From assembly GCA_029252405.1 (NCBI GenBank), contig JAQXBM010000001.1:1-64000 (forward strand): a DNA stretch of 64,000 nt, given 5' to 3'. Both the position numbers and the translations under genes were made by a program. Positions 1-64,000 of the stretch are shown here, piece by piece. Every line of letters starts with the position of its first letter. The first letter of the stretch is position 1. The notes under the pieces are model-generated. The model made no database searches and was not told where the DNA came from. It saw nothing but the letters and a program-made list of their open reading frames with translations. This DNA is from Crocinitomicaceae bacterium. Lineage in GTDB: Bacteria; Bacteroidota; Bacteroidia; Flavobacteriales_D; Crocinitomicaceae.

Positions 1-35
1 GAGAATAAATCTCTCCTCCTTTAATTTATTTGAAG

Positions 36-251
36 TTATTTCTTTTTCTTCTTATTCTGTTTGTTAACCCATTTATCGCTTTTCATTTCTCCGAGTATGG
101 TAACATTCTTCATTCTTGAATAATCAGCTGCGGCCATTTGCATTTGTTCCTCAGTATCTCTTCTGATTAAAACGCCTCCGCTACCCTGATTCTTCACTTC
201 TATATAAAAGCCATCTTTTAATCGAGCTGGCTTAGTTGCTGGTCTTCCCAT
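36..251 (-). CDS. Small Lys-rich conserved-type hypothetical protein (71 aa)
   Basis: A 71-residue protein with no signal peptide or membrane segment. The first half is mixed (GFYIEVKNQGSGGVLIRRDT), and the end is strongly basic, closing with a run of lysines (NKQNKKKKK). Such a tail suggests nucleic-acid or ribosome contact, but this is inference. It begins at an ATG and is followed upstream by a separate minus-strand gene about 75 nt away. I do not recognise the family with confidence. The reading frame looks real because composition matches the neighbours and no competing frame exists here. Confidence 0.65.
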   Translation of the reverse strand: MGRPATKPARLKDGFYIEVKNQGSGGVLIRRDTEEQMQMAAADYSRMKNVTILGEMKSDKWVNKQNKKKKK

Positions 252-326
252 GTTACTTGTAATCTAAAATTATTATTCCGCGTAATATAACAAAGAATAG
301 TAGACCGCCAACTAAATTGTGATATT

Positions 327-824
327 TTATGAATCCAGTATATCTTGCTGAGGAACTGCCGATGGATTTACGCTGGATTGCTTCGCGTATCTCACCGCCT
401 GCACCAGCCCAACAATCATGAAGGCCATCATTACAAGACTGTAAAACACAAATCCTCCTCCAACTTCATCATACGAAATGGCTCCAGGGTCAACCATCAC
501 CAAGAGGTTCCACAAGAAGAAGATTCCTGAAAGGGACAGACCAATAATTGATAAGACTTTATTCGTCTTTGTTTTCGTTTTAATCAAACCAAGAATTCCT
601 GCCAGAATGAAAAATGCAAAGAAGAAGAATGAAACGATTGCTCCTAACAAGGTTTCGTCCTCACCGTAATTCGTGTAACTGTTGTATCCGTAGCTGCTGT
701 AGCTGTATGGATCATAATCGTAGTAGCTCATAAAACGAGCGCTTTCCACTTCAGCGATAAAAAATCCAATTACGAATAGGAAAATAAACGACAAAACGAT
801 GCCGACAATGTATAATGCTTTCAT
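327..824 (-). CDS. Four-TM membrane protein with Tyr-rich loop (165 aa)
   Basis: Hydrophobic segments lie at about residues 2-25, 59-82, 90-111 and 123-147, giving a four-helix inner-membrane protein. Between the first two helices is an unusual loop (about residues 34-57) built almost only of Tyr, Ser, Asp, Asn and Gly. The C-terminal tail is short and polar. No catalytic motif is visible and no function can be assigned. It stands alone: the upstream neighbour starts about 660 nt away in the same direction and the gap between them (825-870) is AT-rich with no clear structure. Confidence 0.75.
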   Translation of the reverse strand: MKALYIVGIVLSFIFLFVIGFFIAEVESARFMSYYDYDPYSYSSYGYNSYTNYGEDETLLGAIVSFFFFAFFILAGILGLIKTKTKTNKVLSIIGLSLSGIFFLWNLLVMVDPGAISYDEVGGGFVFYSLVMMAFMIVGLVQAVRYAKQSSVNPSAVPQQDILDS

Positions 825-870
825 TTAATAGGTATTAAAGTTAATTTGAATTCAATAATAATCAAAACAT

Positions 871-1488
871 TCAATCTATACAATAGAATGTCCCTGATTC
901 ACTCATTTCCATCTTAATTACATTCCAAAATACAAGAACAGAAACGATTCCGTCAATTTTATTTTTTGAAAGAGAAAGAGATCGATACAATTTGGAAATA
1001 GTCACCCTTTCGAACTCACGAATGGTTTGGATTAACTGCAAGGTATCTTCATCAAATGATTCCGGTCGGTTGACTCCGTATTTCTCCAATCGCCAAATCT
1101 TCTCCAAAATCTTATTTCCAAGCAAGGTATGATCTTCCACTCTCACGTAAGAACGCAATCGACCTTCTTCGTCTGGCGCCTTATGTTTCAGTTCCGATTT
1201 ATCCACGACAATCTCCAAAACAAAATGATGACCTTCTCTCCAGGTTTTTGATTCAAATTTCACTTCAGGTTTCGTGTACATAGATGACGCTCCCTCTATC
1301 ATGTGGAATTCTTCCTCCGGATTGACTCCAGCAATCTTTCCGTTGTCCTTCACTCCAATAAGCAGACTACCGCCATACGAATTGGCAAACGCGACCAATG
1401 TCCGTGCGATCTTACGTTGATCATCAATACGGAACTTGAAATCCAATTGGGCTCCTTCACCTTTCGATATGCGTTGTTTTAAGTCCAT
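871..1488 (-). CDS. AlbA_2 (Schlafen-type) domain protein
   Basis: The N-terminal half carries the AlbA_2 signature: a polar GAQLDFK start, then RTLVAFANSYGGSLLIGVKD and a GKIAGV turn, at roughly residues 10-55 of the chosen protein. AlbA_2 domains bind nucleic acid or sit in transcription regulators. The C-terminal 70 residues (REFERVTISKLYRSLSLSK) resemble a winged-helix DNA-binding module. The frame is open up to 1512, but the ATG at 1488 forms a TAATG stop-start overlap with aroE, so I prefer it (205 aa); the longer form would be 213 aa. It is therefore likely translationally coupled to aroE. Exact role unknown. Confidence 0.85.
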   Translation of the reverse strand: MDLKQRISKGEGAQLDFKFRIDDQRKIARTLVAFANSYGGSLLIGVKDNGKIAGVNPEEEFHMIEGASSMYTKPEVKFESKTWREGHHFVLEIVVDKSELKHKAPDEEGRLRSYVRVEDHTLLGNKILEKIWRLEKYGVNRPESFDEDTLQLIQTIREFERVTISKLYRSLSLSKNKIDGIVSVLVFWNVIKMEMSESGTFYCID

Positions 1489-2216
1489 TATTCTCCTATC
1501 CAGATTTTCCAAGATTTCAACGCCTGCTCGCGCAACATTGATTTTCCGTTCAAGATCATTGCTCCTTCCGATTCTGCGTACTCCAAAAACTTCGTTTTCT
1601 CTGGATTATAGATCAAATCGACCGCAAGATGCTCGTGGGATAGATGAGAATATGGAATATCAAGGAAATCATTTATATTCGGAAACGTTCCGACTGGAGT
1701 CGTATTGACCAATAATTTGCACGCTTGAAGCATGTGGTGATTCACTTCGTTGTAATGGAACTGATTCGAACCTCGAGGATCTCGTGAGATAAAAATCACA
1801 TCTACTCCAATGTTCTTGAGAACATATTCGACAGCCTTTGAAGCGCCACCTGTTCCAAAAATGATTGCACGCTCGTGTCGATTGGTTAAAAATGGCTTGA
1901 TACTTTGATGAAAACCGAAAGCGTCCGTATTATGCCCCACTCTCTTTCCATTCACCACTTGAACGACGTTCACTGCCCCGATGGCTTTTGCTTCATCTGA
2001 TAATTCATCCAAAAAAGGAATGATCGCTTCTTTATAAGGTATGGTTACATTGAAACCATGAATATCTTTCTGAAATAAGTCGACGACCTGATCAATTGTC
2101 TCGAGTTCGTAGTTTTGATAACTAGCATCGATGGCATTCTCACGAAAGTAATATTCAAAAAAGGACTTCGAAAAGGAGTGTCCCAGTGATCTACCGATCA
2201 ATCCGTAGGTTTTCAT
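1488..2216 (-). CDS. aroE: Shikimate dehydrogenase (NADP+)
   Basis: Reduces 3-dehydroshikimate to shikimate in aromatic amino-acid and folate precursor synthesis; cytosolic. The N-terminus has the shikimate-binding GRSLGHSFSKSFF motif (about residues 8-20), followed by NVTIPYKEA with the catalytic Lys and HNTDAFGF with the partner Asp. The Rossmann glycine motif GTGGASKAVE follows near residue 120. At 242 aa it is shorter than the enterobacterial enzyme (about 270) but normal for Bacteroidota. Its ATG overlaps the end of the DUF368 gene by 4 nt, and its stop overlaps the start of the AlbA_2 gene, so the four genes from 3460 down to 871 look like one operon. Confidence 0.95.
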   Translation of the reverse strand: MKTYGLIGRSLGHSFSKSFFEYYFRENAIDASYQNYELETIDQVVDLFQKDIHGFNVTIPYKEAIIPFLDELSDEAKAIGAVNVVQVVNGKRVGHNTDAFGFHQSIKPFLTNRHERAIIFGTGGASKAVEYVLKNIGVDVIFISRDPRGSNQFHYNEVNHHMLQACKLLVNTTPVGTFPNINDFLDIPYSHLSHEHLAVDLIYNPEKTKFLEYAESEGAMILNGKSMLREQALKSWKIWIGE

Positions 2217-3145
2217 TTTTCTTTTGGAGCAAAACGTTCAAGGATGAAAATAACTAAAAATCCTCCAACGGCGCATCCAATTGCTAACCATAATTGTGGG
2301 TCGCCCACAAAATCTTCGTTTGGCAAAACATTCCCCATCATCCAATCTTCTCTTCCGTCAGAATGAACTACCAAGGGCTCATCTCCTAAGCGCATTTTCC
2401 ATGGCCACACTTTATATAGTGAGCCAATCATGAATCCTGTAAGCAAGGTAATCGTGATTTCGCGGAATCGCGAGAAAAGAAATTTCAAGATCCGTGCGAA
2501 AGACAAAAGTCCAATCCCACAACCTATAGCGAACAAGCCAATGATCATCCAATCTCTATCGGCGATTGCGCCATAGACTATATGGTAGCTTCCCATCAGA
2601 ATCAGAATAAACGATCCTGATATACCTGGAAGAATCATTGCGCAAATTGCGATCGCACCACTTAAAACGATGTACCATTTTGCGTCAATTGATGCTGTAG
2701 TTTGAATGGAAGAAATCCAGAATGCAATAGCAATACCAATTAGTAGTGAAGCGATGGTTCCTATCGACCATTTCTTGACGCTTTTACCGATCATCCAGAC
2801 GCTGGCGATAATCAGCCCAAAAAAGAAACTCCATAATAAAACTGGATGCGCCTCCAAAAGGTACATGACGACTTTTGAAAGTGTGAATATAGATATTCCA
2901 ATTCCTGCAAAAAGAAAGACAAAAAATGTTCCGTTGATGTGTTTCCACAGTGCAGGTGTACCTTCCTTACGCCATACTACCAAAGCCTGAAGGTTGAATT
3001 TATTCAAAGAGTCGATTAGCTCTTCGTAAATCCCGGAAATAAACGCGATTGTTCCTCCCGAAACACCAGGCACAACATCTGCAGCACCCATCGCCATTCC
3101 TTTCAGTGTTAAAATAAAGTTTTGGAGTAGATTTCGTTTTGGCAT
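2213..3145 (-). CDS. DUF368 membrane protein, probable undecaprenyl-phosphate translocase (PopT family)
   Basis: A polytopic protein of about 8-10 membrane segments. It has the hallmark DUF368 N-terminus KGMAMGAADVVPGVSGGTIA and, in the second half, the related PGISGSFILILMGSY. These two Pro-Gly-x-Ser-Gly elements form an internal repeat. DUF368 proteins have been shown in other bacteria to recycle undecaprenyl phosphate across the inner membrane for cell-wall and glycan synthesis (PopT). The assignment here is by family only. The gene starts directly after the rhodanese stop (no gap) and overlaps aroE by 4 nt. The C-terminus ends in a helix and a short basic tail. Confidence 0.92.
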   Translation of the reverse strand: MPKRNLLQNFILTLKGMAMGAADVVPGVSGGTIAFISGIYEELIDSLNKFNLQALVVWRKEGTPALWKHINGTFFVFLFAGIGISIFTLSKVVMYLLEAHPVLLWSFFFGLIIASVWMIGKSVKKWSIGTIASLLIGIAIAFWISSIQTTASIDAKWYIVLSGAIAICAMILPGISGSFILILMGSYHIVYGAIADRDWMIIGLFAIGCGIGLLSFARILKFLFSRFREITITLLTGFMIGSLYKVWPWKMRLGDEPLVVHSDGREDWMMGNVLPNEDFVGDPQLWLAIGCAVGGFLVIFILERFAPKEK

Positions 3146-3460
3146 TTAATATGATTCTAAGTGAGTAGCAATTTTTTCAATCCAAGCGAGAATACCACCT
3201 TTCATTACGACAACATTCGAGAAGTCGTGTTCTGTAATGAGGATATTAGCAACTGCTTCCGCTCGTTTGCCTGATCGGCACATTACCGCAATTGCTTTAT
3301 CTCGTGGGAGCTCGTCCAAACGTCCGAACAGTTCATCCATAGGAATCTGCAAGGAATTAATTGAGCAGATATCAAATTCGTATTGATCGCGGACATCTAG
3401 AATAACCATCTTTCCAGATTCGACCTCATTAAAGATTTCTTCAACAGACAAGTACTTCAT
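3146..3460 (-). CDS. Single-domain rhodanese-like protein
   Basis: A 104-residue stand-alone rhodanese fold. It has the VILDVRDQYEFD segment near residue 19 and the active-site loop VMCRSGKRA with Cys61, so it should carry a persulfide and act in sulfur transfer or as a thiol sensor in the cytosol. Length is typical of GlpE-like single-domain proteins. It is the first gene of the run leading to DUF368 and aroE; its stop abuts the DUF368 start codon. The pairing with DUF368 gives no obvious biochemical link. Confidence 0.92.
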   Translation of the reverse strand: MKYLSVEEIFNEVESGKMVILDVRDQYEFDICSINSLQIPMDELFGRLDELPRDKAIAVMCRSGKRAEAVANILITEHDFSNVVVMKGGILAWIEKIATHLESY

Positions 3461-3526
3461 TTTTCAATTCAATTTTGCGCAGCAAATGTAATCAGAATCT
3501 GACTAATCTAGAGCGCACAATTTAAA

Positions 3527-4009
3527 CTAAGCTTTGACTCTTACGGAAACAATCATTTCGAATGTCGCAACCGTTTCATTTTTAGAATTTTTCGCGAGAA
3601 CGTTTATTGGTTCATTGATTCTTTCTCCTTGTTCCAGCGATCTATTCATGGCATCTTTAACGATTGCACCGTCCTCAGAAACAAACACGATATCTGATTC
3701 AGCGCGCATCAAAAACTCAGCGTTCATTCCTTTGAAAGCAAACGACACCTTCTTTCCCATTTGCTCGGCAAAATAGAAAGCGTGTAATCCAGCTGCGACA
3801 TCTGCACCAACTGCCAACGCACCAAAGTACATTGAACGGAGGTGATTTTTCGTTCTTCTGCGCAAGCGAATTTTTACAGCCGCTTCGGCATCATCGAGCT
3901 TAATGAGTTTTGGCTTCACAAATCCAATGATTGGAATCTTTGCAAACCCTAACAGGAAAAGCATCCATTTCATTTTTTTTAAGGAAATTTCCTTACTTGG
4001 CTTGCTCAT
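3527..4009 (-). CDS. DUF4442 hot-dog fold protein, thioesterase-like
   Basis: A 160-residue protein that resembles the DUF4442 branch of the PaaI/hot-dog superfamily. It has an N-terminal hydrophobic helix with FVKPKLIKLDD, then RRRTKNHLRSMYFGALAVGADVAAGLHAF, where the Asn-His and Asp of the hot-dog helix sit, and a final beta-rich half. Members of the fold hydrolyse or bind acyl-CoA; activity is not proven for DUF4442. The start codon lies inside the end of the upstream nitronate monooxygenase-like gene (17-nt overlap), so the two are likely co-translated. Confidence 0.85.
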   Translation of the reverse strand: MSKPSKEISLKKMKWMLFLLGFAKIPIIGFVKPKLIKLDDAEAAVKIRLRRRTKNHLRSMYFGALAVGADVAAGLHAFYFAEQMGKKVSFAFKGMNAEFLMRAESDIVFVSEDGAIVKDAMNRSLEQGERINEPINVLAKNSKNETVATFEMIVSVRVKA

Positions 4010-4967
4010 ATTCTTTCTTTATGGATGCAACAATTTCTCCAAGTGGACGAACAGACTTCACATGTTCAATGGAAGGTCCGGCGCACCAAACTGTTTTATA
4101 AGTTGTGCTGAACGCGGCTTTTTGCAATTTCTTCATTCCTTTCATGAATGTGAATGCTTTGAACCACTTTTTCAGTCGTTTATTCTTGTTCAAGAAACGC
4201 TCGAACCAATTTTGCTTCGTTCCAACTTTCTCAACATATGGAGTATTGATAACAGTACATGGTGTTCCTGAAAGCTTCGTGGTCATGACGATGTCATCTT
4301 TTCCATAATCCACGCAGGCTTGCTTGTATTCATCTGAAACTCCGGCCTCTTCAGAAGCAATAAACACACTTCCCATTGATAGACCGTCTGCTCCGAATTC
4401 CACCATTTCTCTCGCTTCAAAACCATTTCCAACACCACCTGCAGAAATAACTGGGATGTTGCATTCTTTTTTCAGTAAAGGCAATAATTCCTTGAAAGAC
4501 ATCGGTCCGGCATGACCACCAGCTTCCTTATTTACCGCGATTACAGCGTCAGCTCCTAGTGCCTCCACTTTTTTCGCGAATCGTACGTCTACGACATCAC
4601 AAAAAACCTTTACTCCAGCTTCTTTACATTGCTTGATTGTCTCCTCCGGTGATCCCAACGAAGTAATCAAATAATCAACTTTCTCTTCGCAACAAGCTTT
4701 GAGCTGTTCTTTGTACAAAAAGTTCGATTTATTGACGATCAAATTGATCCCAAAAGGTCCGCTTGCCTCTTTTTTGAGCTCGCGAATGACTTTTTTCAAC
4801 TCATCAACTGTTCTATAATTCAATGCTGGAATCGCGCCAGTAACACCAGCTTTCGTAGCTTCAATAATCATTTCCTTATTGGAAACGAGGAACATAGGTG
4901 CAACAATCATAGGGAAATCTATCCCTAGCATTTTGCTCAATGCAGCTTCTTTTGGATCTAAATTCAT
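3993..4967 (-). CDS. Nitronate monooxygenase / 2-nitropropane dioxygenase-like FMN enzyme
   Basis: A 324-residue TIM-barrel flavoprotein. Visible elements are the N-terminal FPMIVAPM substrate/FMN strand, the EAGGHAG loop with the conserved His at about residue 152, and the phosphate-binding PVISAGGVGNG and GADGLSMGSVF segments. The family oxidises alkyl nitronates; some relatives are enoyl-ACP reductases (FabK) or of unknown substrate. A second, distant paralogue is at 20628-21581. The C-terminal 60 residues are basic and helical. It is first in a two-gene unit with the DUF4442 protein and is divergent from menA. Confidence 0.88.
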   Translation of the reverse strand: MNLDPKEAALSKMLGIDFPMIVAPMFLVSNKEMIIEATKAGVTGAIPALNYRTVDELKKVIRELKKEASGPFGINLIVNKSNFLYKEQLKACCEEKVDYLITSLGSPEETIKQCKEAGVKVFCDVVDVRFAKKVEALGADAVIAVNKEAGGHAGPMSFKELLPLLKKECNIPVISAGGVGNGFEAREMVEFGADGLSMGSVFIASEEAGVSDEYKQACVDYGKDDIVMTTKLSGTPCTVINTPYVEKVGTKQNWFERFLNKNKRLKKWFKAFTFMKGMKKLQKAAFSTTYKTVWCAGPSIEHVKSVRPLGEIVASIKKEYEQAK

Positions 4968-5072
4968 GGCGCGAAGTTAGCCAAAATATATTATGTACGC
5001 ACAATTAATTTCAACTAAAAATCGCAATCCTTTTCCACTCATTATTCCGCTTGGAAACTTTATCTTTGTCAG

Positions 5073-5984
5073 ATGTCACAACCAAAAGCTTGGATCAATG
5101 CAATGCGTTTACGCACACTTCCACTCTCCCTCTCGGGCATCATTATGGGTTCGGCGGTTGCTTACTATCAAGGGTACTGGGATTGGTTGATTTTTTCATT
5201 GGCTATCGCAACAACAATACTCTTTCAAATCGTTTCGAATTTGGCGAATGACTTGGGTGATGGATTGAAGGGCACCGATAACGAAAACCGTGTCGGCCCA
5301 GAAAGAATGGTACAATCTGGTGCGATTTCTCCAAAGCAAATGAAGTTTGCTGTCATTCTAACATCAATATTGAGTTTTTCGGCGGCAGGAATTCTCATTT
5401 ACTTTGGCGCACAAAACATGCCCAGTTCGGTTGTTTGGTTTTATGCGGTATTGGCAATCTTGTGTGTTATCGCCGCAATCACTTACACAGTTGGAAAACG
5501 AGCCTACGGTTACCATGGAATGGGTGATTTGATGGTCTTGATTTTCTTCGGTTTCGTCAGCGTACTTGGCGTTTATTCTTTGTACAGTAAGGAGTTTGTC
5601 CTCGATATGGTTCTTCCAGCAATAACAATTGGATTGCTCAGCACAGCAGTTTTGAACTTGAACAACATGCGCGACTATTCGAATGATGCGAAATCTGGAA
5701 AGAACACCCTCGTCGTGAAGATGGGGCCAAACATGGCGAAGTTGTATCACGCGCTTTTGATCATTATCGCGCTCTCATCTCTCGGTGTTTTCGTTTCTCT
5801 ATTCAAACAACCGATTCTTTTTATTGGTATGCTGCCAGCCGTCATGTTGCTCATTCATTTGCGAAAAGTGATGGCGACAACAGACACGAAGAAATTTGAC
5901 CCTGAATTGAAAGTCGTTGCATTGAGCACTTTTGCCATTTCAATTTTCATGTTCGCCATGTTGATTTATTTGAAACCTGTATAG
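5073..5984 (+). CDS. menA: 1,4-dihydroxy-2-naphthoate polyprenyltransferase
   Basis: UbiA-family inner-membrane prenyltransferase that joins a polyprenyl chain to DHNA in menaquinone synthesis. The family start WINAMRLRTLPLSLSG is at residue 8. The first Asp-rich prenyl-diphosphate motif is NDLGD (residues 59-63), and the second is in NNMRDYSNDAKSGKNTL. About nine membrane segments; 303 aa is the normal length. The start ATG at 5073 keeps the conserved WI-x-A-RLR segment. menC follows after 6 nt, so the two are an operon. Confidence 0.95.
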   Translation: MSQPKAWINAMRLRTLPLSLSGIIMGSAVAYYQGYWDWLIFSLAIATTILFQIVSNLANDLGDGLKGTDNENRVGPERMVQSGAISPKQMKFAVILTSILSFSAAGILIYFGAQNMPSSVVWFYAVLAILCVIAAITYTVGKRAYGYHGMGDLMVLIFFGFVSVLGVYSLYSKEFVLDMVLPAITIGLLSTAVLNLNNMRDYSNDAKSGKNTLVVKMGPNMAKLYHALLIIIALSSLGVFVSLFKQPILFIGMLPAVMLLIHLRKVMATTDTKKFDPELKVVALSTFAISIFMFAMLIYLKPV

Positions 5985-5990
5985 CGAGAT

Positions 5991-7001
5991 ATGAAAGCGC
6001 GATTCAATAAAAGGACCTTTCATTTCAAGAGACCCAGCGGCACCAGTCGGGGTGTTTTGACGGAAAAACATGCTTGGTTCATTGAGGTATGGGAAGAATC
6101 GAACCCTGATATCGTTGGTATTGGAGAGTGCAGCATCATTCCTGGTTTATCGCCTGACTTTGTTGATTTTGAGAATTACGAAGCTAAAGTCGCGGAAACA
6201 TGCTCTAATTTAAATCTGGATTTAAGCGATTGGCCTTCCATCAAATTTGGATTGGAAACAGCTCTACTCGACCTCAAAAACGGCGGTAAAGGTGTTGTTT
6301 TTCAGAACGATTTCAGCACTGGAAGTCGATCTATTCCAATTAATGGACTTATCTGGATGGGTGAGCCCGAATTCATGCAAGAGCAAATCGAAGAAAAGCT
6401 GAAGCAAGGATTCGAAACGATCAAATTGAAAATCGGAGCAATTGATTTTGATTCAGAAATTGAGCTATTGAAATCGATTAGAAATCGATATTCAAAAGAT
6501 GAGATTACCCTGCGTGTAGATGCGAATGGGGCTTTTTCTCCATCAGAAGCATTGGAAAAACTTCAACGATTATCAGAATTGGACATCCACTCTATTGAGC
6601 AACCCATCAAACAAGGGCAGTTCAACGAGATGAAAAAATTATGTTCTGAAACTCCCTTGGATATCGCCCTGGATGAAGAATTGATTGGTGTTAATAAAAC
6701 CGAGGACAAGATAGAATTATTGGATGTGATCCGACCTCAATACATTATTCTCAAACCAAGTTTGCACGGTGGAATTGAAGGAACGAAAGAATGGATTTCG
6801 CTTGCCGAAGAACGAAACATCCCTTGGTGGATTACATCAGCGCTAGAATCTAACATCGGACTAAACGCGATTTGTCAATTGACGGCGGAATATTCAAATC
6901 AACTGCCTCAAGGACTTGGAACGGGTTCGCTCTACACGGATAACGTCCCGAGCCACTTGCAAGTTCAAAAAGGTACCATATCTTTGGCAAATGATGAATG
7001 A
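5991..7001 (+). CDS. menC: o-succinylbenzoate synthase
   Basis: Enolase-superfamily enzyme that dehydrates SHCHC to o-succinylbenzoate in menaquinone synthesis; cytosolic. The catalytic set is all visible: the KLK pair (Lys145/Lys147), metal ligands Asp177 (RVDANGAF), Glu203 (SIEQPI) and Asp228 (ALDEE), and the second catalytic Lys255 (IILKPS). 336 aa, normal length. Sits 6 nt after menA and overlaps the next gene by 8-11 nt, so the three genes are probably one transcript. Confidence 0.95.
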   Translation: MKARFNKRTFHFKRPSGTSRGVLTEKHAWFIEVWEESNPDIVGIGECSIIPGLSPDFVDFENYEAKVAETCSNLNLDLSDWPSIKFGLETALLDLKNGGKGVVFQNDFSTGSRSIPINGLIWMGEPEFMQEQIEEKLKQGFETIKLKIGAIDFDSEIELLKSIRNRYSKDEITLRVDANGAFSPSEALEKLQRLSELDIHSIEQPIKQGQFNEMKKLCSETPLDIALDEELIGVNKTEDKIELLDVIRPQYIILKPSLHGGIEGTKEWISLAEERNIPWWITSALESNIGLNAICQLTAEYSNQLPQGLGTGSLYTDNVPSHLQVQKGTISLANDE

Positions 7002-8577
7002 CCGTTCAACATATAAATCCTACGAACCATATCTATCGAAATGGTTGCCTGTGCTGGTTTTCCTGATTGGATTGTGGTATTTCTGCTTTCGCATTCTTGG
7101 ATCGGGATTGGAATTTATCCCAGGAGACATGGGAGATTCGCGGTTCATCAATTTCCTGCTTGAACACGGTTATCAATGGTCAGCTGGAAATGTAGATTCA
7201 TTTTGGCAAGCTGGATTCATGTACCCCTATCAAGATTCGCTCGCTTTTTCCGATAATATGTTAGGCACGATGCCCTTTTACGGGTTTTGGCGCATGTTCG
7301 GTGTCAGCCAAGAAACCTCGTATCAACTTTGGTGGATGATTATTTGCGCACTCAACTACTGGTCGGCTTACTACGTAATGAAGCGCTGGTTCAAAAGATG
7401 GGATTTAGCCATTATTGCTGCGTGGATTTTTGCGTTTACGATTTTCAATTTGGGACAGCTGAATTACATGCAAATGATGATTCGTTTCATGGTTCCGATT
7501 GTCATATACAGTGGAGTTCGTTTGGTGGACACCTCATCTTGGAAGTACTTCGCGGTTTTCGCACTTGGGATCGTTTATCAGTTTTACGGAGTAATTTACA
7601 CGGGATTCTTCCTCATGTATTTCAGCGTATTCCTGATTGTTCTTTATGCCATTTTTCAAAAGAAATATTGGTTTTTCGTTCCACTTTTCACGAAGAAACA
7701 GCTTCTCTTCACTGCGTCAACCGTTATTGTTTCTGTCCTACTTCTGGCCTGGTTGATGCTTCCCTACTACGAAATGTCTCAACTGATGGGATTCCGCAGT
7801 TACGATGAAGTGAAATGGTATGTCCCTGTGATCATGTCCTACTTTTATGCGCACGAATCTGCATTCGCATGGAAAGTACTGGCTGAAAACTGTCGTCCTG
7901 ATGTCGCCATCTGGTGGATTCAATACACTTTCCCCGGAATGATTCCGCTTTTGGTGTTGTTCACAGCTCCATTTATGTGGTTCTACTGGAAAATCCGTAG
8001 CGTTCAAATTTCATCGCTGACATGGGCGCTTTCCATAGCTACGTTTGTCTTTTTCATTTTCTTCATCAGAAGTTATGATGCTCAAACGATGTACAAATTC
8101 ATGTTTAAGCTACCCGGAATGAGCAGTATGCGCGTCCTAAATCGATACATGCACGTTGAGATTTTCTTCATCGTCGCTTTGTTGATTTCACTTTTATCGC
8201 GCCTACCAAAGAAATGGTCGGCGGTTCTTTTACTCTTGGTAATTTTTGATAATTCATTCTCCACGGATGGATTGATTCGAACGAGTAAAGATGAAATTAC
8301 GAAAAGACGTAAAGTAGCGATTGCCACAGTCAAAAACCGAATAAAGCCTGAGCACGAAGCATATGCCATTTTGGACGATGAAGAAGCATTCTTTGCTACC
8401 CAGATTGATGGAATGGTTGCTTCAAACTATGTTGATCTGCCCACGGTCAATGGATACTCCAGTGGTTGTCCAATTGGATACGGCCACTTCTTCCAAGGGA
8501 CAAACGAAGAAGGGTTGAGAATCTGGTTAGAAACCAATCAACTTGATTCATCCAAAGTCTTGATCATTAAGCGTTAA
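6991..8577 (+). CDS. Large polytopic membrane protein, GT-C glycosyltransferase-like
   Basis: About 11-12 hydrophobic segments followed by a soluble C-terminal part (last 100 residues). The first long loop after TM1 contains FIPGDMGDSRFINFLLEHGY, an acidic segment of the kind found in GT-C lipid-linked sugar transferases. A substrate cannot be named. The frame stays open upstream to 6916, but that part overlaps menC and has no membrane character, so I chose the ATG pair at 6991/6994 (528 or 527 aa), which overlaps the menC stop. Ends convergently with tex, overlapping by 4 nt. Alternative: YfhO-like membrane protein. Confidence 0.85.
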   Translation: MMNDRSTYKSYEPYLSKWLPVLVFLIGLWYFCFRILGSGLEFIPGDMGDSRFINFLLEHGYQWSAGNVDSFWQAGFMYPYQDSLAFSDNMLGTMPFYGFWRMFGVSQETSYQLWWMIICALNYWSAYYVMKRWFKRWDLAIIAAWIFAFTIFNLGQLNYMQMMIRFMVPIVIYSGVRLVDTSSWKYFAVFALGIVYQFYGVIYTGFFLMYFSVFLIVLYAIFQKKYWFFVPLFTKKQLLFTASTVIVSVLLLAWLMLPYYEMSQLMGFRSYDEVKWYVPVIMSYFYAHESAFAWKVLAENCRPDVAIWWIQYTFPGMIPLLVLFTAPFMWFYWKIRSVQISSLTWALSIATFVFFIFFIRSYDAQTMYKFMFKLPGMSSMRVLNRYMHVEIFFIVALLISLLSRLPKKWSAVLLLLVIFDNSFSTDGLIRTSKDEITKRRKVAIATVKNRIKPEHEAYAILDDEEAFFATQIDGMVASNYVDLPTVNGYSSGCPIGYGHFFQGTNEEGLRIWLETNQLDSSKVLIIKR

Positions 8578-10685
8578 TTGATTCGCTTCAAGCCGATTCT
8601 TTTTCGGTTGGTATCCACTTCCAATACAGAAACTTCCACGTGATCATGCAGAGAAATGAACTGCGATGGATCTTCCACATAGACATCTGCCAATTGAGAT
8701 TTATGAATCAATCCATTCTCTTTGATTCCAATATTGACAAATGCTCCGAAGTTCGTTACGTTCGTCACTACCCCAGTGAGCACCATTCCCGATTTCACAT
8801 CATCGATCGTTTTCAATCGGTGATCGAATTCAAGGACTTTGGCTTTTTTCCGTGGATCGTGACCTGGTTTCTTCAATTCAGAAAGAATATCCGTCAACGT
8901 AAACGAATCGATATCCGGGAAATCCTCTTTTGAAATCTGTTTGAGTAGATCCGAATTCCCAATCAATTCTTGTGTTTCCACCTTTAAGCGCTTCGCCATT
9001 TTCTTGACATGTGAATAACTCTCTGGGTGCACAGAAGTATTGTCCAACGGATTTTTTCCTTCTCTGATTCGGATAAATCCAGCGGCTTGTTCAAAAGCTT
9101 TTCCACCCAAGCGACTGACTTTTTTCAATTCATCACGCGATTCGATGCGTCCATGTTCAGAACGGTATTTTACAATGTTCTCGGCCAAGCTTGGACCTAA
9201 ACCTGAAACGTAACTGAGCAAATAAGGAGAAGCCGTGTTCACATCGACTCCAACTGCGTTGACACAAGAAACGACTACATCATCCAAGGCATGCTTCAAT
9301 TTTGACTGATTCACTTCGTGCTGATACTGCCCCACTCCAATAGATTTTGGATCAATTTTCACCAACTCCGCGAGCGGGTCCATCAATCTTCGTCCGATAG
9401 AAACTGATCCGCGAACGGTCACATCGTAATTTGGAAATTCTTTACGCGCAATTGAACTCACGGAGTAAATCGACGCTCCATCTTCCCGGACAGAAAAGAC
9501 TTGCACGTCTTTTGAGAAATGCGTGTTTTTCACAAGATGTTCCGTCTCACGCCCAGCAGTTCCGTCGCCAATGGCAATGGCATCAATTTTATACGCCTCG
9601 ACCAGTTGTCCAAGCTTCGCTTTTGCTTTTGATTGTTCCTTTTGAGGTGGATGCGGATAGATTGTTGCATTCGTCAGCAGATCACCCGCTTCATCAATAC
9701 AAACCACCTTGCAGCCGGTTCTGAAGCCTGGATCAATCGCTAAAATTCGCTTAGCACCCAATGGCGGCGCGAGAAGCAATTGTCTCAAGTTTTTACTAAA
9801 AACACCTATGGCATCACTGTCCGCGCGCTCTTTCGCATTCGATAGCGCTTCATTTTCAAGTGACGGTCTCAACAAACGGCGATAAGCATCTGTGCAGGTT
9901 TCATCCACAATTTGGGAACAGGCGTCATGACCTTTCACAAAAAACCGTTGCAATTGATTCAACACTGATTCTTCTTCTGGACGAGCTTTTACATTTAACA
10001 AACCTTCGCGACTTGCTCGATAAATAGCTAAAAAACGGTGTGACGGACAACGGCTCAAACTTTGAGAGTATTCGAAATAATCGCGGTATTTCTCTGCTTC
10101 CTGGTCTTTTCCTTTCACCAATTTAGAGGTCAACATGGATCTTCTCTCAAACATCTGCCGCAATCGATCGCGAAGGTTCGCATTCTCATTCATCCACTCG
10201 GCGATGATATCTTTCGCTCCAGCAATCGCCATGTCCTCATCGTAAATCTCACCTTTAATGAATCGACCCGCCATTACTTCAGGATCGCCCCCCCGTTGAG
10301 ACATGATCATTTTTGCTAGAGGCTCCAGTCCTTGTCGCTTTGCTTTTTCACCACGAGTTAATCGCTTTTGCTTGTACGGAAGATAAAGATCCTCTAATTG
10401 CGTTGCGTTGAAACACGAAGTAATTCTATTTTTAAGTTGATCATCCAATCGACCTTGTTCTTCGATAGCAGAAACGATCGTCAGCTGCCGAGAAATTAAA
10501 TCGTCAAATCGTTTCGCTTCATCTCGAATGGAGGCAATTTGCACCTCATCCAAACCACCTGTCTTTTCTTTCCGATAACGAGCAATAAAGGGAATCGTAG
10601 CTCCTTCGGAGAGTAGACTTAACACATTCTTTACTCCTCTTTCTGGAAGCGTTGTTTGAGTTTGGACAAATTCTTGTTGTAGCAT
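8574..10685 (-). CDS. tex: Tex-family RNA-binding protein (transcription accessory factor)
   Basis: A 703-residue cytosolic protein with the full Tex layout: an N-terminal helical region (ATIPFIARYRKEKTGGLDE), a YqgF/RNase H-like domain starting ILAIDPGFRTGCK near residue 315, a helix-hairpin-helix part (VDVNTASPYLL, SGLGPSLAENIV) and a C-terminal S1 domain (GVVTNVTNFGAFVNIG) at about 630-700. Tex binds nucleic acid and affects transcription and virulence genes in other bacteria. Length is at the short end of the family's range. It is monocistronic, divergent from the cytochrome genes and convergent with the membrane protein before it. Confidence 0.96.
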   Translation of the reverse strand: MLQQEFVQTQTTLPERGVKNVLSLLSEGATIPFIARYRKEKTGGLDEVQIASIRDEAKRFDDLISRQLTIVSAIEEQGRLDDQLKNRITSCFNATQLEDLYLPYKQKRLTRGEKAKRQGLEPLAKMIMSQRGGDPEVMAGRFIKGEIYDEDMAIAGAKDIIAEWMNENANLRDRLRQMFERRSMLTSKLVKGKDQEAEKYRDYFEYSQSLSRCPSHRFLAIYRASREGLLNVKARPEEESVLNQLQRFFVKGHDACSQIVDETCTDAYRRLLRPSLENEALSNAKERADSDAIGVFSKNLRQLLLAPPLGAKRILAIDPGFRTGCKVVCIDEAGDLLTNATIYPHPPQKEQSKAKAKLGQLVEAYKIDAIAIGDGTAGRETEHLVKNTHFSKDVQVFSVREDGASIYSVSSIARKEFPNYDVTVRGSVSIGRRLMDPLAELVKIDPKSIGVGQYQHEVNQSKLKHALDDVVVSCVNAVGVDVNTASPYLLSYVSGLGPSLAENIVKYRSEHGRIESRDELKKVSRLGGKAFEQAAGFIRIREGKNPLDNTSVHPESYSHVKKMAKRLKVETQELIGNSDLLKQISKEDFPDIDSFTLTDILSELKKPGHDPRKKAKVLEFDHRLKTIDDVKSGMVLTGVVTNVTNFGAFVNIGIKENGLIHKSQLADVYVEDPSQFISLHDHVEVSVLEVDTNRKRIGLKRIN

Positions 10686-10763
10686 AAAATGAGATTGAGG
10701 ACAAAAATAAAATTCTCAGTGAATTTTGATCAGTTTTCTTATCTTCGAAACAAATTAATTCCT

Positions 10764-11099
10764 ATGAAAAATTTAGTGTTTGTATTAGCTGCCGCGGGTT
10801 TCCTGATTGCATGTACTCCAAAAACATCTGAGATTGTTGAAGTCGCTGAAACGAGCGAAGAAACTGCCACTGACGGTGATATGCCAAAAGCAGATATTGG
10901 GGAAGGTAAAGTGATCTTCCTAAAAGATTGTATCCCATGTCATACAGATTATACTGGCCCTACTTCTGTTGAGCGACTTAAAAATTACTCAAAAGAGAGA
11001 GTAGATGCCGTTCTACCGAAGATGATTAACAATGCCGAACTGAATGAAACACAGTCTCGACAGATTACAGCGTATTTACACTGGGAATTAGAAAACTAA
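10764..11099 (+). CDS. Lipoprotein c-type cytochrome (first of tandem pair)
   Basis: The mature start is an ATG at 10764: it gives a clean lipoprotein signal (AAAGFLIAC, lipobox Cys at about residue 17), whereas the frame upstream to 10689 is basic and signal-less. A single heme-binding motif C-I-P-C-H lies in FLKDCIPCH, and a candidate axial Met is in LPKMINNAEL. The protein is 111 aa, so it is a small membrane-anchored periplasmic electron carrier or sensor. The next gene is a clear tandem homologue (shared GEGKVI, LP-x-MI, SRQ-x-x-AY, WELEN). Divergent from tex with 78 nt between starts. Confidence 0.88.
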   Translation: MKNLVFVLAAAGFLIACTPKTSEIVEVAETSEETATDGDMPKADIGEGKVIFLKDCIPCHTDYTGPTSVERLKNYSKERVDAVLPKMINNAELNETQSRQITAYLHWELEN

Positions 11100-11106
11100 A
11101 TCCAGC

Positions 11107-11406
11107 ATGAGAATTCTCTTCATTCTATTTGCAATGACCGCAATGGCCATTGGTGCTCAGTCATGCCGAAACACGTCAGACATTACAATTACTGACGAGA
11201 ACGGGATGGTCAGGGCTGATGTCGGTGAAGGGAAAGTAATTTACATGCGTGACTGCACGCGATGCCATGAGCAAAAGAAAGTGGAGGAATTTACCTCGGC
11301 ACAATGGACGAATATACTCCCGCGAATGATTGTTAAGGCTCAACTCGATGATACTGAAAGTCGACAGGTAAAAGCCTACGTCGAATGGGAATTAGAAAAC
11401 GATTAA
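11107..11406 (+). CDS. Lipoprotein c-type cytochrome (second of tandem pair)
   Basis: A 99-residue protein with an N-terminal signal ending in a lipobox (GAQSC, Cys at residue 20). The heme motif is C-T-R-C-H (DCTRCHEQ), and a candidate axial Met is in ILPRMIVK. It starts 7 nt after the first cytochrome and aligns with it along its whole length after the lipobox, so the two arose by duplication. The linker after the heme motif is shorter here (EQKKVEEF instead of TDYTGPTSVE). Likely periplasmic, lipid-anchored electron transfer; partner unknown. Confidence 0.88.
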   Translation: MRILFILFAMTAMAIGAQSCRNTSDITITDENGMVRADVGEGKVIYMRDCTRCHEQKKVEEFTSAQWTNILPRMIVKAQLDDTESRQVKAYVEWELEND

Positions 11407-11409
11407 ATT

Positions 11410-12471
11410 ATGTCGGCACCGCTTGAAGGAATTCGCGTTATTGATGCAAGTACCGTCTTAGCAGGTCCCTCTGTGGCTACCTTTTTCGCAGAATTAGGGG
11501 CCGACGTTGTAAAAATTGAACACCCGAAGCATCCAGATGTCACGCGGAACTGGAAGCTGCCCTCTGAAAGTAAGGATTCGCCTCTATCAGCGTATTTTTC
11601 GAGTATTAACTACCGCAAAGCGTACGCTTCGCTGAATCTGAAAGATGAAAAAGATCTCGAAGTATTCTTCGAATATATCTCAAGTGCTGATATCCTCATT
11701 ACCAATTTCAAACATGGAGATGCTGAAAAATTTGGAATTGAAGACGAAAAACTACTTGCCCAGAACCCTCAATTAATTATTGGAAAGATTAACGGATACG
11801 GAGCCGAAGATGATCGTGTTGCATACGATTTGATTCTTCAAGCTGAGTCTGGGTTTATGTCGATGAATGGAACACCAGAAAGTGGTCCGGTAAAAATGCC
11901 CGTTGCGATGATTGACGTTATGGCAGCTCATCATTTGAAGGAGGGAATTCTATTAGCGCTCTACGAACGCAAGAAAACTGGAAAGGGAAAGTCCATGAGT
12001 GTTTCGTTGTACGATGCGGCAGTGAGCAGTTTGGTGAATCAAGCTTCAAACTATTTGATGGCAGATCATATTCCACAGCGCATTGGCAGTCTTCACCCGA
12101 ATATTGCACCATACGGCGAGTTGTTTCAAACATCTGATAATGCCACGATTACCTTTGCCATTGGATCGAACGATCATTTTCAAAAGCTTTGCACCGAATT
12201 GGGCGCTGAAGAACTGATCACCGACAAGCGCTTTTCTGAAAATCAAAGCAGAGTCGTTAATCGCGAAGAATTGCATAAAAAATTGATTCCACTCGTTGCG
12301 AAGCGCACCGCGGACTCAGTCTTAACTGCCTTACAAAAAGTGAATGTTCCGGCTGGGAAAATTAAAGATTTGAAAGATGTATTCTCTTCTGATAAAGCAC
12401 AATCCTTGGTTCGTGAGGAAACCATTTCAGGAGTTCTTACAAAACGCATTACTTCAGTTGTCTTCAAATGA
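11410..12471 (+). CDS. Class III CoA-transferase (CaiB/BaiF family)
   Basis: A 353-residue protein with the family N-terminus LEGIRVIDASTVLAGP, the CoA-contacting GADVVKIEHP segment, and the catalytic Asp at about residue 140 (RVAYDLILQAESG). These enzymes move CoA between carboxylic acids or make alpha-methylacyl-CoA racemisation. The substrate is not readable from the sequence. It starts 3 nt after the cytochrome pair and its stop overlaps the next gene by 4 nt, so all four genes look co-transcribed. 353 aa is a little shorter than the usual 380-400. Confidence 0.92.
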   Translation: MSAPLEGIRVIDASTVLAGPSVATFFAELGADVVKIEHPKHPDVTRNWKLPSESKDSPLSAYFSSINYRKAYASLNLKDEKDLEVFFEYISSADILITNFKHGDAEKFGIEDEKLLAQNPQLIIGKINGYGAEDDRVAYDLILQAESGFMSMNGTPESGPVKMPVAMIDVMAAHHLKEGILLALYERKKTGKGKSMSVSLYDAAVSSLVNQASNYLMADHIPQRIGSLHPNIAPYGELFQTSDNATITFAIGSNDHFQKLCTELGAEELITDKRFSENQSRVVNREELHKKLIPLVAKRTADSVLTALQKVNVPAGKIKDLKDVFSSDKAQSLVREETISGVLTKRITSVVFK

Positions 12472-12905
12472 GTATGGAAATTAGAGCACCAAAAACAGAG
12501 GTTGAATGGGACAACTATTTCGATTTGCGTTACCGCATTTTACGTGCCCCTTTAGATCAACCTAGAGGATCAGAAAAAAACGACGGAGACAAAGCTGGCA
12601 TTCATTTCGCGCTTTATGAAAACAGTGTGTTAAAAGCAATTGCTCGAATGGATAAAGCCGATAAGAATGTCGCTCAAGTGAGATTTGTTGCAGTTGAAGA
12701 GAACTCCCGAGGTAAAGGCTATGGAAAAGCCATAATGCGGGCCACCGAAGAAGCAGCGAAAGATCGTGGAGATACGCTAATGGTACTTCAGGCAAGAGAC
12801 TACGCTGTTGATTTTTACTTGCGCCTAGATTACGAACTGGTAGAAAAAACCCATTTACTTTTTGGAGTGCTTCAGCATTTCCTGATGCGAAAGGAACTTC
12901 GATAA
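12468..12905 (+). CDS. GNAT family N-acetyltransferase (145 aa)
   Basis: A single GNAT domain. The acetyl-CoA pyrophosphate loop is VEENSRGKGYGKAIM (about residues 77-91), and the C-terminal part (DFYLRLDYELVEKTHLLFG) matches the strand-helix-strand end of the fold. Start overlaps the CoA-transferase stop (4 nt), so it is translationally coupled. It may use the acetyl-CoA or modify the neighbouring enzyme, but that is a guess; acceptor unknown. Confidence 0.9.
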   Translation: MSMEIRAPKTEVEWDNYFDLRYRILRAPLDQPRGSEKNDGDKAGIHFALYENSVLKAIARMDKADKNVAQVRFVAVEENSRGKGYGKAIMRATEEAAKDRGDTLMVLQARDYAVDFYLRLDYELVEKTHLLFGVLQHFLMRKELR

Positions 12906-12917
12906 AAGCAGTTAAAT

Positions 12918-13481
12918 CTAATTTCTCTTTCGAATATTCTGGTCAATTCGCTTCGATAATAATTTAAAGAGAAGCTTCCCGTCTTGCTCAGATACTTTTC
13001 TTCCGAATCGAACGACTTTACTTAAATAATCGAACTCTAAGCGTTCTCCTCCTTTTACCCATGGAGAAGCTTCCCAGGTAGCCTGAAACGAACCTTGTTT
13101 TAATTCGTGCAAGCGCATTTTTGAGATATTTTCAAGCAGATAACGCTTTGCACTTCCGTAGGTCCTGATTGATTTCTTGTACACTAAAGCTGCTTCATCT
13201 ATCTTAATCAGTTCCTTTCCCCACATCAGCCAGAAAAACGATCGTCCTACGCGCACTGCGTAGTAAGCCCAAAACGCCATAAAGACGTAGATGGCAATTT
13301 TCAAATCTTCTGCTAAAGGAGTTGTGAAGTAATAGATGGTTAAACTCACTCCAATCATCATCCACATCGCGAACCAGGCACCCATGACAGATTTCACCCA
13401 GCCTTTTGCTTCAGGATAAATCACAACAGTCATCTTCTGTTTATCATCCACAAAACTAATACGCTCACCAATCCATTTCAT
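12918..13481 (-). CDS. Two-TM membrane protein (187 aa), PH-like C-terminus
   Basis: A short cytosolic N-terminus, two adjacent membrane helices (about residues 31-52 and 61-85), and a C-terminal soluble domain of about 100 residues rich in beta-prone segments (KELIKIDEAALVYKKSIR, LEFDYLSKVVRFGRKVS). This layout matches small bacterial PH-domain-like membrane proteins, but I cannot confirm it. No catalytic motif. Ends convergently with the GNAT gene, 12 nt apart. A terminator of the upstream gene lies just before its start. Confidence 0.75.
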   Translation of the reverse strand: MKWIGERISFVDDKQKMTVVIYPEAKGWVKSVMGAWFAMWMMIGVSLTIYYFTTPLAEDLKIAIYVFMAFWAYYAVRVGRSFFWLMWGKELIKIDEAALVYKKSIRTYGSAKRYLLENISKMRLHELKQGSFQATWEASPWVKGGERLEFDYLSKVVRFGRKVSEQDGKLLFKLLSKRIDQNIRKRN

Positions 13482-13535
13482 TTGACAAAAATAACAGAAC
13501 TTGTTTAAAGTCGAACTGAAAATCTGTGTACAAAG

Positions 13536-13572
13536 AAAAAGGGTGGGTCGTTTTTAACGACCCACCCTTTTT
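13536..13572 (-). terminator. Rho-independent terminator (bidirectional-type hairpin)
   Basis: A perfect 15-bp inverted repeat (13536-13550 against 13558-13572, loop of 7). On the minus strand the G/C stem is followed by a T-run. It ends the transcript of the 13592-15580 gene before the 13481 start. Confidence 0.9.
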
Positions 13573-13591
13573 TACGGATCAATGTAAATTC

Positions 13592-15580
13592 TTATTCAAT
13601 CACAAGACGCTTCGTCATGCGTTGTCCATTTACAGTTAATTCTACTAAATAAACACCTGCATTCAACTCAGCAGTATTCAATTGAATCGTCGATGAAGCT
13701 TCAATTGCACCGTAGTTACGCGCTGCAACTTCCTTCCCTGACATATCAATTAAACGAAGTTGAACGTCAGACGTCGCCTCCAATTCAACTTTTACTACCG
13801 CAACCGTTGATGCTGGGTTTGGATAAAGGCTAAATCCTTGGAACGTTTGCTCCAAATCAGATAAACTCGCTAATGCATGAATTGCAGAAGAAGTAGCATT
13901 ATCAATTCGTCCGTTTGGATCCATCATCATTCCAACGATATGAATTTCCTGCTCATCCCAATCAACAGGAAGCGTGAATGTGTAATCTTTTGAGTGTACT
14001 TCTCCAGCATTTACAGTTGCAGGGAAGCTCGTTGCATCTCCGCCGAATGAAGGCTCGATTGCTCTTGCTACGTGATCATATACCATTTGTGCTGCAGGAA
14101 CTGAGCTTGGTAGAAGTTCGTATCCTCCCATGACTCCATTTCCTCCACCTGCGTAGGCGTTCGATTGGTTGTATCCTGAACCTGTTCCAGTTACACCATC
14201 TTCCGTTAACACACATGCTAATTTGTAGTTGCTATTTCCTGCTGCTTGGAAATCCGCTGTTACTGTAACAACCAACTCTCTTGTTGCTGCATCCCACGTT
14301 GAAGTTGTAGACAAGAATGCAGTTGGAGGTGTTTGCAAACGATCATAAAAATCATTTGTCATTGCCGATGGATCTACATCAGCACCACGATCAACAAGTG
14401 CACTTGGGTAACCACCGATGAGTGGACCGATTCCAGAGTCGTAAGTTGCTACAACCATTGGATCACCATTGTGAACCGCTACTCCAGCCCAGAAAGGACC
14501 AAAATCTTGTTCAAATTGATCCATGAATACAGCTCCACGTGGACACCATTGGCACCATGTTCCAGTCGCCTCTTCACCTACTACCATTTTTCCAGCTGCA
14601 GGAACAACAGGATCGATTGCGATTGTAATTGCATCATCCGTTGGATCATCATCTGCTCCACCTCCATTTACGTTAGAAACAGTCGCTGTAACGTTCATAT
14701 TTCCAGCAACCAAAGGAATAGCCGTTGTGTATATTACATTCATTGAGCTTGTAGAAGTCAAGTTTTGACCTGTTACGTTTTCTGTGTATTGGTTTCCGTT
14801 GTAATCAACAGTTACATCAAAAGAAGTGATTGCGTTCGCTCCGGCGTTCACAACAGTTACTGTTGGCATTGCATCAACTCCAACGATATTACTTCCCATT
14901 GCTAGACCTGAAACGGCAGCGTTGTTATTTGGAAGTGTGTATGGTTGGTGATCAAAACTTACGTCATCTACGTAGAAATCACTTCCGTTAATTGGGAAGA
15001 TATCTGCAGATGCGATAGTGTTTACTCCGTTTGTCCATGTTCCAATCTCAACACCATCGATGTATGCTTTCCATAAATTCAATGTCAAGTTTGCTTCGAT
15101 TTCTACAGTGAACCAAGTATCAGCAGTGTAAGAACCTACTGCCAAATTCGCTGTCAATCCATCGTCAATAGAAATCGTTCCGCCATCAGCGTTCAAGTTC
15201 ATTGCCCATGTTTGACCGATTGTTTGCGTCGCTTGGAAGTTGAAGTACGCGTTTCCTCCTGAAGCCACATACATTGCAGACTCGTAGGTGAAAATTCCAT
15301 CAGTAAATTGCTGGCCGAAATCAATAACTACATCTTGAGGTCCTCCATTGGCACCTGTTGATGAAAAGTAAATTGAATTTGATCCTGAATTTGCTTCTGC
15401 GTCAGTTACTTGAACATCTTCTGCTCCTCCTACTGCTCCAGACCATGTCGTCCAGTATGTTGGTGAAACCGTCCCCATGTAGTCTCCTACATTCAGGGCA
15501 TCGAAGTTTTCACTCATAATTTGTGATTGTGCTCCCAGCGCCAATAGGACAGCGGAAACAGCCAAGGTAATTCTTTTCAT
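13592..15580 (-). CDS. Secreted Omp28-like protein with thioredoxin motif and T9SS type A sorting domain
   Basis: A 662-residue secreted protein. It has a signal peptide (AVLLALGAQSQ), then a jelly-roll/choice-of-anchor-like region (NFDALNVGDY to about residue 215), a CARDB-like beta domain (about 220-325), an Omp28-type region with a thioredoxin-like C-Q-W-C (residues about 342-345, GTWCQWCPRG), and a C-terminal type A sorting domain (FSLYPNPAS ... AGVYLVELTVNGQR, last 80 residues). The CxxC suggests redox activity at the cell surface, or just a structural fossil. Monocistronic, with a strong terminator behind it. Confidence 0.9.
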   Translation of the reverse strand: MKRITLAVSAVLLALGAQSQIMSENFDALNVGDYMGTVSPTYWTTWSGAVGGAEDVQVTDAEANSGSNSIYFSSTGANGGPQDVVIDFGQQFTDGIFTYESAMYVASGGNAYFNFQATQTIGQTWAMNLNADGGTISIDDGLTANLAVGSYTADTWFTVEIEANLTLNLWKAYIDGVEIGTWTNGVNTIASADIFPINGSDFYVDDVSFDHQPYTLPNNNAAVSGLAMGSNIVGVDAMPTVTVVNAGANAITSFDVTVDYNGNQYTENVTGQNLTSTSSMNVIYTTAIPLVAGNMNVTATVSNVNGGGADDDPTDDAITIAIDPVVPAAGKMVVGEEATGTWCQWCPRGAVFMDQFEQDFGPFWAGVAVHNGDPMVVATYDSGIGPLIGGYPSALVDRGADVDPSAMTNDFYDRLQTPPTAFLSTTSTWDAATRELVVTVTADFQAAGNSNYKLACVLTEDGVTGTGSGYNQSNAYAGGGNGVMGGYELLPSSVPAAQMVYDHVARAIEPSFGGDATSFPATVNAGEVHSKDYTFTLPVDWDEQEIHIVGMMMDPNGRIDNATSSAIHALASLSDLEQTFQGFSLYPNPASTVAVVKVELEATSDVQLRLIDMSGKEVAARNYGAIEASSTIQLNTAELNAGVYLVELTVNGQRMTKRLVIE

Positions 15581-15683
15581 AGTTAATTTTATAAGTCCGA
15601 TTTAAAGATAAGCCTATTCTAATGATACATAACTGTCTGGAAAAAGAAGTTGCGGTTATTATTGAATTCTTAACCTGATTTCA

Positions 15684-16763
15684 TTATTTGATATAACGGA
15701 AATCTTGATTGTTTTCGATCTTTTTGAGCGAGTGCACAATCAGACGAATCGTATTTTCGACATCTTCTTTTCGACACATTTCCACCGTTGTATGCATATA
15801 GCGAAGCGGAAGTGAGATCAACGCACTTGGCACTCCTTCATTGGAATATGCGAAAGCATCTGTATCTGTTCCTGTTGCTCGAGAGGCTGCAGCGCGTTGG
15901 AAAGGTATCTTGTTCGCTTCCGCCTCATTTATAATCAATTTCAATAAGTTATTTTGAACTGCAGGACCGTAAGTCAACACAGGACCATCTCCAGATTTCA
16001 AATCTCCCTGAACAATTTTGCTGATTTGAGGAGTGTTTGTATCGTGGCATACATCTGTCACAATAGCCACATCAGGCTTGATTTTCTGAGCGATCATTTG
16101 AGCTCCTCTCAGCCCAACTTCCTCTTGAACTGCGTTGACAATGTAAAGTCCAAATGGAAGCTCAATTTTGTCTTTTTTCAATAATCGAGCGACCTCAGCA
16201 ATCATAAATCCACCCATTCTGTTATCCAATGCTCGTCCACAATAACGATTCTTGTTGAGTGTAATGAATTCATCTTCAAACGTGACAACACATCCAACGT
16301 GCACACCCATTTCCAAAACCTCTTCCTTTGTTGAACAACCACAATCTAGGCAGATATTCTCCAAACTTGGTGCAGGATCTTTTTTATGACGCGTGTGAAT
16401 TGCTGGCCATCCGAATACTGCTTTAACGATTCCTTTGCCTGTATGAATATTCACTCGTTTTGAAGGAGCAATCATGTGATCTGAGCCACCATTTCGACGC
16501 AAGTACACGAATCCGTCTTTTGTGATGTAGTGAACAAACCAAGAAATTTCATCGGCGTGAGCCTCGATCACTACTTTGTATTTTGCTTCAGGATTGATAA
16601 CACCAACGACCGTTCCGTAATTATCCGTGAAGTATTCATCTATATATGGACGAATGTAATCCAACCACATTTTTTGTCCTCCAGATTCAAATCCAGTTGG
16701 AGATGGGTTGTTCAAATAATCTTCTAGAAATTGTTGTGATTGCTTGGTGATAATTTTTTTCAT
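15684..16763 (-). CDS. M42 family metallopeptidase (glutamyl aminopeptidase/endoglucanase type)
   Basis: A 359-residue cytosolic aminopeptidase that forms large TET-like oligomers in relatives. Zinc-site segments are all visible in order: AHADE (first His), RALDNR (bridging Asp), VQEEVGLRG (catalytic and metal Glu), VTDVCHDT and RYMHTT (last His). No signal peptide. It trims peptides released by other proteases. It stands alone; the upstream region (16764-16941) is a short non-coding gap, described separately. Confidence 0.94.
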   Translation of the reverse strand: MKKIITKQSQQFLEDYLNNPSPTGFESGGQKMWLDYIRPYIDEYFTDNYGTVVGVINPEAKYKVVIEAHADEISWFVHYITKDGFVYLRRNGGSDHMIAPSKRVNIHTGKGIVKAVFGWPAIHTRHKKDPAPSLENICLDCGCSTKEEVLEMGVHVGCVVTFEDEFITLNKNRYCGRALDNRMGGFMIAEVARLLKKDKIELPFGLYIVNAVQEEVGLRGAQMIAQKIKPDVAIVTDVCHDTNTPQISKIVQGDLKSGDGPVLTYGPAVQNNLLKLIINEAEANKIPFQRAAASRATGTDTDAFAYSNEGVPSALISLPLRYMHTTVEMCRKEDVENTIRLIVHSLKKIENNQDFRYIK

Positions 16764-16941
16764 GTGTTCAAGATTTTTCAGCGGAACAAAATGCAGAAAA
16801 ATTTCTGCTCACATGTAACCGCCTCGCTCTCGCATGAGATTTTTTAATCATAACTAATATGTGAAAGTATGAGTAATAAAAATCATGCTCGTTTCATAGC
16901 TAACGTTTCGACTTTTCACGAAGCTAATCATTTTCGAACAT
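16764..16941. other. Intergenic region before the M42 peptidase
   Basis: 178 nt without an ORF of note. It holds a 7-bp inverted repeat with a 2-nt loop (16793-16808) just upstream of the M42 start, on the side of the promoter and 3' of the large type B protein gene. I see no box that matches the TAnnTTTG consensus convincingly. Confidence 0.4.
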
Positions 16942-19900
16942 TTATCGCGCCAAGGTGACGTTTCCTGTGATGATTGATTCTAGATCATCTACACATGTCA
17001 CTTTCAAGTAATAATCATACGTATCAGGATCGAGTGGTTTCCCTCTGAATGTACCGTCCCATCCTTGCAAGCGATCAAACGATTCGAATACTAACTCACC
17101 CCAACGATCGTAAACTCGGAAGATCATGTCTTTGATCAATGCACCTCGCACAAACAAAACATCATTTTCCTGATCTCCATTTGGCGTAAACATGTTTGGA
17201 ATAAATATGAAGGGATCACCACAAATGAATCCAAAGGTTTTTACAAACACAGTGTCCGATTTCGTGCAGATTCCGTCGGTGACGCTCAAGGTGTAAATCG
17301 TTGATTCCTCTACGTATGCGTTGGTCGATTGAGCATTCGGATTTGTCACCCCTTCCGTTGGGGTCCATGAATAGGCATAACCATTTGGTTCTCCTATTAA
17401 CGTGACATTCGATCCTTCTGCGACCAAGTATTCCGTGGCACTCGCCTGAACCAAACCAGTTGGAATATCTCCCACAAATATCTCAATTGAATCTTCCACA
17501 ATACATCCTGTCGCTGTCGAAGCGGTTACATAGACGAATTGCGCAGTGAAGGGTTGAACGTTGATCGTACTTCCAGTATTACTTCCCACAATAACCGAAT
17601 CGGGCGCCCAATCAAATGTAAACGTGATGGCTGGATTGGTGCTTGCGGCGGTCAAAGCAGTTATATCGCCTGCACAAATAGAATCCGTGCCGGTAATCAG
17701 CAAAGACGATCCAATAAAGTCTATGACGACACTGTCCACCAACGAACAGCCATTATTACTCGCCTCTACGTAATAAGTTATCGGTCCTGACGGGGTAATG
17801 TTGAGCGTTGAGTCAAGGACTGAAGTATTCAAGGTATCAGTAAAGTTGATATTCGTCGACCAAATAAAGTTATCGGCTGTGCCATTCGTAAACGCCGTCA
17901 AATCGAGGGGGATCGGTTGACATAATTCTTGATCGACGGTGACGTCCAGTTCTAAAGAATCGTACACATTGATAATGAGCTGGGCGGTATCGGTTAATAA
18001 GCAAATACTATCAGTAACAACTAAAAGTACTTCGTAAACACCTGCAGTATCGTAGGTAATTGTTGGCTCAAAAATCGTCGTGCTCGTCGTTCCATCTCCA
18101 AAAATCCATTGGTACGAATCTGAATCCGTTGAGAAGTTATCGAAGGTTACAGTGAAGGGTGCGCAGCCGATCGTGTTATCAGCTGTGAACTCTGCATCCG
18201 GAATCAACTCGAAATCAAATTTAAAAACGAGGTTGTTACAATTATTACTCAAGTTGGTATCGGACCAAGCGTTTGGACTGGTTGGGAAATCACTCCATGT
18301 TTGACCGTTATTTAGACATCCACCACAAACGGATTGATAAACCACACCATTTTTATCAAATCGAGAAGTTCCTCCATCGACATGCTCATTGGCCTGATCT
18401 CCTCCAATGTATGAACCGTAAAGCGGATCTGGGCCGCCAAAATCGCGTTCTATTACCAGCAAGTAAAAATCAAATCCATTAGGTGAAGTTCCTTGAAAAG
18501 CGTCTGGTGTGACAGGCATACCTCCAAGCTGCACAGGCTGTAGAATATTGGCACCCCACCCAGAAATGTACATGTTCCCGCAAATGTCAACTAAGAAAGC
18601 CGCTGGTGAAATATCAATTGTCGGTGTACCATTTCCAAAGACTGTAGAATTCAATGGTGTAGAAAGTGTAGGATCTAATTTCACGACGAATTGACTACTC
18701 CCAGGATTAACGAAGCCCGTGTTAATTACTGGAAAAGTTCCGCCTGTTGATTGCCCCAATACAAAGACGTTATCATTTCTATCTATCTCCACAAAAAAGG
18801 CTTGATCGTAGTTTACCGTTCCTAAGTAACTTCCGTTGGTTAAGGTAGAACCGTTAGTACTCAATTTTGCCACGAAACCATCAGTCTTTCCTCCATTGTA
18901 CGCGGCTTGCCAACCACTTCCCATCCCGGGAAGGTTGGAAGAACAAGTTCCTCCAGCGAAAACAATGTTATATGAAGAATCAATCTTGACAGAATAGCAT
19001 GCATCGTTTTCCGTCCCACCGTAATAGCTTGACCATTGCAATGCTCCCAAATCAGATGAGAGTTTAAAAATTACCCCATCTTGCTTTCCAGCATTTATTG
19101 TTTGGAATGCATTTAACACAGGGAAATTTGTTGAACGTGTACACGAGGCCACTAAGCAATTGCCCAATGAATCAAGCATAATTTCACCACGGAATTGATC
19201 TCCATAGTTCGTTGTAAGCGAATCGTAAGCGGCAACACTGTTATATGATCCTGAGGAAACTTTATAATTCACGCCGTCATTTTCCGAACCACCCATGTAG
19301 GTAGAACCCAATAAATTTTGCCCATTCGCGCTAAACTTCGCAACAAAGATGTCAGTTCCATCGTTGTGGAAATTGGTTCCATTAAAATCGACAGATAACG
19401 TAGTTCCTCCTCCAAAAGTTGATTGATATCCACCTTGTATGGGGAAATCGTTGGCAGACGTCACTCCATAGAGATATACATTGTTGATTTGGTCACAAAT
19501 CAAACTATGGGCGGTTTCCGTTCCTTGCGTGTCATCACCACCTCCAACGAATGTCGTCCAGATCATATCCGTTCCATCTGCAGAATACTTCGAAATAAAG
19601 GCGTCTGTTGTAATTGAATTCCCAACATTCACCACGGTAAAATTGGAAGTAACATCATACGCCAAAGGGTCCGGAGTGGGATAATTGTTCCCATAGATGA
19701 TCCCTCCTGAATAGGCAGTACCATCGTAACCGTAGGTCGCCGTCATTCCAAAGTTATCAGTAGGTGATCCGCAATAAGTTGCAAATACCAAGACTGGATC
19801 AATAATCAACGGCGCATAATTTTTGTACTCGCCAAGATCAAATTCAACGCGCTCGTTTCTTACAACGAATTGACAATCGACCTCAACAATTTTACCATTT

Positions 19901-20529
19901 ACAATTTGATACGCGTATGGCTTTTTCTCGATAACGTCTCCGAGCTCTGTTCGAATAATCAAATCTCCATCCTCTTCAACCCAAACTGCCTTCTGGCCTG
20001 CGTAGGCTAAAGAAATGATTGAGGGATCAACTCCCGCAGCCACATGAAATTCGTATTTAAGTTCTTCCTGTTGTTCGATCAGTTTTAAATCAATCCCATC
20101 GTAGAAATTCTCCAATGTCGCTTCTCCGTATCCATGAATATTCGAGGCCCACTTTGACTTATCATTACCAAGAAAATAGTTGTAGTACGTATTCGTTGCG
20201 TGCTCCTTTTTGATCGACGTAACTTTGTTTGATCCAGGGAAATTAAGGTGCAATAATGTTTGATCAAACGTCGATACATCCACCCCGTCTTTTGGACTGG
20301 CATGATTCTCCTGCAAGCGCGAAAAATCTTGTAAATGAAACATCATTTTTCCTTGCTCAACCCACAAGTTTCCACCTTGAAACTTTGTCTTAAAAAGTAC
20401 GTTTTCGCCCCACTGCCCCTTATTCTCGATGAAAGAATGATGGATCGAGTGATCATGACGCACTTCTTGAGCGCTTCCGAAAAACGAAATCAGCAGAAAA
20501 CAAAAAAGGAAGTGAATATTTTTTCTCAT
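16942..20529 (-). CDS. Large secreted T9SS type B protein with DUF7948, SBBP repeats and PKD domain
   Basis: A 1195-residue surface protein. It has a signal peptide, an N-terminal module with HSFIENKGQWGENVLFK (DUF7948-like, about 30-250), several beta-propeller SBBP-type repeats (TTFVGGGDD, STYMGGSEND, SSYYGGTEND, GSYIGGDQ), a PKD domain (about 790-870, YQWIFGDGT), immunoglobulin-like stretches and a gliding-motility-type C-terminus (IPNMFTPNGDQENDV, VYDRWGELVFES, GWDG, YDYYLKV). It is exported by T9SS and kept at the cell surface. Role probably adhesion; no catalytic motif. Starts 98 nt from the divergent nitronate monooxygenase-like gene. Confidence 0.92.
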   Translation of the reverse strand: MRKNIHFLFCFLLISFFGSAQEVRHDHSIHHSFIENKGQWGENVLFKTKFQGGNLWVEQGKMMFHLQDFSRLQENHASPKDGVDVSTFDQTLLHLNFPGSNKVTSIKKEHATNTYYNYFLGNDKSKWASNIHGYGEATLENFYDGIDLKLIEQQEELKYEFHVAAGVDPSIISLAYAGQKAVWVEEDGDLIIRTELGDVIEKKPYAYQIVNGKIVEVDCQFVVRNERVEFDLGEYKNYAPLIIDPVLVFATYCGSPTDNFGMTATYGYDGTAYSGGIIYGNNYPTPDPLAYDVTSNFTVVNVGNSITTDAFISKYSADGTDMIWTTFVGGGDDTQGTETAHSLICDQINNVYLYGVTSANDFPIQGGYQSTFGGGTTLSVDFNGTNFHNDGTDIFVAKFSANGQNLLGSTYMGGSENDGVNYKVSSGSYNSVAAYDSLTTNYGDQFRGEIMLDSLGNCLVASCTRSTNFPVLNAFQTINAGKQDGVIFKLSSDLGALQWSSYYGGTENDACYSVKIDSSYNIVFAGGTCSSNLPGMGSGWQAAYNGGKTDGFVAKLSTNGSTLTNGSYLGTVNYDQAFFVEIDRNDNVFVLGQSTGGTFPVINTGFVNPGSSQFVVKLDPTLSTPLNSTVFGNGTPTIDISPAAFLVDICGNMYISGWGANILQPVQLGGMPVTPDAFQGTSPNGFDFYLLVIERDFGGPDPLYGSYIGGDQANEHVDGGTSRFDKNGVVYQSVCGGCLNNGQTWSDFPTSPNAWSDTNLSNNCNNLVFKFDFELIPDAEFTADNTIGCAPFTVTFDNFSTDSDSYQWIFGDGTTSTTIFEPTITYDTAGVYEVLLVVTDSICLLTDTAQLIINVYDSLELDVTVDQELCQPIPLDLTAFTNGTADNFIWSTNINFTDTLNTSVLDSTLNITPSGPITYYVEASNNGCSLVDSVVIDFIGSSLLITGTDSICAGDITALTAASTNPAITFTFDWAPDSVIVGSNTGSTINVQPFTAQFVYVTASTATGCIVEDSIEIFVGDIPTGLVQASATEYLVAEGSNVTLIGEPNGYAYSWTPTEGVTNPNAQSTNAYVEESTIYTLSVTDGICTKSDTVFVKTFGFICGDPFIFIPNMFTPNGDQENDVLFVRGALIKDMIFRVYDRWGELVFESFDRLQGWDGTFRGKPLDPDTYDYYLKVTCVDDLESIITGNVTLAR

Positions 20530-20627
20530 TGGGTAAAAGCTGTCTCCAAGATATCAATTTAAAGCTAAGACGACAAAAAACGGGGCGAAGTTTCACGAAA
20601 ACTGTACTTTTGATAAGATCGACAATT

Positions 20628-21581
20628 ATGGAAAATCGGATTACCTCTTTATTTAATATTGACTACCCAATTATTCAGGCCGGAATGATCTGGTGCTCAG
20701 GTTGGGAACTGGCTTCGGCTGTTTCTAACGCTGGTGGATTGGGGATTATTGGCTCAGGATCAATGTATCCTGAAGTACTGGATGAACACGTTCAAAAATG
20801 CAAAGTCGCAACGGATAAACCATTTGCGGTGAATTTGCCAATGCTCTATCCAGATATTGATAAGCACATTGAGACGATCATCAAGCATAAAGTTCCCATT
20901 GTTTTTACCTCAGCAGGTAATCCAAAAACATGGACGCAGCATTTGAAGGATCATGGAATTACTGTTGTACATGTTGTTTCCAGTTTGAAATTTGCTTTGA
21001 AAGCGCAAGCTGCAGGAGTTGATGCCATTGTTGCTGAAGGTTTTGAAGCTGGAGGACATAACGGCCGCGATGAAACAACAACGCTTTGTCTTATCCCAAT
21101 GGTGGCGAAGGAATTGAACATTCCGCTAATTGCTGCTGGAGGAATCGGAACAGGAAGAACCATGTTGGCTGCCATGAATCTCGGAGCTGACGCCGTTCAA
21201 ATAGGAAGTCGATTTGTGGCTTCACTTGAGTCTAGCGCTCACGAAAATTTCAAGAAAACCGTTGTTGAAGCCAAAGAAGGCGATACGCAATTGACCTTGA
21301 AAGAATTGACACCAGTCCGATTGATTAAAAATCCATTTTACAAACAAGTTCACGACGCCTACGAAAGCGGTGCAAGTCCAGAAGAGCTCAAGGAACTTTT
21401 GGGTCGAGGGCGTGCGAAAAAAGGTATGTTCGAAGGAGATCTCACCGAAGGTGAATTGGAAATCGGACAAATCTCAGGAATGATAGATCAAATCTTACCA
21501 GCTAAGGAAATCGTAGCTGAAATACTTTCAGAATACTCATCGGCACTGCAAGAACAAAGCAGTCCAAAATTCAACTTTTAA
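20628..21581 (+). CDS. Nitronate monooxygenase-like FMN enzyme, second copy
   Basis: The start is the ATG at 20628 (317 aa); the open frame back to 20529 is polar and lies in the divergent promoter region. The protein shares the TIM-barrel layout of the 3993-4967 protein but is only distantly related. N-terminal YPIIQAGMIWCSGWELASA, then EGFEAGGHNG with the conserved His at about residue 144, and PLIAAGGIGTGR with GADAVQIGSRF for phosphate binding. The last 60 residues carry Gly-Arg-rich LLGRGRAKKGMFEGD. A TACTTTTG box (20605-20612) sits 15 nt before the ATG. It is followed by two M16 peptidases with a 1-nt overlap. Confidence 0.92.
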   Translation: MENRITSLFNIDYPIIQAGMIWCSGWELASAVSNAGGLGIIGSGSMYPEVLDEHVQKCKVATDKPFAVNLPMLYPDIDKHIETIIKHKVPIVFTSAGNPKTWTQHLKDHGITVVHVVSSLKFALKAQAAGVDAIVAEGFEAGGHNGRDETTTLCLIPMVAKELNIPLIAAGGIGTGRTMLAAMNLGADAVQIGSRFVASLESSAHENFKKTVVEAKEGDTQLTLKELTPVRLIKNPFYKQVHDAYESGASPEELKELLGRGRAKKGMFEGDLTEGELEIGQISGMIDQILPAKEIVAEILSEYSSALQEQSSPKFNF

Positions 21582-22825
21582 TGATTCAATTTGATCGATT
21601 TAAACTCGATAATGGATTAACTGTCCTATTCCATAAGGACACCACGACGCCAATGGCAGTGGTCAATATTCTATACAATGTTGGCGCGCGCGATGAGTCG
21701 GAAGATAAAACAGGGTTCGCCCATTTATTCGAACATTTGATGTTTGGAGGATCTGTGAACATTCCTGAATTCGATACGCCACTTCAACTCGCAGGAGGAG
21801 AAAACAACGCGTTTACGTCCAACGATATCACGAACTATTACGACGTTTTGCCCGTCAACAATATTGAGACGGCATTGTGGTTAGAAAGTGACAGAATGCT
21901 CTCGCTTGCCTTCACACCAAAAAGTTTGGAAGTTCAACGATCAGTAGTGATTGAAGAGTTCAAGCAACGCTATTTGAATCAACCATATGGTGATGTTTGG
22001 TTGGAACTTCGTCCGGAAGTATACAAAATTCACCCGTACAAATGGGCGACAATTGGTAAAGAAATCAAACACATTGAGGAAGCCACAATGGAAGATGTGA
22101 AAGGCTTTTTCAATAAATTCTATCACCCTGCTAATGCCATTTTGTGCATTGGAGGTAATTTGGAGTTGGATGAAGTGAAGCGTCTCACGACAAAGTGGTT
22201 TGGCGATATTCCTGCAGGAGAAATCAACAAAAGAGATTTACCCAAAGAGCCCAAGCAAACTGAATTCCGCGAGAAAACGATCGAGCGCGCAGTTCCAACG
22301 GACGCATTTTACTATGCTTTTAGAATGGAAGATCGTTTGCATCCTGATTATCTCGTTTACGACACCTTATCGGATATTTTAGGCCGAGATAAGTCTTCAA
22401 GATTGTACAAATCATTGAAAAAAGAACTGGGATTGGTTTCCAATATCAGCGCTTATGTCACTGGTTCGATTGATAGCGGATTACTCATCATCTCTGGAAA
22501 ATTAAATGATGGCGTTACCTTCGATCAACTTGACGAAGCTTTCTGGAAGGAATTGGATAAACTCTTGAATTCAAAAGTTTCAGACGAAGAATTGAGTCGT
22601 ATCATGGTCAAAATCAGAACATCGAATGAATTCCAGCATCAAGCTGTTCTCAACAGAGCCATGGCTTTGTGCATGAATGAATTGTTAGGTGATGCTGATA
22701 TGATCAATCACGAATCGGAGAAATACGCTGCCATTACCGCAGATGATCTTCAGCGCGTAGCCGCCTCAACCTTGATCAAAACGAATTGTACACTGTTAAA
22801 TGTAAAAGCCAGCCATGCCGAATAG
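21581..22825 (+). CDS. M16 zinc metallopeptidase, catalytic subunit
   Basis: 414 residues. The inverted zinc motif HLFEH is at residues 48-52 (FAHLFEHLMFGG), and the third ligand Glu is in VVIEEFKQRY near 125. No signal peptide is seen: the protein begins MIQFDRFKLDNG. Together with the next gene it makes a heterodimeric M16B-type peptidase with one active and one inactive chain. ATG overlaps the previous stop (TAATG), and the next gene begins 11 nt before this one ends, so the three are an operon. Confidence 0.93.
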   Translation: MIQFDRFKLDNGLTVLFHKDTTTPMAVVNILYNVGARDESEDKTGFAHLFEHLMFGGSVNIPEFDTPLQLAGGENNAFTSNDITNYYDVLPVNNIETALWLESDRMLSLAFTPKSLEVQRSVVIEEFKQRYLNQPYGDVWLELRPEVYKIHPYKWATIGKEIKHIEEATMEDVKGFFNKFYHPANAILCIGGNLELDEVKRLTTKWFGDIPAGEINKRDLPKEPKQTEFREKTIERAVPTDAFYYAFRMEDRLHPDYLVYDTLSDILGRDKSSRLYKSLKKELGLVSNISAYVTGSIDSGLLIISGKLNDGVTFDQLDEAFWKELDKLLNSKVSDEELSRIMVKIRTSNEFQHQAVLNRAMALCMNELLGDADMINHESEKYAAITADDLQRVAASTLIKTNCTLLNVKASHAE

Positions 22826-24074
22826 AAATTTACAACCCGAATTGGTGGCGATCGACGCGATTGACTTTGTAGCACCGAAAAAATACGACCTCTCCCCGAC
22901 TGTTCCTCTGTATCACATGAAGGAAGTTCAGAATGAAACATCGCGTTTTGATCTGTATTTTGATGCTGGAAATTGTCGCGGTGAAAAGGGAACACCTGGA
23001 TTTACGAACGGATTATTGCTTTCAGGAACGCCGACTAAAACATCGGTTCAAATTCAAGAGGAAATCAATTCACTTGGAGGATTTTTGGAATCTGGTGTGT
23101 CTGTGGAAAATGCGACGGTTTCCATGTATTGCCTGCGCGAGAACCTCAAAAGTATTCTGAATACCATTTTAGACGCAATCAAACATGTCGATTTCAAAGA
23201 AGATGAAATCAAGGAATTGTGCGCTGATCGTAAGCAAAAGTGGCGCATCAATCAAGAGAAAGTGGCAACGCGCGCTCAACAAGAGTTTCGATCAAAGTTG
23301 TTCTCAAGCAATGACCGTTACGCAATCACACTTGAGGAAAAAGATTTCGATAATGTTCAGCAATCGGACTTAAAAGAATTCCATGAAAAGTTCTATTTAC
23401 AAGGACTGACAAAGGTTGTCATTGTTGGGAATTTTGAGGAAGAAACGATTCTTGAAATCGCTGAATACTTCAACCAATTTTTGGCTTCAGAAATTGGCGA
23501 TTTTGATCCGAACGTTTTGCATGAACCAGGGATTCAGAAAATTGATAAAGAAGGAGCCTTGCAAACGGCCATTCGTGCTGGAAGAATGCTCTTCAATAAA
23601 AACCACCCTGACTACCTCGATTTCTTATTTGTGAACACCATTTTGGGAGATTATTTTGGAAGTCGATTGATGGCGAATATTCGAGAAGACAAAGGTTATA
23701 CCTACGGTATCGGATCGATGGTGGCTGAACTTGATGGAACTGGTTATTTCTTAATGGCAACTGAAGTTGGTAAAGAAGTGCGTGATGAAACCTTGAAGGA
23801 AATTCAATTTGAATTGACGCGTTTACAAACAGAACTCGTTCCTGAAGATGAAATGCAGTTGGTTCGAAATTACGTGCTTGGGCAATTACTCAAAAGTGCT
23901 GATGGAGCCTACGCAATGACGGATTTATTTTTGAGTGCTGAGCTTCATGGCAAGACATTGGATTTTTACAATGACGCCATTAAATCCATTCATGGAATTA
24001 CACCTGAGCGTGTTCAAGAATTGGCGAAGAAGTACTTGAAATGGGAATATATGGCAGTTGTGGCTGTGGGGTAG
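22815..24074 (+). CDS. M16 family non-catalytic partner subunit
   Basis: 419 residues. The position of the HxxEH motif holds FTNGLLLSGT, so the zinc ligands are absent; the fold is kept, and the C-terminal half has the family arginine/tyrosine segment IREDKGYTYGIGS, which in M16B dimers contacts substrate in the partner's active site. It overlaps the catalytic subunit by 11 nt. Function: degrades peptides; location uncertain because no export signal is visible in either chain. Confidence 0.93.
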   Translation: MPNRNLQPELVAIDAIDFVAPKKYDLSPTVPLYHMKEVQNETSRFDLYFDAGNCRGEKGTPGFTNGLLLSGTPTKTSVQIQEEINSLGGFLESGVSVENATVSMYCLRENLKSILNTILDAIKHVDFKEDEIKELCADRKQKWRINQEKVATRAQQEFRSKLFSSNDRYAITLEEKDFDNVQQSDLKEFHEKFYLQGLTKVVIVGNFEEETILEIAEYFNQFLASEIGDFDPNVLHEPGIQKIDKEGALQTAIRAGRMLFNKNHPDYLDFLFVNTILGDYFGSRLMANIREDKGYTYGIGSMVAELDGTGYFLMATEVGKEVRDETLKEIQFELTRLQTELVPEDEMQLVRNYVLGQLLKSADGAYAMTDLFLSAELHGKTLDFYNDAIKSIHGITPERVQELAKKYLKWEYMAVVAVG

Positions 24075-24077
24075 ATC

Positions 24078-24112
24078 GATTTTCCGATTATCTGATTTTC
24101 CGATCTTCCGAT
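24078..24112. repeat. Short direct repeats 5' of the beta-helix lipoprotein gene
   Basis: The 11-mer GATTTTCCGAT occurs at 24078-24088 and 24094-24104 (period 16), with a shorter CTTCCGAT at 24105-24112. A similar period-16 element sits on the other flank of the next gene (25492-25519). Confidence 0.7.
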
Positions 24113-24182
24113 TGGTTGAAATTTAATGGAGCGTTAACACTGAATTCACTCGAATTGTTTGATTACACTGTACTTTTAGTGT

Positions 24183-25460
24183 ATGAAAATGCGCTTACTG
24201 ATATTCGTTGTACTAATCGCGGCTCTCGCTCAATCATGTAGAAAAAAAGGATGCACAAATCCTACAGCTCCTAATTACGATGAATCTGCGACCAAAGACG
24301 ATGGTTCATGTGAACCGGAAATAATCATTTGCTTCGATCCATTCTGGCGTTCAGGAGTTTTAACTTCAGACGAGACCTGGACAGCTGATCATATTTATCA
24401 TATCGCTGGAAAATTGATCGTTTCTTCTGGGGTTACCTTGACCATTCAACCAGGCACTATCATCAAAGCTCAGGAAGGAACAGGAACCTTAGCGTCGATG
24501 ATTATCGTTGAGCGCGGAGGAAAAATTCACGCGGAAGGAACAGCTCAATCTCCTATAATCTTCACTTCGGTATTGGACAACATCGAAATTGGTCAATTGT
24601 CAGGAACCAATCTTACAGAAGATGATAAAGGATTGTGGGGTGGAATAGCAATTATGGGGAATGCCCCTGTATCCTCAGTAGACGGCGATACCTACTCGAT
24701 GTTACCAGGGCTTCCAACAGGTGAACAATATCTAGCTTATGGAGGAACCGACCTCACAGATGATTCAGGAATCTTCAAATACGTTTCTATTCGACATGCC
24801 GGAGCATTGATTGGAGCTGGAAATGAAATTAATGGCCTGTCGCTCGGAGGAGTTGGATCCAACACATTAATTGACCACGTGGAAATTGTTGCGTGTCAAA
24901 ATGACGGGATTCAGATTCTTGGAGGAACAGTGGATGTGTCAAATGCCATCGTAGGGTTTGCCAAAGATGACGGCTTGGAATCAAGTGAAAACTTCGATGG
25001 TTCGATCACGAATGCGGTCGTTCTGTGCGACGACAATAGCGATAAGGGCATAGACATGAAAGGACCAAGCGGTGTAACGTACACGAATGGAACTGCCGAT
25101 TTAAGCAGCATTTCGATTCTTCATTTCCAATCAGGAACAGTATTGTCACAATTTAGAGATGAAGTAAAAGGAACGATTACCGATGTCAATTTCGGTGGAG
25201 ATGTGCGCATCACGGCTAATTACGAAAGTGATTGCCTGACTGCTCTGCCAGGTGCGCTGAACAATCTGATCGGCTCAAATCCTTTGCTATTCTTCTCAAA
25301 TAGCGAACGAGACGCGCTAAATCTAGAAGGATCGGGTTGCTCAATTCCATCCTCAGACCAGTCTGCAGCGGAATCTGCATTTCCATCAACAGCGACTTCT
25401 GGAGCGGATATTTCCACTTTTGAAAATTGGACTTGGCTGAGCGTAAATGGAAAGCTATAA
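24183..25460 (+). CDS. Surface lipoprotein with Cys-rich N-terminus and beta-helix-like repeats
   Basis: 425 residues. The signal ends in a lipobox (AALAQSC), so the protein is lipid-anchored. It is followed at once by a short GCTNPTAPNYDESATKDDGSC module, a motif often found in Bacteroidota surface proteins. The main body has the GKLIVSSGVTLTIQPGT ... GGKIHAEGTAQSPIIFTS pattern and later GGVGSNTLIDHVEIVACQNDGI, typical of right-handed parallel beta-helices. No T9SS sorting domain at the C-terminus, in keeping with lipid anchoring. Function unknown; related proteins are often annotated only as T9SS-associated or hypothetical. Confidence 0.88.
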   Translation: MKMRLLIFVVLIAALAQSCRKKGCTNPTAPNYDESATKDDGSCEPEIIICFDPFWRSGVLTSDETWTADHIYHIAGKLIVSSGVTLTIQPGTIIKAQEGTGTLASMIIVERGGKIHAEGTAQSPIIFTSVLDNIEIGQLSGTNLTEDDKGLWGGIAIMGNAPVSSVDGDTYSMLPGLPTGEQYLAYGGTDLTDDSGIFKYVSIRHAGALIGAGNEINGLSLGGVGSNTLIDHVEIVACQNDGIQILGGTVDVSNAIVGFAKDDGLESSENFDGSITNAVVLCDDNSDKGIDMKGPSGVTYTNGTADLSSISILHFQSGTVLSQFRDEVKGTITDVNFGGDVRITANYESDCLTALPGALNNLIGSNPLLFFSNSERDALNLEGSGCSIPSSDQSAAESAFPSTATSGADISTFENWTWLSVNGKL

Positions 25461-25491
25461 GTCCAACATTTGGGCAAAAAAGTAACAGGAA

Positions 25492-25519
25492 ATCTGATCA
25501 TTTAACCATCTGATCATTT
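25492..25519. repeat. Direct repeat ATCTGATCATTT, 2 copies, period 16
   Basis: ATCTGATCATTT at 25492-25503 and again at 25508-25519, just after the lipoprotein gene and before the 25606 gene. It mirrors the repeat on the 5' flank of that gene in period and partly in sequence (TCTGAT-x). Confidence 0.7.
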
Positions 25520-25605
25520 TGCCGTCAGATAATCACCGAAAATCGCAACCAAATAGCGAATATTTCGTCTTCATACTACGTATGGGTATTTTTCGTTATA
25601 CGATT

Positions 25606-28600
25606 ATGAATCGTTTTTATTTCCTTTTCCTGCTCCTCATTTCTTTCTCGTTTCGAGGGAATGCGACGCACGTACTCGGAGGTGATATAACTTGGGAATG
25701 CCAAGGCAGTGATTACGTCTTTCAACTTACGTTTTACCGTGATTGTAATGGCGGGATTGTTAACCCAGTAAATGAAACGATTGAGGTTTGGGGACATCCA
25801 ACCTTAACTTCCATAACAGTCAATTTCCAATCTAGAACTGATATTTCACCCCTTTGCACACAAGTTACAGGTGGTCCAGCTCCCTTGGATTGCGGCTCTG
25901 GACAAGGAGGTGGAAACGGAATTGGGGCGATTGAGAAAATCATTTACGTGAGTGATCCCATTGCCATTTCAGGCACGCCTCCAGCTACAGGGTGGGTTTT
26001 CACTTATCAGAATTTTGCTCGAAATGGGAATATCGTCAACCTGATTGATCCCGATATCAAAGGAATTACACTCACCTCAAAAATGTACGAGGTTCCAAAC
26101 AGCGCAGGTGGTTGCGTTGATAATTCACCTCAGTTTTTGCAAGATCCTTACTTCGTGAGTTGTGCTGGTGATCCGTATACGTACAACATGAACGCGATCG
26201 ATCCTGATCTCGATTCTTTGCACATTTCCTTCGGAACACCACTGGATCATTTTCCAGCTCAGACCTACAATCCACCAAGCAGCCCAGCAGAATTAATCTA
26301 TGAAAGTGGATTTTCAGCTAACTCGCCCACTCCAGATGCATCATTCAATCCAGGAAATATTCCTGCGCAACTAAATTCTAGTTCCGGCGAATTGACTTTT
26401 CTCTCAAACACTACCGGAAGCTACGCTGTAAAAATTGTCGCTCGATCCTATCGCAATGGTGTGTTGATTGCTGAAGTTGATCGGGAAATCCAATTGATTG
26501 TTTCGAATTGTAGTGGAACAAACTCACCTCCTCAAGTTACAGGACCATTTGGTGGATTATTTGAAACAACCGTAAACGCTGGCGACCTCGTGAACTTTAC
26601 CCTGAATTCAACAGATGTTGAACTACTTCAGGACGGATCACCTCAGAGCAACCACTTATCCGCATCAGGATTTATGTTCGGAACGAACTTTACGAGTACG
26701 AGCGGATGTACCACTGGACCTTGCGCTACCTTGAATTCAACTCCACTGATCACAGGTGTCCAAGGCGTATCGACGGATTTTAGTTGGCAAACAGATTGTG
26801 ATCACTTGGTCACTCCATTGAACGGAACGGAGGACATGGTTCCTTTCCACTTTGTCTTCAAAATTCAAGATGATTATTGCCCTGTGCCGAAAGTGACCTA
26901 TGCAACGATTACCATCAACGTGGTGAACCCTGGAATTATTCAAGCTCCACAAATCAATTGCATTCAATCGGACGCAACGGGAGATGTGACTATTTCTTGG
27001 GATCAAGTGGCAGACCCAAATGGAACCTTCAACTCCTATCAGATTTTTACGTTGGAAAACGGATTAGTTGGAACTGTTCCAGCGATTGGAACTACATCAT
27101 TTACGGACCCTGGAGTTGGACAGGAATTTCATTATTATATGGCTGTTGCCTCCGGTTGCGATGGAAATTCATTGTCATACAGCGATACTCTTTCGAATAT
27201 TTATCTGGACTTAGTCAATCCAAGCAACGGGACAGCAGTTCTTCAATGGAACGATCCAATTGATCCTGCTCTACCGACAATGAACGATTATTATCACATC
27301 TACCGAGAATTCCCAGCGGGAACTTGGACTTTCTACGACAGTGTAGCATATGGAACCACTTTTTATATCGACACAATTGATATTTGCGATGTGTTCTTGA
27401 GTTATCAAATTATATTGCCAAATCAACCGTGTGCTTTCACTTCTAATATTGCGGGAGATCAATTTGAAGACATGATCACTCCTGATATTCCTGTGATTGA
27501 TTTTGTGACGATCGACACATTAACGAACGGAGTAACGCTTTCATGGAATGAAAATGCCCAGCAAGATACTTACGGATACGTCATCTATACCTTGAATGGA
27601 AGTGGAATCATTGTGGAAATAGACACGGTTTGGGGATTGCCAAATACGACGTATACGCACTTCCCGAACACGGACAATGGATCGCTCACTTATTCGGTTG
27701 CAGCTTTCGATTCTTGTTTTACTGTAGCCGTGCCTCCTACGTATCAGACTTCGGCGAAAGCTCCTATTCATACGAGTGTTTTCGTGACTCCTACTTTGGA
27801 TATTTGTGCACGTGAAGTCAATTTGATTTGGACGGAATACGAAGGATGGAACGCCGTAGCTAGCTATGAGATTTTCGCAAAATGGACAGGACAACCTTGG
27901 ATGAGTTTCGGAACGACAACCGGAACAACGTTCAATCTTCCAATTCAAGACGGACAGGATTATTGCTTCGCGATTAAAGCTGTAAGTTCAGACGGACAAG
28001 AGAGCTTTTCGAATACTTCATGTATTTTTACTTCTTCGCCAAGTCAACCGAGCTACAATTATTTGCAAGTCGCAACCGTGGATGGTGATGAAGTAATTCT
28101 TCGACAACACATTGACAATTCCGTTCCCATTACGGAAATGGCGTTTGAACGAAAAGTGGGTGCGGATCCTTTCGAGGAAATCGGTCGTATACCTGTGAAT
28201 TCGGGAACGTTGACCTATGTTGATACTGACGTGGATGTTCATTCGCAATCCTATGTTTATCGTGCTCGTGTGATTGACAGCTGTTCGAACGAAGGTGGAG
28301 TTTCCAATGAGGCAGAGACAATTTTCTTGGAAGTGCAATTCGATGGGACATCCAAAATATCTTATTTGAACTGGAATGCGTATCGTCAATTCAACGGTTC
28401 AGTAATCGCGTACAGTATTTATCGTGGAATTGATGGTGTGTTTGGAAGTACTCCAGTGGCAAGTGTTGCCAGTAATCAGTTGTCGTATGAAGACGACATG
28501 AATGACATCATTTCTTCGGGAAAAATCTGCTACCGCGTTGAGGCGATTGAAGCGACCAATATTTATGGTTTTAGTGAAATCAGCAGATCGAATGAAGTGT

Positions 28601-28893
28601 GCATCGTGCTTCCTCCATTGATTTACATTCCGAACGCATTTATTCCTGATGGTGTCAACAAAATATTCAGACCCGTTCTTTCTGATTTTGATGCGACAGA
28701 TTACAACTTTGTGATTTTGAATCGTTGGGGTCAAACCTTATTCCAGACGAATTTATACGACGAAGGATGGGATGGAATTATTCCTGCTACCAATCGCGAA
28801 GCTGCTGCAGGATCGTACGTTTATATCATTAGCGTGAAAGATGCGAATGGTGTTGAAACATTGATTCATGGGCATGTTAACTTGTTGAGATAA
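25606..28893 (+). CDS. T9SS type B surface protein with FN3-like domains (1095 aa)
   Basis: The start is set at the ATG 25606, which gives a signal peptide (MNRFYFLFLLLISFSFRGNA); the upstream extension to 25519 is unlikely. The first 330 residues (THVLGGDITWEC, FYRDCNGG) are homologous to the N-terminus of the protein at 32715-34466. The middle holds fibronectin-III-like repeats (VTISWDQVADPNG, VTLSWNENAQQD, VNLIWTEYEGWN). The C-terminus is a type B sorting domain (IPNAFIPDG, ILNRWGQTLFQTN, GWDG, GHVNLLR). Likely cell-surface adhesin. The next gene begins 1 nt after its stop. Confidence 0.92.
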   Translation: MNRFYFLFLLLISFSFRGNATHVLGGDITWECQGSDYVFQLTFYRDCNGGIVNPVNETIEVWGHPTLTSITVNFQSRTDISPLCTQVTGGPAPLDCGSGQGGGNGIGAIEKIIYVSDPIAISGTPPATGWVFTYQNFARNGNIVNLIDPDIKGITLTSKMYEVPNSAGGCVDNSPQFLQDPYFVSCAGDPYTYNMNAIDPDLDSLHISFGTPLDHFPAQTYNPPSSPAELIYESGFSANSPTPDASFNPGNIPAQLNSSSGELTFLSNTTGSYAVKIVARSYRNGVLIAEVDREIQLIVSNCSGTNSPPQVTGPFGGLFETTVNAGDLVNFTLNSTDVELLQDGSPQSNHLSASGFMFGTNFTSTSGCTTGPCATLNSTPLITGVQGVSTDFSWQTDCDHLVTPLNGTEDMVPFHFVFKIQDDYCPVPKVTYATITINVVNPGIIQAPQINCIQSDATGDVTISWDQVADPNGTFNSYQIFTLENGLVGTVPAIGTTSFTDPGVGQEFHYYMAVASGCDGNSLSYSDTLSNIYLDLVNPSNGTAVLQWNDPIDPALPTMNDYYHIYREFPAGTWTFYDSVAYGTTFYIDTIDICDVFLSYQIILPNQPCAFTSNIAGDQFEDMITPDIPVIDFVTIDTLTNGVTLSWNENAQQDTYGYVIYTLNGSGIIVEIDTVWGLPNTTYTHFPNTDNGSLTYSVAAFDSCFTVAVPPTYQTSAKAPIHTSVFVTPTLDICAREVNLIWTEYEGWNAVASYEIFAKWTGQPWMSFGTTTGTTFNLPIQDGQDYCFAIKAVSSDGQESFSNTSCIFTSSPSQPSYNYLQVATVDGDEVILRQHIDNSVPITEMAFERKVGADPFEEIGRIPVNSGTLTYVDTDVDVHSQSYVYRARVIDSCSNEGGVSNEAETIFLEVQFDGTSKISYLNWNAYRQFNGSVIAYSIYRGIDGVFGSTPVASVASNQLSYEDDMNDIISSGKICYRVEAIEATNIYGFSEISRSNEVCIVLPPLIYIPNAFIPDGVNKIFRPVLSDFDATDYNFVILNRWGQTLFQTNLYDEGWDGIIPATNREAAAGSYVYIISVKDANGVETLIHGHVNLLR

Positions 28894-28894
28894 G

Positions 28895-29311
28895 ATGTCA
28901 ATCAAATCGCGCGCGCTCTTCGCTCAATGGTTTTTTCTCTTTTTGATCGTCAGTTACGAACACTCCACAAACTTCAACCTTTCTCTGCAAGATTCATCTG
29001 GATTCAACTCCAATTTCGGAGATATCGTAATTATAGGCGTGATTCTACTCCTTATCTCATTAGTTATTTCCCTCCCTTTTCTCCTATTGACTTCTTTTAT
29101 CGTCAGATACTTGGATAAATCAAGGAAATCTGTGCTGTTCACGAATTTGATTATGCTCATTTTTGCAGTGATTATGTTCTTTATCATTTCGAACATGACC
29201 GCTAGCTATTACGAAGGATTAATATATGTGGGAAGTTACTTTTTTGCCTTTGCGTTGATCATCAACTTTCATATTGTCATGCGGAACGAAGAAGAAATTC
29301 CTCGTGACTGA
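28895..29311 (+). CDS. Small four-TM membrane protein (138 aa)
   Basis: Begins 1 nt after the previous stop. Four hydrophobic segments (about 6-22, 42-68, 78-103, 108-131), a basic cytosolic tail and no motif. No family is recognised. Translational coupling with the adhesin gene before it is possible, but co-function is only a guess. Confidence 0.75.
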   Translation: MSIKSRALFAQWFFLFLIVSYEHSTNFNLSLQDSSGFNSNFGDIVIIGVILLLISLVISLPFLLLTSFIVRYLDKSRKSVLFTNLIMLIFAVIMFFIISNMTASYYEGLIYVGSYFFAFALIINFHIVMRNEEEIPRD

Positions 29312-29351
29312 ACAATGCAAAATCGATGTTTAAAAACCTTACTTTTATCTC

Positions 29352-30311
29352 GTGAAACGAATTCTTGTTATTCAAACGGCTTTTTTGGGAGATGTCATTT
29401 TGGCGACGCCAGTTCTTTCTGAATTGAAGCGCTTGTTTCCGAATGCTCAATTGGATATGTTGGTAAAGAAAGGAAATGAATCTTTGCTGCTGAACAATCC
29501 GCATTTGCATGAGTTGCATGTTTTGAATAAATCCAACGGGAAATGGAAAGCAATTTTCGGTTTGATCAAAGAATTTCGAAAGAATGAATACGACCTTGTG
29601 ATCAACCTACATCGTTTTGGAAGTTCCGGATTGATTACCGCCTTCTCAAAAGGGAAAAAGCGCTACGGCTTTCGGAAGAATCCCTTTTCGTTTTTGTATA
29701 CCAAACGATTTGATCATAACATTGGTGATGGAACGCACGAGGTAGAAAGAAACCTATCAGTTATTGCTGAATTTGGAACGGAGAAACGCGTTCGACCTGA
29801 ATTATTTCCTTCGGAGAAAGACCAAGCTGCCATTCAAGAGTATGTGAAGGAGAACTATTATTGCATTGCCCCTGCTTCGGTATGGTTCACAAAACAACTT
29901 CCCGCCGAAAAGTGGGTAGAACTCGTTCAGAAATTTGATGCCGATTCGACCATTTATATTCTTGGGGCGCCAGGTGATAAGGAATTGGGTGATTCAATTA
30001 TTGAAAAAGCCAGTCATTCAGGAGTTATCAATTTAGCGGGAAAACTGAGCTTGTTGCAATCGGCGGCGCTAATGAAAACCGCAGCTCGATCTTACGTGAA
30101 TGATTCTGGGCCACTGCATTTGGCGTCGAGTGTGAATGCGAATGTTACTGCCTTCTTTTGTTCAACAATTCCAGATTTTGGATTTGGCCCCTTGTCGGAT
30201 GATTCAGAAATCAAGCAAGTTGAAGGTTTGGATTGTCGTCCGTGTGGAATTCATGGACACAAAGCGTGCCCGAAAGGTCATTTTGATTGTTCGAAGATTA
30301 ATCTTTCTTGA
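29352..30311 (+). CDS. Glycosyltransferase family 9 (heptosyltransferase-like)
   Basis: 319 residues with the GT9 (LPS heptosyltransferase) plan: N-terminal KRILVIQTAFLGDVILATPVL (Gly-Asp of the donor domain), DLVINLHRFGSSGLI in the first domain, YCIAPASVWFTKQLP after the linker and NDSGPLHLASSVN near residue 255 (the donor-binding Asp/His segment). The start is a GTG at 29352. The protein transfers a sugar from a nucleotide donor to lipid A core or similar. The C-terminus is Cys/His-rich (CRPCGIHGHKACPKGHFDC), which is common in Bacteroidota members. Convergent with the next gene, overlapping by 14 nt. Confidence 0.93.
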   Translation: MKRILVIQTAFLGDVILATPVLSELKRLFPNAQLDMLVKKGNESLLLNNPHLHELHVLNKSNGKWKAIFGLIKEFRKNEYDLVINLHRFGSSGLITAFSKGKKRYGFRKNPFSFLYTKRFDHNIGDGTHEVERNLSVIAEFGTEKRVRPELFPSEKDQAAIQEYVKENYYCIAPASVWFTKQLPAEKWVELVQKFDADSTIYILGAPGDKELGDSIIEKASHSGVINLAGKLSLLQSAALMKTAARSYVNDSGPLHLASSVNANVTAFFCSTIPDFGFGPLSDDSEIKQVEGLDCRPCGIHGHKACPKGHFDCSKINLS

Positions 30312-31995
30312 CTTTTTCCCCGTCAACGTATTCATCTACACGTACAAAGGAACCGTTCTCACTGTCATAGACAATGCATGTGCCATTTCCATTTACCAAT
30401 GTCCCTTTATCAACTGGGTTACCATCCATATCGTTCGTTTCAACTATTTCCATCAACTTACCATGCTCGTACCTCTTAATGGTCTTAGTAACACCGTTAA
30501 CATAATTGAATTGACATAAGCCATGTCTTTCACCTTCAAAATTAGAAATGATCGTTTTTTCAATACCAGAGTCATAATACCACCGTGTGGAACCGTGCTT
30601 TTTTCCTGCACGAAATTGGACTATTCCTTTTGTTGAACCATCTTTAAATAAAACTTTATAATCACCGGATCTTTTCCCGTCTTTATATGGACATGTAGCA
30701 TTAATCTCACCAGTATCGTAATACCACGTGCTAATCCCATTCAATTCTCCGTATCGATATGACGATTCTCTTGCAACCTCTCCATTCTTATGATAAAAAC
30801 GTTGACCTATAACCCATTTCGCTCGCTGATTTTGAATTTCCTTGAGATTTCCATCTTCGTCGTATTCAAACCAGTTAGAGAGACCGTTCATTTTGTTATA
30901 GCCATCATTATGGTGTTTCTTTACACCTACTTTTTTGATTTTATCATCTGGAAACAGATCGCAATCGTACATAAACACTCCGTCGTAGAATGCCAGGTAA
31001 TTCGCTTTTTCTCGCTTGGCTGTCTCAAACCCAAGAACAAGTATATGACTCATGTGTTTCTGATATGAAACGTCTTTACCATTATTCATTATCACTCTCT
31101 TTATTCCCAATTCCTCAAGATCCAATTCATAGAAAAACGCCATAAACTCCTTCATCAAAATATTGCATGAATCCAGGTCATAACCATCAGTAAAGTGCTT
31201 TTTCATGGATTCTAAAATTGGTTCTCTCTTCGAAATCAATTTTTCGAACTCCACAACTTCCATTTCCGAAAGTTCTCTTTCCTCTTCCTTAACTAATTTT
31301 AGCTCCCCCTCAGCGACTACCTCTTTTATTTGGGCGATATAACTCTTTGTATCTCTTAGATATCTATCCCTTTTCTCTTCTAAGTACGTTGGTTCGGGAT
31401 TTGCGTATGTATTCAATTCCTTCCTGTACTCCTGCAATTTTCTATTGTTCTCACGGATTTTTGCATTTATATCATCTACCCTATCATTATAGTCCTTATT
31501 TTTTTCATTGTATTTATTAATCAGATCATTATAAGATTTTCGATTCGCACTCATCATACTGTACTCGCCAGAGCAACCAGACGAGCCATTGTTATAGACG
31601 CACAATTCATAGGTTGCCTTAGAAAGATTCAATCTTCGTTTGGCGTTTTTCACATTCGATTCTAACCTTGAGAGGTCGGAATTTAAAGCAACAAATCTTT
31701 TATATTCATCTGATTCGGAAAAGTCATTAAATTCCGGTTTTGGCTCAGCTTCTCCTGACTTTTCCTCTTCGATTACATCTTGCACTGCATCTAAGTATGC
31801 TTGTTCCTTATCTAAAAAGGATTGAGCTAAATCTTCCCGCCCCATAATCTGAAGAGCAGCTTTTTTCCTTTCCACCTCAGAAGAATCCATATAGTCCAAA
31901 TAGACCTTCTCAAATACTTTTTTATAATCAGTTTCTTGGGCAAATGAAAAGCTCATTAAACCAAGAACAAATAGAGGGACTAAAATAGATTTCAT
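30298..31995 (-). CDS. Secreted MORN/YwqK-repeat protein with coiled-coil N-terminal half (565 aa)
   Basis: A signal peptide (VLGLMSFSFAQ) starts the protein. The first half is highly charged and helical (RLESNVKNAKRRLNLSK, KNKDYNDRVDDINAKIRENN), a probable coiled coil at about residues 85-250, with one short Cys/Gly patch (CVYNNGSSGCSG). The second half has MORN_2/YwqK-type repeats: GNLKEI, GEVARESSYRYGELNGI, GEINATCPYKDGKRSGDY, GSTKGIVQFRAGKKHGS, IEKTIISNFEGERHGL. Such repeats appear in periplasmic or secreted proteins of unknown role. Base composition looks more A+T-rich than the neighbours, so transfer is possible. No T9SS domain. Confidence 0.8.
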   Translation of the reverse strand: MKSILVPLFVLGLMSFSFAQETDYKKVFEKVYLDYMDSSEVERKKAALQIMGREDLAQSFLDKEQAYLDAVQDVIEEEKSGEAEPKPEFNDFSESDEYKRFVALNSDLSRLESNVKNAKRRLNLSKATYELCVYNNGSSGCSGEYSMMSANRKSYNDLINKYNEKNKDYNDRVDDINAKIRENNRKLQEYRKELNTYANPEPTYLEEKRDRYLRDTKSYIAQIKEVVAEGELKLVKEEERELSEMEVVEFEKLISKREPILESMKKHFTDGYDLDSCNILMKEFMAFFYELDLEELGIKRVIMNNGKDVSYQKHMSHILVLGFETAKREKANYLAFYDGVFMYDCDLFPDDKIKKVGVKKHHNDGYNKMNGLSNWFEYDEDGNLKEIQNQRAKWVIGQRFYHKNGEVARESSYRYGELNGISTWYYDTGEINATCPYKDGKRSGDYKVLFKDGSTKGIVQFRAGKKHGSTRWYYDSGIEKTIISNFEGERHGLCQFNYVNGVTKTIKRYEHGKLMEIVETNDMDGNPVDKGTLVNGNGTCIVYDSENGSFVRVDEYVDGEKVKKD

Positions 31996-32152
31996 ATAAA
32001 AAGGGAGTTAATTTCGTTACTTGATTGGAAATTAATGACAAAGTAAACCTTCTCTAACGTATCTGAGTACTTTTCGCGTTTTTTTTAGAATATTAAATGT
32101 ATAATCGACCTATCACTATTCGTTACAGAATTTACTAGATGGAAAGAGAGAA

Positions 32153-32647
32153 TTAGATTTCCTTTACCATCACATAGTCTTCCATCAAATACCCTCTTCC
32201 GATATCAATGTTCTCTTCTTTTACGATTTGGAATCCTTGCGATTTATAGAAATCAACCGCTGCATTGAAACGATTGACGTTTAAGTTGATTGTTGCCACG
32301 TCCAATTCTTTTCCAATTTCGATCGTTTTCTCCAGGAGCGCTTTGCCCAATCCTTTTCCATGAGTATTTGATTCCACGTAAAGTTTGTGCATTCGGAGCG
32401 TTCCGACATCTGGGAAGTTAGGTTCCAATCCAACGAAACCTTTTGGAACACCATCCAAAGTAATCATGTAATAAAGATGCCCTGTTTGAACTTGTTCCGT
32501 GAGCGTATTCACGTCATACATCCAATCGAGCATGTATTCAATCTGAGCAGGTTCCAAAATATCTTTGAATGCGTCAGGCCAAATTGACTTCGCCAGTTGG
32601 TGTACGATAATGATATCGTCTTTCGTTAATTGTGAAATTGTGAGCAT
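32153..32647 (-). CDS. GNAT family N-acetyltransferase (164 aa)
   Basis: The start is the ATG at 32647; the frame also opens at a TTG (32677), giving ten extra residues not typical of the family. GNAT elements: MHKLYVESNTHGKGLGKALLEKT (acetyl-CoA loop) at about 92-114 and FNAAVDFYKSQGFQIVKEE at the C-terminus. Acceptor unknown. Lies alone between the MORN protein (minus) and the type B adhesin gene (minus). Confidence 0.93.
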   Translation of the reverse strand: MLTISQLTKDDIIIVHQLAKSIWPDAFKDILEPAQIEYMLDWMYDVNTLTEQVQTGHLYYMITLDGVPKGFVGLEPNFPDVGTLRMHKLYVESNTHGKGLGKALLEKTIEIGKELDVATINLNVNRFNAAVDFYKSQGFQIVKEENIDIGRGYLMEDYVMVKEI

Positions 32648-32714
32648 ACTTTTTATTGTCTGCTCAAAATTAACCAATAAGAGAATCGGAATTTACCGAG
32701 TCGAAACGAGTTAT

Positions 32715-34466
32715 TTACTTAATAATGTGAACGAAGCCATGTGCCGTGTAAAGCGTCTTCTCCTGATCATCATATTCGTACTTCACGCTTTCAGGCGTTA
32801 CGATGTACGTGTACACTCCTGCTTCTAACTCATTTCCTGAAACATCAAGTCCTTTCCAATCGTTTTGATAGTCCTCCGATTCGAAAACGAGGTTACCCCA
32901 ACGGTTGAAAATTTGCAGTCGAACGCGGTCGTAATCCTCAATGTTCTTTATGATAAATTCATCATTGATATCATCCCCATTCATGGTAATCACATTCGGG
33001 ACTTTCAGCGGGCATCGGTTGTAGACGGGTATGAGCCCTGACGATATATTCTGTCCACAGCCATCGACGACATTTACTGACATTTCTGTCAAGTTTGGAT
33101 CGAGATCTGTTGCAGGGAATGAAATGGAATCATTATTTGCATAAGGCGTTGGAGCCCATGCATACGTGTACGGTCCTACTCCATTCTGAACATTACACCA
33201 CAGCAATCCGTATTCATCAATTTCATCACAAATGTTGGTACTATCTCCCCAATCAATCGTCATTGGAATGTAATCCTGAATTGTCAAGTAAGCAGTTGTT
33301 GTATCAAAGGTATTTTCACAAGGATTCTCAACAATGATGCTAAAGGTAACCGTTTCGTTTCCTTCTGTAATCCCGTCTCCGTACGGAACGATTGAAATCG
33401 TATCTGTGAAAACTCCTGTTGGAATTGTAATAGATGATCCCAATGTGTTGTAATCAACTCCGTTCGTAGCCGTTCCAGAAACGAGCACTTCGATCGTCAA
33501 AGAAGAATCAGCAGTTGTTCTTTCAATTATAAATCCGGCAGAGCTACAATCTTCAATCAAAACACCAGCTCCAAGCAATGAAACCTCGATTGGCAATTCA
33601 ACATCACATGTCACCACTCGATAACCGAATGTTCTTGTTTTACTGTTGATTAATACTCCATTTCGGTATTCCTCCACACAAACTCCGGCAACGTAAGTCC
33701 CGACAAGTCCTGGAGTAATGTCCATAATTCCTGTTTGTGGATCAATCGTAACGTTAGATCCTGGTCCCCAAGGTTGAGGTCCACTAAAACCTGGCTCCCA
33801 TATTACATCTGCATAAGGCGGAGCGTACTCAGGGTTTGGTTCTGCTACTGTTCCCGATGGTCCTAAATCAACCGTTTTTGGTGTACACATGGAATAAACC
33901 AAGGAATCACCATCAATATCAGTAGCAATGTGATCAAATGTAAAGGTCAAGTTCGAACAAAGCACAATTGGCGGGTAGTTATCAAATCGAGCAGCGTTGT
34001 TATCAAATTGTCCGACCAAAGTCGTCCCCGGTACATCTGTCTCAATTGTAAGTCCCCAAGAACCTGGGTTGACAATATTCTGAATGTTATTCGCCCAGCA
34101 GCAACGTTGATATACGATTCTGTATCCGTCTGCAGTGGCAGGAAGTGTAATTGTCGTGATGTAAATCGCACGTTCAATACAGATATCCGTTGGTGGCGTC
34201 ACACATGGATCATCGTAAATAATTGGTAAAGTATCTGGCACTGGCAAAGGAATTGAATACTCTGAAAACTGTGCTCCTGCTCCTGTAAAAACAGTGAACT
34301 GCAGAGGTGAATCAAAACCAGATCCTGAACAATCTCGATACACTTCGAATGTTACTCTGTACTGATCATTCCCTAGAGAATCGTAGTAAACTTCTCCTCC
34401 AACAATGTGCGATGCGAATGTCGATGAACAAACAAGCAACATCAATGCGACTAATACCTTTTTCAT
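32715..34466 (-). CDS. T9SS type B surface protein with Calx-beta domain (583 aa)
   Basis: Signal peptide (LMLLVCSSTFA), then SHIVGGEVYYDSLGNDQYRV and FEVYRDCSG, homologous to the N-terminus of the 25606-28893 protein. A Calx-beta-like stretch (SSLTIEVLVSGTATNGVDY, ITEGNETVTFSIIV) follows at about 310-390, then a Pro-rich bridge, and a type B sorting domain at the end (VPNVITMNGDDINDEF, IFNRWGNLVFESED, GVYTYIVTP). Type B clients usually need a PorP/SprF partner for export; one is encoded at 55256-56263. Likely adhesin. No enzyme motif. Confidence 0.92.
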   Translation of the reverse strand: MKKVLVALMLLVCSSTFASHIVGGEVYYDSLGNDQYRVTFEVYRDCSGSGFDSPLQFTVFTGAGAQFSEYSIPLPVPDTLPIIYDDPCVTPPTDICIERAIYITTITLPATADGYRIVYQRCCWANNIQNIVNPGSWGLTIETDVPGTTLVGQFDNNAARFDNYPPIVLCSNLTFTFDHIATDIDGDSLVYSMCTPKTVDLGPSGTVAEPNPEYAPPYADVIWEPGFSGPQPWGPGSNVTIDPQTGIMDITPGLVGTYVAGVCVEEYRNGVLINSKTRTFGYRVVTCDVELPIEVSLLGAGVLIEDCSSAGFIIERTTADSSLTIEVLVSGTATNGVDYNTLGSSITIPTGVFTDTISIVPYGDGITEGNETVTFSIIVENPCENTFDTTTAYLTIQDYIPMTIDWGDSTNICDEIDEYGLLWCNVQNGVGPYTYAWAPTPYANNDSISFPATDLDPNLTEMSVNVVDGCGQNISSGLIPVYNRCPLKVPNVITMNGDDINDEFIIKNIEDYDRVRLQIFNRWGNLVFESEDYQNDWKGLDVSGNELEAGVYTYIVTPESVKYEYDDQEKTLYTAHGFVHIIK

Positions 34467-34557
34467 AAATTTTGTGCTTTCTACTTACTAGACGTAAAAT
34501 CTTGCCTAAAGGTATGTATTATCCTCCATAATTTTTTGAAAGACCTTTGTAAATACA

Positions 34558-34598
34558 AAAACCCTGACGCAGTTTATGAAGCCGCATCAGGGTTTAGT
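34558..34598 (-). terminator. Rho-independent terminator after the VWD protein gene
   Basis: An imperfect 9-12-bp stem (AAACCCTGA against TCAGGGTTT, one mismatch inside) with a T-run on the minus strand, between 34617 and the downstream gene start at 34466. Confidence 0.8.
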
Positions 34599-34616
34599 AA
34601 AATATTCTTCTAAAAT

Positions 34617-36392
34617 CTAGCCTCTACCTCGCGTTGGTGTTGAGCGAGTTGGAGTCGATTTTGTCGGCGTCGAACGTGTTGGCGTTGACCTCGTTGGCGT
34701 CGATCGAGTCGGAGTAGTTGTCCTAGTGGGCGTGCTCCTTGTCGGGGTCGATCTCGTTGGGGTCGAACGTGTCGGTGAAGTCGTTCTCGTTGGTGTTGAA
34801 CGCGTTGGTGACGTTGTTCTCGTCGGCGTAGAACGTGTCGGCGATGTAGTTCTTGTCGGAGTCGATCTCGTGGGAGATGTTGTTCTCGTTGGAGTTGATC
34901 TCGTTGGAGAAGTCGTTCTACTCGGAGTTGTTCGAACCGGTTTCGATGGTCGCTCCAATGCTGGTGAAGTCGTGTAACGAGGTTTCGGTTTCGATTCTGT
35001 CTTCACTGGCTTTGGCTCAGTTTTGATTGATTCACCTTTGCTCGACTGCGGCTTCGTCTCTCCCATTGGAAGTGGCGTACGCGGTTGGTTTGGAAGATCC
35101 GAACCTTTATCAGCTTCAGTAATTGGCTCATTCACATTTGGTTTAACTTCGCGAACTGGCTTCATTTCCATTCCTTCAGTTGGATCGTGCACTACTGGTG
35201 CTGGACTCGGCGTGATGTTCAAATGAGAATTATCAAAAATACATCCGTTCATATCACGGCTTGAGATTCCTTGTTGCTCACATGTTCTGCGTGCAGCCAT
35301 TCTGCGATCTCTTGGGATTTCGTTGAATGTTCTGTGAACTCTTGGGAAAGATCGATCTGTGAAAGACGCTGTTGATCTTCCAGGAGCGTAATCGAACAAT
35401 GTTGTCAAGTTTGTTACTCGGTATTGATCAGCCATTGTATTCGCTAAAAATGCCAATCTTCTTTGCTCAATATCTCTAGAGACACTTCCAAATGGATCTG
35501 ATCCAGCAGTCATTCTCAAATCTTGTCGATCATTCAATCCACGGAAATCATCTCCTTCAAAACCGTTAGCATTTCCTAACAATCCATCAAAGATTCCTTC
35601 GCTACAGTCAGTAATTTGCACATTCACATTCATGAAAGACATTCCTCCACTTCTTCGGATTTGTGCTGTTACCGTCTCACCTGTTGGCCAAGCAACAGTA
35701 TAAGTTCTACCTGAAACACGGATCGTTCCACCATTATTCAAGAAATAGGCTTTGCTTGTTCCTACTTGAACCGCTCTACCACCTACACGAACAGGAGTCG
35801 ATCGATCACCATCTGGGTAATCTGATGCGTAAATACATACGCGATCTCCACCTACATTCATTGCGACAGCAGTATTTAAAGAGAAATCATCTCTTTGTGG
35901 TTTCTGACGAGCTTGAACTTCAAGACCTGACGTTGATTTTGTTAAAACGAATTCTCCAACAGTTTGGAAAGAATAACGTGCACCATCGAAAGTTACTAGG
36001 TGCGGATCACCATACGTTCGAGCGCTTCGTCTTCCACATCCAGCTCCTGGACGAACAACGACTCTGCGGATTTCATTCCATTGAGCTTGCTCTGCTGCAG
36101 AACCATTTGTATTTGCAATTATCGTGCGCTCCAGGTTTGAACGGGTCTTATCTGGCAGCTGCGACACCATTTGTGCTGGCGTAATATCTTCTGGGAAAGT
36201 TCTATCTGGGATTGGCTCCTGTTTCGACATAGCTTCTAAGCTTGATGAAAGCCATGGTCCACGAATAGGGTCCCATTCTTCCAATTCCAAGCGAACTGGG
36301 TCATAATTCTTGTTGAATTGATTATCTTCTTGTGCGAGTGCTGTTCCTAGGAAAGCGAGGCATGAAACAATTAATAGGTAGCTTTTTCTCAT
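34617..36392 (-). CDS. Secreted von Willebrand factor D domain protein with Pro-Thr-Arg repeat tail (591 aa)
   Basis: The start chosen is the ATG at 36392, because it gives a clear signal peptide (MRKSYLLIVSCLAFLGTALAQ); the upstream extension to 36443 is implausible. After a spacer, a VWD domain covers about residues 125-290 with GDPHLVTFDGARYSF and ITDCSEGIFDGLLGNANG plus DDFRG; the Cys usually present in GLCGN is Leu here. A Pro/Lys-rich linker (about 385-480) leads into a strongly basic tail made of about 17 PTR units (see repeat). No T9SS sorting domain and no membrane anchor. Function unknown. Confidence 0.88.
   Translation of the reverse strand: MRKSYLLIVSCLAFLGTALAQEDNQFNKNYDPVRLELEEWDPIRGPWLSSSLEAMSKQEPIPDRTFPEDITPAQMVSQLPDKTRSNLERTIIANTNGSAAEQAQWNEIRRVVVRPGAGCGRRSARTYGDPHLVTFDGARYSFQTVGEFVLTKSTSGLEVQARQKPQRDDFSLNTAVAMNVGGDRVCIYASDYPDGDRSTPVRVGGRAVQVGTSKAYFLNNGGTIRVSGRTYTVAWPTGETVTAQIRRSGGMSFMNVNVQITDCSEGIFDGLLGNANGFEGDDFRGLNDRQDLRMTAGSDPFGSVSRDIEQRRLAFLANTMADQYRVTNLTTLFDYAPGRSTASFTDRSFPRVHRTFNEIPRDRRMAARRTCEQQGISSRDMNGCIFDNSHLNITPSPAPVVHDPTEGMEMKPVREVKPNVNEPITEADKGSDLPNQPRTPLPMGETKPQSSKGESIKTEPKPVKTESKPKPRYTTSPALERPSKPVRTTPSRTTSPTRSTPTRTTSPTRSTPTRTTSPTRSTPTRTTSPTRSTPTRTTSPTRSTPTRSTPTRSTPTRTTTPTRSTPTRSTPTRSTPTKSTPTRSTPTRGRG
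34620..34910 (-). repeat. In-frame repeat encoding PTRST/PTRTTS units
   Basis: 97 codons encode alternating SPTRST and PTRTT units (five of the first, four of the second), then mostly PTRST to the end, with one Lys variant and a final GRG. That makes about 17 Pro-Thr-Arg triplets. Codons vary between units (for example CGT, CGA and CGC or CGG for Arg), so the repeat is old or under coding selection rather than a fresh slippage expansion. Confidence 0.9.
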
Positions 36393-36704
36393 AATTATCC
36401 GTTTTATATTCGAAGCAAGAGCAAATTGCGTGCCAATATCCAAATTGCATACATCACGGGGGCTACAGCACGACTAGGCTTTAACAAAAAATTAACTCAA
36501 CGCTAATTCTTCGGTTCCTAACCATTTCAGCGGGATGTCCGATTCTATAAAGATACGAATATAACTTCTAGCGAGTTAGAATTTATAAAATCGCTATTTA
36601 CTTGCATGTCAAGTATTTATAACTTATTTTATATAACACACAAATCCCTGCAAGGACTGTAAGCGAAGAAATTCGCATGAATTATTCACATAAACTAATG
36701 CGTT
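36393..36704. other. Divergent intergenic region (312 nt) between the VWD gene and a small ORF
   Basis: No ORF of note. Contains a 6-bp inverted repeat (36599-36615, loop 5) and a 5-bp stem closed by a GAAA loop (36663-36676) just before the small plus-strand ORF. Promoters for both flanking genes should lie here; I see no strong TAnnTTTG box. Confidence 0.4.
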
Positions 36705-36926
36705 ATGGAAGGTCTAAGCAATTTACAAGAAAATGGGAACTCGAATGTAGCGGGTTCGAATGTCGAACTGACTTTGTTAGGAATCGACAAGAAATGGGTT
36801 CGTTCAAATGGATCATGGGTAGACAAATCGAAACTACCAGTTCTTAGAAATGGAGAAGAATCATCCTTCATGTCAACAGAAATTGAAGGAAGTTCGAGTC
36901 ATTGGTGGCAATTCTGGAAGGCATAA
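36705..36926 (+). CDS. Orphan 73-aa hypothetical protein
   Basis: Starts at an ATG. No signal peptide. Middle segment LTLLGIDKKWVRSNGSWVDK has two Trp; the end is EGSSSHWWQFWKA, a Trp-rich aromatic C-terminus. Composition is like the neighbouring coding DNA, but length and lack of homology I can name keep confidence moderate. It is the only plus-strand gene between two minus-strand units and is followed by the shared terminator hairpin at 36963-37010. Confidence 0.5.
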   Translation: MEGLSNLQENGNSNVAGSNVELTLLGIDKKWVRSNGSWVDKSKLPVLRNGEESSFMSTEIEGSSSHWWQFWKA

Positions 36927-36962
36927 TCCATCCCGTTGCACTAATCAACGAAATCGTAGAAA

Positions 36963-37010
36963 CAAAAAATCCCGCTTCTTCCGATAGTTATCGGAATGAA
37001 ACGGGATTGT
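36963..37010 (-). terminator. Rho-independent terminator of the nqr operon
   Basis: A two-part stem (AATCCCG/CGGGATT outside, TTCCGATA/TATCGGAA inside) with a T-run on the minus strand, 19 nt past the nqrF stop. It may also stop the small plus-strand gene from the other side. Confidence 0.85.
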
Positions 37011-37028
37011 AATGTATTAAGTCTTTGC

Positions 37029-38333
37029 TTATCCTCCGAAGTCGTCGAAACGAACTTGCTCGTCAGGAACACCCCACTCATCACACATTGTGAGAACGGC
37101 TTGGTTCATCAATGGAGGTCCACAGAAGTAGAATTCAATGTCTTCTGGAGCTTCGTGCTTCTCAAGGTATTCTTTGATTACAGCATTGTGTACGAAGCCT
37201 GTAAATCCATCACCTTCTGGATCGTTGATGTCTTTCTTGTTTACCCAGTTATCTGATTCAAGTGCATCAGAAAGAACTAAGTAGAACTTGAAATTCGGGA
37301 AGTCCTTTTCTAGATCCCGGAAATAGTGAATGTAGAACAACTCTGCTCTTGAACGACCACCGTACCAGTAAGTCACCTTACGTCCAGTTTTAATCGTTTT
37401 GAATAATTCATATAAGTGAGAACGCATTGGCGCCATTCCCGCTCCACCACCGATGTAGAGCATTTCCGCATCTGAATCGTTGATAAAGAACTCGCCATAA
37501 GGTCCTGAAATAACTGCTTTGTCACCTACCTTCAAGTTGAAGATATACGATGAAGCAACACCAGGGTTAACGTTCATCCAGGCGTTACGTGCGCGATCCC
37601 ATGGTGGAGTAGCAACACGAACGTTCAACATGATTTTACGTCCTTCAGCAGGGTAAGAAGCCATTGAGTATGCACGAACAACTTCTTCGTCGTTCTTCAT
37701 TACTAGTGGCCACAATCCGAATTTATCCCAATCAGACTTGAACTTATCCGGCTCACCTGGGTGATCTTGAGGATGTGCTGAGATATCCATGTCTTCGTAT
37801 TTCACTACGCAATTCGGGATCTTAATCTGAATGTATCCTCCCGCTTTGTAATCCATGTCTTCTGGAATCTCTACGATGAACTCCTTAATGAAAGTTGCCA
37901 CGTTGTAGTTAGAAACTACTTCCGCTTCCCATTCTTTAATTCCAAGAACTTCTTCTTCCACTTCAATCTTCATGTTCTCTTTCACCTTCACTTGACATCC
38001 CAGGCGCATATTCGCTGCGATTTCTTTACGTGAAAAGTGTGGCTCTTCCGTTGGAAGAATTCCTCCTCCACCTTCGTGAACGTGACATAAACATTGAACA
38101 CATGTTCCTCCTCCTCCACAAGCTGAAGGCAAGAAGATTCCGTTGCTTCCGAGTGTACTCAAAAGAGTTCCTCCTCCGTCAACTTCTAATATTTTCTCTC
38201 CATTGTTGATGTCGATAGTGATCTTTCCCGAAGGAGAAAGTTTCGCTTTTACGAACAACAACATCGATACAAGCACCAAGATAATAATCAAAAATGCTAC
38301 GATCGTAATTCCTATAACCATTCCTGTTCCCAT
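37029..38333 (-). CDS. nqrF: Na+-translocating NADH:quinone reductase subunit F
   Basis: 434 residues; takes electrons from NADH and passes them into the complex. One N-terminal membrane helix, then a plant-type 2Fe-2S domain with Cys72, Cys78, Cys81 and Cys113 (ACGGGGTCVQC, LGCQV), an FAD-binding RAYSMASYP segment at about 220 and an NADH domain (IGGGAGMAPMRSHLYE, YWYGGRSRAE, FYFCGPPLMNQAV). All known cofactor ligands are present and the length fits. Last gene of the operon; 2 nt after nqrE. Terminator follows. Confidence 0.97.
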   Translation of the reverse strand: MGTGMVIGITIVAFLIIILVLVSMLLFVKAKLSPSGKITIDINNGEKILEVDGGGTLLSTLGSNGIFLPSACGGGGTCVQCLCHVHEGGGGILPTEEPHFSRKEIAANMRLGCQVKVKENMKIEVEEEVLGIKEWEAEVVSNYNVATFIKEFIVEIPEDMDYKAGGYIQIKIPNCVVKYEDMDISAHPQDHPGEPDKFKSDWDKFGLWPLVMKNDEEVVRAYSMASYPAEGRKIMLNVRVATPPWDRARNAWMNVNPGVASSYIFNLKVGDKAVISGPYGEFFINDSDAEMLYIGGGAGMAPMRSHLYELFKTIKTGRKVTYWYGGRSRAELFYIHYFRDLEKDFPNFKFYLVLSDALESDNWVNKKDINDPEGDGFTGFVHNAVIKEYLEKHEAPEDIEFYFCGPPLMNQAVLTMCDEWGVPDEQVRFDDFGG

Positions 38334-38335
38334 AC

Positions 38336-39031
38336 CTAATAATCGTTATTTTCGTTTGCGTTATCATCAACTACTACCACTTGAGCAGTTTTCTTGTCGT
38401 CTTCTCCGTCTTTTCCGTACTTGATTCCCATGAATGCCATGAAAGCGATTCCCATTAATCCTGTAAGAATAAACGTAATTCCTAATCCCCTCAGCGGAGC
38501 AGGAACGTTTGAGTAACGAACTTTCTCACGAATTGCGGCAATAGCAACAATGGCGATGAACCATCCAATTCCTGAACCTACAGAGAATGCTGTTGCATCC
38601 AAAATTGTAGAGTATTGACGCTCTTGCATGAAGAGTGCACCACCCAAGATCGAACAATTCACGGCGATCAGTGGAAGGAAGATTCCCAAGGCACCGTAAA
38701 GCGCAGGGGCGAATTTCTCAACCAACATCTCAACCAATTGTACAATCGATGCTACAACGGCGATGAACATAATGAATGACAAGAAGCTCAAATCTAGGTC
38801 AGCCCATTCAGGGTTCAACCACTCTAATGCTCCTTCTTTCAATAAATAGTTCTCCAAAAGGTAGTTTACCGGAACTGTAACTGTCAATACGAAAATAACG
38901 GCAGCTCCAAGTCCAACGGCTGTCTTCACTGTTTTCGATACAGCGAGGTATGAACACATCCCAAGGAAATATGCGAAAATCATATTTTCCGAGAAGATTG
39001 CTTTTACAAATATGTCTAAAGTACTTTCCAT
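38336..39031 (-). CDS. nqrE: Na+-translocating NADH:quinone reductase subunit E
   Basis: 231 residues with six membrane helices. The two Cys that bind the intramembrane iron-sulfur cluster shared with NqrD are present: Cys26 (FLGMCSYLA) and Cys126 (AVNCSILGG). The C-terminal tail is longer than in Vibrio and acidic (DGEDDKKTAQVVVVDDNANENNDY), so it is probably cytosolic and without known role. 2 nt before nqrF, 25 nt after nqrD. Confidence 0.96.
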   Translation of the reverse strand: MESTLDIFVKAIFSENMIFAYFLGMCSYLAVSKTVKTAVGLGAAVIFVLTVTVPVNYLLENYLLKEGALEWLNPEWADLDLSFLSFIMFIAVVASIVQLVEMLVEKFAPALYGALGIFLPLIAVNCSILGGALFMQERQYSTILDATAFSVGSGIGWFIAIVAIAAIREKVRYSNVPAPLRGLGITFILTGLMGIAFMAFMGIKYGKDGEDDKKTAQVVVVDDNANENNDY

Positions 39032-39056
39032 AATCTTTCTATTTGATCTCTATTTC

Positions 39057-39737
39057 CTAGTGCTCTTCGATTAGCGCAGTGTTTCGAGATCTTTGAACCC
39101 AAATAATGATTCCCACAATGATCAATGCCATTGGAGGGAGGATCATCATGTTGTTATTCATATACCCCATTGTATATAATCCCCATTCTTCTCCAGGCAG
39201 TGGACTTCCAAAGATTGGAATACCGTAGAATGAACCAGACCCGAACAACTCACGAATAATTGATACCAGGATCAAAATCCAAGCATATCCGAATGAGTTT
39301 CCAAGTGCATCCATGAACGAAGGCCAAGGTTTGTTCGCCATTGCGAATGCCTCAAATCGTCCCATGATGATACAATTGGTAATAATCAACCCGACGAATA
39401 CCGAGAGTTTCTCTGATACATCTGGTAAGAATGCTGCAAGCAATTGGTCAACGATAATTACCAAGGAGGCAACTACTACCAATTGAACAATGATTCGAAT
39501 TCTTGAAGGAATCATATTACGTAGTAACGAAATAATTACGTTACCAAAAATCAATACGAACAATACTGCTGCACTCATTACAACTCCTTGCTCAACCTGA
39601 ACCGTAATGGCCAGTGCTGAACAAATCCCTAATACTTGAATTGTAATTGGGTTGTTGTCCGTAAGAGGATCTGTCACAAGCTTCTTATTCTTCTTTGAGA
39701 ATAATGGCTCGCTTGGTTTTTTTACATCTTCACTCAT
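39057..39737 (-). CDS. nqrD: Na+-translocating NADH:quinone reductase subunit D
   Basis: 226 residues, six membrane helices. Cluster-binding Cys39 (VLGICSALAI) and Cys122 (IITNCIIMGRFEAF) are conserved. About 20 extra residues at the N-terminus, polar and Lys-rich, precede the first helix. Starts 6 nt after nqrC. Confidence 0.96.
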   Translation of the reverse strand: MSEDVKKPSEPLFSKKNKKLVTDPLTDNNPITIQVLGICSALAITVQVEQGVVMSAAVLFVLIFGNVIISLLRNMIPSRIRIIVQLVVVASLVIIVDQLLAAFLPDVSEKLSVFVGLIITNCIIMGRFEAFAMANKPWPSFMDALGNSFGYAWILILVSIIRELFGSGSFYGIPIFGSPLPGEEWGLYTMGYMNNNMMILPPMALIIVGIIIWVQRSRNTALIEEH

Positions 39738-39743
39738 GACTCT

Positions 39744-40478
39744 CTATTTTTTCAATGTTTTGAAATAAGCGATATATGGCAACAAACAACGGTTAACCAT
39801 TTCTTCAACTCCTTTTGAAGTAATTGTCCCTCCAGTAATACCATCAACCTTTGAAGGTTTCGTACTACCCGATTTATCTTTTACTACCTCAAATTTTGAA
39901 AAATCTCCATTTTCATCTGAAACCGTTTCACCGATCCAACCCTTAATGAAGAAATCTTGTTTGATCTCTGCACCCAGTCCCGGTGTCTCGGTTTTGTGAT
40001 CGAAAGATGCTCCTTTGATTGTTCGCATATCTTCATCCAGACAGATATTCCCCCATACTGGTCCCCAAAGACCTTTACCTACACAAGGAATAACGTACGC
40101 TTTCTTTCCGTCAATTGTCGCAATGAACATTGGATAATCTTTGTTCTCTTCCTTCAATTTCTTATCACGGAATTGTTTCTTGATATCAATATCGAATGCC
40201 GCAGTATCCTTCAATGCTCCGTTCATATCAAGAACGATCGCATCATCAAGATTAACATACTTCTCGAACTCATCTTTCGCATTCTTACGCGTGATCTTAC
40301 TGTAGTCATCTTTTGTAAGAATGGCTTTCAGAATGTCCATCTTCTTCTTTACTTCCTGATTCTTCTCTTGGAAGGGTTTTGTCCACATCGCAATTCCTGC
40401 GAGAAGAACCCCAACCACAACTACCAATGCAACTGCGAAGCCGAAAGTATATCCGTTGCTATCTCTATTCACTGCCAT
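39744..40478 (-). CDS. nqrC: Na+-translocating NADH:quinone reductase subunit C
   Basis: 244 residues: one N-terminal membrane helix and a periplasmic FMN domain. The flavin-carrying Thr is Thr218 in GITGGTITSKG, the SGAT-like motif read by the flavin transferase ApbE. Residues HKTETPGLGAE (161-171) are the usual FMN-binding approach. No apbE gene is in the window. Starts 2 nt after nqrB. Confidence 0.97.
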   Translation of the reverse strand: MAVNRDSNGYTFGFAVALVVVVGVLLAGIAMWTKPFQEKNQEVKKKMDILKAILTKDDYSKITRKNAKDEFEKYVNLDDAIVLDMNGALKDTAAFDIDIKKQFRDKKLKEENKDYPMFIATIDGKKAYVIPCVGKGLWGPVWGNICLDEDMRTIKGASFDHKTETPGLGAEIKQDFFIKGWIGETVSDENGDFSKFEVVKDKSGSTKPSKVDGITGGTITSKGVEEMVNRCLLPYIAYFKTLKK

Positions 40479-40480
40479 GA

Positions 40481-41707
40481 TTATGCTGTTTTAAGTCGTT
40501 TAAGTCTACGCTTGACATTCGCCTGAATAACGTAGTGATCGATGATCGGTGCCATTACATTCATAAATAAAATCGATAGCATTACTCCCTCAGGATATGC
40601 TGGATTCAACACACGAATGAAAATCGCAATCAATCCTCCGAAAAATCCATAAATTATTTTCCCCGTTGCTGTTTGCGCTGCAGTTACTGGATCTGTTGCC
40701 ATAAATACTGCTCCGAAAGCAAAACCACCTATCAGTAAGTGATGCATTGCAGGTAAATCCATGTAAGGATTTGAACCAATTGCATTCATTAAGAAACCTC
40801 CAGCCAATCCACCAATAGCGAATGAAAGCATGATTCTCAATGAACCAACCCCAGTGAAGAGTAATAATGCCGCACCTATCAAACATGCGATCACAGAAGT
40901 TTCCCCTACCGAACCAGGAACCATCCCCATAAAAGAATCCATAATTGAGTATGTATTCTGGAACATCGTAACGGCGGCCTCACTTGTGCCCTCGACGACT
41001 TCCGTCCCGGCAACCATCATTTTATCTGAAGTAAAGGTAGCCAAATCACCTAGAGCTGTTGAACCTGTAAACCCATCCACTTCATCTCCTGCCATCCAAA
41101 CGAAATCTCCTGACATCTTAGTTGGATAAGCAAAGAATAAGAATGCACGCGCTGTAAGAGCTACATTTACGATATTCATTCCAGTTCCTCCGAAGATTTC
41201 CTTTCCGATCACTACAGCAAATACGGTTGCAACAGCAACCATCCACAATGGAACATCAGCAGGCATTACTAAAGGAATCAACATCCCTGACACCAAGAAT
41301 CCTTCGTGAAGTGCATGCCCTTTGATTACACCGAAAATGAACTCAACGATTAATCCAGATGCATAGGATACCACAACAAGTGGAAGTACAACAAATGCAC
41401 CAGCTCCAACTTTTGACCAGAATTGATCTAGATATGGAATAGCACGATTTCCTTCTTGGGCCACAAGTTCCCAGTGGCCTGTATTGTAAATTCCAAATAA
41501 CAAACATGGCACTAGCGCCAAGATAACCATCATCATGGTACGCTTTAAATCCACCCCGTCACGGATATGTGAACCTTTCGAAGTCGTAATCGCTGGTGTA
41601 AATGCCAGCGTTGTAAACGATTCGAAGATCGGGTTCCATTTCTCGAGTTTACCACCTTTGGCAAACTTCGGTTCATGTTTGTGAACGATTTTTTCTAAAA
41701 ATTTCAC
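40481..41707 (-). CDS. nqrB: Na+-translocating NADH:quinone reductase subunit B
   Basis: 408 residues, about ten membrane helices; carries covalent FMN and riboflavin and forms the Na+ path. The flavinylated Thr is Thr217 in VDGFTGSTALGD. N-terminal LEKWNPIFESFTTLAF and HIRDGVDLKRTM match the family; GHALHEGFLVSGMLIPL sits in the helix bundle. Between about 195 and 250 there is an extra acidic loop (AGDEV and KMMVAGTEVVEGTSE) typical of Bacteroidota. 19 nt after nqrA. Confidence 0.97.
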   Translation of the reverse strand: MKFLEKIVHKHEPKFAKGGKLEKWNPIFESFTTLAFTPAITTSKGSHIRDGVDLKRTMMMVILALVPCLLFGIYNTGHWELVAQEGNRAIPYLDQFWSKVGAGAFVVLPLVVVSYASGLIVEFIFGVIKGHALHEGFLVSGMLIPLVMPADVPLWMVAVATVFAVVIGKEIFGGTGMNIVNVALTARAFLFFAYPTKMSGDFVWMAGDEVDGFTGSTALGDLATFTSDKMMVAGTEVVEGTSEAAVTMFQNTYSIMDSFMGMVPGSVGETSVIACLIGAALLLFTGVGSLRIMLSFAIGGLAGGFLMNAIGSNPYMDLPAMHHLLIGGFAFGAVFMATDPVTAAQTATGKIIYGFFGGLIAIFIRVLNPAYPEGVMLSILFMNVMAPIIDHYVIQANVKRRLKRLKTA

Positions 41708-41726
41708 GTCTTCTAATTTTTAAGTC

Positions 41727-43091
41727 CTACATGCACTCACTTGCGATCAAATCCAACCCTTGTCGAATTTTATCTTGAATGTCAATTTTTGAAGTACACA
41801 CATACTCGCACAATGCAAAATCTTCAGGTGCTACTTCGTAAATTCCTAAATTTTCCATTCCGTCGATATCATCAGTGATCGCGGCTTTTACCAATTGCAT
41901 TGGCAGTATATCGAATGGGAATACCTTTTCGAGCTCGCCTGTTACAACGAATGCTCTTTCCTCGCCATTTGTATTTGTGTCAAGTCTGAATTTTTTACTC
42001 TTCGGAAGAATCCATGTCGGGAACGTCCGTGAATTTGAAAATTTATCCAAACCTGGTGACATCCATCCTTTAGTTGCAACGAATTTAAGATGATCTCCTT
42101 CTGGGATCACTGTTACTTCGTTATGATAGAATCCTAAGTACCCATCCTGCTCGATTTTATCTCCTGTGAGGACATTTCCGCTAATTACACGAACGTTGTC
42201 CGAGGCAATTTTATCAGCAAGAAGATCACTTACATTCGCTCCAGCAATCGCCTCAAAGTATTGAGGCTCCTTGATTTCTGAACCTGTCAATGCGATCACT
42301 TTGCTCGTATCGTATTTTCCAGTTAAGAAGTAACGACCAATTATTGCGACATCCTGAGCGTTCACAGTCCAAACGAACTCACCTTTATTGATTGGATCGA
42401 TGTGGTGGATTTGCGTTCCAACATTACCTCCTGGGTGCTTGCTCGAAATATTATTGATCTGAACTCCCTTTGCATTCTTAAAGATGTCATTAGACGATCC
42501 TTTTGAATCAAGTGTTAAGTGCACTTTTCCAGAAGTCAATTTTGCAAGAGCATCTAATCCAGCCTGAAACTGATCTCCTTTTCCTTCTAACAGGAAATTG
42601 TAATCTGGAGCGAGAGGAGCACTGCTAAACGCAGAAATGAAAATTGCTTTCGGCTCTTTGTTTGGATCAGCAACAACATCTATTGGACGTTGATTAATAA
42701 ATGGCCATAGACCAGAAGCAAGCATTGTTTCCTTTACTTGTTCCGATGACATGTTTGAAACATCTGAGGCAGAAGCTGCTTCATACGTTTGTTGTCCATC
42801 TGATTCAACAAGAACTTCCATGATTCGGCGCTTCTCACCACGCACGATTGCTTTTACGGTTCCACTAATTGGAGACGCGAACTTCACTGATTCTTCGTAC
42901 TTGTTGTGAAACAAAATACCCCCAGCTTTTACCGTCTCTCCCTCTTTGACAACCATTTTTGGTGTCATATTGTGGAAATCAGATGGCTTTACGGATACCA
43001 TTTTAGGTGCTGGCAACTCTGACTTTACAGTCTTTGCTTCCCCCACTAGCCTAATATCCAAGCCTTTTCTGAGCTTTATTGATTTTGACAT
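41727..43091 (-). CDS. nqrA: Na+-translocating NADH:quinone reductase subunit A
   Basis: 454 residues; soluble, cytosolic subunit that docks on the quinone side. N-terminal KLRKGLDIRLVGEAK and PKMVVKEGETVKAGGILFHNK (biotinyl-lipoyl-like) are the family opening; PKEP-type and QIHHIDPINKG segments follow. First gene of the operon. A box CAAAAATA (43118-43125, read as TATTTTTG on the minus strand) lies 26-34 nt upstream and is a candidate -7 element; the -33 part is not clear. Confidence 0.97.
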   Translation of the reverse strand: MSKSIKLRKGLDIRLVGEAKTVKSELPAPKMVSVKPSDFHNMTPKMVVKEGETVKAGGILFHNKYEESVKFASPISGTVKAIVRGEKRRIMEVLVESDGQQTYEAASASDVSNMSSEQVKETMLASGLWPFINQRPIDVVADPNKEPKAIFISAFSSAPLAPDYNFLLEGKGDQFQAGLDALAKLTSGKVHLTLDSKGSSNDIFKNAKGVQINNISSKHPGGNVGTQIHHIDPINKGEFVWTVNAQDVAIIGRYFLTGKYDTSKVIALTGSEIKEPQYFEAIAGANVSDLLADKIASDNVRVISGNVLTGDKIEQDGYLGFYHNEVTVIPEGDHLKFVATKGWMSPGLDKFSNSRTFPTWILPKSKKFRLDTNTNGEERAFVVTGELEKVFPFDILPMQLVKAAITDDIDGMENLGIYEVAPEDFALCEYVCTSKIDIQDKIRQGLDLIASECM

Positions 43092-43298
43092 GCTCTAAAG
43101 CGTTTAAAATTTAAACGCAAAAATAAAAATTTCGTAAGCTTGGATAACATTGTGCAGCACCAAGATGACCTAATCGAGTAATTTAGAATGATTCTAAATT
43201 AAGCGGAGCGACTTTACTTTTTTGCTACTTTTTTCGTCATTACATCAAACGGAGAAGGTAAATTCGAACAAAGTTTTTAACTTAAATCACTCCAAACG

Positions 43299-43694
43299 AT
43301 GACTTTTATGAATACGTTAACAACATCAGGCGTTCAAATTTCAGTTAAAACTAATTTCAGACAAGATTTGTCGGAAGTTTTGGAATCGCGGTATTTCTTT
43401 AACTACCGAGTTGAAATTCAAAACACGAATACGTATTCAGTACAACTTCAATCTCGTGATTGGTACATCTTTGATAGTCTGAACGAAGCCCGATTTGTCA
43501 GTGGACCTGGCGTTGTCGGAGAGCAGCCTACTCTTAAACCAGGCGAGACATTTGTCTATTCTAGCGGCTGCGATCTTCAAGCAGAAATCGGCATGATGAA
43601 GGGCTTTTACACCTTTATAAATTTAACTGACGGAGAATTATTTGAGGTTATTGTTCCGACATTTAAGTTGGAGTACCCTCCTAAGTTGAACTAG
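43299..43694 (+). CDS. apaG: ApaG protein
   Basis: A 131-residue FN3-like single-domain protein. Family marks: TTSGVQISVKTNFRQD, FNYRVEIQNTN, VQLQSRDWYIFDSLNE, VVGEQPTLKPGETFVYSSGC. ApaG is linked to Co2+/Mg2+ tolerance and diadenosine tetraphosphate in enterobacteria; exact role unknown. The ATG at 43308 (MNTL) is an alternative start, three residues further in. Convergent with the TPR gene, with 14 nt of overlap in their 3' ends. Confidence 0.94.
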   Translation: MTFMNTLTTSGVQISVKTNFRQDLSEVLESRYFFNYRVEIQNTNTYSVQLQSRDWYIFDSLNEARFVSGPGVVGEQPTLKPGETFVYSSGCDLQAEIGMMKGFYTFINLTDGELFEVIVPTFKLEYPPKLN

Positions 43695-44907
43695 GGCGAT
43701 AAGAGTATATCAGAGTTAGACTACTCAAAATTATTGCTACGGCTGAAATCAACTCCCAGAAATAACTTCTTCGTATTGGAGTATCATGTATAGAAGTGAA
43801 GTCTACGGCTAAAGCGATTATTCGTTCATCGAGCGTCCCCATTTCATCCAGTTCATTTTGAATTCTGTCAATATCAAGCTTAATCGGCTCGACGTTTTCG
43901 AGATCGTTGCTTTTCTCAGCAATTTCCAACAATAAAATGAGGCAATCTAGTTGCCAAGAGCGTATACCCCTCTCAGATGAAAGAACTTCTCCTTGTTCTG
44001 CGAATTTTTTCGCCTCTGGTAAATTATTGGTTTCGATGTTTAATATCGCCAAGTTATAAAAGCTTTCTACAATTGGCCTTGTAGCTCCAACTTCCTTACG
44101 AATTTTTAAAGATTCTTTGAAAAGATAGATGGCGGAATCTACTTTATCATTATAGAAATAGTGGATTGCTTTGTTTGTTATAGCATTTGCTTGATGCGTT
44201 TTAGATTCTGAATGGTTCGCATAAAGAATTGACCTTGTATAGTAGGCCGACATTAAATCAACCTTCCCATTTTGACCGGCTATCATACCCAAAAAACCGC
44301 AAGCATCAGCCGCAGCTTCAAACTTATTATCCTTCAAGCTTCTTTCCAAATACTCTTGAACAAACAATTGTCCTTTTAAAGTGTCCCCTATTGCACAAAC
44401 GGTTTTACCAAAGCCAATCATTCCATTATATCTTGCAGTCGCGTCAGATGACTGAGTGCCATGAAAAATGGATGCGAAATAATAATTAGCGGCCTCGTAG
44501 AAGTTTCCTTGTAAATAATAACCGTTTCCAATTTCATTTTCAGTTTCGGACAAAAGAATTATTGAATGACTTTTAGAGAAAATTTCCCTTGCTTCGGTTA
44601 AAAGTCCAATCCCTTCGTCAATATTATCCGTTCGTATCGAAACGGATCCAAGAAACCTTTTGGACAAAGCAACCTCCACCTTGTCAATTTCTTTCAAATC
44701 CGAATTAATCAAACTAATGCCTAATATCTTAAGTGAGTCTAGGTTGTTTCGTCTATAGTAAATTGATCCATTTATTGCCATCTCCAACCGCCTCAAAGAA
44801 TCCTTTTCATTCTGGAAAGCTTGAAACGAGAAATCCTGTCCAAAACTGACAAACCAGCTCAGGCATGAAAAGAAGATCAAAAAAAATCGAAATAATTGAT
44901 TTGTCAT
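43681..44907 (-). CDS. Secreted TPR protein with C-terminal TM (408 aa), possibly a truncated sensor
   Basis: A signal peptide (FLIFFSCLSWFVSFGQ), about eight TPR-like helical repeats (LLTEAREIFSKS, NEIGNGYYLQGNFYEAANYY, NKAIHYFYNDKVDSAIYLFKES, FYNLAILNIETNNLPEAKKF) and one C-terminal membrane helix (SAVAIILSSLTLIYSY) with only five residues after it. In Bacteroidota this TPR-TM layout is usually the sensor half of a histidine kinase or HTH regulator; the cytoplasmic output part is missing here. The 3' end overlaps apaG. It may be truncated, or a membrane-anchored periplasmic TPR protein. Confidence 0.85.
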   Translation of the reverse strand: MTNQLFRFFLIFFSCLSWFVSFGQDFSFQAFQNEKDSLRRLEMAINGSIYYRRNNLDSLKILGISLINSDLKEIDKVEVALSKRFLGSVSIRTDNIDEGIGLLTEAREIFSKSHSIILLSETENEIGNGYYLQGNFYEAANYYFASIFHGTQSSDATARYNGMIGFGKTVCAIGDTLKGQLFVQEYLERSLKDNKFEAAADACGFLGMIAGQNGKVDLMSAYYTRSILYANHSESKTHQANAITNKAIHYFYNDKVDSAIYLFKESLKIRKEVGATRPIVESFYNLAILNIETNNLPEAKKFAEQGEVLSSERGIRSWQLDCLILLLEIAEKSNDLENVEPIKLDIDRIQNELDEMGTLDERIIALAVDFTSIHDTPIRRSYFWELISAVAIILSSLTLIYSYRPSST

Positions 44908-44982
44908 TGAAATAGTGGTTAACCGTAATCAATATTAAGAAAAATCATGGGTATTGCAACCAACTGTGTTAGGATTATTAGA

Positions 44983-45013
44983 TTGCGCATCTACCAAACA
45001 ATAGTTACTTTTG
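44983..45013 (+). promoter_or_regulatory. Candidate Bacteroidota promoter of pruA
   Basis: TTG at 44983-44985 (-33 element) and TACTTTTG at 45006-45013 (-7 element, consensus TAnnTTTG), 20 nt apart. Transcription would start around 45020, 15 nt before the ATG at 45035. Confidence 0.6.
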
Positions 45014-45034
45014 CCCCAAAGAAAACTAAAGAAA

Positions 45035-46663
45035 ATGGCAAACGCACTATTTCAAGTACCAATCGCGGTAAATGAGCCGGTTAGACCTTATGCTCCAGGA
45101 ACGACTGAGCATTCTAATCTTATTGGGAAATATAAAGAAATGTACAACCAGGAAGGAATCGATGTTCCTATGTACATTAATGGTAAGGAAGTTCGAACGA
45201 AAGATAAACGTCCGATGTCACCACCACATGACCACAAAAAGGTCTTAGGGCACTTCAACTATGGAACTGCTGAACATGTGAATGACGCAATATCTGCAGC
45301 AATGAACGCAAGAGAAGATTGGGCGAACTTACCTTGGGAACAGCGAGCAGCTATATTTCTTCGTGCTGCCGACCTACTTGCAGGACCATTCCGAGATAAA
45401 ATGAATGCCTCAACGATGCTAGCTCAATCGAAAAATGTGATGCAAGCGGAAATTGATGCGGCCTGCGAACTCATTGATTTCTTCAGATTTAATGTACAAT
45501 ACATGACGGAAGTTTACCGTCAACAACCAGAGTCTCTTCCAGGAATGTGGAACAGATTAGAATACCGTCCATTGGAAGGATTCATATTTGCAATCACGCC
45601 GTTTAACTTTACGTCGATTTGTGCGAACCTTTGCGCAGCACCTGCAATGATGGGGAACGTAATCGTATGGAAACCTGCAGAATCACAAATGTACTCAGCC
45701 CAAGTAATCATGGAATTGTTCGCAGAAGCTGGAGTACCTGACGGTGTTATCAACATGATTTCAGTTGATGGACCTGTTGCTGGAGACGTTGTTTTCAAAC
45801 ACAGAGATTTAGCAGGATTGCATTTTACTGGATCAACAGGAGTTTTCCGTCATCTTTGGAAAGAGATTGGATCGAACATTGAAAACTACCGAAGCTACCC
45901 GCGAATTGTTGGGGAAACTGGAGGAAAGGACTTCATCATGGTTCACAAGTCTGCAAACGCTTTACAAGTTGCAACAGCATGTACAAGAGGATCATTTGAA
46001 TTCCAAGGGCAAAAATGTTCAGCGGCTTCAAGAGCATACATTCCAACAAATCTTTGGAGTGATGTTAAAGAAGAGATCATTCGCCAAGTTTCAGAATTTA
46101 AAATGGGATCTCCAGAAGATAGCTCAAACTTTATCAACGCGGTTATTGATGAGAAAGCCTTCGATAAAATTGCTGGATACATCGATTACATCAAAGAACA
46201 ATCAGATTCTGAGATCATCGTTGGTGGTAACTACGATAAGTCTGTCGGATACTTCATCGAGCCTACGGTTGTTGTCACAACGAACCCTAAGTTCAGAACG
46301 ATGTGCGAAGAAATCTTCGGACCGGTGCTCACGATTTACGTTTACGATGAAAATGATTACGAAGCGACTTTAGAATTAGTTGATAGTACTTCTGATTACG
46401 CCTTGACTGGTTCAATTATCTCTACGGATAGATATGCAGTTAACACAGCCGTGAAAAAGCTAGAGAACGCAGCAGGAAACTTCTACATCAACGATAAACC
46501 AACAGGAGCAGTTGTAGGTCAACAACCTTTTGGTGGAGCTCGTGGATCTGGAACGAACGATAAAGCAGGAGCCCCAATGAATTTATTGCGTTGGACATCA
46601 GCTCGTACAATCAAAGAAACATTTGTACCAGCATCTGGTTACAAATACCCATTCTTAGGATAA
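45035..46663 (+). CDS. pruA: L-glutamate gamma-semialdehyde dehydrogenase (delta-1-pyrroline-5-carboxylate dehydrogenase)
   Basis: 542 residues; oxidises glutamate semialdehyde to glutamate in proline breakdown, NAD+-dependent. Aldehyde-dehydrogenase marks: VGETGGKDF (catalytic Glu), FQGQKCSAASRAY (catalytic Cys), ITPFNFTSICANL and FTGSTGVFRHLW (NAD binding), CEEIFGPVLTIYVY. The frame is open to 45011, but ATG 45035 (MANALFQVPIAVNEPV) matches the family start and lies downstream of the promoter box. It is a stand-alone gene with its own promoter and terminator. No proline dehydrogenase is in the window. Confidence 0.97.
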   Translation: MANALFQVPIAVNEPVRPYAPGTTEHSNLIGKYKEMYNQEGIDVPMYINGKEVRTKDKRPMSPPHDHKKVLGHFNYGTAEHVNDAISAAMNAREDWANLPWEQRAAIFLRAADLLAGPFRDKMNASTMLAQSKNVMQAEIDAACELIDFFRFNVQYMTEVYRQQPESLPGMWNRLEYRPLEGFIFAITPFNFTSICANLCAAPAMMGNVIVWKPAESQMYSAQVIMELFAEAGVPDGVINMISVDGPVAGDVVFKHRDLAGLHFTGSTGVFRHLWKEIGSNIENYRSYPRIVGETGGKDFIMVHKSANALQVATACTRGSFEFQGQKCSAASRAYIPTNLWSDVKEEIIRQVSEFKMGSPEDSSNFINAVIDEKAFDKIAGYIDYIKEQSDSEIIVGGNYDKSVGYFIEPTVVVTTNPKFRTMCEEIFGPVLTIYVYDENDYEATLELVDSTSDYALTGSIISTDRYAVNTAVKKLENAAGNFYINDKPTGAVVGQQPFGGARGSGTNDKAGAPMNLLRWTSARTIKETFVPASGYKYPFLG

Positions 46664-46686
46664 GCATTCTAAGCTTGAATAAAACA

Positions 46687-46717
46687 AAAGGCACACTTGA
46701 ATCAAGTGTGCCTTTTT
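46687..46717 (+). terminator. Rho-independent terminator of pruA
   Basis: A 14-bp perfect stem (AAAGGCACACTTGA with its complement, 46687-46715) followed by T6, 24 nt after the stop codon. Confidence 0.93.
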
Positions 46718-46764
46718 TAATTTCGTACCTACGCAAATTCGTAGGACTATTTCAATTGTCGTGA

Positions 46765-47382
46765 CTACAATTCTTTAAATGAACTTGTCATTTCCTTCAC
46801 TTCTTCCGTGAAAGAATCTTTGCGACTTAAAAGAGTCCAAGCGCTAATCATGTAGTAATGCTCTTTCCCTTCAACATACGTGAAGTAATAAGTAATATCC
46901 TCAGCAATATCCGGAACAGTAGCATCAATCATTGTTGAAAATGCCTTACGCCCGTTAATCATTTCGCTCTTCAAATCAGTTTGGTTGATGACTGAGATTC
47001 CGCTTTCCGTTAAGTAACTCAAACGAGTATCTACATAATTCTCCAATTTAGATTTAGACTCATCATAAACTCCATAATCCGTCATGAAATCCATAATTTC
47101 GTCGTTCTCCTCGTCTAAAACGGTTACGTACTTTTCCTTGAAAGGATTATTGTATTGCAAGGACGCGTCTTCTTGAAGCTGTGTCGTAACAGTCATGAAA
47201 TCTGGGACTTTCATGGAATACAATCCTTCGATTTCCACCACATCGTATTCAACGGATGGTTTAGCCAACTCTTCGGTCAACTCTTCAAGGGAACTTCTGG
47301 CGTCATCAGCTGATCCCGAAAAACATGAAGTTAGCGCGACACTAATGGTTAAAATACTGAATACGTATATGATTTTTTTCAT
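46765..47382 (-). CDS. Lipoprotein of unknown function (205 aa)
   Basis: The signal ends in a lipobox (SVALTSC). The mature part is acidic and beta-rich (VEIEGLYSMKVPDFMTVTT, LQYNNPFKEKYVTVLDEEN, YYFTYVEGKEHYYMISAW). It resembles the fold of small stress lipoproteins that bind a hydrophobic partner, but I cannot name a family. Stands between pruA (convergent, the terminator lies between) and paaD. No operon link is seen. Confidence 0.85.
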   Translation of the reverse strand: MKKIIYVFSILTISVALTSCFSGSADDARSSLEELTEELAKPSVEYDVVEIEGLYSMKVPDFMTVTTQLQEDASLQYNNPFKEKYVTVLDEENDEIMDFMTDYGVYDESKSKLENYVDTRLSYLTESGISVINQTDLKSEMINGRKAFSTMIDATVPDIAEDITYYFTYVEGKEHYYMISAWTLLSRKDSFTEEVKEMTSSFKEL

Positions 47383-47457
47383 AGTAGATTAATTAATTTA
47401 AGCCTAAAAATAGCAATTACTTCAAGAATAAATTGCCTGTTTAAGAAATGAAAATAG

Positions 47458-47943
47458 CTATTTCAAACATTTGAAATAATCAAAGGGCTCCATACATTCT
47501 TGACATTGATAATGAGCTTTGCAGGCAGTACTGCCGAATTGACTGACCATTTTTGTATGTTTTGAGTCACATTTCGGACATGGAACAGTTGGTGGTTCCG
47601 CAAATAAAACACTCTTATCCACCTCATCAACAGGAGGAGCAATTCCGTATTCTTTCAGCTTTCGCTTACCATTTTCTGATAACCAGTCCGTCGTCCATGC
47701 TGGTGCCAATACCAGTTCTACTGATACATTGTGAACATCATGCTCCGCCAACTTTTCCAGAATATCATCTTCTATTCTTTTCATGGCAGGACAGCCAGAA
47801 TATGTAGGTGTGATAGTGATTTTCCAAGAATCACCAATCTTAACAATTTCCCTCACTACTCCAAGGTCAACAACGGTCAATACAGGAACTTCAGGATCGA
47901 AAACTTCCTCCATTAATTCCCAAATGCGTTCCTTGTTTACCAT
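47458..47943 (-). CDS. paaD: Phenylacetyl-CoA epoxidase assembly subunit PaaD
   Basis: 161 residues: a DUF59/MIP18 N-terminal domain (VFDPEVPVLTVVDLGVVRE, ITPTYSGCPAMKRIE) and a C-terminal zinc-ribbon-like end with Cys pairs (CPKCDSKHT, CQECMEPFDYFKC). PaaD helps to mature the iron centre of the PaaABC(E) oxygenase. Overlaps paaC by 7 nt. Last gene of the minus-strand paa unit. Confidence 0.95.
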   Translation of the reverse strand: MVNKERIWELMEEVFDPEVPVLTVVDLGVVREIVKIGDSWKITITPTYSGCPAMKRIEDDILEKLAEHDVHNVSVELVLAPAWTTDWLSENGKRKLKEYGIAPPVDEVDKSVLFAEPPTVPCPKCDSKHTKMVSQFGSTACKAHYQCQECMEPFDYFKCLK

Positions 47944-48686
47944 TCCATTCCTGGATAAGCGCGTTGCATGTATTGTAATTCGGCTAATATATATCCGAGG
48001 TGCTCCGAGTGAAGTCCTCTTCTACCACCGTCGTGTTGCCAACCATTATCTGGAATCGTCAACGTGGCTTGATTTAGCACATTTTTTACCATTTCACTCC
48101 AAGATGCTTTTAGCTCCTCAGATGAAAAAATGATTCCCTTCGCCTCTAAATCGGCGTCTACTTCATCAGTAAAAAACAATTCATCTGTATATCGCCAAAG
48201 GTCATTCAATGCACTTTGAACACGATCATGAGACTCATCTGTTCCATCTCCCAGACGAATCACCCATTCTGCCGAATGCTTCAAGTGATACTTGGTCTCT
48301 TTCAATGATTTCTCTGCAATTGCAGCGAGCTGCTCATCGGATGATTGTGTCAACTGCTCAAAAAGTGGTTTTCTGAAAGCATCAAATAAAAACTGACGCA
48401 TCATCGTAACACCAAAATCGTCATTGGGCTGCTCAACAAGCAGTGCATTCTTGTACTCTCGCTCATAACGAAGAAACGCAATATCATCTTCGGATCTTCC
48501 TTTTCCTTCAACTTCGCCAGCGTATTTCAAAATTGACGTCGCCTGTCCAACCAAATCCAAAGCAATGTTCGTCATCGCAATATCTTCTTCCAAAATTGGC
48601 CCATGTCCGCACCACTCCGAGAGTCTATGTCCCAAAATCAAACTATCATCGCCAAGGCGAACTAAATATTCAAACAATGTATTCAT
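47937..48686 (-). CDS. paaC: Phenylacetyl-CoA epoxidase structural subunit PaaC
   Basis: 249 residues; ferritin-like helical, but without a full set of metal ligands, as in other PaaC. Visible: LDLVGQATSILKYAGEVEGKG, LVEQPNDDFGVTMMRQFLFD, KYHLKHSAEWVIRLGDGT. It pairs with PaaA in the catalytic core. 10 nt after paaB. Confidence 0.95.
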   Translation of the reverse strand: MNTLFEYLVRLGDDSLILGHRLSEWCGHGPILEEDIAMTNIALDLVGQATSILKYAGEVEGKGRSEDDIAFLRYEREYKNALLVEQPNDDFGVTMMRQFLFDAFRKPLFEQLTQSSDEQLAAIAEKSLKETKYHLKHSAEWVIRLGDGTDESHDRVQSALNDLWRYTDELFFTDEVDADLEAKGIIFSSEELKASWSEMVKNVLNQATLTIPDNGWQHDGGRRGLHSEHLGYILAELQYMQRAYPGMEW

Positions 48687-48696
48687 AGTTTATTGC

Positions 48697-48984
48697 TTAC
48701 ATGTGTTCAATTCCATCCGGAACATCGTAAAACGTAGGGTGTCGGTACACTTTCGAGTGAGCTGGCTCAAACAAGGAATCAGCTTCTGTCGGATGCGAAG
48801 CGTGAACATTGTTCGATTCCACTACCCAAATACTAATTCCTTCAGATCGACGAGTGTATACATCACGTGCATTTTCAACAGCCATTTCTGCATCCGCCGC
48901 ACGTAAGCTTCCCACGTGTTTGTGACTCAATCCTTGTTTACTTCTGATAAAAACCTCCCAAAGAGGCCATTCGTTATTCGCCAT
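48697..48984 (-). CDS. paaB: Phenylacetyl-CoA epoxidase subunit PaaB
   Basis: 95 residues: WPLWEVFIRSKQGLSHKHVGSLRAADAEMA, then ENARDVYTRRSEGISIWVV. PaaB bridges the PaaAC heterodimers. Length is typical. 15 nt after paaA. Confidence 0.95.
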   Translation of the reverse strand: MANNEWPLWEVFIRSKQGLSHKHVGSLRAADAEMAVENARDVYTRRSEGISIWVVESNNVHASHPTEADSLFEPAHSKVYRHPTFYDVPDGIEHM

Positions 48985-48999
48985 TATTGTCTTTTTAGA

Positions 49000-49947
49000 T
49001 TAGGATGCTTTCTTCATTTTTTGCTTTGCCGCATAAGCGTTCGCCGCTTCACGCACCCATTCACCATTTTCTTTTGCTTTTCTTCGAGCCTCTACTCTTT
49101 CTTTGTTGCAAGGTCCATTTCCTTTCACAACATTCCAGAATTCATCCCAATCGATTTCTCCGAAGTCGTAACCACCTTTCTCTTCATTCCATTTCAAATC
49201 TGGATCTGGAATTGTCAACCCGATCATTTCGGCCTGAGGAACAGTGATATCAACCATTTGCTGCCGTAATTCGTCGTTCGTATTCCGCTTGATTTTCCAC
49301 GCCATTGATTGAGCCGTGTGTTTAGAATCTGCATCGGGAGGTCCGAACATCATCAACGCTGGCCACCAAAAACGATTCAATGCATCTTGCGCCATCGCTT
49401 TCTGCTCTTCCGATCCTGCGGCAAGTTTCATCATAATTTCAAACCCTTGACGCTGGTGGAACGATTCTTCTTTACAAACACGAACCATCGCTCGTGCATA
49501 CGGTCCATAAGAACATCTGCACAATGGAACTTGATTCATGATTGCTGCTCCATCTACTAGCCAACCAACTGCCCCCATATCGGCCCAGCTCAATGTTGGA
49601 TAATTGAAGATGGAGGAATACTTTGCCTTTCCAGAGTGAAGATCATCAATAGTTTCTTCGCGATCTGCGCCAAGCGTTTCAGTCGCACTGTACAAATACA
49701 AACCGTGACCTGCTTCATCTTGAACTTTCGCCAACAACACCGCTTTTCTTCTGAGGTTTGGAGCTCGTGTGATCCAATTTCCCTCTGGCAACATCCCAAC
49801 AATTTCCGAATGCGCATGTTGTGAAATCTGACGGATTAACGTTTGACGGTACCTTTCTGGCATCCAATCATTCGGCTCAATTCTAATATCATTGTCAATT
49901 TTCTCTTGAAAACGACGCTCTAATTCTTGTATATTTAATTCTGCCAT
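49000..49947 (-). CDS. paaA: Phenylacetyl-CoA epoxidase catalytic subunit PaaA
   Basis: 315 residues; the di-iron catalytic chain that epoxidises the ring of phenylacetyl-CoA. The iron-ligand helices [14 protein letters not shown] and [13 protein letters not shown] (each E-x-x-H) are intact, and [17 protein letters not shown] is the substrate-side loop. First gene of the paaABCD unit (transcribed leftwards). A candidate -7 box CAAATTTA (49967-49974 on plus; TAAATTTG on the coding strand) lies 20-27 nt upstream. Confidence 0.96.
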
Positions 49948-50253
49948 AGCTGTATTCTTTCTACTACAAATTTACAAAATACTCACTTAAGTCTTATTGT
50001 TCATCGTGCTCTTGTCCTTAATAAACGTTAAGAGAGAGTACCTCTTGCTTTCCAAGAAGCATTTCAATGTCGATTACCAAACAATACTTCGCTTTTGTAT
50101 CTTTCACCTTTGTCCAAGTGCTCAAAAGATAAGGCTTTCAAGCAAGCAATTGTTTCGAAACAAAGCTAACATTTTCCGATCAAATAGATTATGATAAAAG
50201 TCAACTTGTATCTATCGAAAATTCCGTAGATTTGAACGCAAATATTATCCAAT
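49948..50253. promoter_or_regulatory. Divergent paa promoter region (306 nt)
   Basis: Lies between paaA (minus) and paaE (plus) and holds no ORF of note. The rightward promoter is at 50206-50234 and a leftward -7 candidate at 49967-49974. No long palindrome that would suggest a PaaX-type operator is visible, so the controlling factor is unknown. Confidence 0.5.
50206..50234 (+). promoter_or_regulatory. Candidate promoter of paaE
   Basis: TTG at 50206-50208 and TAGATTTG at 50227-50234 (match to TAnnTTTG) with 18 nt between, 19 nt before the ATG at 50254. Confidence 0.6.
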
Positions 50254-51324
50254 ATGACTCCGAAATTTCACGCAGTAAAGGTTAAAGAAGTTCGACAAGA
50301 AACAGAAGATTCAGTTTCAATCGCATTTGAAGTTCCAGCTGATTTACAGGAGAGTTATCACTATCTTTCTGGGCAATATTTGACCTTGAAAGCAGAAATA
50401 AACGACGAAGAAGTTCGACGTTCTTATTCACTTTGTTCGGCTCCACACGAGAATGAATGGCGTGTTGCTGTGAAACAAGTGGAAAATGGAAAGTTCTCGA
50501 CGTTTGCAAATGAAACACTCAAGGCAGGCGATACATTGGATGTCATGACACCAGCGGGTAACTTCAAAATTTCACCTGATGCAAGTACGCAGAGATCCAT
50601 AGCGCTTTTCGCCGCAGGATCAGGAATTACCCCAATTATTTCAATTGCGAAAACGATTTTAACTCAAGAACCATTATCAGATGTCACGATCTTTTATGGA
50701 AATAAGACGATTTCATCCATCATCTTTCGCGAAGAAGTTGAGGGATTGAAAAATGAATACATGGACCGACTGCGTTTGGTTCACATCTTATCTCGTGAGA
50801 ATTTGGGAACTCCTTTATTAAAAGGTAGAATCGATGTGGAGAAAGCAAATCAACTTTTTAAGGTTTTCTTGCAAGATGACGTGCCTGAGTCTGTATATAT
50901 TTGTGGACCAGAACAAATGATATTGGATGTTAAGGAGAGTATGCTTTCCAATGGAATGGATACAAAAGCGATTCACCTTGAGTTATTTACTTCTCCTGAT
51001 GACCCAAAGGATAAACCAGCTGAAAAATACGAAGGCCCTCAGATTGAATCGAATGTTTCGGTAATTTTGGATGGTGATCGATTTGATCTGCACCTTGAAT
51101 CGGATGGTGAGAACATTTTGGATGCAGCAACAAAGACAGGGGCAGATTTGCCTTACGCTTGCAAAGGCGGAGTTTGTTGCACGTGTAAAGCGAAAGTTAT
51201 GGAAGGCGAAGCTCGAATGGACGTGAATTACGCGTTGGAACCAGACGAGGTAGCTGCCGGTTATATATTAACATGTCAAGCACACCCAATGAGCGACAAG
51301 CTTGTGGTGTCGTTTGATGATTAA
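50254..51324 (+). CDS. paaE: Phenylacetyl-CoA epoxidase reductase PaaE, copy 1
   Basis: 356 residues: FAD/ferredoxin-NADP reductase fold plus C-terminal 2Fe-2S domain. FAD-binding RRSYSLCSAP, NAD(P)-binding FAAGSGITPIISIA and FYGNKTISSIIF, C-terminal PYACKGGVCCTCKAKV (C-x4-C-x2-C) with a distal Cys in ILTCQAHP. It moves electrons from NADPH to PaaA. It is read divergently from paaABCD and is followed 11 nt later by a second copy. Both copies keep all cluster and flavin motifs. Confidence 0.95.
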   Translation: MTPKFHAVKVKEVRQETEDSVSIAFEVPADLQESYHYLSGQYLTLKAEINDEEVRRSYSLCSAPHENEWRVAVKQVENGKFSTFANETLKAGDTLDVMTPAGNFKISPDASTQRSIALFAAGSGITPIISIAKTILTQEPLSDVTIFYGNKTISSIIFREEVEGLKNEYMDRLRLVHILSRENLGTPLLKGRIDVEKANQLFKVFLQDDVPESVYICGPEQMILDVKESMLSNGMDTKAIHLELFTSPDDPKDKPAEKYEGPQIESNVSVILDGDRFDLHLESDGENILDAATKTGADLPYACKGGVCCTCKAKVMEGEARMDVNYALEPDEVAAGYILTCQAHPMSDKLVVSFDD

Positions 51325-51335
51325 ATCAAGACATT

Positions 51336-52415
51336 TTGTTTAAAAAATTATTTGGTAAAGGAGGTGGTTCGAAAGCTCCAAAAGGATTCTACGAATTAAC
51401 AATCTCGGCGATAACGAAGCAAACAGATGATACTGTTGAAGTTTCATTTGAAATTCCTGCGGATAAGCAATCTTATTTCAAATTCACTCCAGGTCAGTAC
51501 GTCAATTTCGCCATTACTGTTGATGGTAATGAAGAGCGTCGCTCCTACTCTATTTGTTCTGGACCTCAAGAGAAAATGTCCGTTGCGGTGAAGCAAGTTG
51601 AAAATGGAAAAGTTTCGACGTGGTTCAATACAGCGGCTGCAGTTGGTGAAACAATCTTCGTTTCTGCCCCAGAGGGAAATTTTGTTCGTCCTAAGGAAGC
51701 AAAGCATATTGTTGCAATTGCCGTTGGATCAGGAATTACGCCAATCATGTCGATAGCGAAAGCCGCGGAAACTTCAGATGTAAAAATCAATCTGTTTTAC
51801 GGTTCTCGAACGTTGGATCAAGTGATTTTTAAAGATGAGTTATCCAAATTATCGAATACGAAGACTACGCACTATTTAAGCGCAGAAGATGCTGACAGTT
51901 GCATCAATTCAAGAATCAATAAGGAATCATTCACAGAAGCGATTAAGGCAGATCTTGAAATCCTGAAATCAGATGGATTCTTTATCTGTGGCCCTGAAGA
52001 AATGATTGTCGATATGGTCGGAGTGTTGAATACATTCGGAGTGAGCGAAGACAAAGTGTTTTATGAACTTTTCACTACGCCAACCGTACTTGGATCAAAA
52101 TCGACAGGTGATGAAGCTGGAGGTTCTTTTTCGGGAACGAGCAAAGTAACCGTAATCTTGGATGACGATTCAATTTCCTTTGATCTCGCCGCAGACGGCA
52201 AATCGATCTTAGAAAAAGCAAACAAAGAAGGTTTCGACGCCCCGTATTCTTGTAAAGGGGGAGTTTGCTGTACGTGTAAGGCGAAAGTGCTCGAAGGGAA
52301 TGCAACAATGACCGTAAATTATTCACTGACGGATAAAGAAGTTGAAGATGGATACATCCTCACCTGTCAATCTCACCCGGCGAGTGAAGTTTTAAAGATC
52401 AGCTATGATGACTAA
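51336..52415 (+). CDS. PaaE-type flavin/2Fe-2S reductase, copy 2
   Basis: 359 residues starting at a TTG (51336); no other start in the N-terminal region fits. The N-terminal extension MFKKLFGKGGGSKAP is Gly/Lys-rich and not in copy 1. Motifs are intact: RRSYSICSGP (FAD), VAVGSGITPIMSIA, FYGSRTLDQVIF, PYSCKGGVCCTCKAKV and ILTCQSHP. The two copies are clearly related but diverged, so they are an old duplication. The extra copy may serve another oxygenase or a ring-hydroxylating step. An SDR gene overlaps its 3' end. Confidence 0.93.
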   Translation: MFKKLFGKGGGSKAPKGFYELTISAITKQTDDTVEVSFEIPADKQSYFKFTPGQYVNFAITVDGNEERRSYSICSGPQEKMSVAVKQVENGKVSTWFNTAAAVGETIFVSAPEGNFVRPKEAKHIVAIAVGSGITPIMSIAKAAETSDVKINLFYGSRTLDQVIFKDELSKLSNTKTTHYLSAEDADSCINSRINKESFTEAIKADLEILKSDGFFICGPEEMIVDMVGVLNTFGVSEDKVFYELFTTPTVLGSKSTGDEAGGSFSGTSKVTVILDDDSISFDLAADGKSILEKANKEGFDAPYSCKGGVCCTCKAKVLEGNATMTVNYSLTDKEVEDGYILTCQSHPASEVLKISYDD

Positions 52416-53094
52416 GAAAATTGTTGTCGTAGGTACAAGTCGAGGAATTGGTAAAGCCATTGTCGACATCCTTGCGGGAAATCCAAAGAATGAAATTCTT
52501 GCACTTGGCAGAAACCTTGGCAAGATGAACAGTAACTTTGAGAATTACTCGAACGTGAAATGTGTTGCTTTGGATTTGGAAGATGAAAATGTTCGTGAGC
52601 GCTGCACTGAAATATTTAATGATTTTGAACGAATTGATATCCTGATCAACAATGCTGGATTGCTGGTCAATAAGCCGTTCGATCAATTAACGCATCACGA
52701 TTTTACCTCTAGTTATCAAGTGAACGTGATTGGTGTGATGGAAACTGTTCAAGCCGCATTGCCAAAAATGACTGAAGCGCATATTGTAAACATCAGCTCG
52801 GTTGGAGGCTTCCAAGGTTCGGTGAAATTCCCCGGATTGACGGCATATTCAACCTCAAAAGCGGCTTTGTGTAGCTACACAGAATTGTTCGCTGAGGAAT
52901 TCAAAGAAACGTATATCAAGATGAATTGCCTGTGCTTGGGTGCCGCTCAAACGGAAATGTTAGAAGCCGCTTTCCCTGGTTATGCTGCCCCTGTGAGTGC
53001 TGAAAAAATGGCAGAGTTTATTGTTGATTTCTCGTTGAATGGGCATCAATGGATGAATGGGAAGATTATTCCTGTGTCTTTGAGTACACCTTAG
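52405..53094 (+). CDS. Short-chain dehydrogenase/reductase (SDR)
   Basis: 229 residues. Cofactor motif VVGTSRGIGKA (residues 8-18), INNAG at about 81, catalytic Ser in NISSVGG and Tyr148/Lys152 in YSTSK. NAD(P)-dependent alcohol/ketone oxidoreductase; substrate unknown. It may be the 3-hydroxyacyl or cyclic-alcohol step near the paa genes, but that is a guess. A second Met at 52408 is an alternative start. Overlaps the PaaE copy 2 stop by 11 nt. Confidence 0.93.
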   Translation: MMTKKIVVVGTSRGIGKAIVDILAGNPKNEILALGRNLGKMNSNFENYSNVKCVALDLEDENVRERCTEIFNDFERIDILINNAGLLVNKPFDQLTHHDFTSSYQVNVIGVMETVQAALPKMTEAHIVNISSVGGFQGSVKFPGLTAYSTSKAALCSYTELFAEEFKETYIKMNCLCLGAAQTEMLEAAFPGYAAPVSAEKMAEFIVDFSLNGHQWMNGKIIPVSLSTP

Positions 53095-53267
53095 TTTATT
53101 GCTTTATTGAAAAAGGGGAGATTATCACTTCTTTTCTCGAAAATCACTCTACCTAAAAGTTTAGGTCTTTGCTTTGACACTTTTTTATTCGTCGAAATAA
53201 GTAAATAAAAGAAAAGACAACCGTTACTTTTTATTCTTCTTACATTACACTCGAAACGAAAGCTTCT

Positions 53268-53837
53268 TTGACGAGTAAACGACATATCAAACAGTTGAGT
53301 GAATCCGAAATCATTGCCTTGGCAAAGAAGGATCGCAAGTACTTTGGAACGTTGTATGATCGTTACTTCGAGCAAATTTTCAGATTTATCTTCAAGCGTT
53401 TGGGCGGAGACGAAGACACGGCGGGAGATTTAAGTCAACAAACTTTCATCAAGGCCATGGCGAACATGGAGAAGTACGAAGATCGTGGCTTTCCGTTCAG
53501 CAGCTGGTTGTATCGCATCGCGCAGAATGAAGTTTCGATGTATTTCCGTCAACAGAAAAAGAATTTCTCTGTACCAATTGACGAAAACAGAATCCAAGAT
53601 GTAGGGTCTGAAGCAGAAATTTTCAGCTCACACATGTCAATGGATGATCAGGAGAAGTTGATCGAAATGCTTAATGGTTTGGAAGAAAGCCACCTGGACA
53701 TTATCGAACTTCGATTCTTTCAGCAAATGAGTTTCAAAGAGATTGCCGAGATATATTCAGTAAGCGAAGCAACAGCTAAAATGCGAACTTATCGTATTTT
53801 AGAAAGAATTAATAAACAGTGGAAAAACGAGGAATGA
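53268..53837 (+). CDS. ECF-type RNA polymerase sigma factor
   Basis: 189 residues with a TTG start (53268). Region 2: YFGTLYDRYFEQIFRFIFKRL, then DLSQQTFIKAM, FSSWLYRIAQNEVSMYFRQQKK; region 4: LEESHLDIIELRFFQQMSFKEIAEIYSVSEATAKMRTYRI. A typical ECF factor of Bacteroidota. It is followed by a small TM protein with an ATGA overlap, so the two are coupled and the second is a natural candidate partner or anti-sigma, although it has no anti-sigma zinc motif. Confidence 0.92.
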   Translation: MTSKRHIKQLSESEIIALAKKDRKYFGTLYDRYFEQIFRFIFKRLGGDEDTAGDLSQQTFIKAMANMEKYEDRGFPFSSWLYRIAQNEVSMYFRQQKKNFSVPIDENRIQDVGSEAEIFSSHMSMDDQEKLIEMLNGLEESHLDIIELRFFQQMSFKEIAEIYSVSEATAKMRTYRILERINKQWKNEE

Positions 53838-54043
53838 GAAAGTTCACCGTAAATAAAGACAAAAAACAGTTGGATCCTACGGACGCACAAATCAAGCGTC
53901 ACAAGGATTTCTCTCGTCTTCACCACGACTACGAAAAACTCACGAAGCGCGGTAAGAAGCCCTTGTATCGTGATCCCAAAATGTTCCTGTTCTTGTTCAT
54001 TATCGGCATAATCCTTTTGCTGATTTTTCTGGGTGAGCTTTAA
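53834..54043 (+). CDS. Small single-TM protein coupled to the ECF sigma factor (69 aa)
   Basis: Start at the ATG 53834 (overlapping the sigma stop as ATGA); the frame opens 15 nt earlier at a non-ATG codon. A basic soluble N-terminal part (about 47 residues, with RHKDFSRLHHDYEKLTKRG) is followed by one C-terminal membrane helix (FLFLFIIGIILLLIFLG) and ends at Leu. The basic side is likely cytosolic, so it is a tail-anchored protein that could bind the sigma factor. No known anti-sigma domain. Confidence 0.8.
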   Translation: MRKFTVNKDKKQLDPTDAQIKRHKDFSRLHHDYEKLTKRGKKPLYRDPKMFLFLFIIGIILLLIFLGEL

Positions 54044-54066
54044 GATCGTTTTCATTATCTTGTAGT

Positions 54067-54534
54067 ATGAAAAAAATGCATCTTCTTTCTCTGATGTTGA
54101 TCTCGCTGATGTTTGCTGGATGTTCCTATCAGCAATACTTCATTATCGGAAATGCTACAGATCAAACCATTTCTATCAAGTATTCTCTCGATGATGCAAA
54201 AAGCGATAAAGCTTTGTTCGGTCCGAATGGAGAAGTATATCAATCGACACGAGAATATTTTCCGAACTGGGAACACCAACTGCCTTATCAAGATTTGAAC
54301 AATTCGGATGACAAAGTCTGGATCAAACTTGGCCCAAAAAGCACCCTTATTTTTGGCTCGCTTTCCAATGAGAAATACAATGAAGAAACCATGTCGAGCA
54401 GCGCTGGAAGAAGTTTCAACCTAAATGAAATGACGTTTAATGTCAACGGAGTTGAGTACCAAATAGACGCCAATAATTTCCACGATTTCTTCCTGGAAGA
54501 TGGAGGAACTTATAAATATGTGATCCAGCCATGA
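54067..54534 (+). CDS. Small lipoprotein (155 aa)
   Basis: Signal with lipobox (LMFAGC, Cys at residue 19). The mature part has beta strands (YFIIGNATDQTISIKYSLDD, TLIFGSLSNEKYNEE, EMTFNVNGVEYQIDAN). Its stop overlaps the next gene start as ATGA. 23 nt after the small TM protein; maybe one operon with the sigma factor. No function can be assigned. Confidence 0.85.
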   Translation: MKKMHLLSLMLISLMFAGCSYQQYFIIGNATDQTISIKYSLDDAKSDKALFGPNGEVYQSTREYFPNWEHQLPYQDLNNSDDKVWIKLGPKSTLIFGSLSNEKYNEETMSSSAGRSFNLNEMTFNVNGVEYQIDANNFHDFFLEDGGTYKYVIQP

Positions 54535-55058
54535 TTGCGGAAACTGACAGATTGATCCTACGCGAATTGCAACAAGATGACGCCGAATATTTCTTTGAAT
54601 TGAACAACGATCCCAACGTGTTGAAATATACGGGTGATGTCGCATTCAAATCTGTAAAAGAAGCACGAGATTTCCTGAAAAATTATTCACATTATGCTAA
54701 AAATGGATATGGGCGCTGGGTCGTAATTCGCAAAAGCGACCATGAGTTCCTTGGTTGGTGCGGACTCAGAAAAAACGAAGAAGGTTACGTCGATATTGGC
54801 TTCCGCATTTTTCAAGCGTACTGGGGAAATGGATATGCGACGGAGGCCGCTCAAAAATCAATCGATCTCGGTTTTGAAAAATTCGGATTAAGGGAGATAA
54901 TTGGTCGAACTGCGGATGACAATCACGGCTCGTTTCGGGTCTTGGAGAAAATAGGAATGACGTTTTTTAAAAATGGTGAATGTCATGGAATTGAAAATGC
55001 TTCATATTTCAAAATTGAGAAGCCGTTTACGCAACGAAAGTTTAAGATTTTGAATTAG
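54531..55058 (+). CDS. GNAT family acetyltransferase, RimJ/RimL type (175 aa)
   Basis: Begins ETDRLILRELQQDDAEYFF and has AYWGNGYATEAAQKSID (acetyl-CoA loop, about residues 99-116) and GSFRVLEKIGMTFFKNGE. Typical of ribosomal-protein and other N-acetyltransferases. Overlaps the lipoprotein gene by 4 nt. Confidence 0.94.
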   Translation: MIAETDRLILRELQQDDAEYFFELNNDPNVLKYTGDVAFKSVKEARDFLKNYSHYAKNGYGRWVVIRKSDHEFLGWCGLRKNEEGYVDIGFRIFQAYWGNGYATEAAQKSIDLGFEKFGLREIIGRTADDNHGSFRVLEKIGMTFFKNGECHGIENASYFKIEKPFTQRKFKILN

Positions 55059-55096
55059 TTGTTGATTTGAATTATTCTTCACCACTAGGACACGGG

Positions 55097-55153
55097 CTTG
55101 ACTTCGTCAAGACACAAGCCTGAACATTTCATTGTGCGGATTCTGCAAGAATC
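55097..55153. repeat. Two small hairpins in the 5' region of porP/sprF
   Basis: CTTGAC-TTC-GTCAAG (55097-55111) and GATTCT-GCA-AGAATC (55139-55153), each a 6-bp stem with a 3-nt loop, within the 197-nt gap before porP. Not followed by T-runs, so not classic terminators. Confidence 0.6.
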
Positions 55154-55255
55154 TTGTGCTCATTGTGGTCGAAAAAATCATTATCTAAATCTAAGATTCC
55201 GCTGAATTCCGAATCACGCACATTTTTCGTAACTTGATCCGTTAAACGCATACAC

Positions 55256-56263
55256 TTGAAGAAATCACCTGCCTTACTAGCTCTGCTCCTACTCTTTTTG
55301 AGTTCAGCTGCTCATGCGCAGGATATTCACTGGTCGCAGTTTGATGCCAATCCCATTTATCAAAACCCTGGAAACACCGGTCATTTCAATGGCGATGTCC
55401 GTTTCGTTGGAAATTACCGGGATCAATGGCGTAGCGTAACAGTTCCTTTTAATACCGTTAATGCTACTGTGGATGCAACATTACCGTTTAATCGAAATTT
55501 AGGAATTGGTGGAATGATTTTCCACGACGTTGTCGGTGACGGTCAGTTTCGTACGGTAGAACTTCAAGCAAACACCTCTTATTTGATGAAATTAACGAGT
55601 GATTCTACGCACTCAATAAGACCTGGAGTCAATTTCGGATTGAATCATCGTCAACTCAACACGGATCAATTCTATTTTGACAATCAATTTGATGGAATTC
55701 AATACAATCCAGCGCTAGCGAGCAACGAAACTTTCGCGACCGATCGACGCAGCAACTTTTCTTTCGGAATCGGTGCGGTTTATCAATACTATCAAAACGA
55801 ACGTTTCAACATTACGGGTGGAGTGGCATTGTTCAATATCAACCGACCAGATCAAGGGTTTTTCGCCAACGAAGTTCAACGCGATCGCCGTTTGAATATT
55901 TTCGCTAATGGAATTTACAAACTGAACTACGATTGGGACATTCTGCCAAGCATGCAGTTTTCCGTTCAGGGAGTGTACCGCGAATTTATGATTGGTGGTC
56001 GTGCAAAATACACACTCGTCAATCGATTGGGTGAATACCGAGCACTATACGGAGGCTTGCATTATCGAAATAAAGATGCCGCTTATTTGTCCGTGGGCAT
56101 GGATTATCAAAACTGGTTCGTAGGATTGAGTTACGACATCAACTTCTCAAAATTAGTTCCTGCGAGTCGACTTCGTGGTGGATTCGAACTTGCAGTTCGC
56201 TACATTTTAACACGTTTCAAACCTAAAAAGATCGTACATCGAATATGTCCAGATTATATTTAG
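55256..56263 (+). CDS. PorP/SprF family type IX secretion outer-membrane protein
   Basis: 335 residues from a TTG start (55256) that gives a clean signal peptide (ALLLLFLSSAAHAQ). Family opening: IHWSQFDANPIYQNPGNTGHF, then FVGNYRDQWRSV and a beta-barrel body with GGMIFHDVVGDG, NFGLNHRQLNTDQFYFDNQFDG, and DYQNWFVGLSYDINFS near the end. PorP/SprF proteins insert in the outer membrane and are needed for type B T9SS clients, of which three are encoded in this window. The next gene starts 19 nt before its stop, so they are translated together. Confidence 0.92.
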   Translation: MKKSPALLALLLLFLSSAAHAQDIHWSQFDANPIYQNPGNTGHFNGDVRFVGNYRDQWRSVTVPFNTVNATVDATLPFNRNLGIGGMIFHDVVGDGQFRTVELQANTSYLMKLTSDSTHSIRPGVNFGLNHRQLNTDQFYFDNQFDGIQYNPALASNETFATDRRSNFSFGIGAVYQYYQNERFNITGGVALFNINRPDQGFFANEVQRDRRLNIFANGIYKLNYDWDILPSMQFSVQGVYREFMIGGRAKYTLVNRLGEYRALYGGLHYRNKDAAYLSVGMDYQNWFVGLSYDINFSKLVPASRLRGGFELAVRYILTRFKPKKIVHRICPDYI

Positions 56264-58488
56264 TCATATTTCTGATTTTCGGAAGTTCGTTCGTTTTCGG
56301 GCAGAACAAGTTGCCGAAGTACCTCGATTTTGCCAAAAAGCAATACGATAAGGGCGATTATTACTACGCCTTGGTCTATTATGACAAAGCGCTCGAATTG
56401 GATTCGAACACAGTCGATATAGTTTGGAATTATGCTGAAACGCTCCGAGCTTACAAAGACTATCGAAAGGCAGAATTCTATTACGCAAAAGTCTACGAAA
56501 AGGAATCTGGAAAACTCTACCCTGCAAGCCTACTCAATTTAGGTTTGATGCAAAAGCAGAATGGGAAATACGACGAGGCGATTGAGACCTTCAAACTAGC
56601 GAAGAAAAAGTACTACAAAAACAAGAAAGGGTATCTCTACAAGAAATCGAAGCGCGAATTGGAAAGTACCATTTGGGCTACTTCGGCTATTATTGATTCT
56701 GTAGATGGTAATTTCGATCGCCTTCCAGAGACAGTCAATACGGTGAATTCGGAATTTGGCCACGGAATCTACAACGGCGAACTCATTTTCTCGAGCTTGA
56801 GAGCAGATTCCATTAATTCGGTTGAAGAAGTGTACAGTCCAGAATACAGCACGTCAATTTATCGAAGTAAGAAGAGCGAAGTGAGTTTTGAAAGTTCGGA
56901 ACGCATCAAATCCCTGTTCATGGAAAAGTTGAGCACTGGAAATGGATCTTTCTCTTTGGATGGAACGCGCTTTTACTTCAGTCTTTGTTCGGAAGAGAAC
57001 TTTCAATATCGTTGTAAAATCATGGTTGCGCAGTATGGCAATGGAAAATGGTTTGCAGTTGATTCATTGGGAAGTATCATTAACGAGCCCGGTTCGAATA
57101 CAACTATGCCCTGCATCGCGAACTTAGGTGGGGATGAAGCTCTCATTTTTGCTTCTGATCGAGAAGATAGTAAAGGCGGATTGGATTTATTCTACAGCAA
57201 AATCCGAAACGGGAACCAATACAAAAAAGTTCGAGCACTGAAATCTGCGAATTCTTTGGACAACGATGTCACACCTTGGTGGGATGAAGATCAACAACGA
57301 CTTTACTTCTCTTCATCTTGGCACAATGGCTTCGGTGGGTACGATGTCTTCTATTTGCAGTACACAGATCGATTTGGTAAACCCGTGAATCTCGGTCAGC
57401 CGATTAACGGACCTGCCAACGACTTGTATTATTTCAGAGATTTGGATACCGGATACGTCACATCGAATCGTATTGGGGTGATGTTCAGCAAAAATCCAAC
57501 CTGCTGTAGTGATATATTCAGCCTCAAACCTCCGAAAATCATTGTTCCTCCAACTCCGGAAGAGACCTTGGCTGATTTGAATAAACGCTTGCCTGTTACC
57601 TTGTATTTCCACAATGATGTTCCCAATCCACGCAGCTGGGACACCACATCGAATGTAAATTACATGGATTCGTACGATGATTATACGGCCATGCTTGAAA
57701 CGTACAAAAAAGAGTACTCCAAAGGATTAACTGGTCAGAAATCAAACGAGGCTGAAGAAGATATTGAAGATTTCTTCATTCAATACGTTGACAAGGGTGT
57801 TGCAGACTTGGAGTTGTTTCGAAATCTATTGATGGACGAATTGGAGAAAGGCGCTAAAATCAACATTACGGTGAAAGGGTTCGCCAGTCCCCTGGCCAAA
57901 ACAGATTACAACGTTAATTTGACAAAAAGAAGGATTGCTTCGCTGGTAAATTACATGTCAGAATACGAGGATGGAATATTCGTCCCTTACTTAAATGGAA
58001 CCGCTGAAAATGGCGGGAAGGTTGTCTTTTCGCAAGTACCATTCGGAGAATACACCGCAAATCAATTGACCAGTGATAATCCAAACGATGTTCAGAACTC
58101 GGTTTACTCGCGTGCGGCGGCAATTGAGCGTAAGATTGAAATTCAAAGTGTGAGTTATTTGGAGGATGATTCTGAATTCGCCATTGTTTCCAGTAAGCCT
58201 GTAATTGATGCTGGAACGGTAAAACACGGTGAGCTCATAACGGGGACATTTGAAGTCAAAAATGATTCTGATAAAGAAATTACATTCAAGGATATTCGCA
58301 TTCCGTGCGAATGCATCACGAGTGAATTACCTAAAACAACCTTGGCTCCAGGTGAATCGATGAAAGTTAAAATGGACATTGACTCCAATGTATTGATGGA
58401 CTTTTTTGTGAAATCAATTTATTTAGGAGTTGAGGGATCAGATGAAGAATTGAGGTTGTATATTTCAGGAACTGTAGTCCCTGAATAG
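56245..58488 (+). CDS. PorE-like protein: TPR, PD40 beta-propeller, OmpA-like domain, plus DUF1573 tail (747 aa)
   Basis: Signal peptide (LIFGSSFVFGQ), TPR region (about 25-130, DKGDYYYALVYYDKALELD), PD40 beta-propeller (about 160-430; EALIFASDREDSKGGLDLFYS, RLYFSSSWHNGFGGYDVFYLQ), an OmpA-like domain with the peptidoglycan-side segment NITVKGFASPLAKTDYNVNLTKRR (about 538-565), and a C-terminal DUF1573 domain (about 652-747, GTVKHGELITGTFEVKN). PorE-type proteins link T9SS to the peptidoglycan. A DUF1573 module at the end of an OmpA domain is unusual. Coupled to the PorP gene. Confidence 0.9.
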   Translation: MSRLYLVIFLIFGSSFVFGQNKLPKYLDFAKKQYDKGDYYYALVYYDKALELDSNTVDIVWNYAETLRAYKDYRKAEFYYAKVYEKESGKLYPASLLNLGLMQKQNGKYDEAIETFKLAKKKYYKNKKGYLYKKSKRELESTIWATSAIIDSVDGNFDRLPETVNTVNSEFGHGIYNGELIFSSLRADSINSVEEVYSPEYSTSIYRSKKSEVSFESSERIKSLFMEKLSTGNGSFSLDGTRFYFSLCSEENFQYRCKIMVAQYGNGKWFAVDSLGSIINEPGSNTTMPCIANLGGDEALIFASDREDSKGGLDLFYSKIRNGNQYKKVRALKSANSLDNDVTPWWDEDQQRLYFSSSWHNGFGGYDVFYLQYTDRFGKPVNLGQPINGPANDLYYFRDLDTGYVTSNRIGVMFSKNPTCCSDIFSLKPPKIIVPPTPEETLADLNKRLPVTLYFHNDVPNPRSWDTTSNVNYMDSYDDYTAMLETYKKEYSKGLTGQKSNEAEEDIEDFFIQYVDKGVADLELFRNLLMDELEKGAKINITVKGFASPLAKTDYNVNLTKRRIASLVNYMSEYEDGIFVPYLNGTAENGGKVVFSQVPFGEYTANQLTSDNPNDVQNSVYSRAAAIERKIEIQSVSYLEDDSEFAIVSSKPVIDAGTVKHGELITGTFEVKNDSDKEITFKDIRIPCECITSELPKTTLAPGESMKVKMDIDSNVLMDFFVKSIYLGVEGSDEELRLYISGTVVPE

Positions 58489-58612
58489 AATTACGATCAG
58501 AACAAAAACCACGAAAGAATAGCATTTCTTAACAGTTTCATCTTTCGATTTCGAACGGAAATGTGCAATTTAAGAGTATAAACAGAACACTCATTTAAAA
58601 CCAGAAATAATT

Positions 58613-58930
58613 ATGAAAGTACAATTCAACACAGACAAGAATATTACAGGAAAAGAATCACTCGAAGCATACGTTGCTGGAAGAATTAGCGATGGCTTGC
58701 GACAGTTCGATGAAAAAATTACGCGAATTGAAGTTCACCTTTCGGATGAGAATGCTCACAAAACTGGAAAAGACGACATTCACTGCAAACTGGAAGCACG
58801 CTTGGAAGGCTTACAGCCAATTACTGTAACAGGAAAGGGTGAAACTAAAGAAAAAGCGGTGAGCGATTCTATTAGTAAGATGAAAGCTGTTTTATCTACT
58901 ACCGTAGGTAAGATGAAAGAACATCATTAG
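58613..58930 (+). CDS. hpf: Ribosome hibernation promotion factor, short form
   Basis: 105 residues of the HPF/RaiA fold: VQFNTDKNITGKESLEAYVAGRI, FDEKITRIEVHLSDENAHKTG, IHCKLEARLEGLQPITVTG. It blocks the decoding centre of idle ribosomes in stationary phase. The short form lacks the dimerising tail. Alone, 124 nt after the PorE-like gene. Confidence 0.93.
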   Translation: MKVQFNTDKNITGKESLEAYVAGRISDGLRQFDEKITRIEVHLSDENAHKTGKDDIHCKLEARLEGLQPITVTGKGETKEKAVSDSISKMKAVLSTTVGKMKEHH

Positions 58931-58966
58931 AGCGCACTCTAAAATTTAGATATTTTGAGTAAAACA

Positions 58967-59026
58967 ATGAGACCGTTTGTAGCCTTGCTTTTTCTGCTTG
59001 GTTCGAGCGGTCTATATTCGTTATGA
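58967..59026 (+). pseudogene. Possible gene remnant: 19-codon ORF with signal-peptide-like start
   Basis: ATG at 58967 opens a 19-codon frame that reads as a signal peptide (RPFVALLFLLGSSGLYSL) and stops at 59024-59026, in the gap before the acyltransferase gene. It may be the start of a decayed secreted-protein gene, or chance. Confidence 0.3.
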
Positions 59027-59053
59027 AACTGGCCTAAAACTACTCGCTAGAAT

Positions 59054-60187
59054 CTACCGAATAAAAAACAATCTCTCAAAGAGTTTCTTAATAGGATCAA
59101 GAATAAAGCTCAGTTTGTCTTTGATCCAATCCAAGTACTTGATCAAAATCACGAATGACGCCACGAAGAGAGCTGCTGCGAGAGCCGCTTGCCAACCATT
59201 CAGTGAATGATGCCAAAATTTATTCAAACCAATTCCAATCACACTTCCATAAAGGATCATCATGTGGATGATGTAAATCGTTAAGGTGTTTTGTCCTACT
59301 TTGAGGAATAAGCTACTAGAACTGATGCGATCCCCGAAATAACGATCAATGAACATGAGTACTCCGAGCACCATGAACACCATGCCCATCTTTTCGACAA
59401 TCCAATTGATGTAGATAACCTGGTAGTCAAAACCTGGCGAGATGTATTGAATCAAAGAGTCCAATCCGCCGAGAATTTCATTCACTCCAAAATATACAGC
59501 CGCACCGAAAACAATGAATCCGATAGGGAAAGTCAATTTTTGTACTTGCTTCGGGTAACTGTGAAGGATCGTTCCAATCATTGCTCCAACCATGGTATAC
59601 CCCATCCATGGAATAATTGGGAAAATCGCACGATTCCCAGGTCCTCTGAAGGCATTTTGAACGAAGTACCAAGCATCAGTTGGCCAAGGCACATCTTTCG
59701 GTAACTCACGCAAATAAAGATAACTCGCGAATAAAATCACCGCCGCGACGAAGAAGTATATCCACAAAGGTATGAATCGAATGATTTTGTAAATCCCGTA
59801 AATCACAAGGATGGCAAATATTCCTGTTCCGATGCACTCCAATACGTGAAAAGCATACCATTGAAGCAACCATCCCCAGAAGAAAAGTTCTAAAACACGT
59901 TTGAATCCTTTTTTGACGCGAATATTTTGGAAGTATCCACTTGCGTTGTTCTTGAGTAGTAAAAACACAAAAATGACTCCAGTTAAGGTAAGAAAGATCG
60001 ATGCGGTATACTGTCTAATAAATGCCCAAGTAGCATACACTCCATTCGTCGGGTCGCGCAGCTCTGGATCAAGTAGATCGTGAACAAGATGCCCCTCCAA
60101 CATCAATAGGATGGCGATTGTACGTGCCATATCGATGAACTTGAGTCTTTTTTTTGGGGCTTTATTTTCTACGGCAACGTCTGTCAA
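59054..60187 (-). CDS. Membrane acyltransferase (HGSNAT/acyltransferase-3 like), copy A
   Basis: 377 residues, about ten membrane helices. N-terminal RLKFIDMARTIAILLMLEGHLVHD contains R22-x10-H33, the R-x10-H signature of acyltransferase-3 and related enzymes. FLTLTGVIFVFLLL is helix 3, and QNTLTIYIIHMMILYGSVIGIGL the late membrane segment shared with copy B. The enzymes take acetyl-CoA in the cytosol and pass the acetyl group to a glycan outside. 43 nt after copy B; same strand as an SGNH protein. Acceptor unknown. Confidence 0.88.
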   Translation of the reverse strand: MTDVAVENKAPKKRLKFIDMARTIAILLMLEGHLVHDLLDPELRDPTNGVYATWAFIRQYTASIFLTLTGVIFVFLLLKNNASGYFQNIRVKKGFKRVLELFFWGWLLQWYAFHVLECIGTGIFAILVIYGIYKIIRFIPLWIYFFVAAVILFASYLYLRELPKDVPWPTDAWYFVQNAFRGPGNRAIFPIIPWMGYTMVGAMIGTILHSYPKQVQKLTFPIGFIVFGAAVYFGVNEILGGLDSLIQYISPGFDYQVIYINWIVEKMGMVFMVLGVLMFIDRYFGDRISSSSLFLKVGQNTLTIYIIHMMILYGSVIGIGLNKFWHHSLNGWQAALAAALFVASFVILIKYLDWIKDKLSFILDPIKKLFERLFFIR

Positions 60188-60230
60188 GGGTCAATTTTTG
60201 AAGTCCAAAATTACGATTAATTCGGCAAAT

Positions 60231-61385
60231 TCATTTTGAGCGCACAAATGGCGATTTTATCAATTGTTTAATTCTACCGATGAAGGCTCTAATGTGATCT
60301 AAATACTTCGCTAAAACCGCAAATATCAGGACGAAAATCACAGCACCGAGGAGCGCGTATTCAAACGGCAGTGCATGTTTGTACCAACGTGTAAGTCCGA
60401 TTCCTATAACCGCTCCGTACAACAGAATCACGTGTAATACATAAATCTCAAGCGTGTTTTGTCCCATTTTGATAAAGGCATTATTTCTTCCTTTCCAAAA
60501 GCGCTCAGCATACATCAGAATAGAAATAAACAGGACAACTTCTGTTAATCGGAGTGCACTTGAGATGGCGCGTCCAACCATAATTTCCTCGGGAGGAATA
60601 TACAATCCAATCAATTTGATGGTCCCAACAAAGACCAATACGATACCGAAAAATGTCAGAAAGAACTTTACTGGAAAGAGTGGTTTTCGAATAGAATCCT
60701 TGAATTCGCGCAAAACGGCACCAATCGCTCCACCGCACAATACGAAACCGAGCCAGGGGAACCATGGAAAAAAGGAATTGGGTCCGTGGATGACATTCTG
60801 AAAGATCGCGTGGAAATTTCTTGGCAAATAGGTGTCACCATATGCACTGATGAACGGTGTTGCCAAGAAAACTGAAGCTCCAGCCAACATCAGAACAACT
60901 GAGAATCGCTTTAGTTTTGAAAGTCGAAATAAGCCATACAGGGTTAATAGGATTAATATACCCGTTCCGATGCACTGCAGTACGTGAAAACCAAAGAACC
61001 GTTGATTGATCCTTCCAGATAAATAATAATCCAAATTCTGATAGTTCAATTGGAGAATGTACCCAATCAAAATAATTGACAGCGCACGCTTAATTCCCTT
61101 TCGAACGCGTTTTTGTTTGAAAAAACCTTGCGCTTTGTCACCTCCCAGCAGCAAATACACGAAAACGACTCCAGTAATTGTGAAAAATAGCGGCGCGGTT
61201 AATCCACGCATGTGCGACCAAATGGTAAATAGGACATCACCGAATGATTCTGGGGAATGCACATTTGCCTTGCGTTCGGCGTAATCAGAAAGTGTATGAG
61301 ATATAAAATGCCCTTGCAGCATCATGATAATTGCTACACTCCGACCAACGTCAATAAATCTTAAACGAGAATTTACTTGTGACAA
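60231..61385 (-). CDS. Membrane acyltransferase (HGSNAT/acyltransferase-3 like), copy B
   Basis: 384 residues, paralogue of copy A with the same layout: RLRFIDVGRSVAIIMMLQGH with R15-x10-H26, FFTITGVVFVYLLLGG, FPWFPWLGFVLCGGAIGAVL, QNTLEIYVLHVILLYGAVIGIGL. The end is basic (KQLIKSPFVRSK). Pairwise identity looks moderate, so the duplication is old. 87 nt separate it from the SGNH gene upstream. Confidence 0.9.
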   Translation of the reverse strand: MSQVNSRLRFIDVGRSVAIIMMLQGHFISHTLSDYAERKANVHSPESFGDVLFTIWSHMRGLTAPLFFTITGVVFVYLLLGGDKAQGFFKQKRVRKGIKRALSIILIGYILQLNYQNLDYYLSGRINQRFFGFHVLQCIGTGILILLTLYGLFRLSKLKRFSVVLMLAGASVFLATPFISAYGDTYLPRNFHAIFQNVIHGPNSFFPWFPWLGFVLCGGAIGAVLREFKDSIRKPLFPVKFFLTFFGIVLVFVGTIKLIGLYIPPEEIMVGRAISSALRLTEVVLFISILMYAERFWKGRNNAFIKMGQNTLEIYVLHVILLYGAVIGIGLTRWYKHALPFEYALLGAVIFVLIFAVLAKYLDHIRAFIGRIKQLIKSPFVRSK

Positions 61386-61472
61386 GACAATGTTTTCGGC
61401 AAAACTAATTATTTAATCGTTGATATGCCTGTTTACCGCCTATTTCAAGAAGATTAATTGAAGGTTGAGGCC

Positions 61473-62510
61473 TTATTCTTCCTCACGTCTTTTCGGTACA
61501 ACTCCGTGGAGTTCAATTCTTCGCACGTGCGAAGTAATTTGACCACAACTGTTGGTAACATCAAATCGTAGGTTTTGAATACCTGGTTTGGAGAACTCGT
61601 ACATACCTTGTGGACCTTCAATTTTGATATCTCCGTTCAACCAAACTGCGATTGATTTCGCTTCGTTTTGTTGCATTCGATAAGTCAACTTGTAAGAGAT
61701 GTTACCTCTTTCATCTTCGATGCTCTCAGTATTCAAATCGATGAAATAACGGTCGAGTTTGTACTTCTCTCTCGTATCCGATAAAATTCTATCCGCTGAA
61801 TTACTAATTTCTTTGGCAAATTTCTTTCTGATGATTCTTCCATGATCCATCACTTCTTCTCCAAAAATTGCTTTAAAGAAGGTGCATGCCACCAAATACG
61901 ATCCTTTTTTGCTAGGGTGCGCTAAATCCGGTGCATACAAATTGATGTCTTCATTACTTCTTCTAACATCTCGCCAAACGAGTCCAACAGGAACAACAGG
62001 AAGATTATAGTAATTAGATATATAGGTATATCCATCCTTAATCTTATCGGTCATTTTATCGTATGAGTCCGTTTCTTCTCTGTGACCGTAGCCGTGCTTG
62101 TAGCCCCAAGTCATGTAAAACATCACGTTTGTGCATTCATTGTTTTCATAAATGGCTTTCGTGAGTTTATCCGCGTATGGGACAATAGTAGAATCCAGTT
62201 GACTCTGTTCAAAGGCCAATTCTCGGCTAAAACCTTGTAATATGATGTAATCCCACTTACGCTTGTTAATTGCTTCGTATACTTCGGGACGTTCCTCTGC
62301 ATGAATTTTAAAGGTTGCACTAGATTGAGCGCACTTCTCAACGAGCACATTCATGCCAGCGTCCTTTGCGATCTTATCAAACATCTTCGGCATGTTATTC
62401 ATGTGCGTATAGCTGTTACCAATGAACAATACCTTCAAAGGCTCCTCTTGCGCAGAAACAGTGCATGTAGCAAAGAATGCTATAATCCCGTTAAAAAACT
62501 TTTTGAGCAT
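61473..62510 (-). CDS. Secreted SGNH/GDSL-type hydrolase or acetyltransferase (345 aa)
   Basis: The start is ATG 62510, which gives the signal peptide (MLKKFFNGIIAFFATCTVSA); the extension to 62585 does not. Block I is LFIGNSYTHM with Ser33, and block V is DLAHPSKKG with Asp195/His198. In between, WDYIILQGFSREL fits block III, without a clear Asn. A C-terminal beta part (about 290-345) with RLTYRMQ-like strands has a binding look. It is the first gene of a three-gene run with the two acyltransferases. Confidence 0.88.
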   Translation of the reverse strand: MLKKFFNGIIAFFATCTVSAQEEPLKVLFIGNSYTHMNNMPKMFDKIAKDAGMNVLVEKCAQSSATFKIHAEERPEVYEAINKRKWDYIILQGFSRELAFEQSQLDSTIVPYADKLTKAIYENNECTNVMFYMTWGYKHGYGHREETDSYDKMTDKIKDGYTYISNYYNLPVVPVGLVWRDVRRSNEDINLYAPDLAHPSKKGSYLVACTFFKAIFGEEVMDHGRIIRKKFAKEISNSADRILSDTREKYKLDRYFIDLNTESIEDERGNISYKLTYRMQQNEAKSIAVWLNGDIKIEGPQGMYEFSKPGIQNLRFDVTNSCGQITSHVRRIELHGVVPKRREEE

Positions 62511-62606
62511 GATATTTTTGATTGATGTTCTTAAAGCCATAGGCTTGTTGGTTTTGTTGTTTATGCATATAAGTGCAAATTTCAAACCAAGTTACGTCCA
62601 TGTCTA

Positions 62607-62996
62607 CTATGCTAATCGAATTTTCTCAGCTATTTCAGTCAATTGCTCGTGAGAAAAGGGCGCCTTTTCTTTTGTGAAATCCATGTCGTGAAGTGAGTCT
62701 ATCGGAACTAAATGAACATGTGCATGAGGCACTTCGAGGCCGATTACTGTAACTCCAATGCGATTGCAAGGAATCGCAGCTTTCAGTTTTTTCGCTACCG
62801 ATTTGGCAAATACCATCATATCTGCAAGATGATCATCTTCTAAATCAAAGATATAATCGACTTCAAGCTTTGGAATAACCAATACGTGACCTTCTCTTAA
62901 GGGCGTAATGTCCAAAAATGCCAAGAATTGATCGTTCTCAGCTACTTTATGGCAAGGCAACTCACCATTTACTATTTTGGTGAAAATTGAAGCCAT
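62607..62996 (-). CDS. HIT family nucleotide-binding protein
   Basis: 129 residues with the histidine triad HAHVHLVP (GLEVPHAHVHLVPID), FLDITPLREGHVLVIPK and the metal-near CHKVAEND. Hydrolyses AMP-linked compounds. The ATG overlaps the greA stop (TAATG), so it is co-translated with greA. Same arrangement is seen in other Bacteroidota. Confidence 0.95.
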   Translation of the reverse strand: MASIFTKIVNGELPCHKVAENDQFLAFLDITPLREGHVLVIPKLEVDYIFDLEDDHLADMMVFAKSVAKKLKAAIPCNRIGVTVIGLEVPHAHVHLVPIDSLHDMDFTKEKAPFSHEQLTEIAEKIRLA

Positions 62997-63469
62997 TAGC
63001 GCGTTATTTCAATGATTTCAAACTGAAGCGTTCCATTTGGTGTATCAATGTCAGCAATCTCGCCTACAGATTTACCAAGGAGTCCTTTACCGAAGGGAGA
63101 CTCGATACTGATTTTCTTTGCTTTCAAATCCGCTTCGTTCTCTGCTACAATGGTGTACGTCATTTCCATTCCGTTCTTCACGTTCTTGATTGTCGCAGTT
63201 GAAAGAATGAAAATCTTTGTGTGGTCTATTTCTGAGTCATCAATAATACGCGCATTTGAAACAACTTCCTCCAACTTGGCAATTTTCATCTCAAGAATTC
63301 CTTGAGCTTCTTTTGCTGCATCGTATTCGGCGTTTTCAGACAAATCTCCTTTATCAATTGCTTCTCCGATTTGCGCTGAGATTTCAGGTCTTTTAACGAA
63401 TTTCATTTCATGCAACTCGTCTTTCAACTTTTGCAATCCCTCTTTCGTATAGTAGCTGATCTGTGACAT
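62996..63469 (-). CDS. greA: Transcription elongation factor GreA
   Basis: 157 residues: N-terminal coiled coil (SYYTKEGLQKLKDELHEM, GDLSENAEYDAAKEAQ with the catalytic acidic tip) and C-terminal FKBP-like domain (SPFGKGLLGKSVGEIADID). It rescues backtracked RNA polymerase. Followed by the HIT gene with a 1-nt overlap. Confidence 0.97.
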   Translation of the reverse strand: MSQISYYTKEGLQKLKDELHEMKFVKRPEISAQIGEAIDKGDLSENAEYDAAKEAQGILEMKIAKLEEVVSNARIIDDSEIDHTKIFILSTATIKNVKNGMEMTYTIVAENEADLKAKKISIESPFGKGLLGKSVGEIADIDTPNGTLQFEIIEITR

Positions 63470-63489
63470 ATTCTAAATTTTCTATAACA

Positions 63490-63519
63490 AAAACAAGAGA
63501 GCCCAAACGGACTCTCTTG
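63490..63519 (-). terminator. Rho-independent terminator of the outer-membrane protein gene
   Basis: An 11-bp stem with one mismatch (CAAGAGAG.. with ..CTCTCTTG, 63494-63519) and a T-run on the minus strand (63484-63493), between the 63545 stop and greA. Confidence 0.85.
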
Positions 63520-63544
63520 ATAATCAAATGTAATAAAATTCTAT

Positions 63545-64000
63545 TTATTTCAGGCTAATTGTCGCTCCAATTGTGTGGATAACACCAAATTGTCCTGCAA
63601 AACGCGCTGCGTATTCGATACCCAAAGCATTCTTGCTTTCACCAACCAATGCATCTACTGAGAAACCAGCAGATGGTCCGATTAGTGCGCTAGAACGATT
63701 CTCAACACTGAATAGATTCTTTTCGTAAACGAAACCTCCTCTAAGGTTGAATGCCATCTTCTCCGTTGTCATTCCGTAATCCAATCCTAAACGGAATTGA
63801 TCACTTGAGAACGAGTTAGCTGTAAATCCAAAACCAAGGTTTAGTTTGTTCGTTTCGTCGAAGATGAAATCATATGATCCACCGATTGCCAACAAAGAAG
63901 GCATTTCGAACTCACCAGAACGCTGCTCCAATGTAGCAAGTACTCCAGTTTCTACGAATTCAACTTGTTGCGCCAAACCATCACCTGAGTAACTCATTGT
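63545..64000 (-). CDS. Outer-membrane beta-barrel protein, 3' part (PorV/PorQ-like)
   Basis: The frame is open to the edge of the window, so only the C-terminal half (about 150 residues) is here; the ATG at 63997 is probably internal. Strands alternate polar and aromatic residues (SYDFIFDETNKLNLGFGFTAN, QFRLGLDYGMTTEKMAFNLRGGFVYE, NALGIEYAARFAGQFGVIHTIG) and it ends at ISLK, as outer-membrane barrels do. PorV/PorQ is the best guess, because of the IHTIG-type end; another barrel is possible. Confidence 0.6.
   Translation of the reverse strand, partial: TMSYSGDGLAQQVEFVETGVLATLEQRSGEFEMPSLLAIGGSYDFIFDETNKLNLGFGFTANSFSSDQFRLGLDYGMTTEKMAFNLRGGFVYEKNLFSVENRSSALIGPSAGFSVDALVGESKNALGIEYAARFAGQFGVIHTIGATISLK

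Follow-up and report, generated by a model that had tools for sequence, protein, structure and literature searches.

The systems closest to the protein considered here are von Willebrand D (VWD) domains of animal proteins that are cut at a GDPH motif. In FCGBP, Yeshaya and co-workers (PMC10880436) describe a cut of domain D10 between the Asp and Pro of this motif (GD/PH), which is stopped by Asp-to-Ala, Asp-to-Asn and His-to-Asn substitutions and to which a Gln located 14 residues after the Asp (+14) contributes, Gln mutants being still partly cut; the purpose of GDPH cleavage in VWD domains is stated there to be still open. The VWD domains of SUSD2, MUC4 and RGM are also cut at GDPH. In the SUSD2 study, disulfides between the two fragments are needed, and the cutting may not be self-cleavage since it was inhibited by a serine-protease inhibitor (PMC6696261). 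Bacterial autocleavage after the Asp of a GDPH motif is described for the MIIA domain of NopE and VIC_001052, which is likened to the present protein by this motif and differs from it in being disordered, in folding on calcium and in belonging to type III secretion-linked proteins (PMC6506597, in part). Taken singly, the VWD domain, the GDPH motif and Pro-rich tails have precedents; a bacterial family that unites them was not found in the open-licence literature, among the matches listed, nor was any paper title on a bacterial VWD domain among those matches, and no paper on Crocinitomicaceae and von Willebrand was found in that literature.

The window analysed here is the whole 64,000-nucleotide stretch of DNA from a Crocinitomicaceae bacterium, and one of its genes encodes a VWD protein with a Pro-Thr-Arg (PTR) tail, which belongs to an exported VWD family of Crocinitomicaceae. 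The reading that we favour, with about even chances and on the strength of sequence comparison and a structural model, is that of an exported, self-cleaving, disulfide-latched VWD head on an electrostatic arm that would bind a polyanion of the envelope or matrix. The features of the gene are the following:

34617..36392, minus strand: VWD protein gene, 591 residues plus stop (ATG at 36392, stop at 34617-34619)
36333..36392, minus strand: presumed Sec signal peptide, residues 1-20, ending in ALA before Q (sequence and homologues, by eye)
36039..36332, minus strand: N-terminal helical domain, residues 21-118 (AlphaFold pLDDT 91.8)
36036..36038, minus strand: Cys119, invariant in 64/64 members, proposed disulfide partner Cys263
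35541..36020, minus strand: VWD domain, residues 125-284 (Pfam PF00094 and fold)
36000..36011, minus strand: GDPH, residues 128-131, predicted cut between Asp129 and Pro130 (conservation, and PMC10880436 in part)
35964..35966, minus strand: Gln143, at Asp+14, counterpart of FCGBP Gln4094 (alignment)
35604..35606, minus strand: Cys263, invariant in 64/64 members
35562..35585, minus strand: GLLGNANG, residues 270-277, without the canonical CGLCG cysteines (sequence and alignment)
35220..35480, minus strand: helical module after the VWD, residues about 305-391, with Cys371 and Cys384 (putatively C8-like, by fold match)
34932..35150, minus strand: linker, residues 415-487 (sequence)
34620..34931, minus strand: PTR tail, residues 488-591, 18 PT[RK] units (sequence and Tandem Repeats Finder)
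34620..34628, minus strand: C-terminal Gly-Arg-Gly, residues 589-591 (sequence)

A previous sequence-only reading of this DNA had described a VWD domain with GDPHLVTFDG, a Cys-to-Leu change in GLLGNANG and the lack of both a T9SS sorting domain and an anchor, and this description is borne out. Pfam PF00094 matches at E 2.1e-13 (51.3 bits vs a cut-off of 22.9), and the Leu is present. No NCBIfam family, those for T9SS sorting domains (type A or type B) included, matched the protein at E<=1, the adjoining ORF at 32718-34466 serving as positive control with a TIGR04131 score of 9.1e-11. No usable lipobox was seen, Cys11 being too near the N-terminus and not conserved (Phe in the homologue L006), signal peptide and lipobox having been judged by eye; no membrane anchor was seen in the protein either. 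As a Sec signal is combined with neither a T9SS domain nor a lipobox, the default location would be the periplasm, the other candidate being the surface. Support for the word 'secreted' in that reading extends to Sec export. The reading mentioned neither the autocleavage signature nor the module that follows the VWD, nor a paralogue with a helix-like tail rich in Glu, Arg and Lys (E/R/K).

Likeness to the VWD-C8 assembly of FCGBP (PDB 8qci, 8rde; PMC10880436, in part) is found in the GDPH with Gln at +14 (as in FCGBP D10), in the VWD followed by a helical module and in presumed secretion; the first strand, disulfide-tied in FCGBP, is probably so in the window protein. Unlike FCGBP, the window protein has no CGLCG cysteines, two cysteines against eight in the module, a single VWD, a helical N-terminal domain, a basic tail and no Pfam C8 or TIL domain. 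SUSD2, MUC4 and RGM differ from it in being animal proteins with other partner domains, and no such tail was noted in them. In its own genome, the N-terminal domain was found by search only in the window protein and its paralogue, and it gave no clear fold relative, the best Foldseek E being 1.3 and the best Z 5.5, a value that for helical bundles may reflect merely a common arrangement.

The family was detected in 33 of the 34 genomes of the genus, in one of them (G041) by a 61-residue fragment alone, and the sole genome without a match (G001) is 99% complete. In a sample of the order, 92 of 299 genomes match, all except one (G034) within the window's own family; within that family, at least 20 sampled genomes lack a match, with 187 further misses in the sample unlisted. 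A named collection gave 187 encoding stretches, of which 80 were kept, titled largely Crocinitomicaceae, Fluviicola, Taishania and unclassified Flavobacteriales/Bacteroidetes. Family members are also carried by records titled Glaciecola amylolytica, Chryseobacterium gleum, Actinomyces viscosus and Candidatus Kuenenia stuttgartiensis (L098, L083, L118 and L104, respectively), titles that look wrong. Few genomes sampled across the phylum have PF00094 (5/395 at E<=1e-8, own genome included). Other VWD proteins were met: the products of an additional, divergent VWD gene in each of G004 and G022 (L029 and L030), without a Pro-rich basic tail; a protein of family f11 (L027:802-2607), whose basic Ser/Arg-rich low-complexity region is N-terminal, not C-terminal, and whose VWD is followed by an RGM_C match below cut-off; and very long proteins of family f25 (L146, L147, L148 and L151), with open frames of 1563-3001 residues.

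The fold of the head was examined on an AlphaFold model of residues 21-430 (pLDDT 91.2, pTM 0.91). Foldseek returned 46 matches at E<=0.001, all of them D assemblies of mucins, VWF or FCGBP apart from a Cypridina luciferase. Alignment with VIA-align gave Z 21.3 against MUC5AC (225 residues, rmsd 3.0, model residues 98-383), Z 13.2 against vitellogenin and Z 11.7 against RGMB. Since a 225-residue match exceeds what a 160-residue VWD can supply, the helical module that follows it probably resembles C8, even with no more than two cysteines; which residues of the matched chain form C8 is our assumption. At a Pfam threshold of E<=0.1, the 64 aligned members gave a VWD match in 64/64, weak RGM_C matches in 10/64 and no C8 or TIL domain.

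Cys119, Cys263, Cys371 and Cys384 are invariant in the 64 aligned members. In ten more distant proteins, read by eye, Cys119 and Cys263 are kept in 10/10; Cys371 and Cys384 are both lost in seven, both kept in two and split in one (L193). Cys119 and Cys263 are missing together in L027, L029 and L030, and in the last two Cys371 is kept and Cys384 gone. Pairs 119-263, across the predicted cut, and 371-384, within the module, fit this distribution, with the splits in L193, L029 and L030 as exceptions; the pairing was proposed by elimination and co-loss, and the Cys371/Cys384 pattern failed in 23/121 rows of a wider locus tally. Position 272, where the canonical GLC cysteine would stand, is Leu, Met or Phe in 64/64 members, one of the two scan patterns itself having required Leu or Met there; the loss is therefore family-wide, and assembly by canonical VWF-type disulfides is not expected.

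The tail of the window protein, called as a repeat array by Tandem Repeats Finder, has 104 residues (T45 P19 R19 S18 G2 K1) with no Asp or Glu, so that the earlier figures of about 97 residues and about 17 Arg were slightly low for a repeat that is otherwise real. The calculated pI is 10.1 for the mature protein, 5.8 for the core alone and 12.0 for the tail. Tails were counted in 85 complete proteins of 90 distinct ones, leaving out L014, L016 and L025 (incomplete) and L027 and L029 (without the anchor and the tail end, and without such a tail at the C-terminus); four of the 123 loci (L028, L030, L031 and L123) gave no protein. A held-out set of 65 loci comprised 34 counted loci, 21 repeats of the first set or run-offs, and ten (L193-L202) that had missed the held-out search pattern and were read by eye. 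The background consisted of 539 mechanical ORFs taken from the homologues' flanks.

Net charge of the last 60 residues is positive in 85/85 homologues and 34/34 held-out proteins (44% of the background), and reaches at least 8 in 45/85 homologues vs 0.7% of background ORFs. At least nine Pro occur in the last 60 residues of 76/85 homologues vs 0/539 other flank ORFs, and Gly together with Lys or Arg within the last five residues in 80/85 homologues and 34/34 held-out proteins (5.2% of the background); 54/85 homologues end exactly in GKG, GGR, RGG, GRG, KGG or GGK, vs 0/539. With tail starts set by a rough anchor and the L009 tail cut short, the charge of the whole tail ranges from -7 to +28 and is positive in 82/85; it is negative in three E/R/K helix-tailed paralogues, whose last 60 residues still carry +10 to +12. 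The basic low-complexity tail noted by the sequence-only reading is thus a trait of the family, which fits putative polyanion binding.

The wording of the tail is less stable. PT[RK] units number 18 in the window protein, 12 in L008, 11 in L033, 10 in L006 and L019, 9 in L015 and 8 in L032; the two nearest relatives of the window protein, L004 and L005, have 2 and 0. A search for the tail in relatives, as had been suggested, therefore recovers its basic composition, but L004 and L005 have other wording in place of the exact PTR repeat: it is the composition that persists, not the repeat. On a quick core tree, four tail classes, set by our own thresholds, need 21 changes, and the PTR class five, three of them forced by well-supported branches. 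The PTR repeat is clade-specific; basic charge and the Gly-Lys/Arg end persist across the family. The earlier proposal was to fall with a disrupted frame, or if every close homologue lacked the tail or had another one in its place; no frame disruption was found in the ORF at 34617-36392, and the tail is retained as described. Fresh slippage of the window array was rejected: the array looks old, as its units show 68% mean DNA identity with differences mostly at third codon positions (518 vs 226). The L006 array is more uniform (86%). In L007 and L043 an assembly gap (a run of N) interrupts the tail repeat.

O-glycosylation of the tail, the other option raised at first, is disfavoured by sequence counts. 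The Bacteroidota motif is D-S/T-(A/I/L/V/M/T) (PMC8550257, in part). This sequon is absent from the window protein and from the 85 first-set tails, where 19.7 were expected (100 shuffles, range 11-28); in these tails 0/40 D[ST]x vs 38/123 E[ST]x carry the motif ending, and 11 dissimilar first-set members have 0 vs 3.4 expected. The 34 held-out tails, a set of little power, contain two vs 3.7 expected, so that strict exclusion is not upheld and the first set shows no more than a tendency to avoid the sequon. Background ORFs classed as signal-peptide-like by a crude rule are sequon-enriched (339 vs 205.1 expected), and the other ORFs are not (236 vs 232.6). Member cores have 13 vs 110 expected, a count of little weight since core columns are homologous.

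Among alternatives to polyanion binding, a tail acting as a reach-arm or spacer, which would hold the head off a partner or span the periplasm and owe its charge to solubility and extension, is possible, if rather unlikely. It is favoured by the fast turnover of tail wording and by the paralogue L002 (own genome, contig C67; 52-54% identical across the core), which swaps in a tail of 177 residues, E/R/K-rich, helix-like and ending SGGR, with a match to TolA TIGR02794 of 43.2 bits, under the cut-off of 59.45. This tail type is also found in G040 (L120/L046) and G047 (L121/L048/L034), and its bearers form one clade (SH-aLRT 100, quick tree). As a helix, the L002 tail would measure about 27 nm, compared with about 32 nm for the PTR tail fully extended as a polyproline helix. 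TonB has a Pro-rich periplasmic spacer and TolA a helical one, and the present tails resemble them as Pro-rich or charged-helix extended segments, the likeness to TonB being presumed on our part. Unlike TonB and TolA, however, the window protein has no inner-membrane anchor that could be seen, while a spacer needs something at both ends; and the positive last 60 residues, recurring even in the helix-tailed members, would be needless for a plain spacer.

For the self-cleaving head of the favoured reading, the residues concerned are nearly invariant. Asp129 is found in 62 of the 64 aligned members (Glu in two, giving GDPH 62/64 and GEPH 2/64), and Pro130, His131 and Gln143 each in 64/64, the Gln count being biased because one of the two patterns used to find members contained this Gln. 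Both scan patterns lie in the VWD, and the ORF pickers used VWD motifs, GDPH among the alternatives. The spacing of Asp129, His131 and Gln143 equals that of D4080, H4082 and Q4094 of FCGBP. GDPH with the Gln was found in 34/34 held-out proteins, from a whole-genome profile search that was not tied to the Gln pattern, and, by eye, in ten of ten more distant proteins (nine of genus g23, one of g26). L029 has GDPH and L030 GEPH, both with Phe at +14, and the f25 proteins have GDPH with Gln (one) or His (three); in other mouse FCGBP GDPH domains an alignment shows Met, so that Gln is not obligatory in animals. These conservation data make it probable that the VWD of the window protein is self-cleaving at the Asp129-Pro130 bond. 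For the two GEPH members, analogy may offer a precedent in SUSD2 only, whose cutting may need a protease.

GDPH could instead be an uncut structural turn, in an ordinary periplasmic VWD protein whose low-complexity tail has no specific function. We regard this as improbable: it would agree with the fact that no report of cleavage in a bacterial VWD was found in the open-licence literature, among the matches listed, but against it stand the near-invariance of Asp, Pro, His and the Gln at +14, the lack of GDPH in some VWDs with a sound fold (MUC5B domains, by alignment), and the charge, the Pro content and the end of the tail, which are all far from background. Quite improbable too is a role of the Gly-Lys/Arg C-terminus as a sorting or processing signal for some as yet unnamed surface-export or anchoring machine, in spite of the persistence of the extreme C-terminus (80/85 and 34/34) and of its exact endings in homologues alone (54/85 vs 0/539), since sorting tags are normally common to many cargos, such endings occur in 0/129 background ORFs with a signal peptide by the crude rule, and the PTR tail as query finds itself alone in its own genome (next match E 4), by which a sorting tag shared in this genome was rejected.

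Deduction of a function from an operon was also rejected, as the neighbours change between genera and no partner gene was found. An nqrF-like gene lies directly upstream of the VWD gene in 18/84 loci (L067 counted by hand), and other upstream neighbours include dus-, thiH- and moeB-like genes and a response regulator, all named by sequence reading. In the window, genes reading as subunits of a Na+-translocating NADH:quinone reductase lie directly upstream (37029-41707, by sequence reading); a protein with MORN_2 repeats is encoded at 30298-31995, and at 25519-28893 a protein of about 1100 residues that contains a T9SS type B (CHU_C) domain and matches fibronectin III below cut-off.

Under the electrostatic-arm reading, the architecture, the conservation of the cleavage residues, the invariant cysteines and the persistent basic tail, as read from sequences and model, would be brought together as follows. 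After Sec export the VWD would fold and cut itself at Asp129-Pro130 in the manner of FCGBP, MUC5AC and RGM domains, giving an acidic helical fragment of roughly 12 kDa and a basic fragment of roughly 51 kDa that a Cys119-Cys263 disulfide would keep together. The latched head would display a disordered, basic and unglycosylated C-terminal arm, whose positive charge and Gly-Arg end may attach to an acidic polymer, be it one of the envelope or one of the surrounding matrix, and we infer for the protein the role of an electrostatically tethered scaffold.

More tentatively, and with a good deal less confidence, the family may represent a Crocinitomicaceae version of mucin/FCGBP processing, in which a latched self-cleaving VWD-C8 head with an interchangeable, O-glycan-free cationic arm (of PTR, RP/KP or charged-helix type, fast-evolving) would form an electrostatically cross-linked layer, periplasmic or at the surface. 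Cleavage of VWD domains at GDPH is studied in animal proteins, and a compact bacterial family with a single VWD and intact cleavage residues would be a simple system for asking what the cut is for; Fluviicola chungangensis MAH-3 (L097) and Taishania pollutisoli (L105) are cultured strains that have it. The family also illustrates clearly how a disordered tail can change in sequence and yet keep its charge and its C-terminal end.
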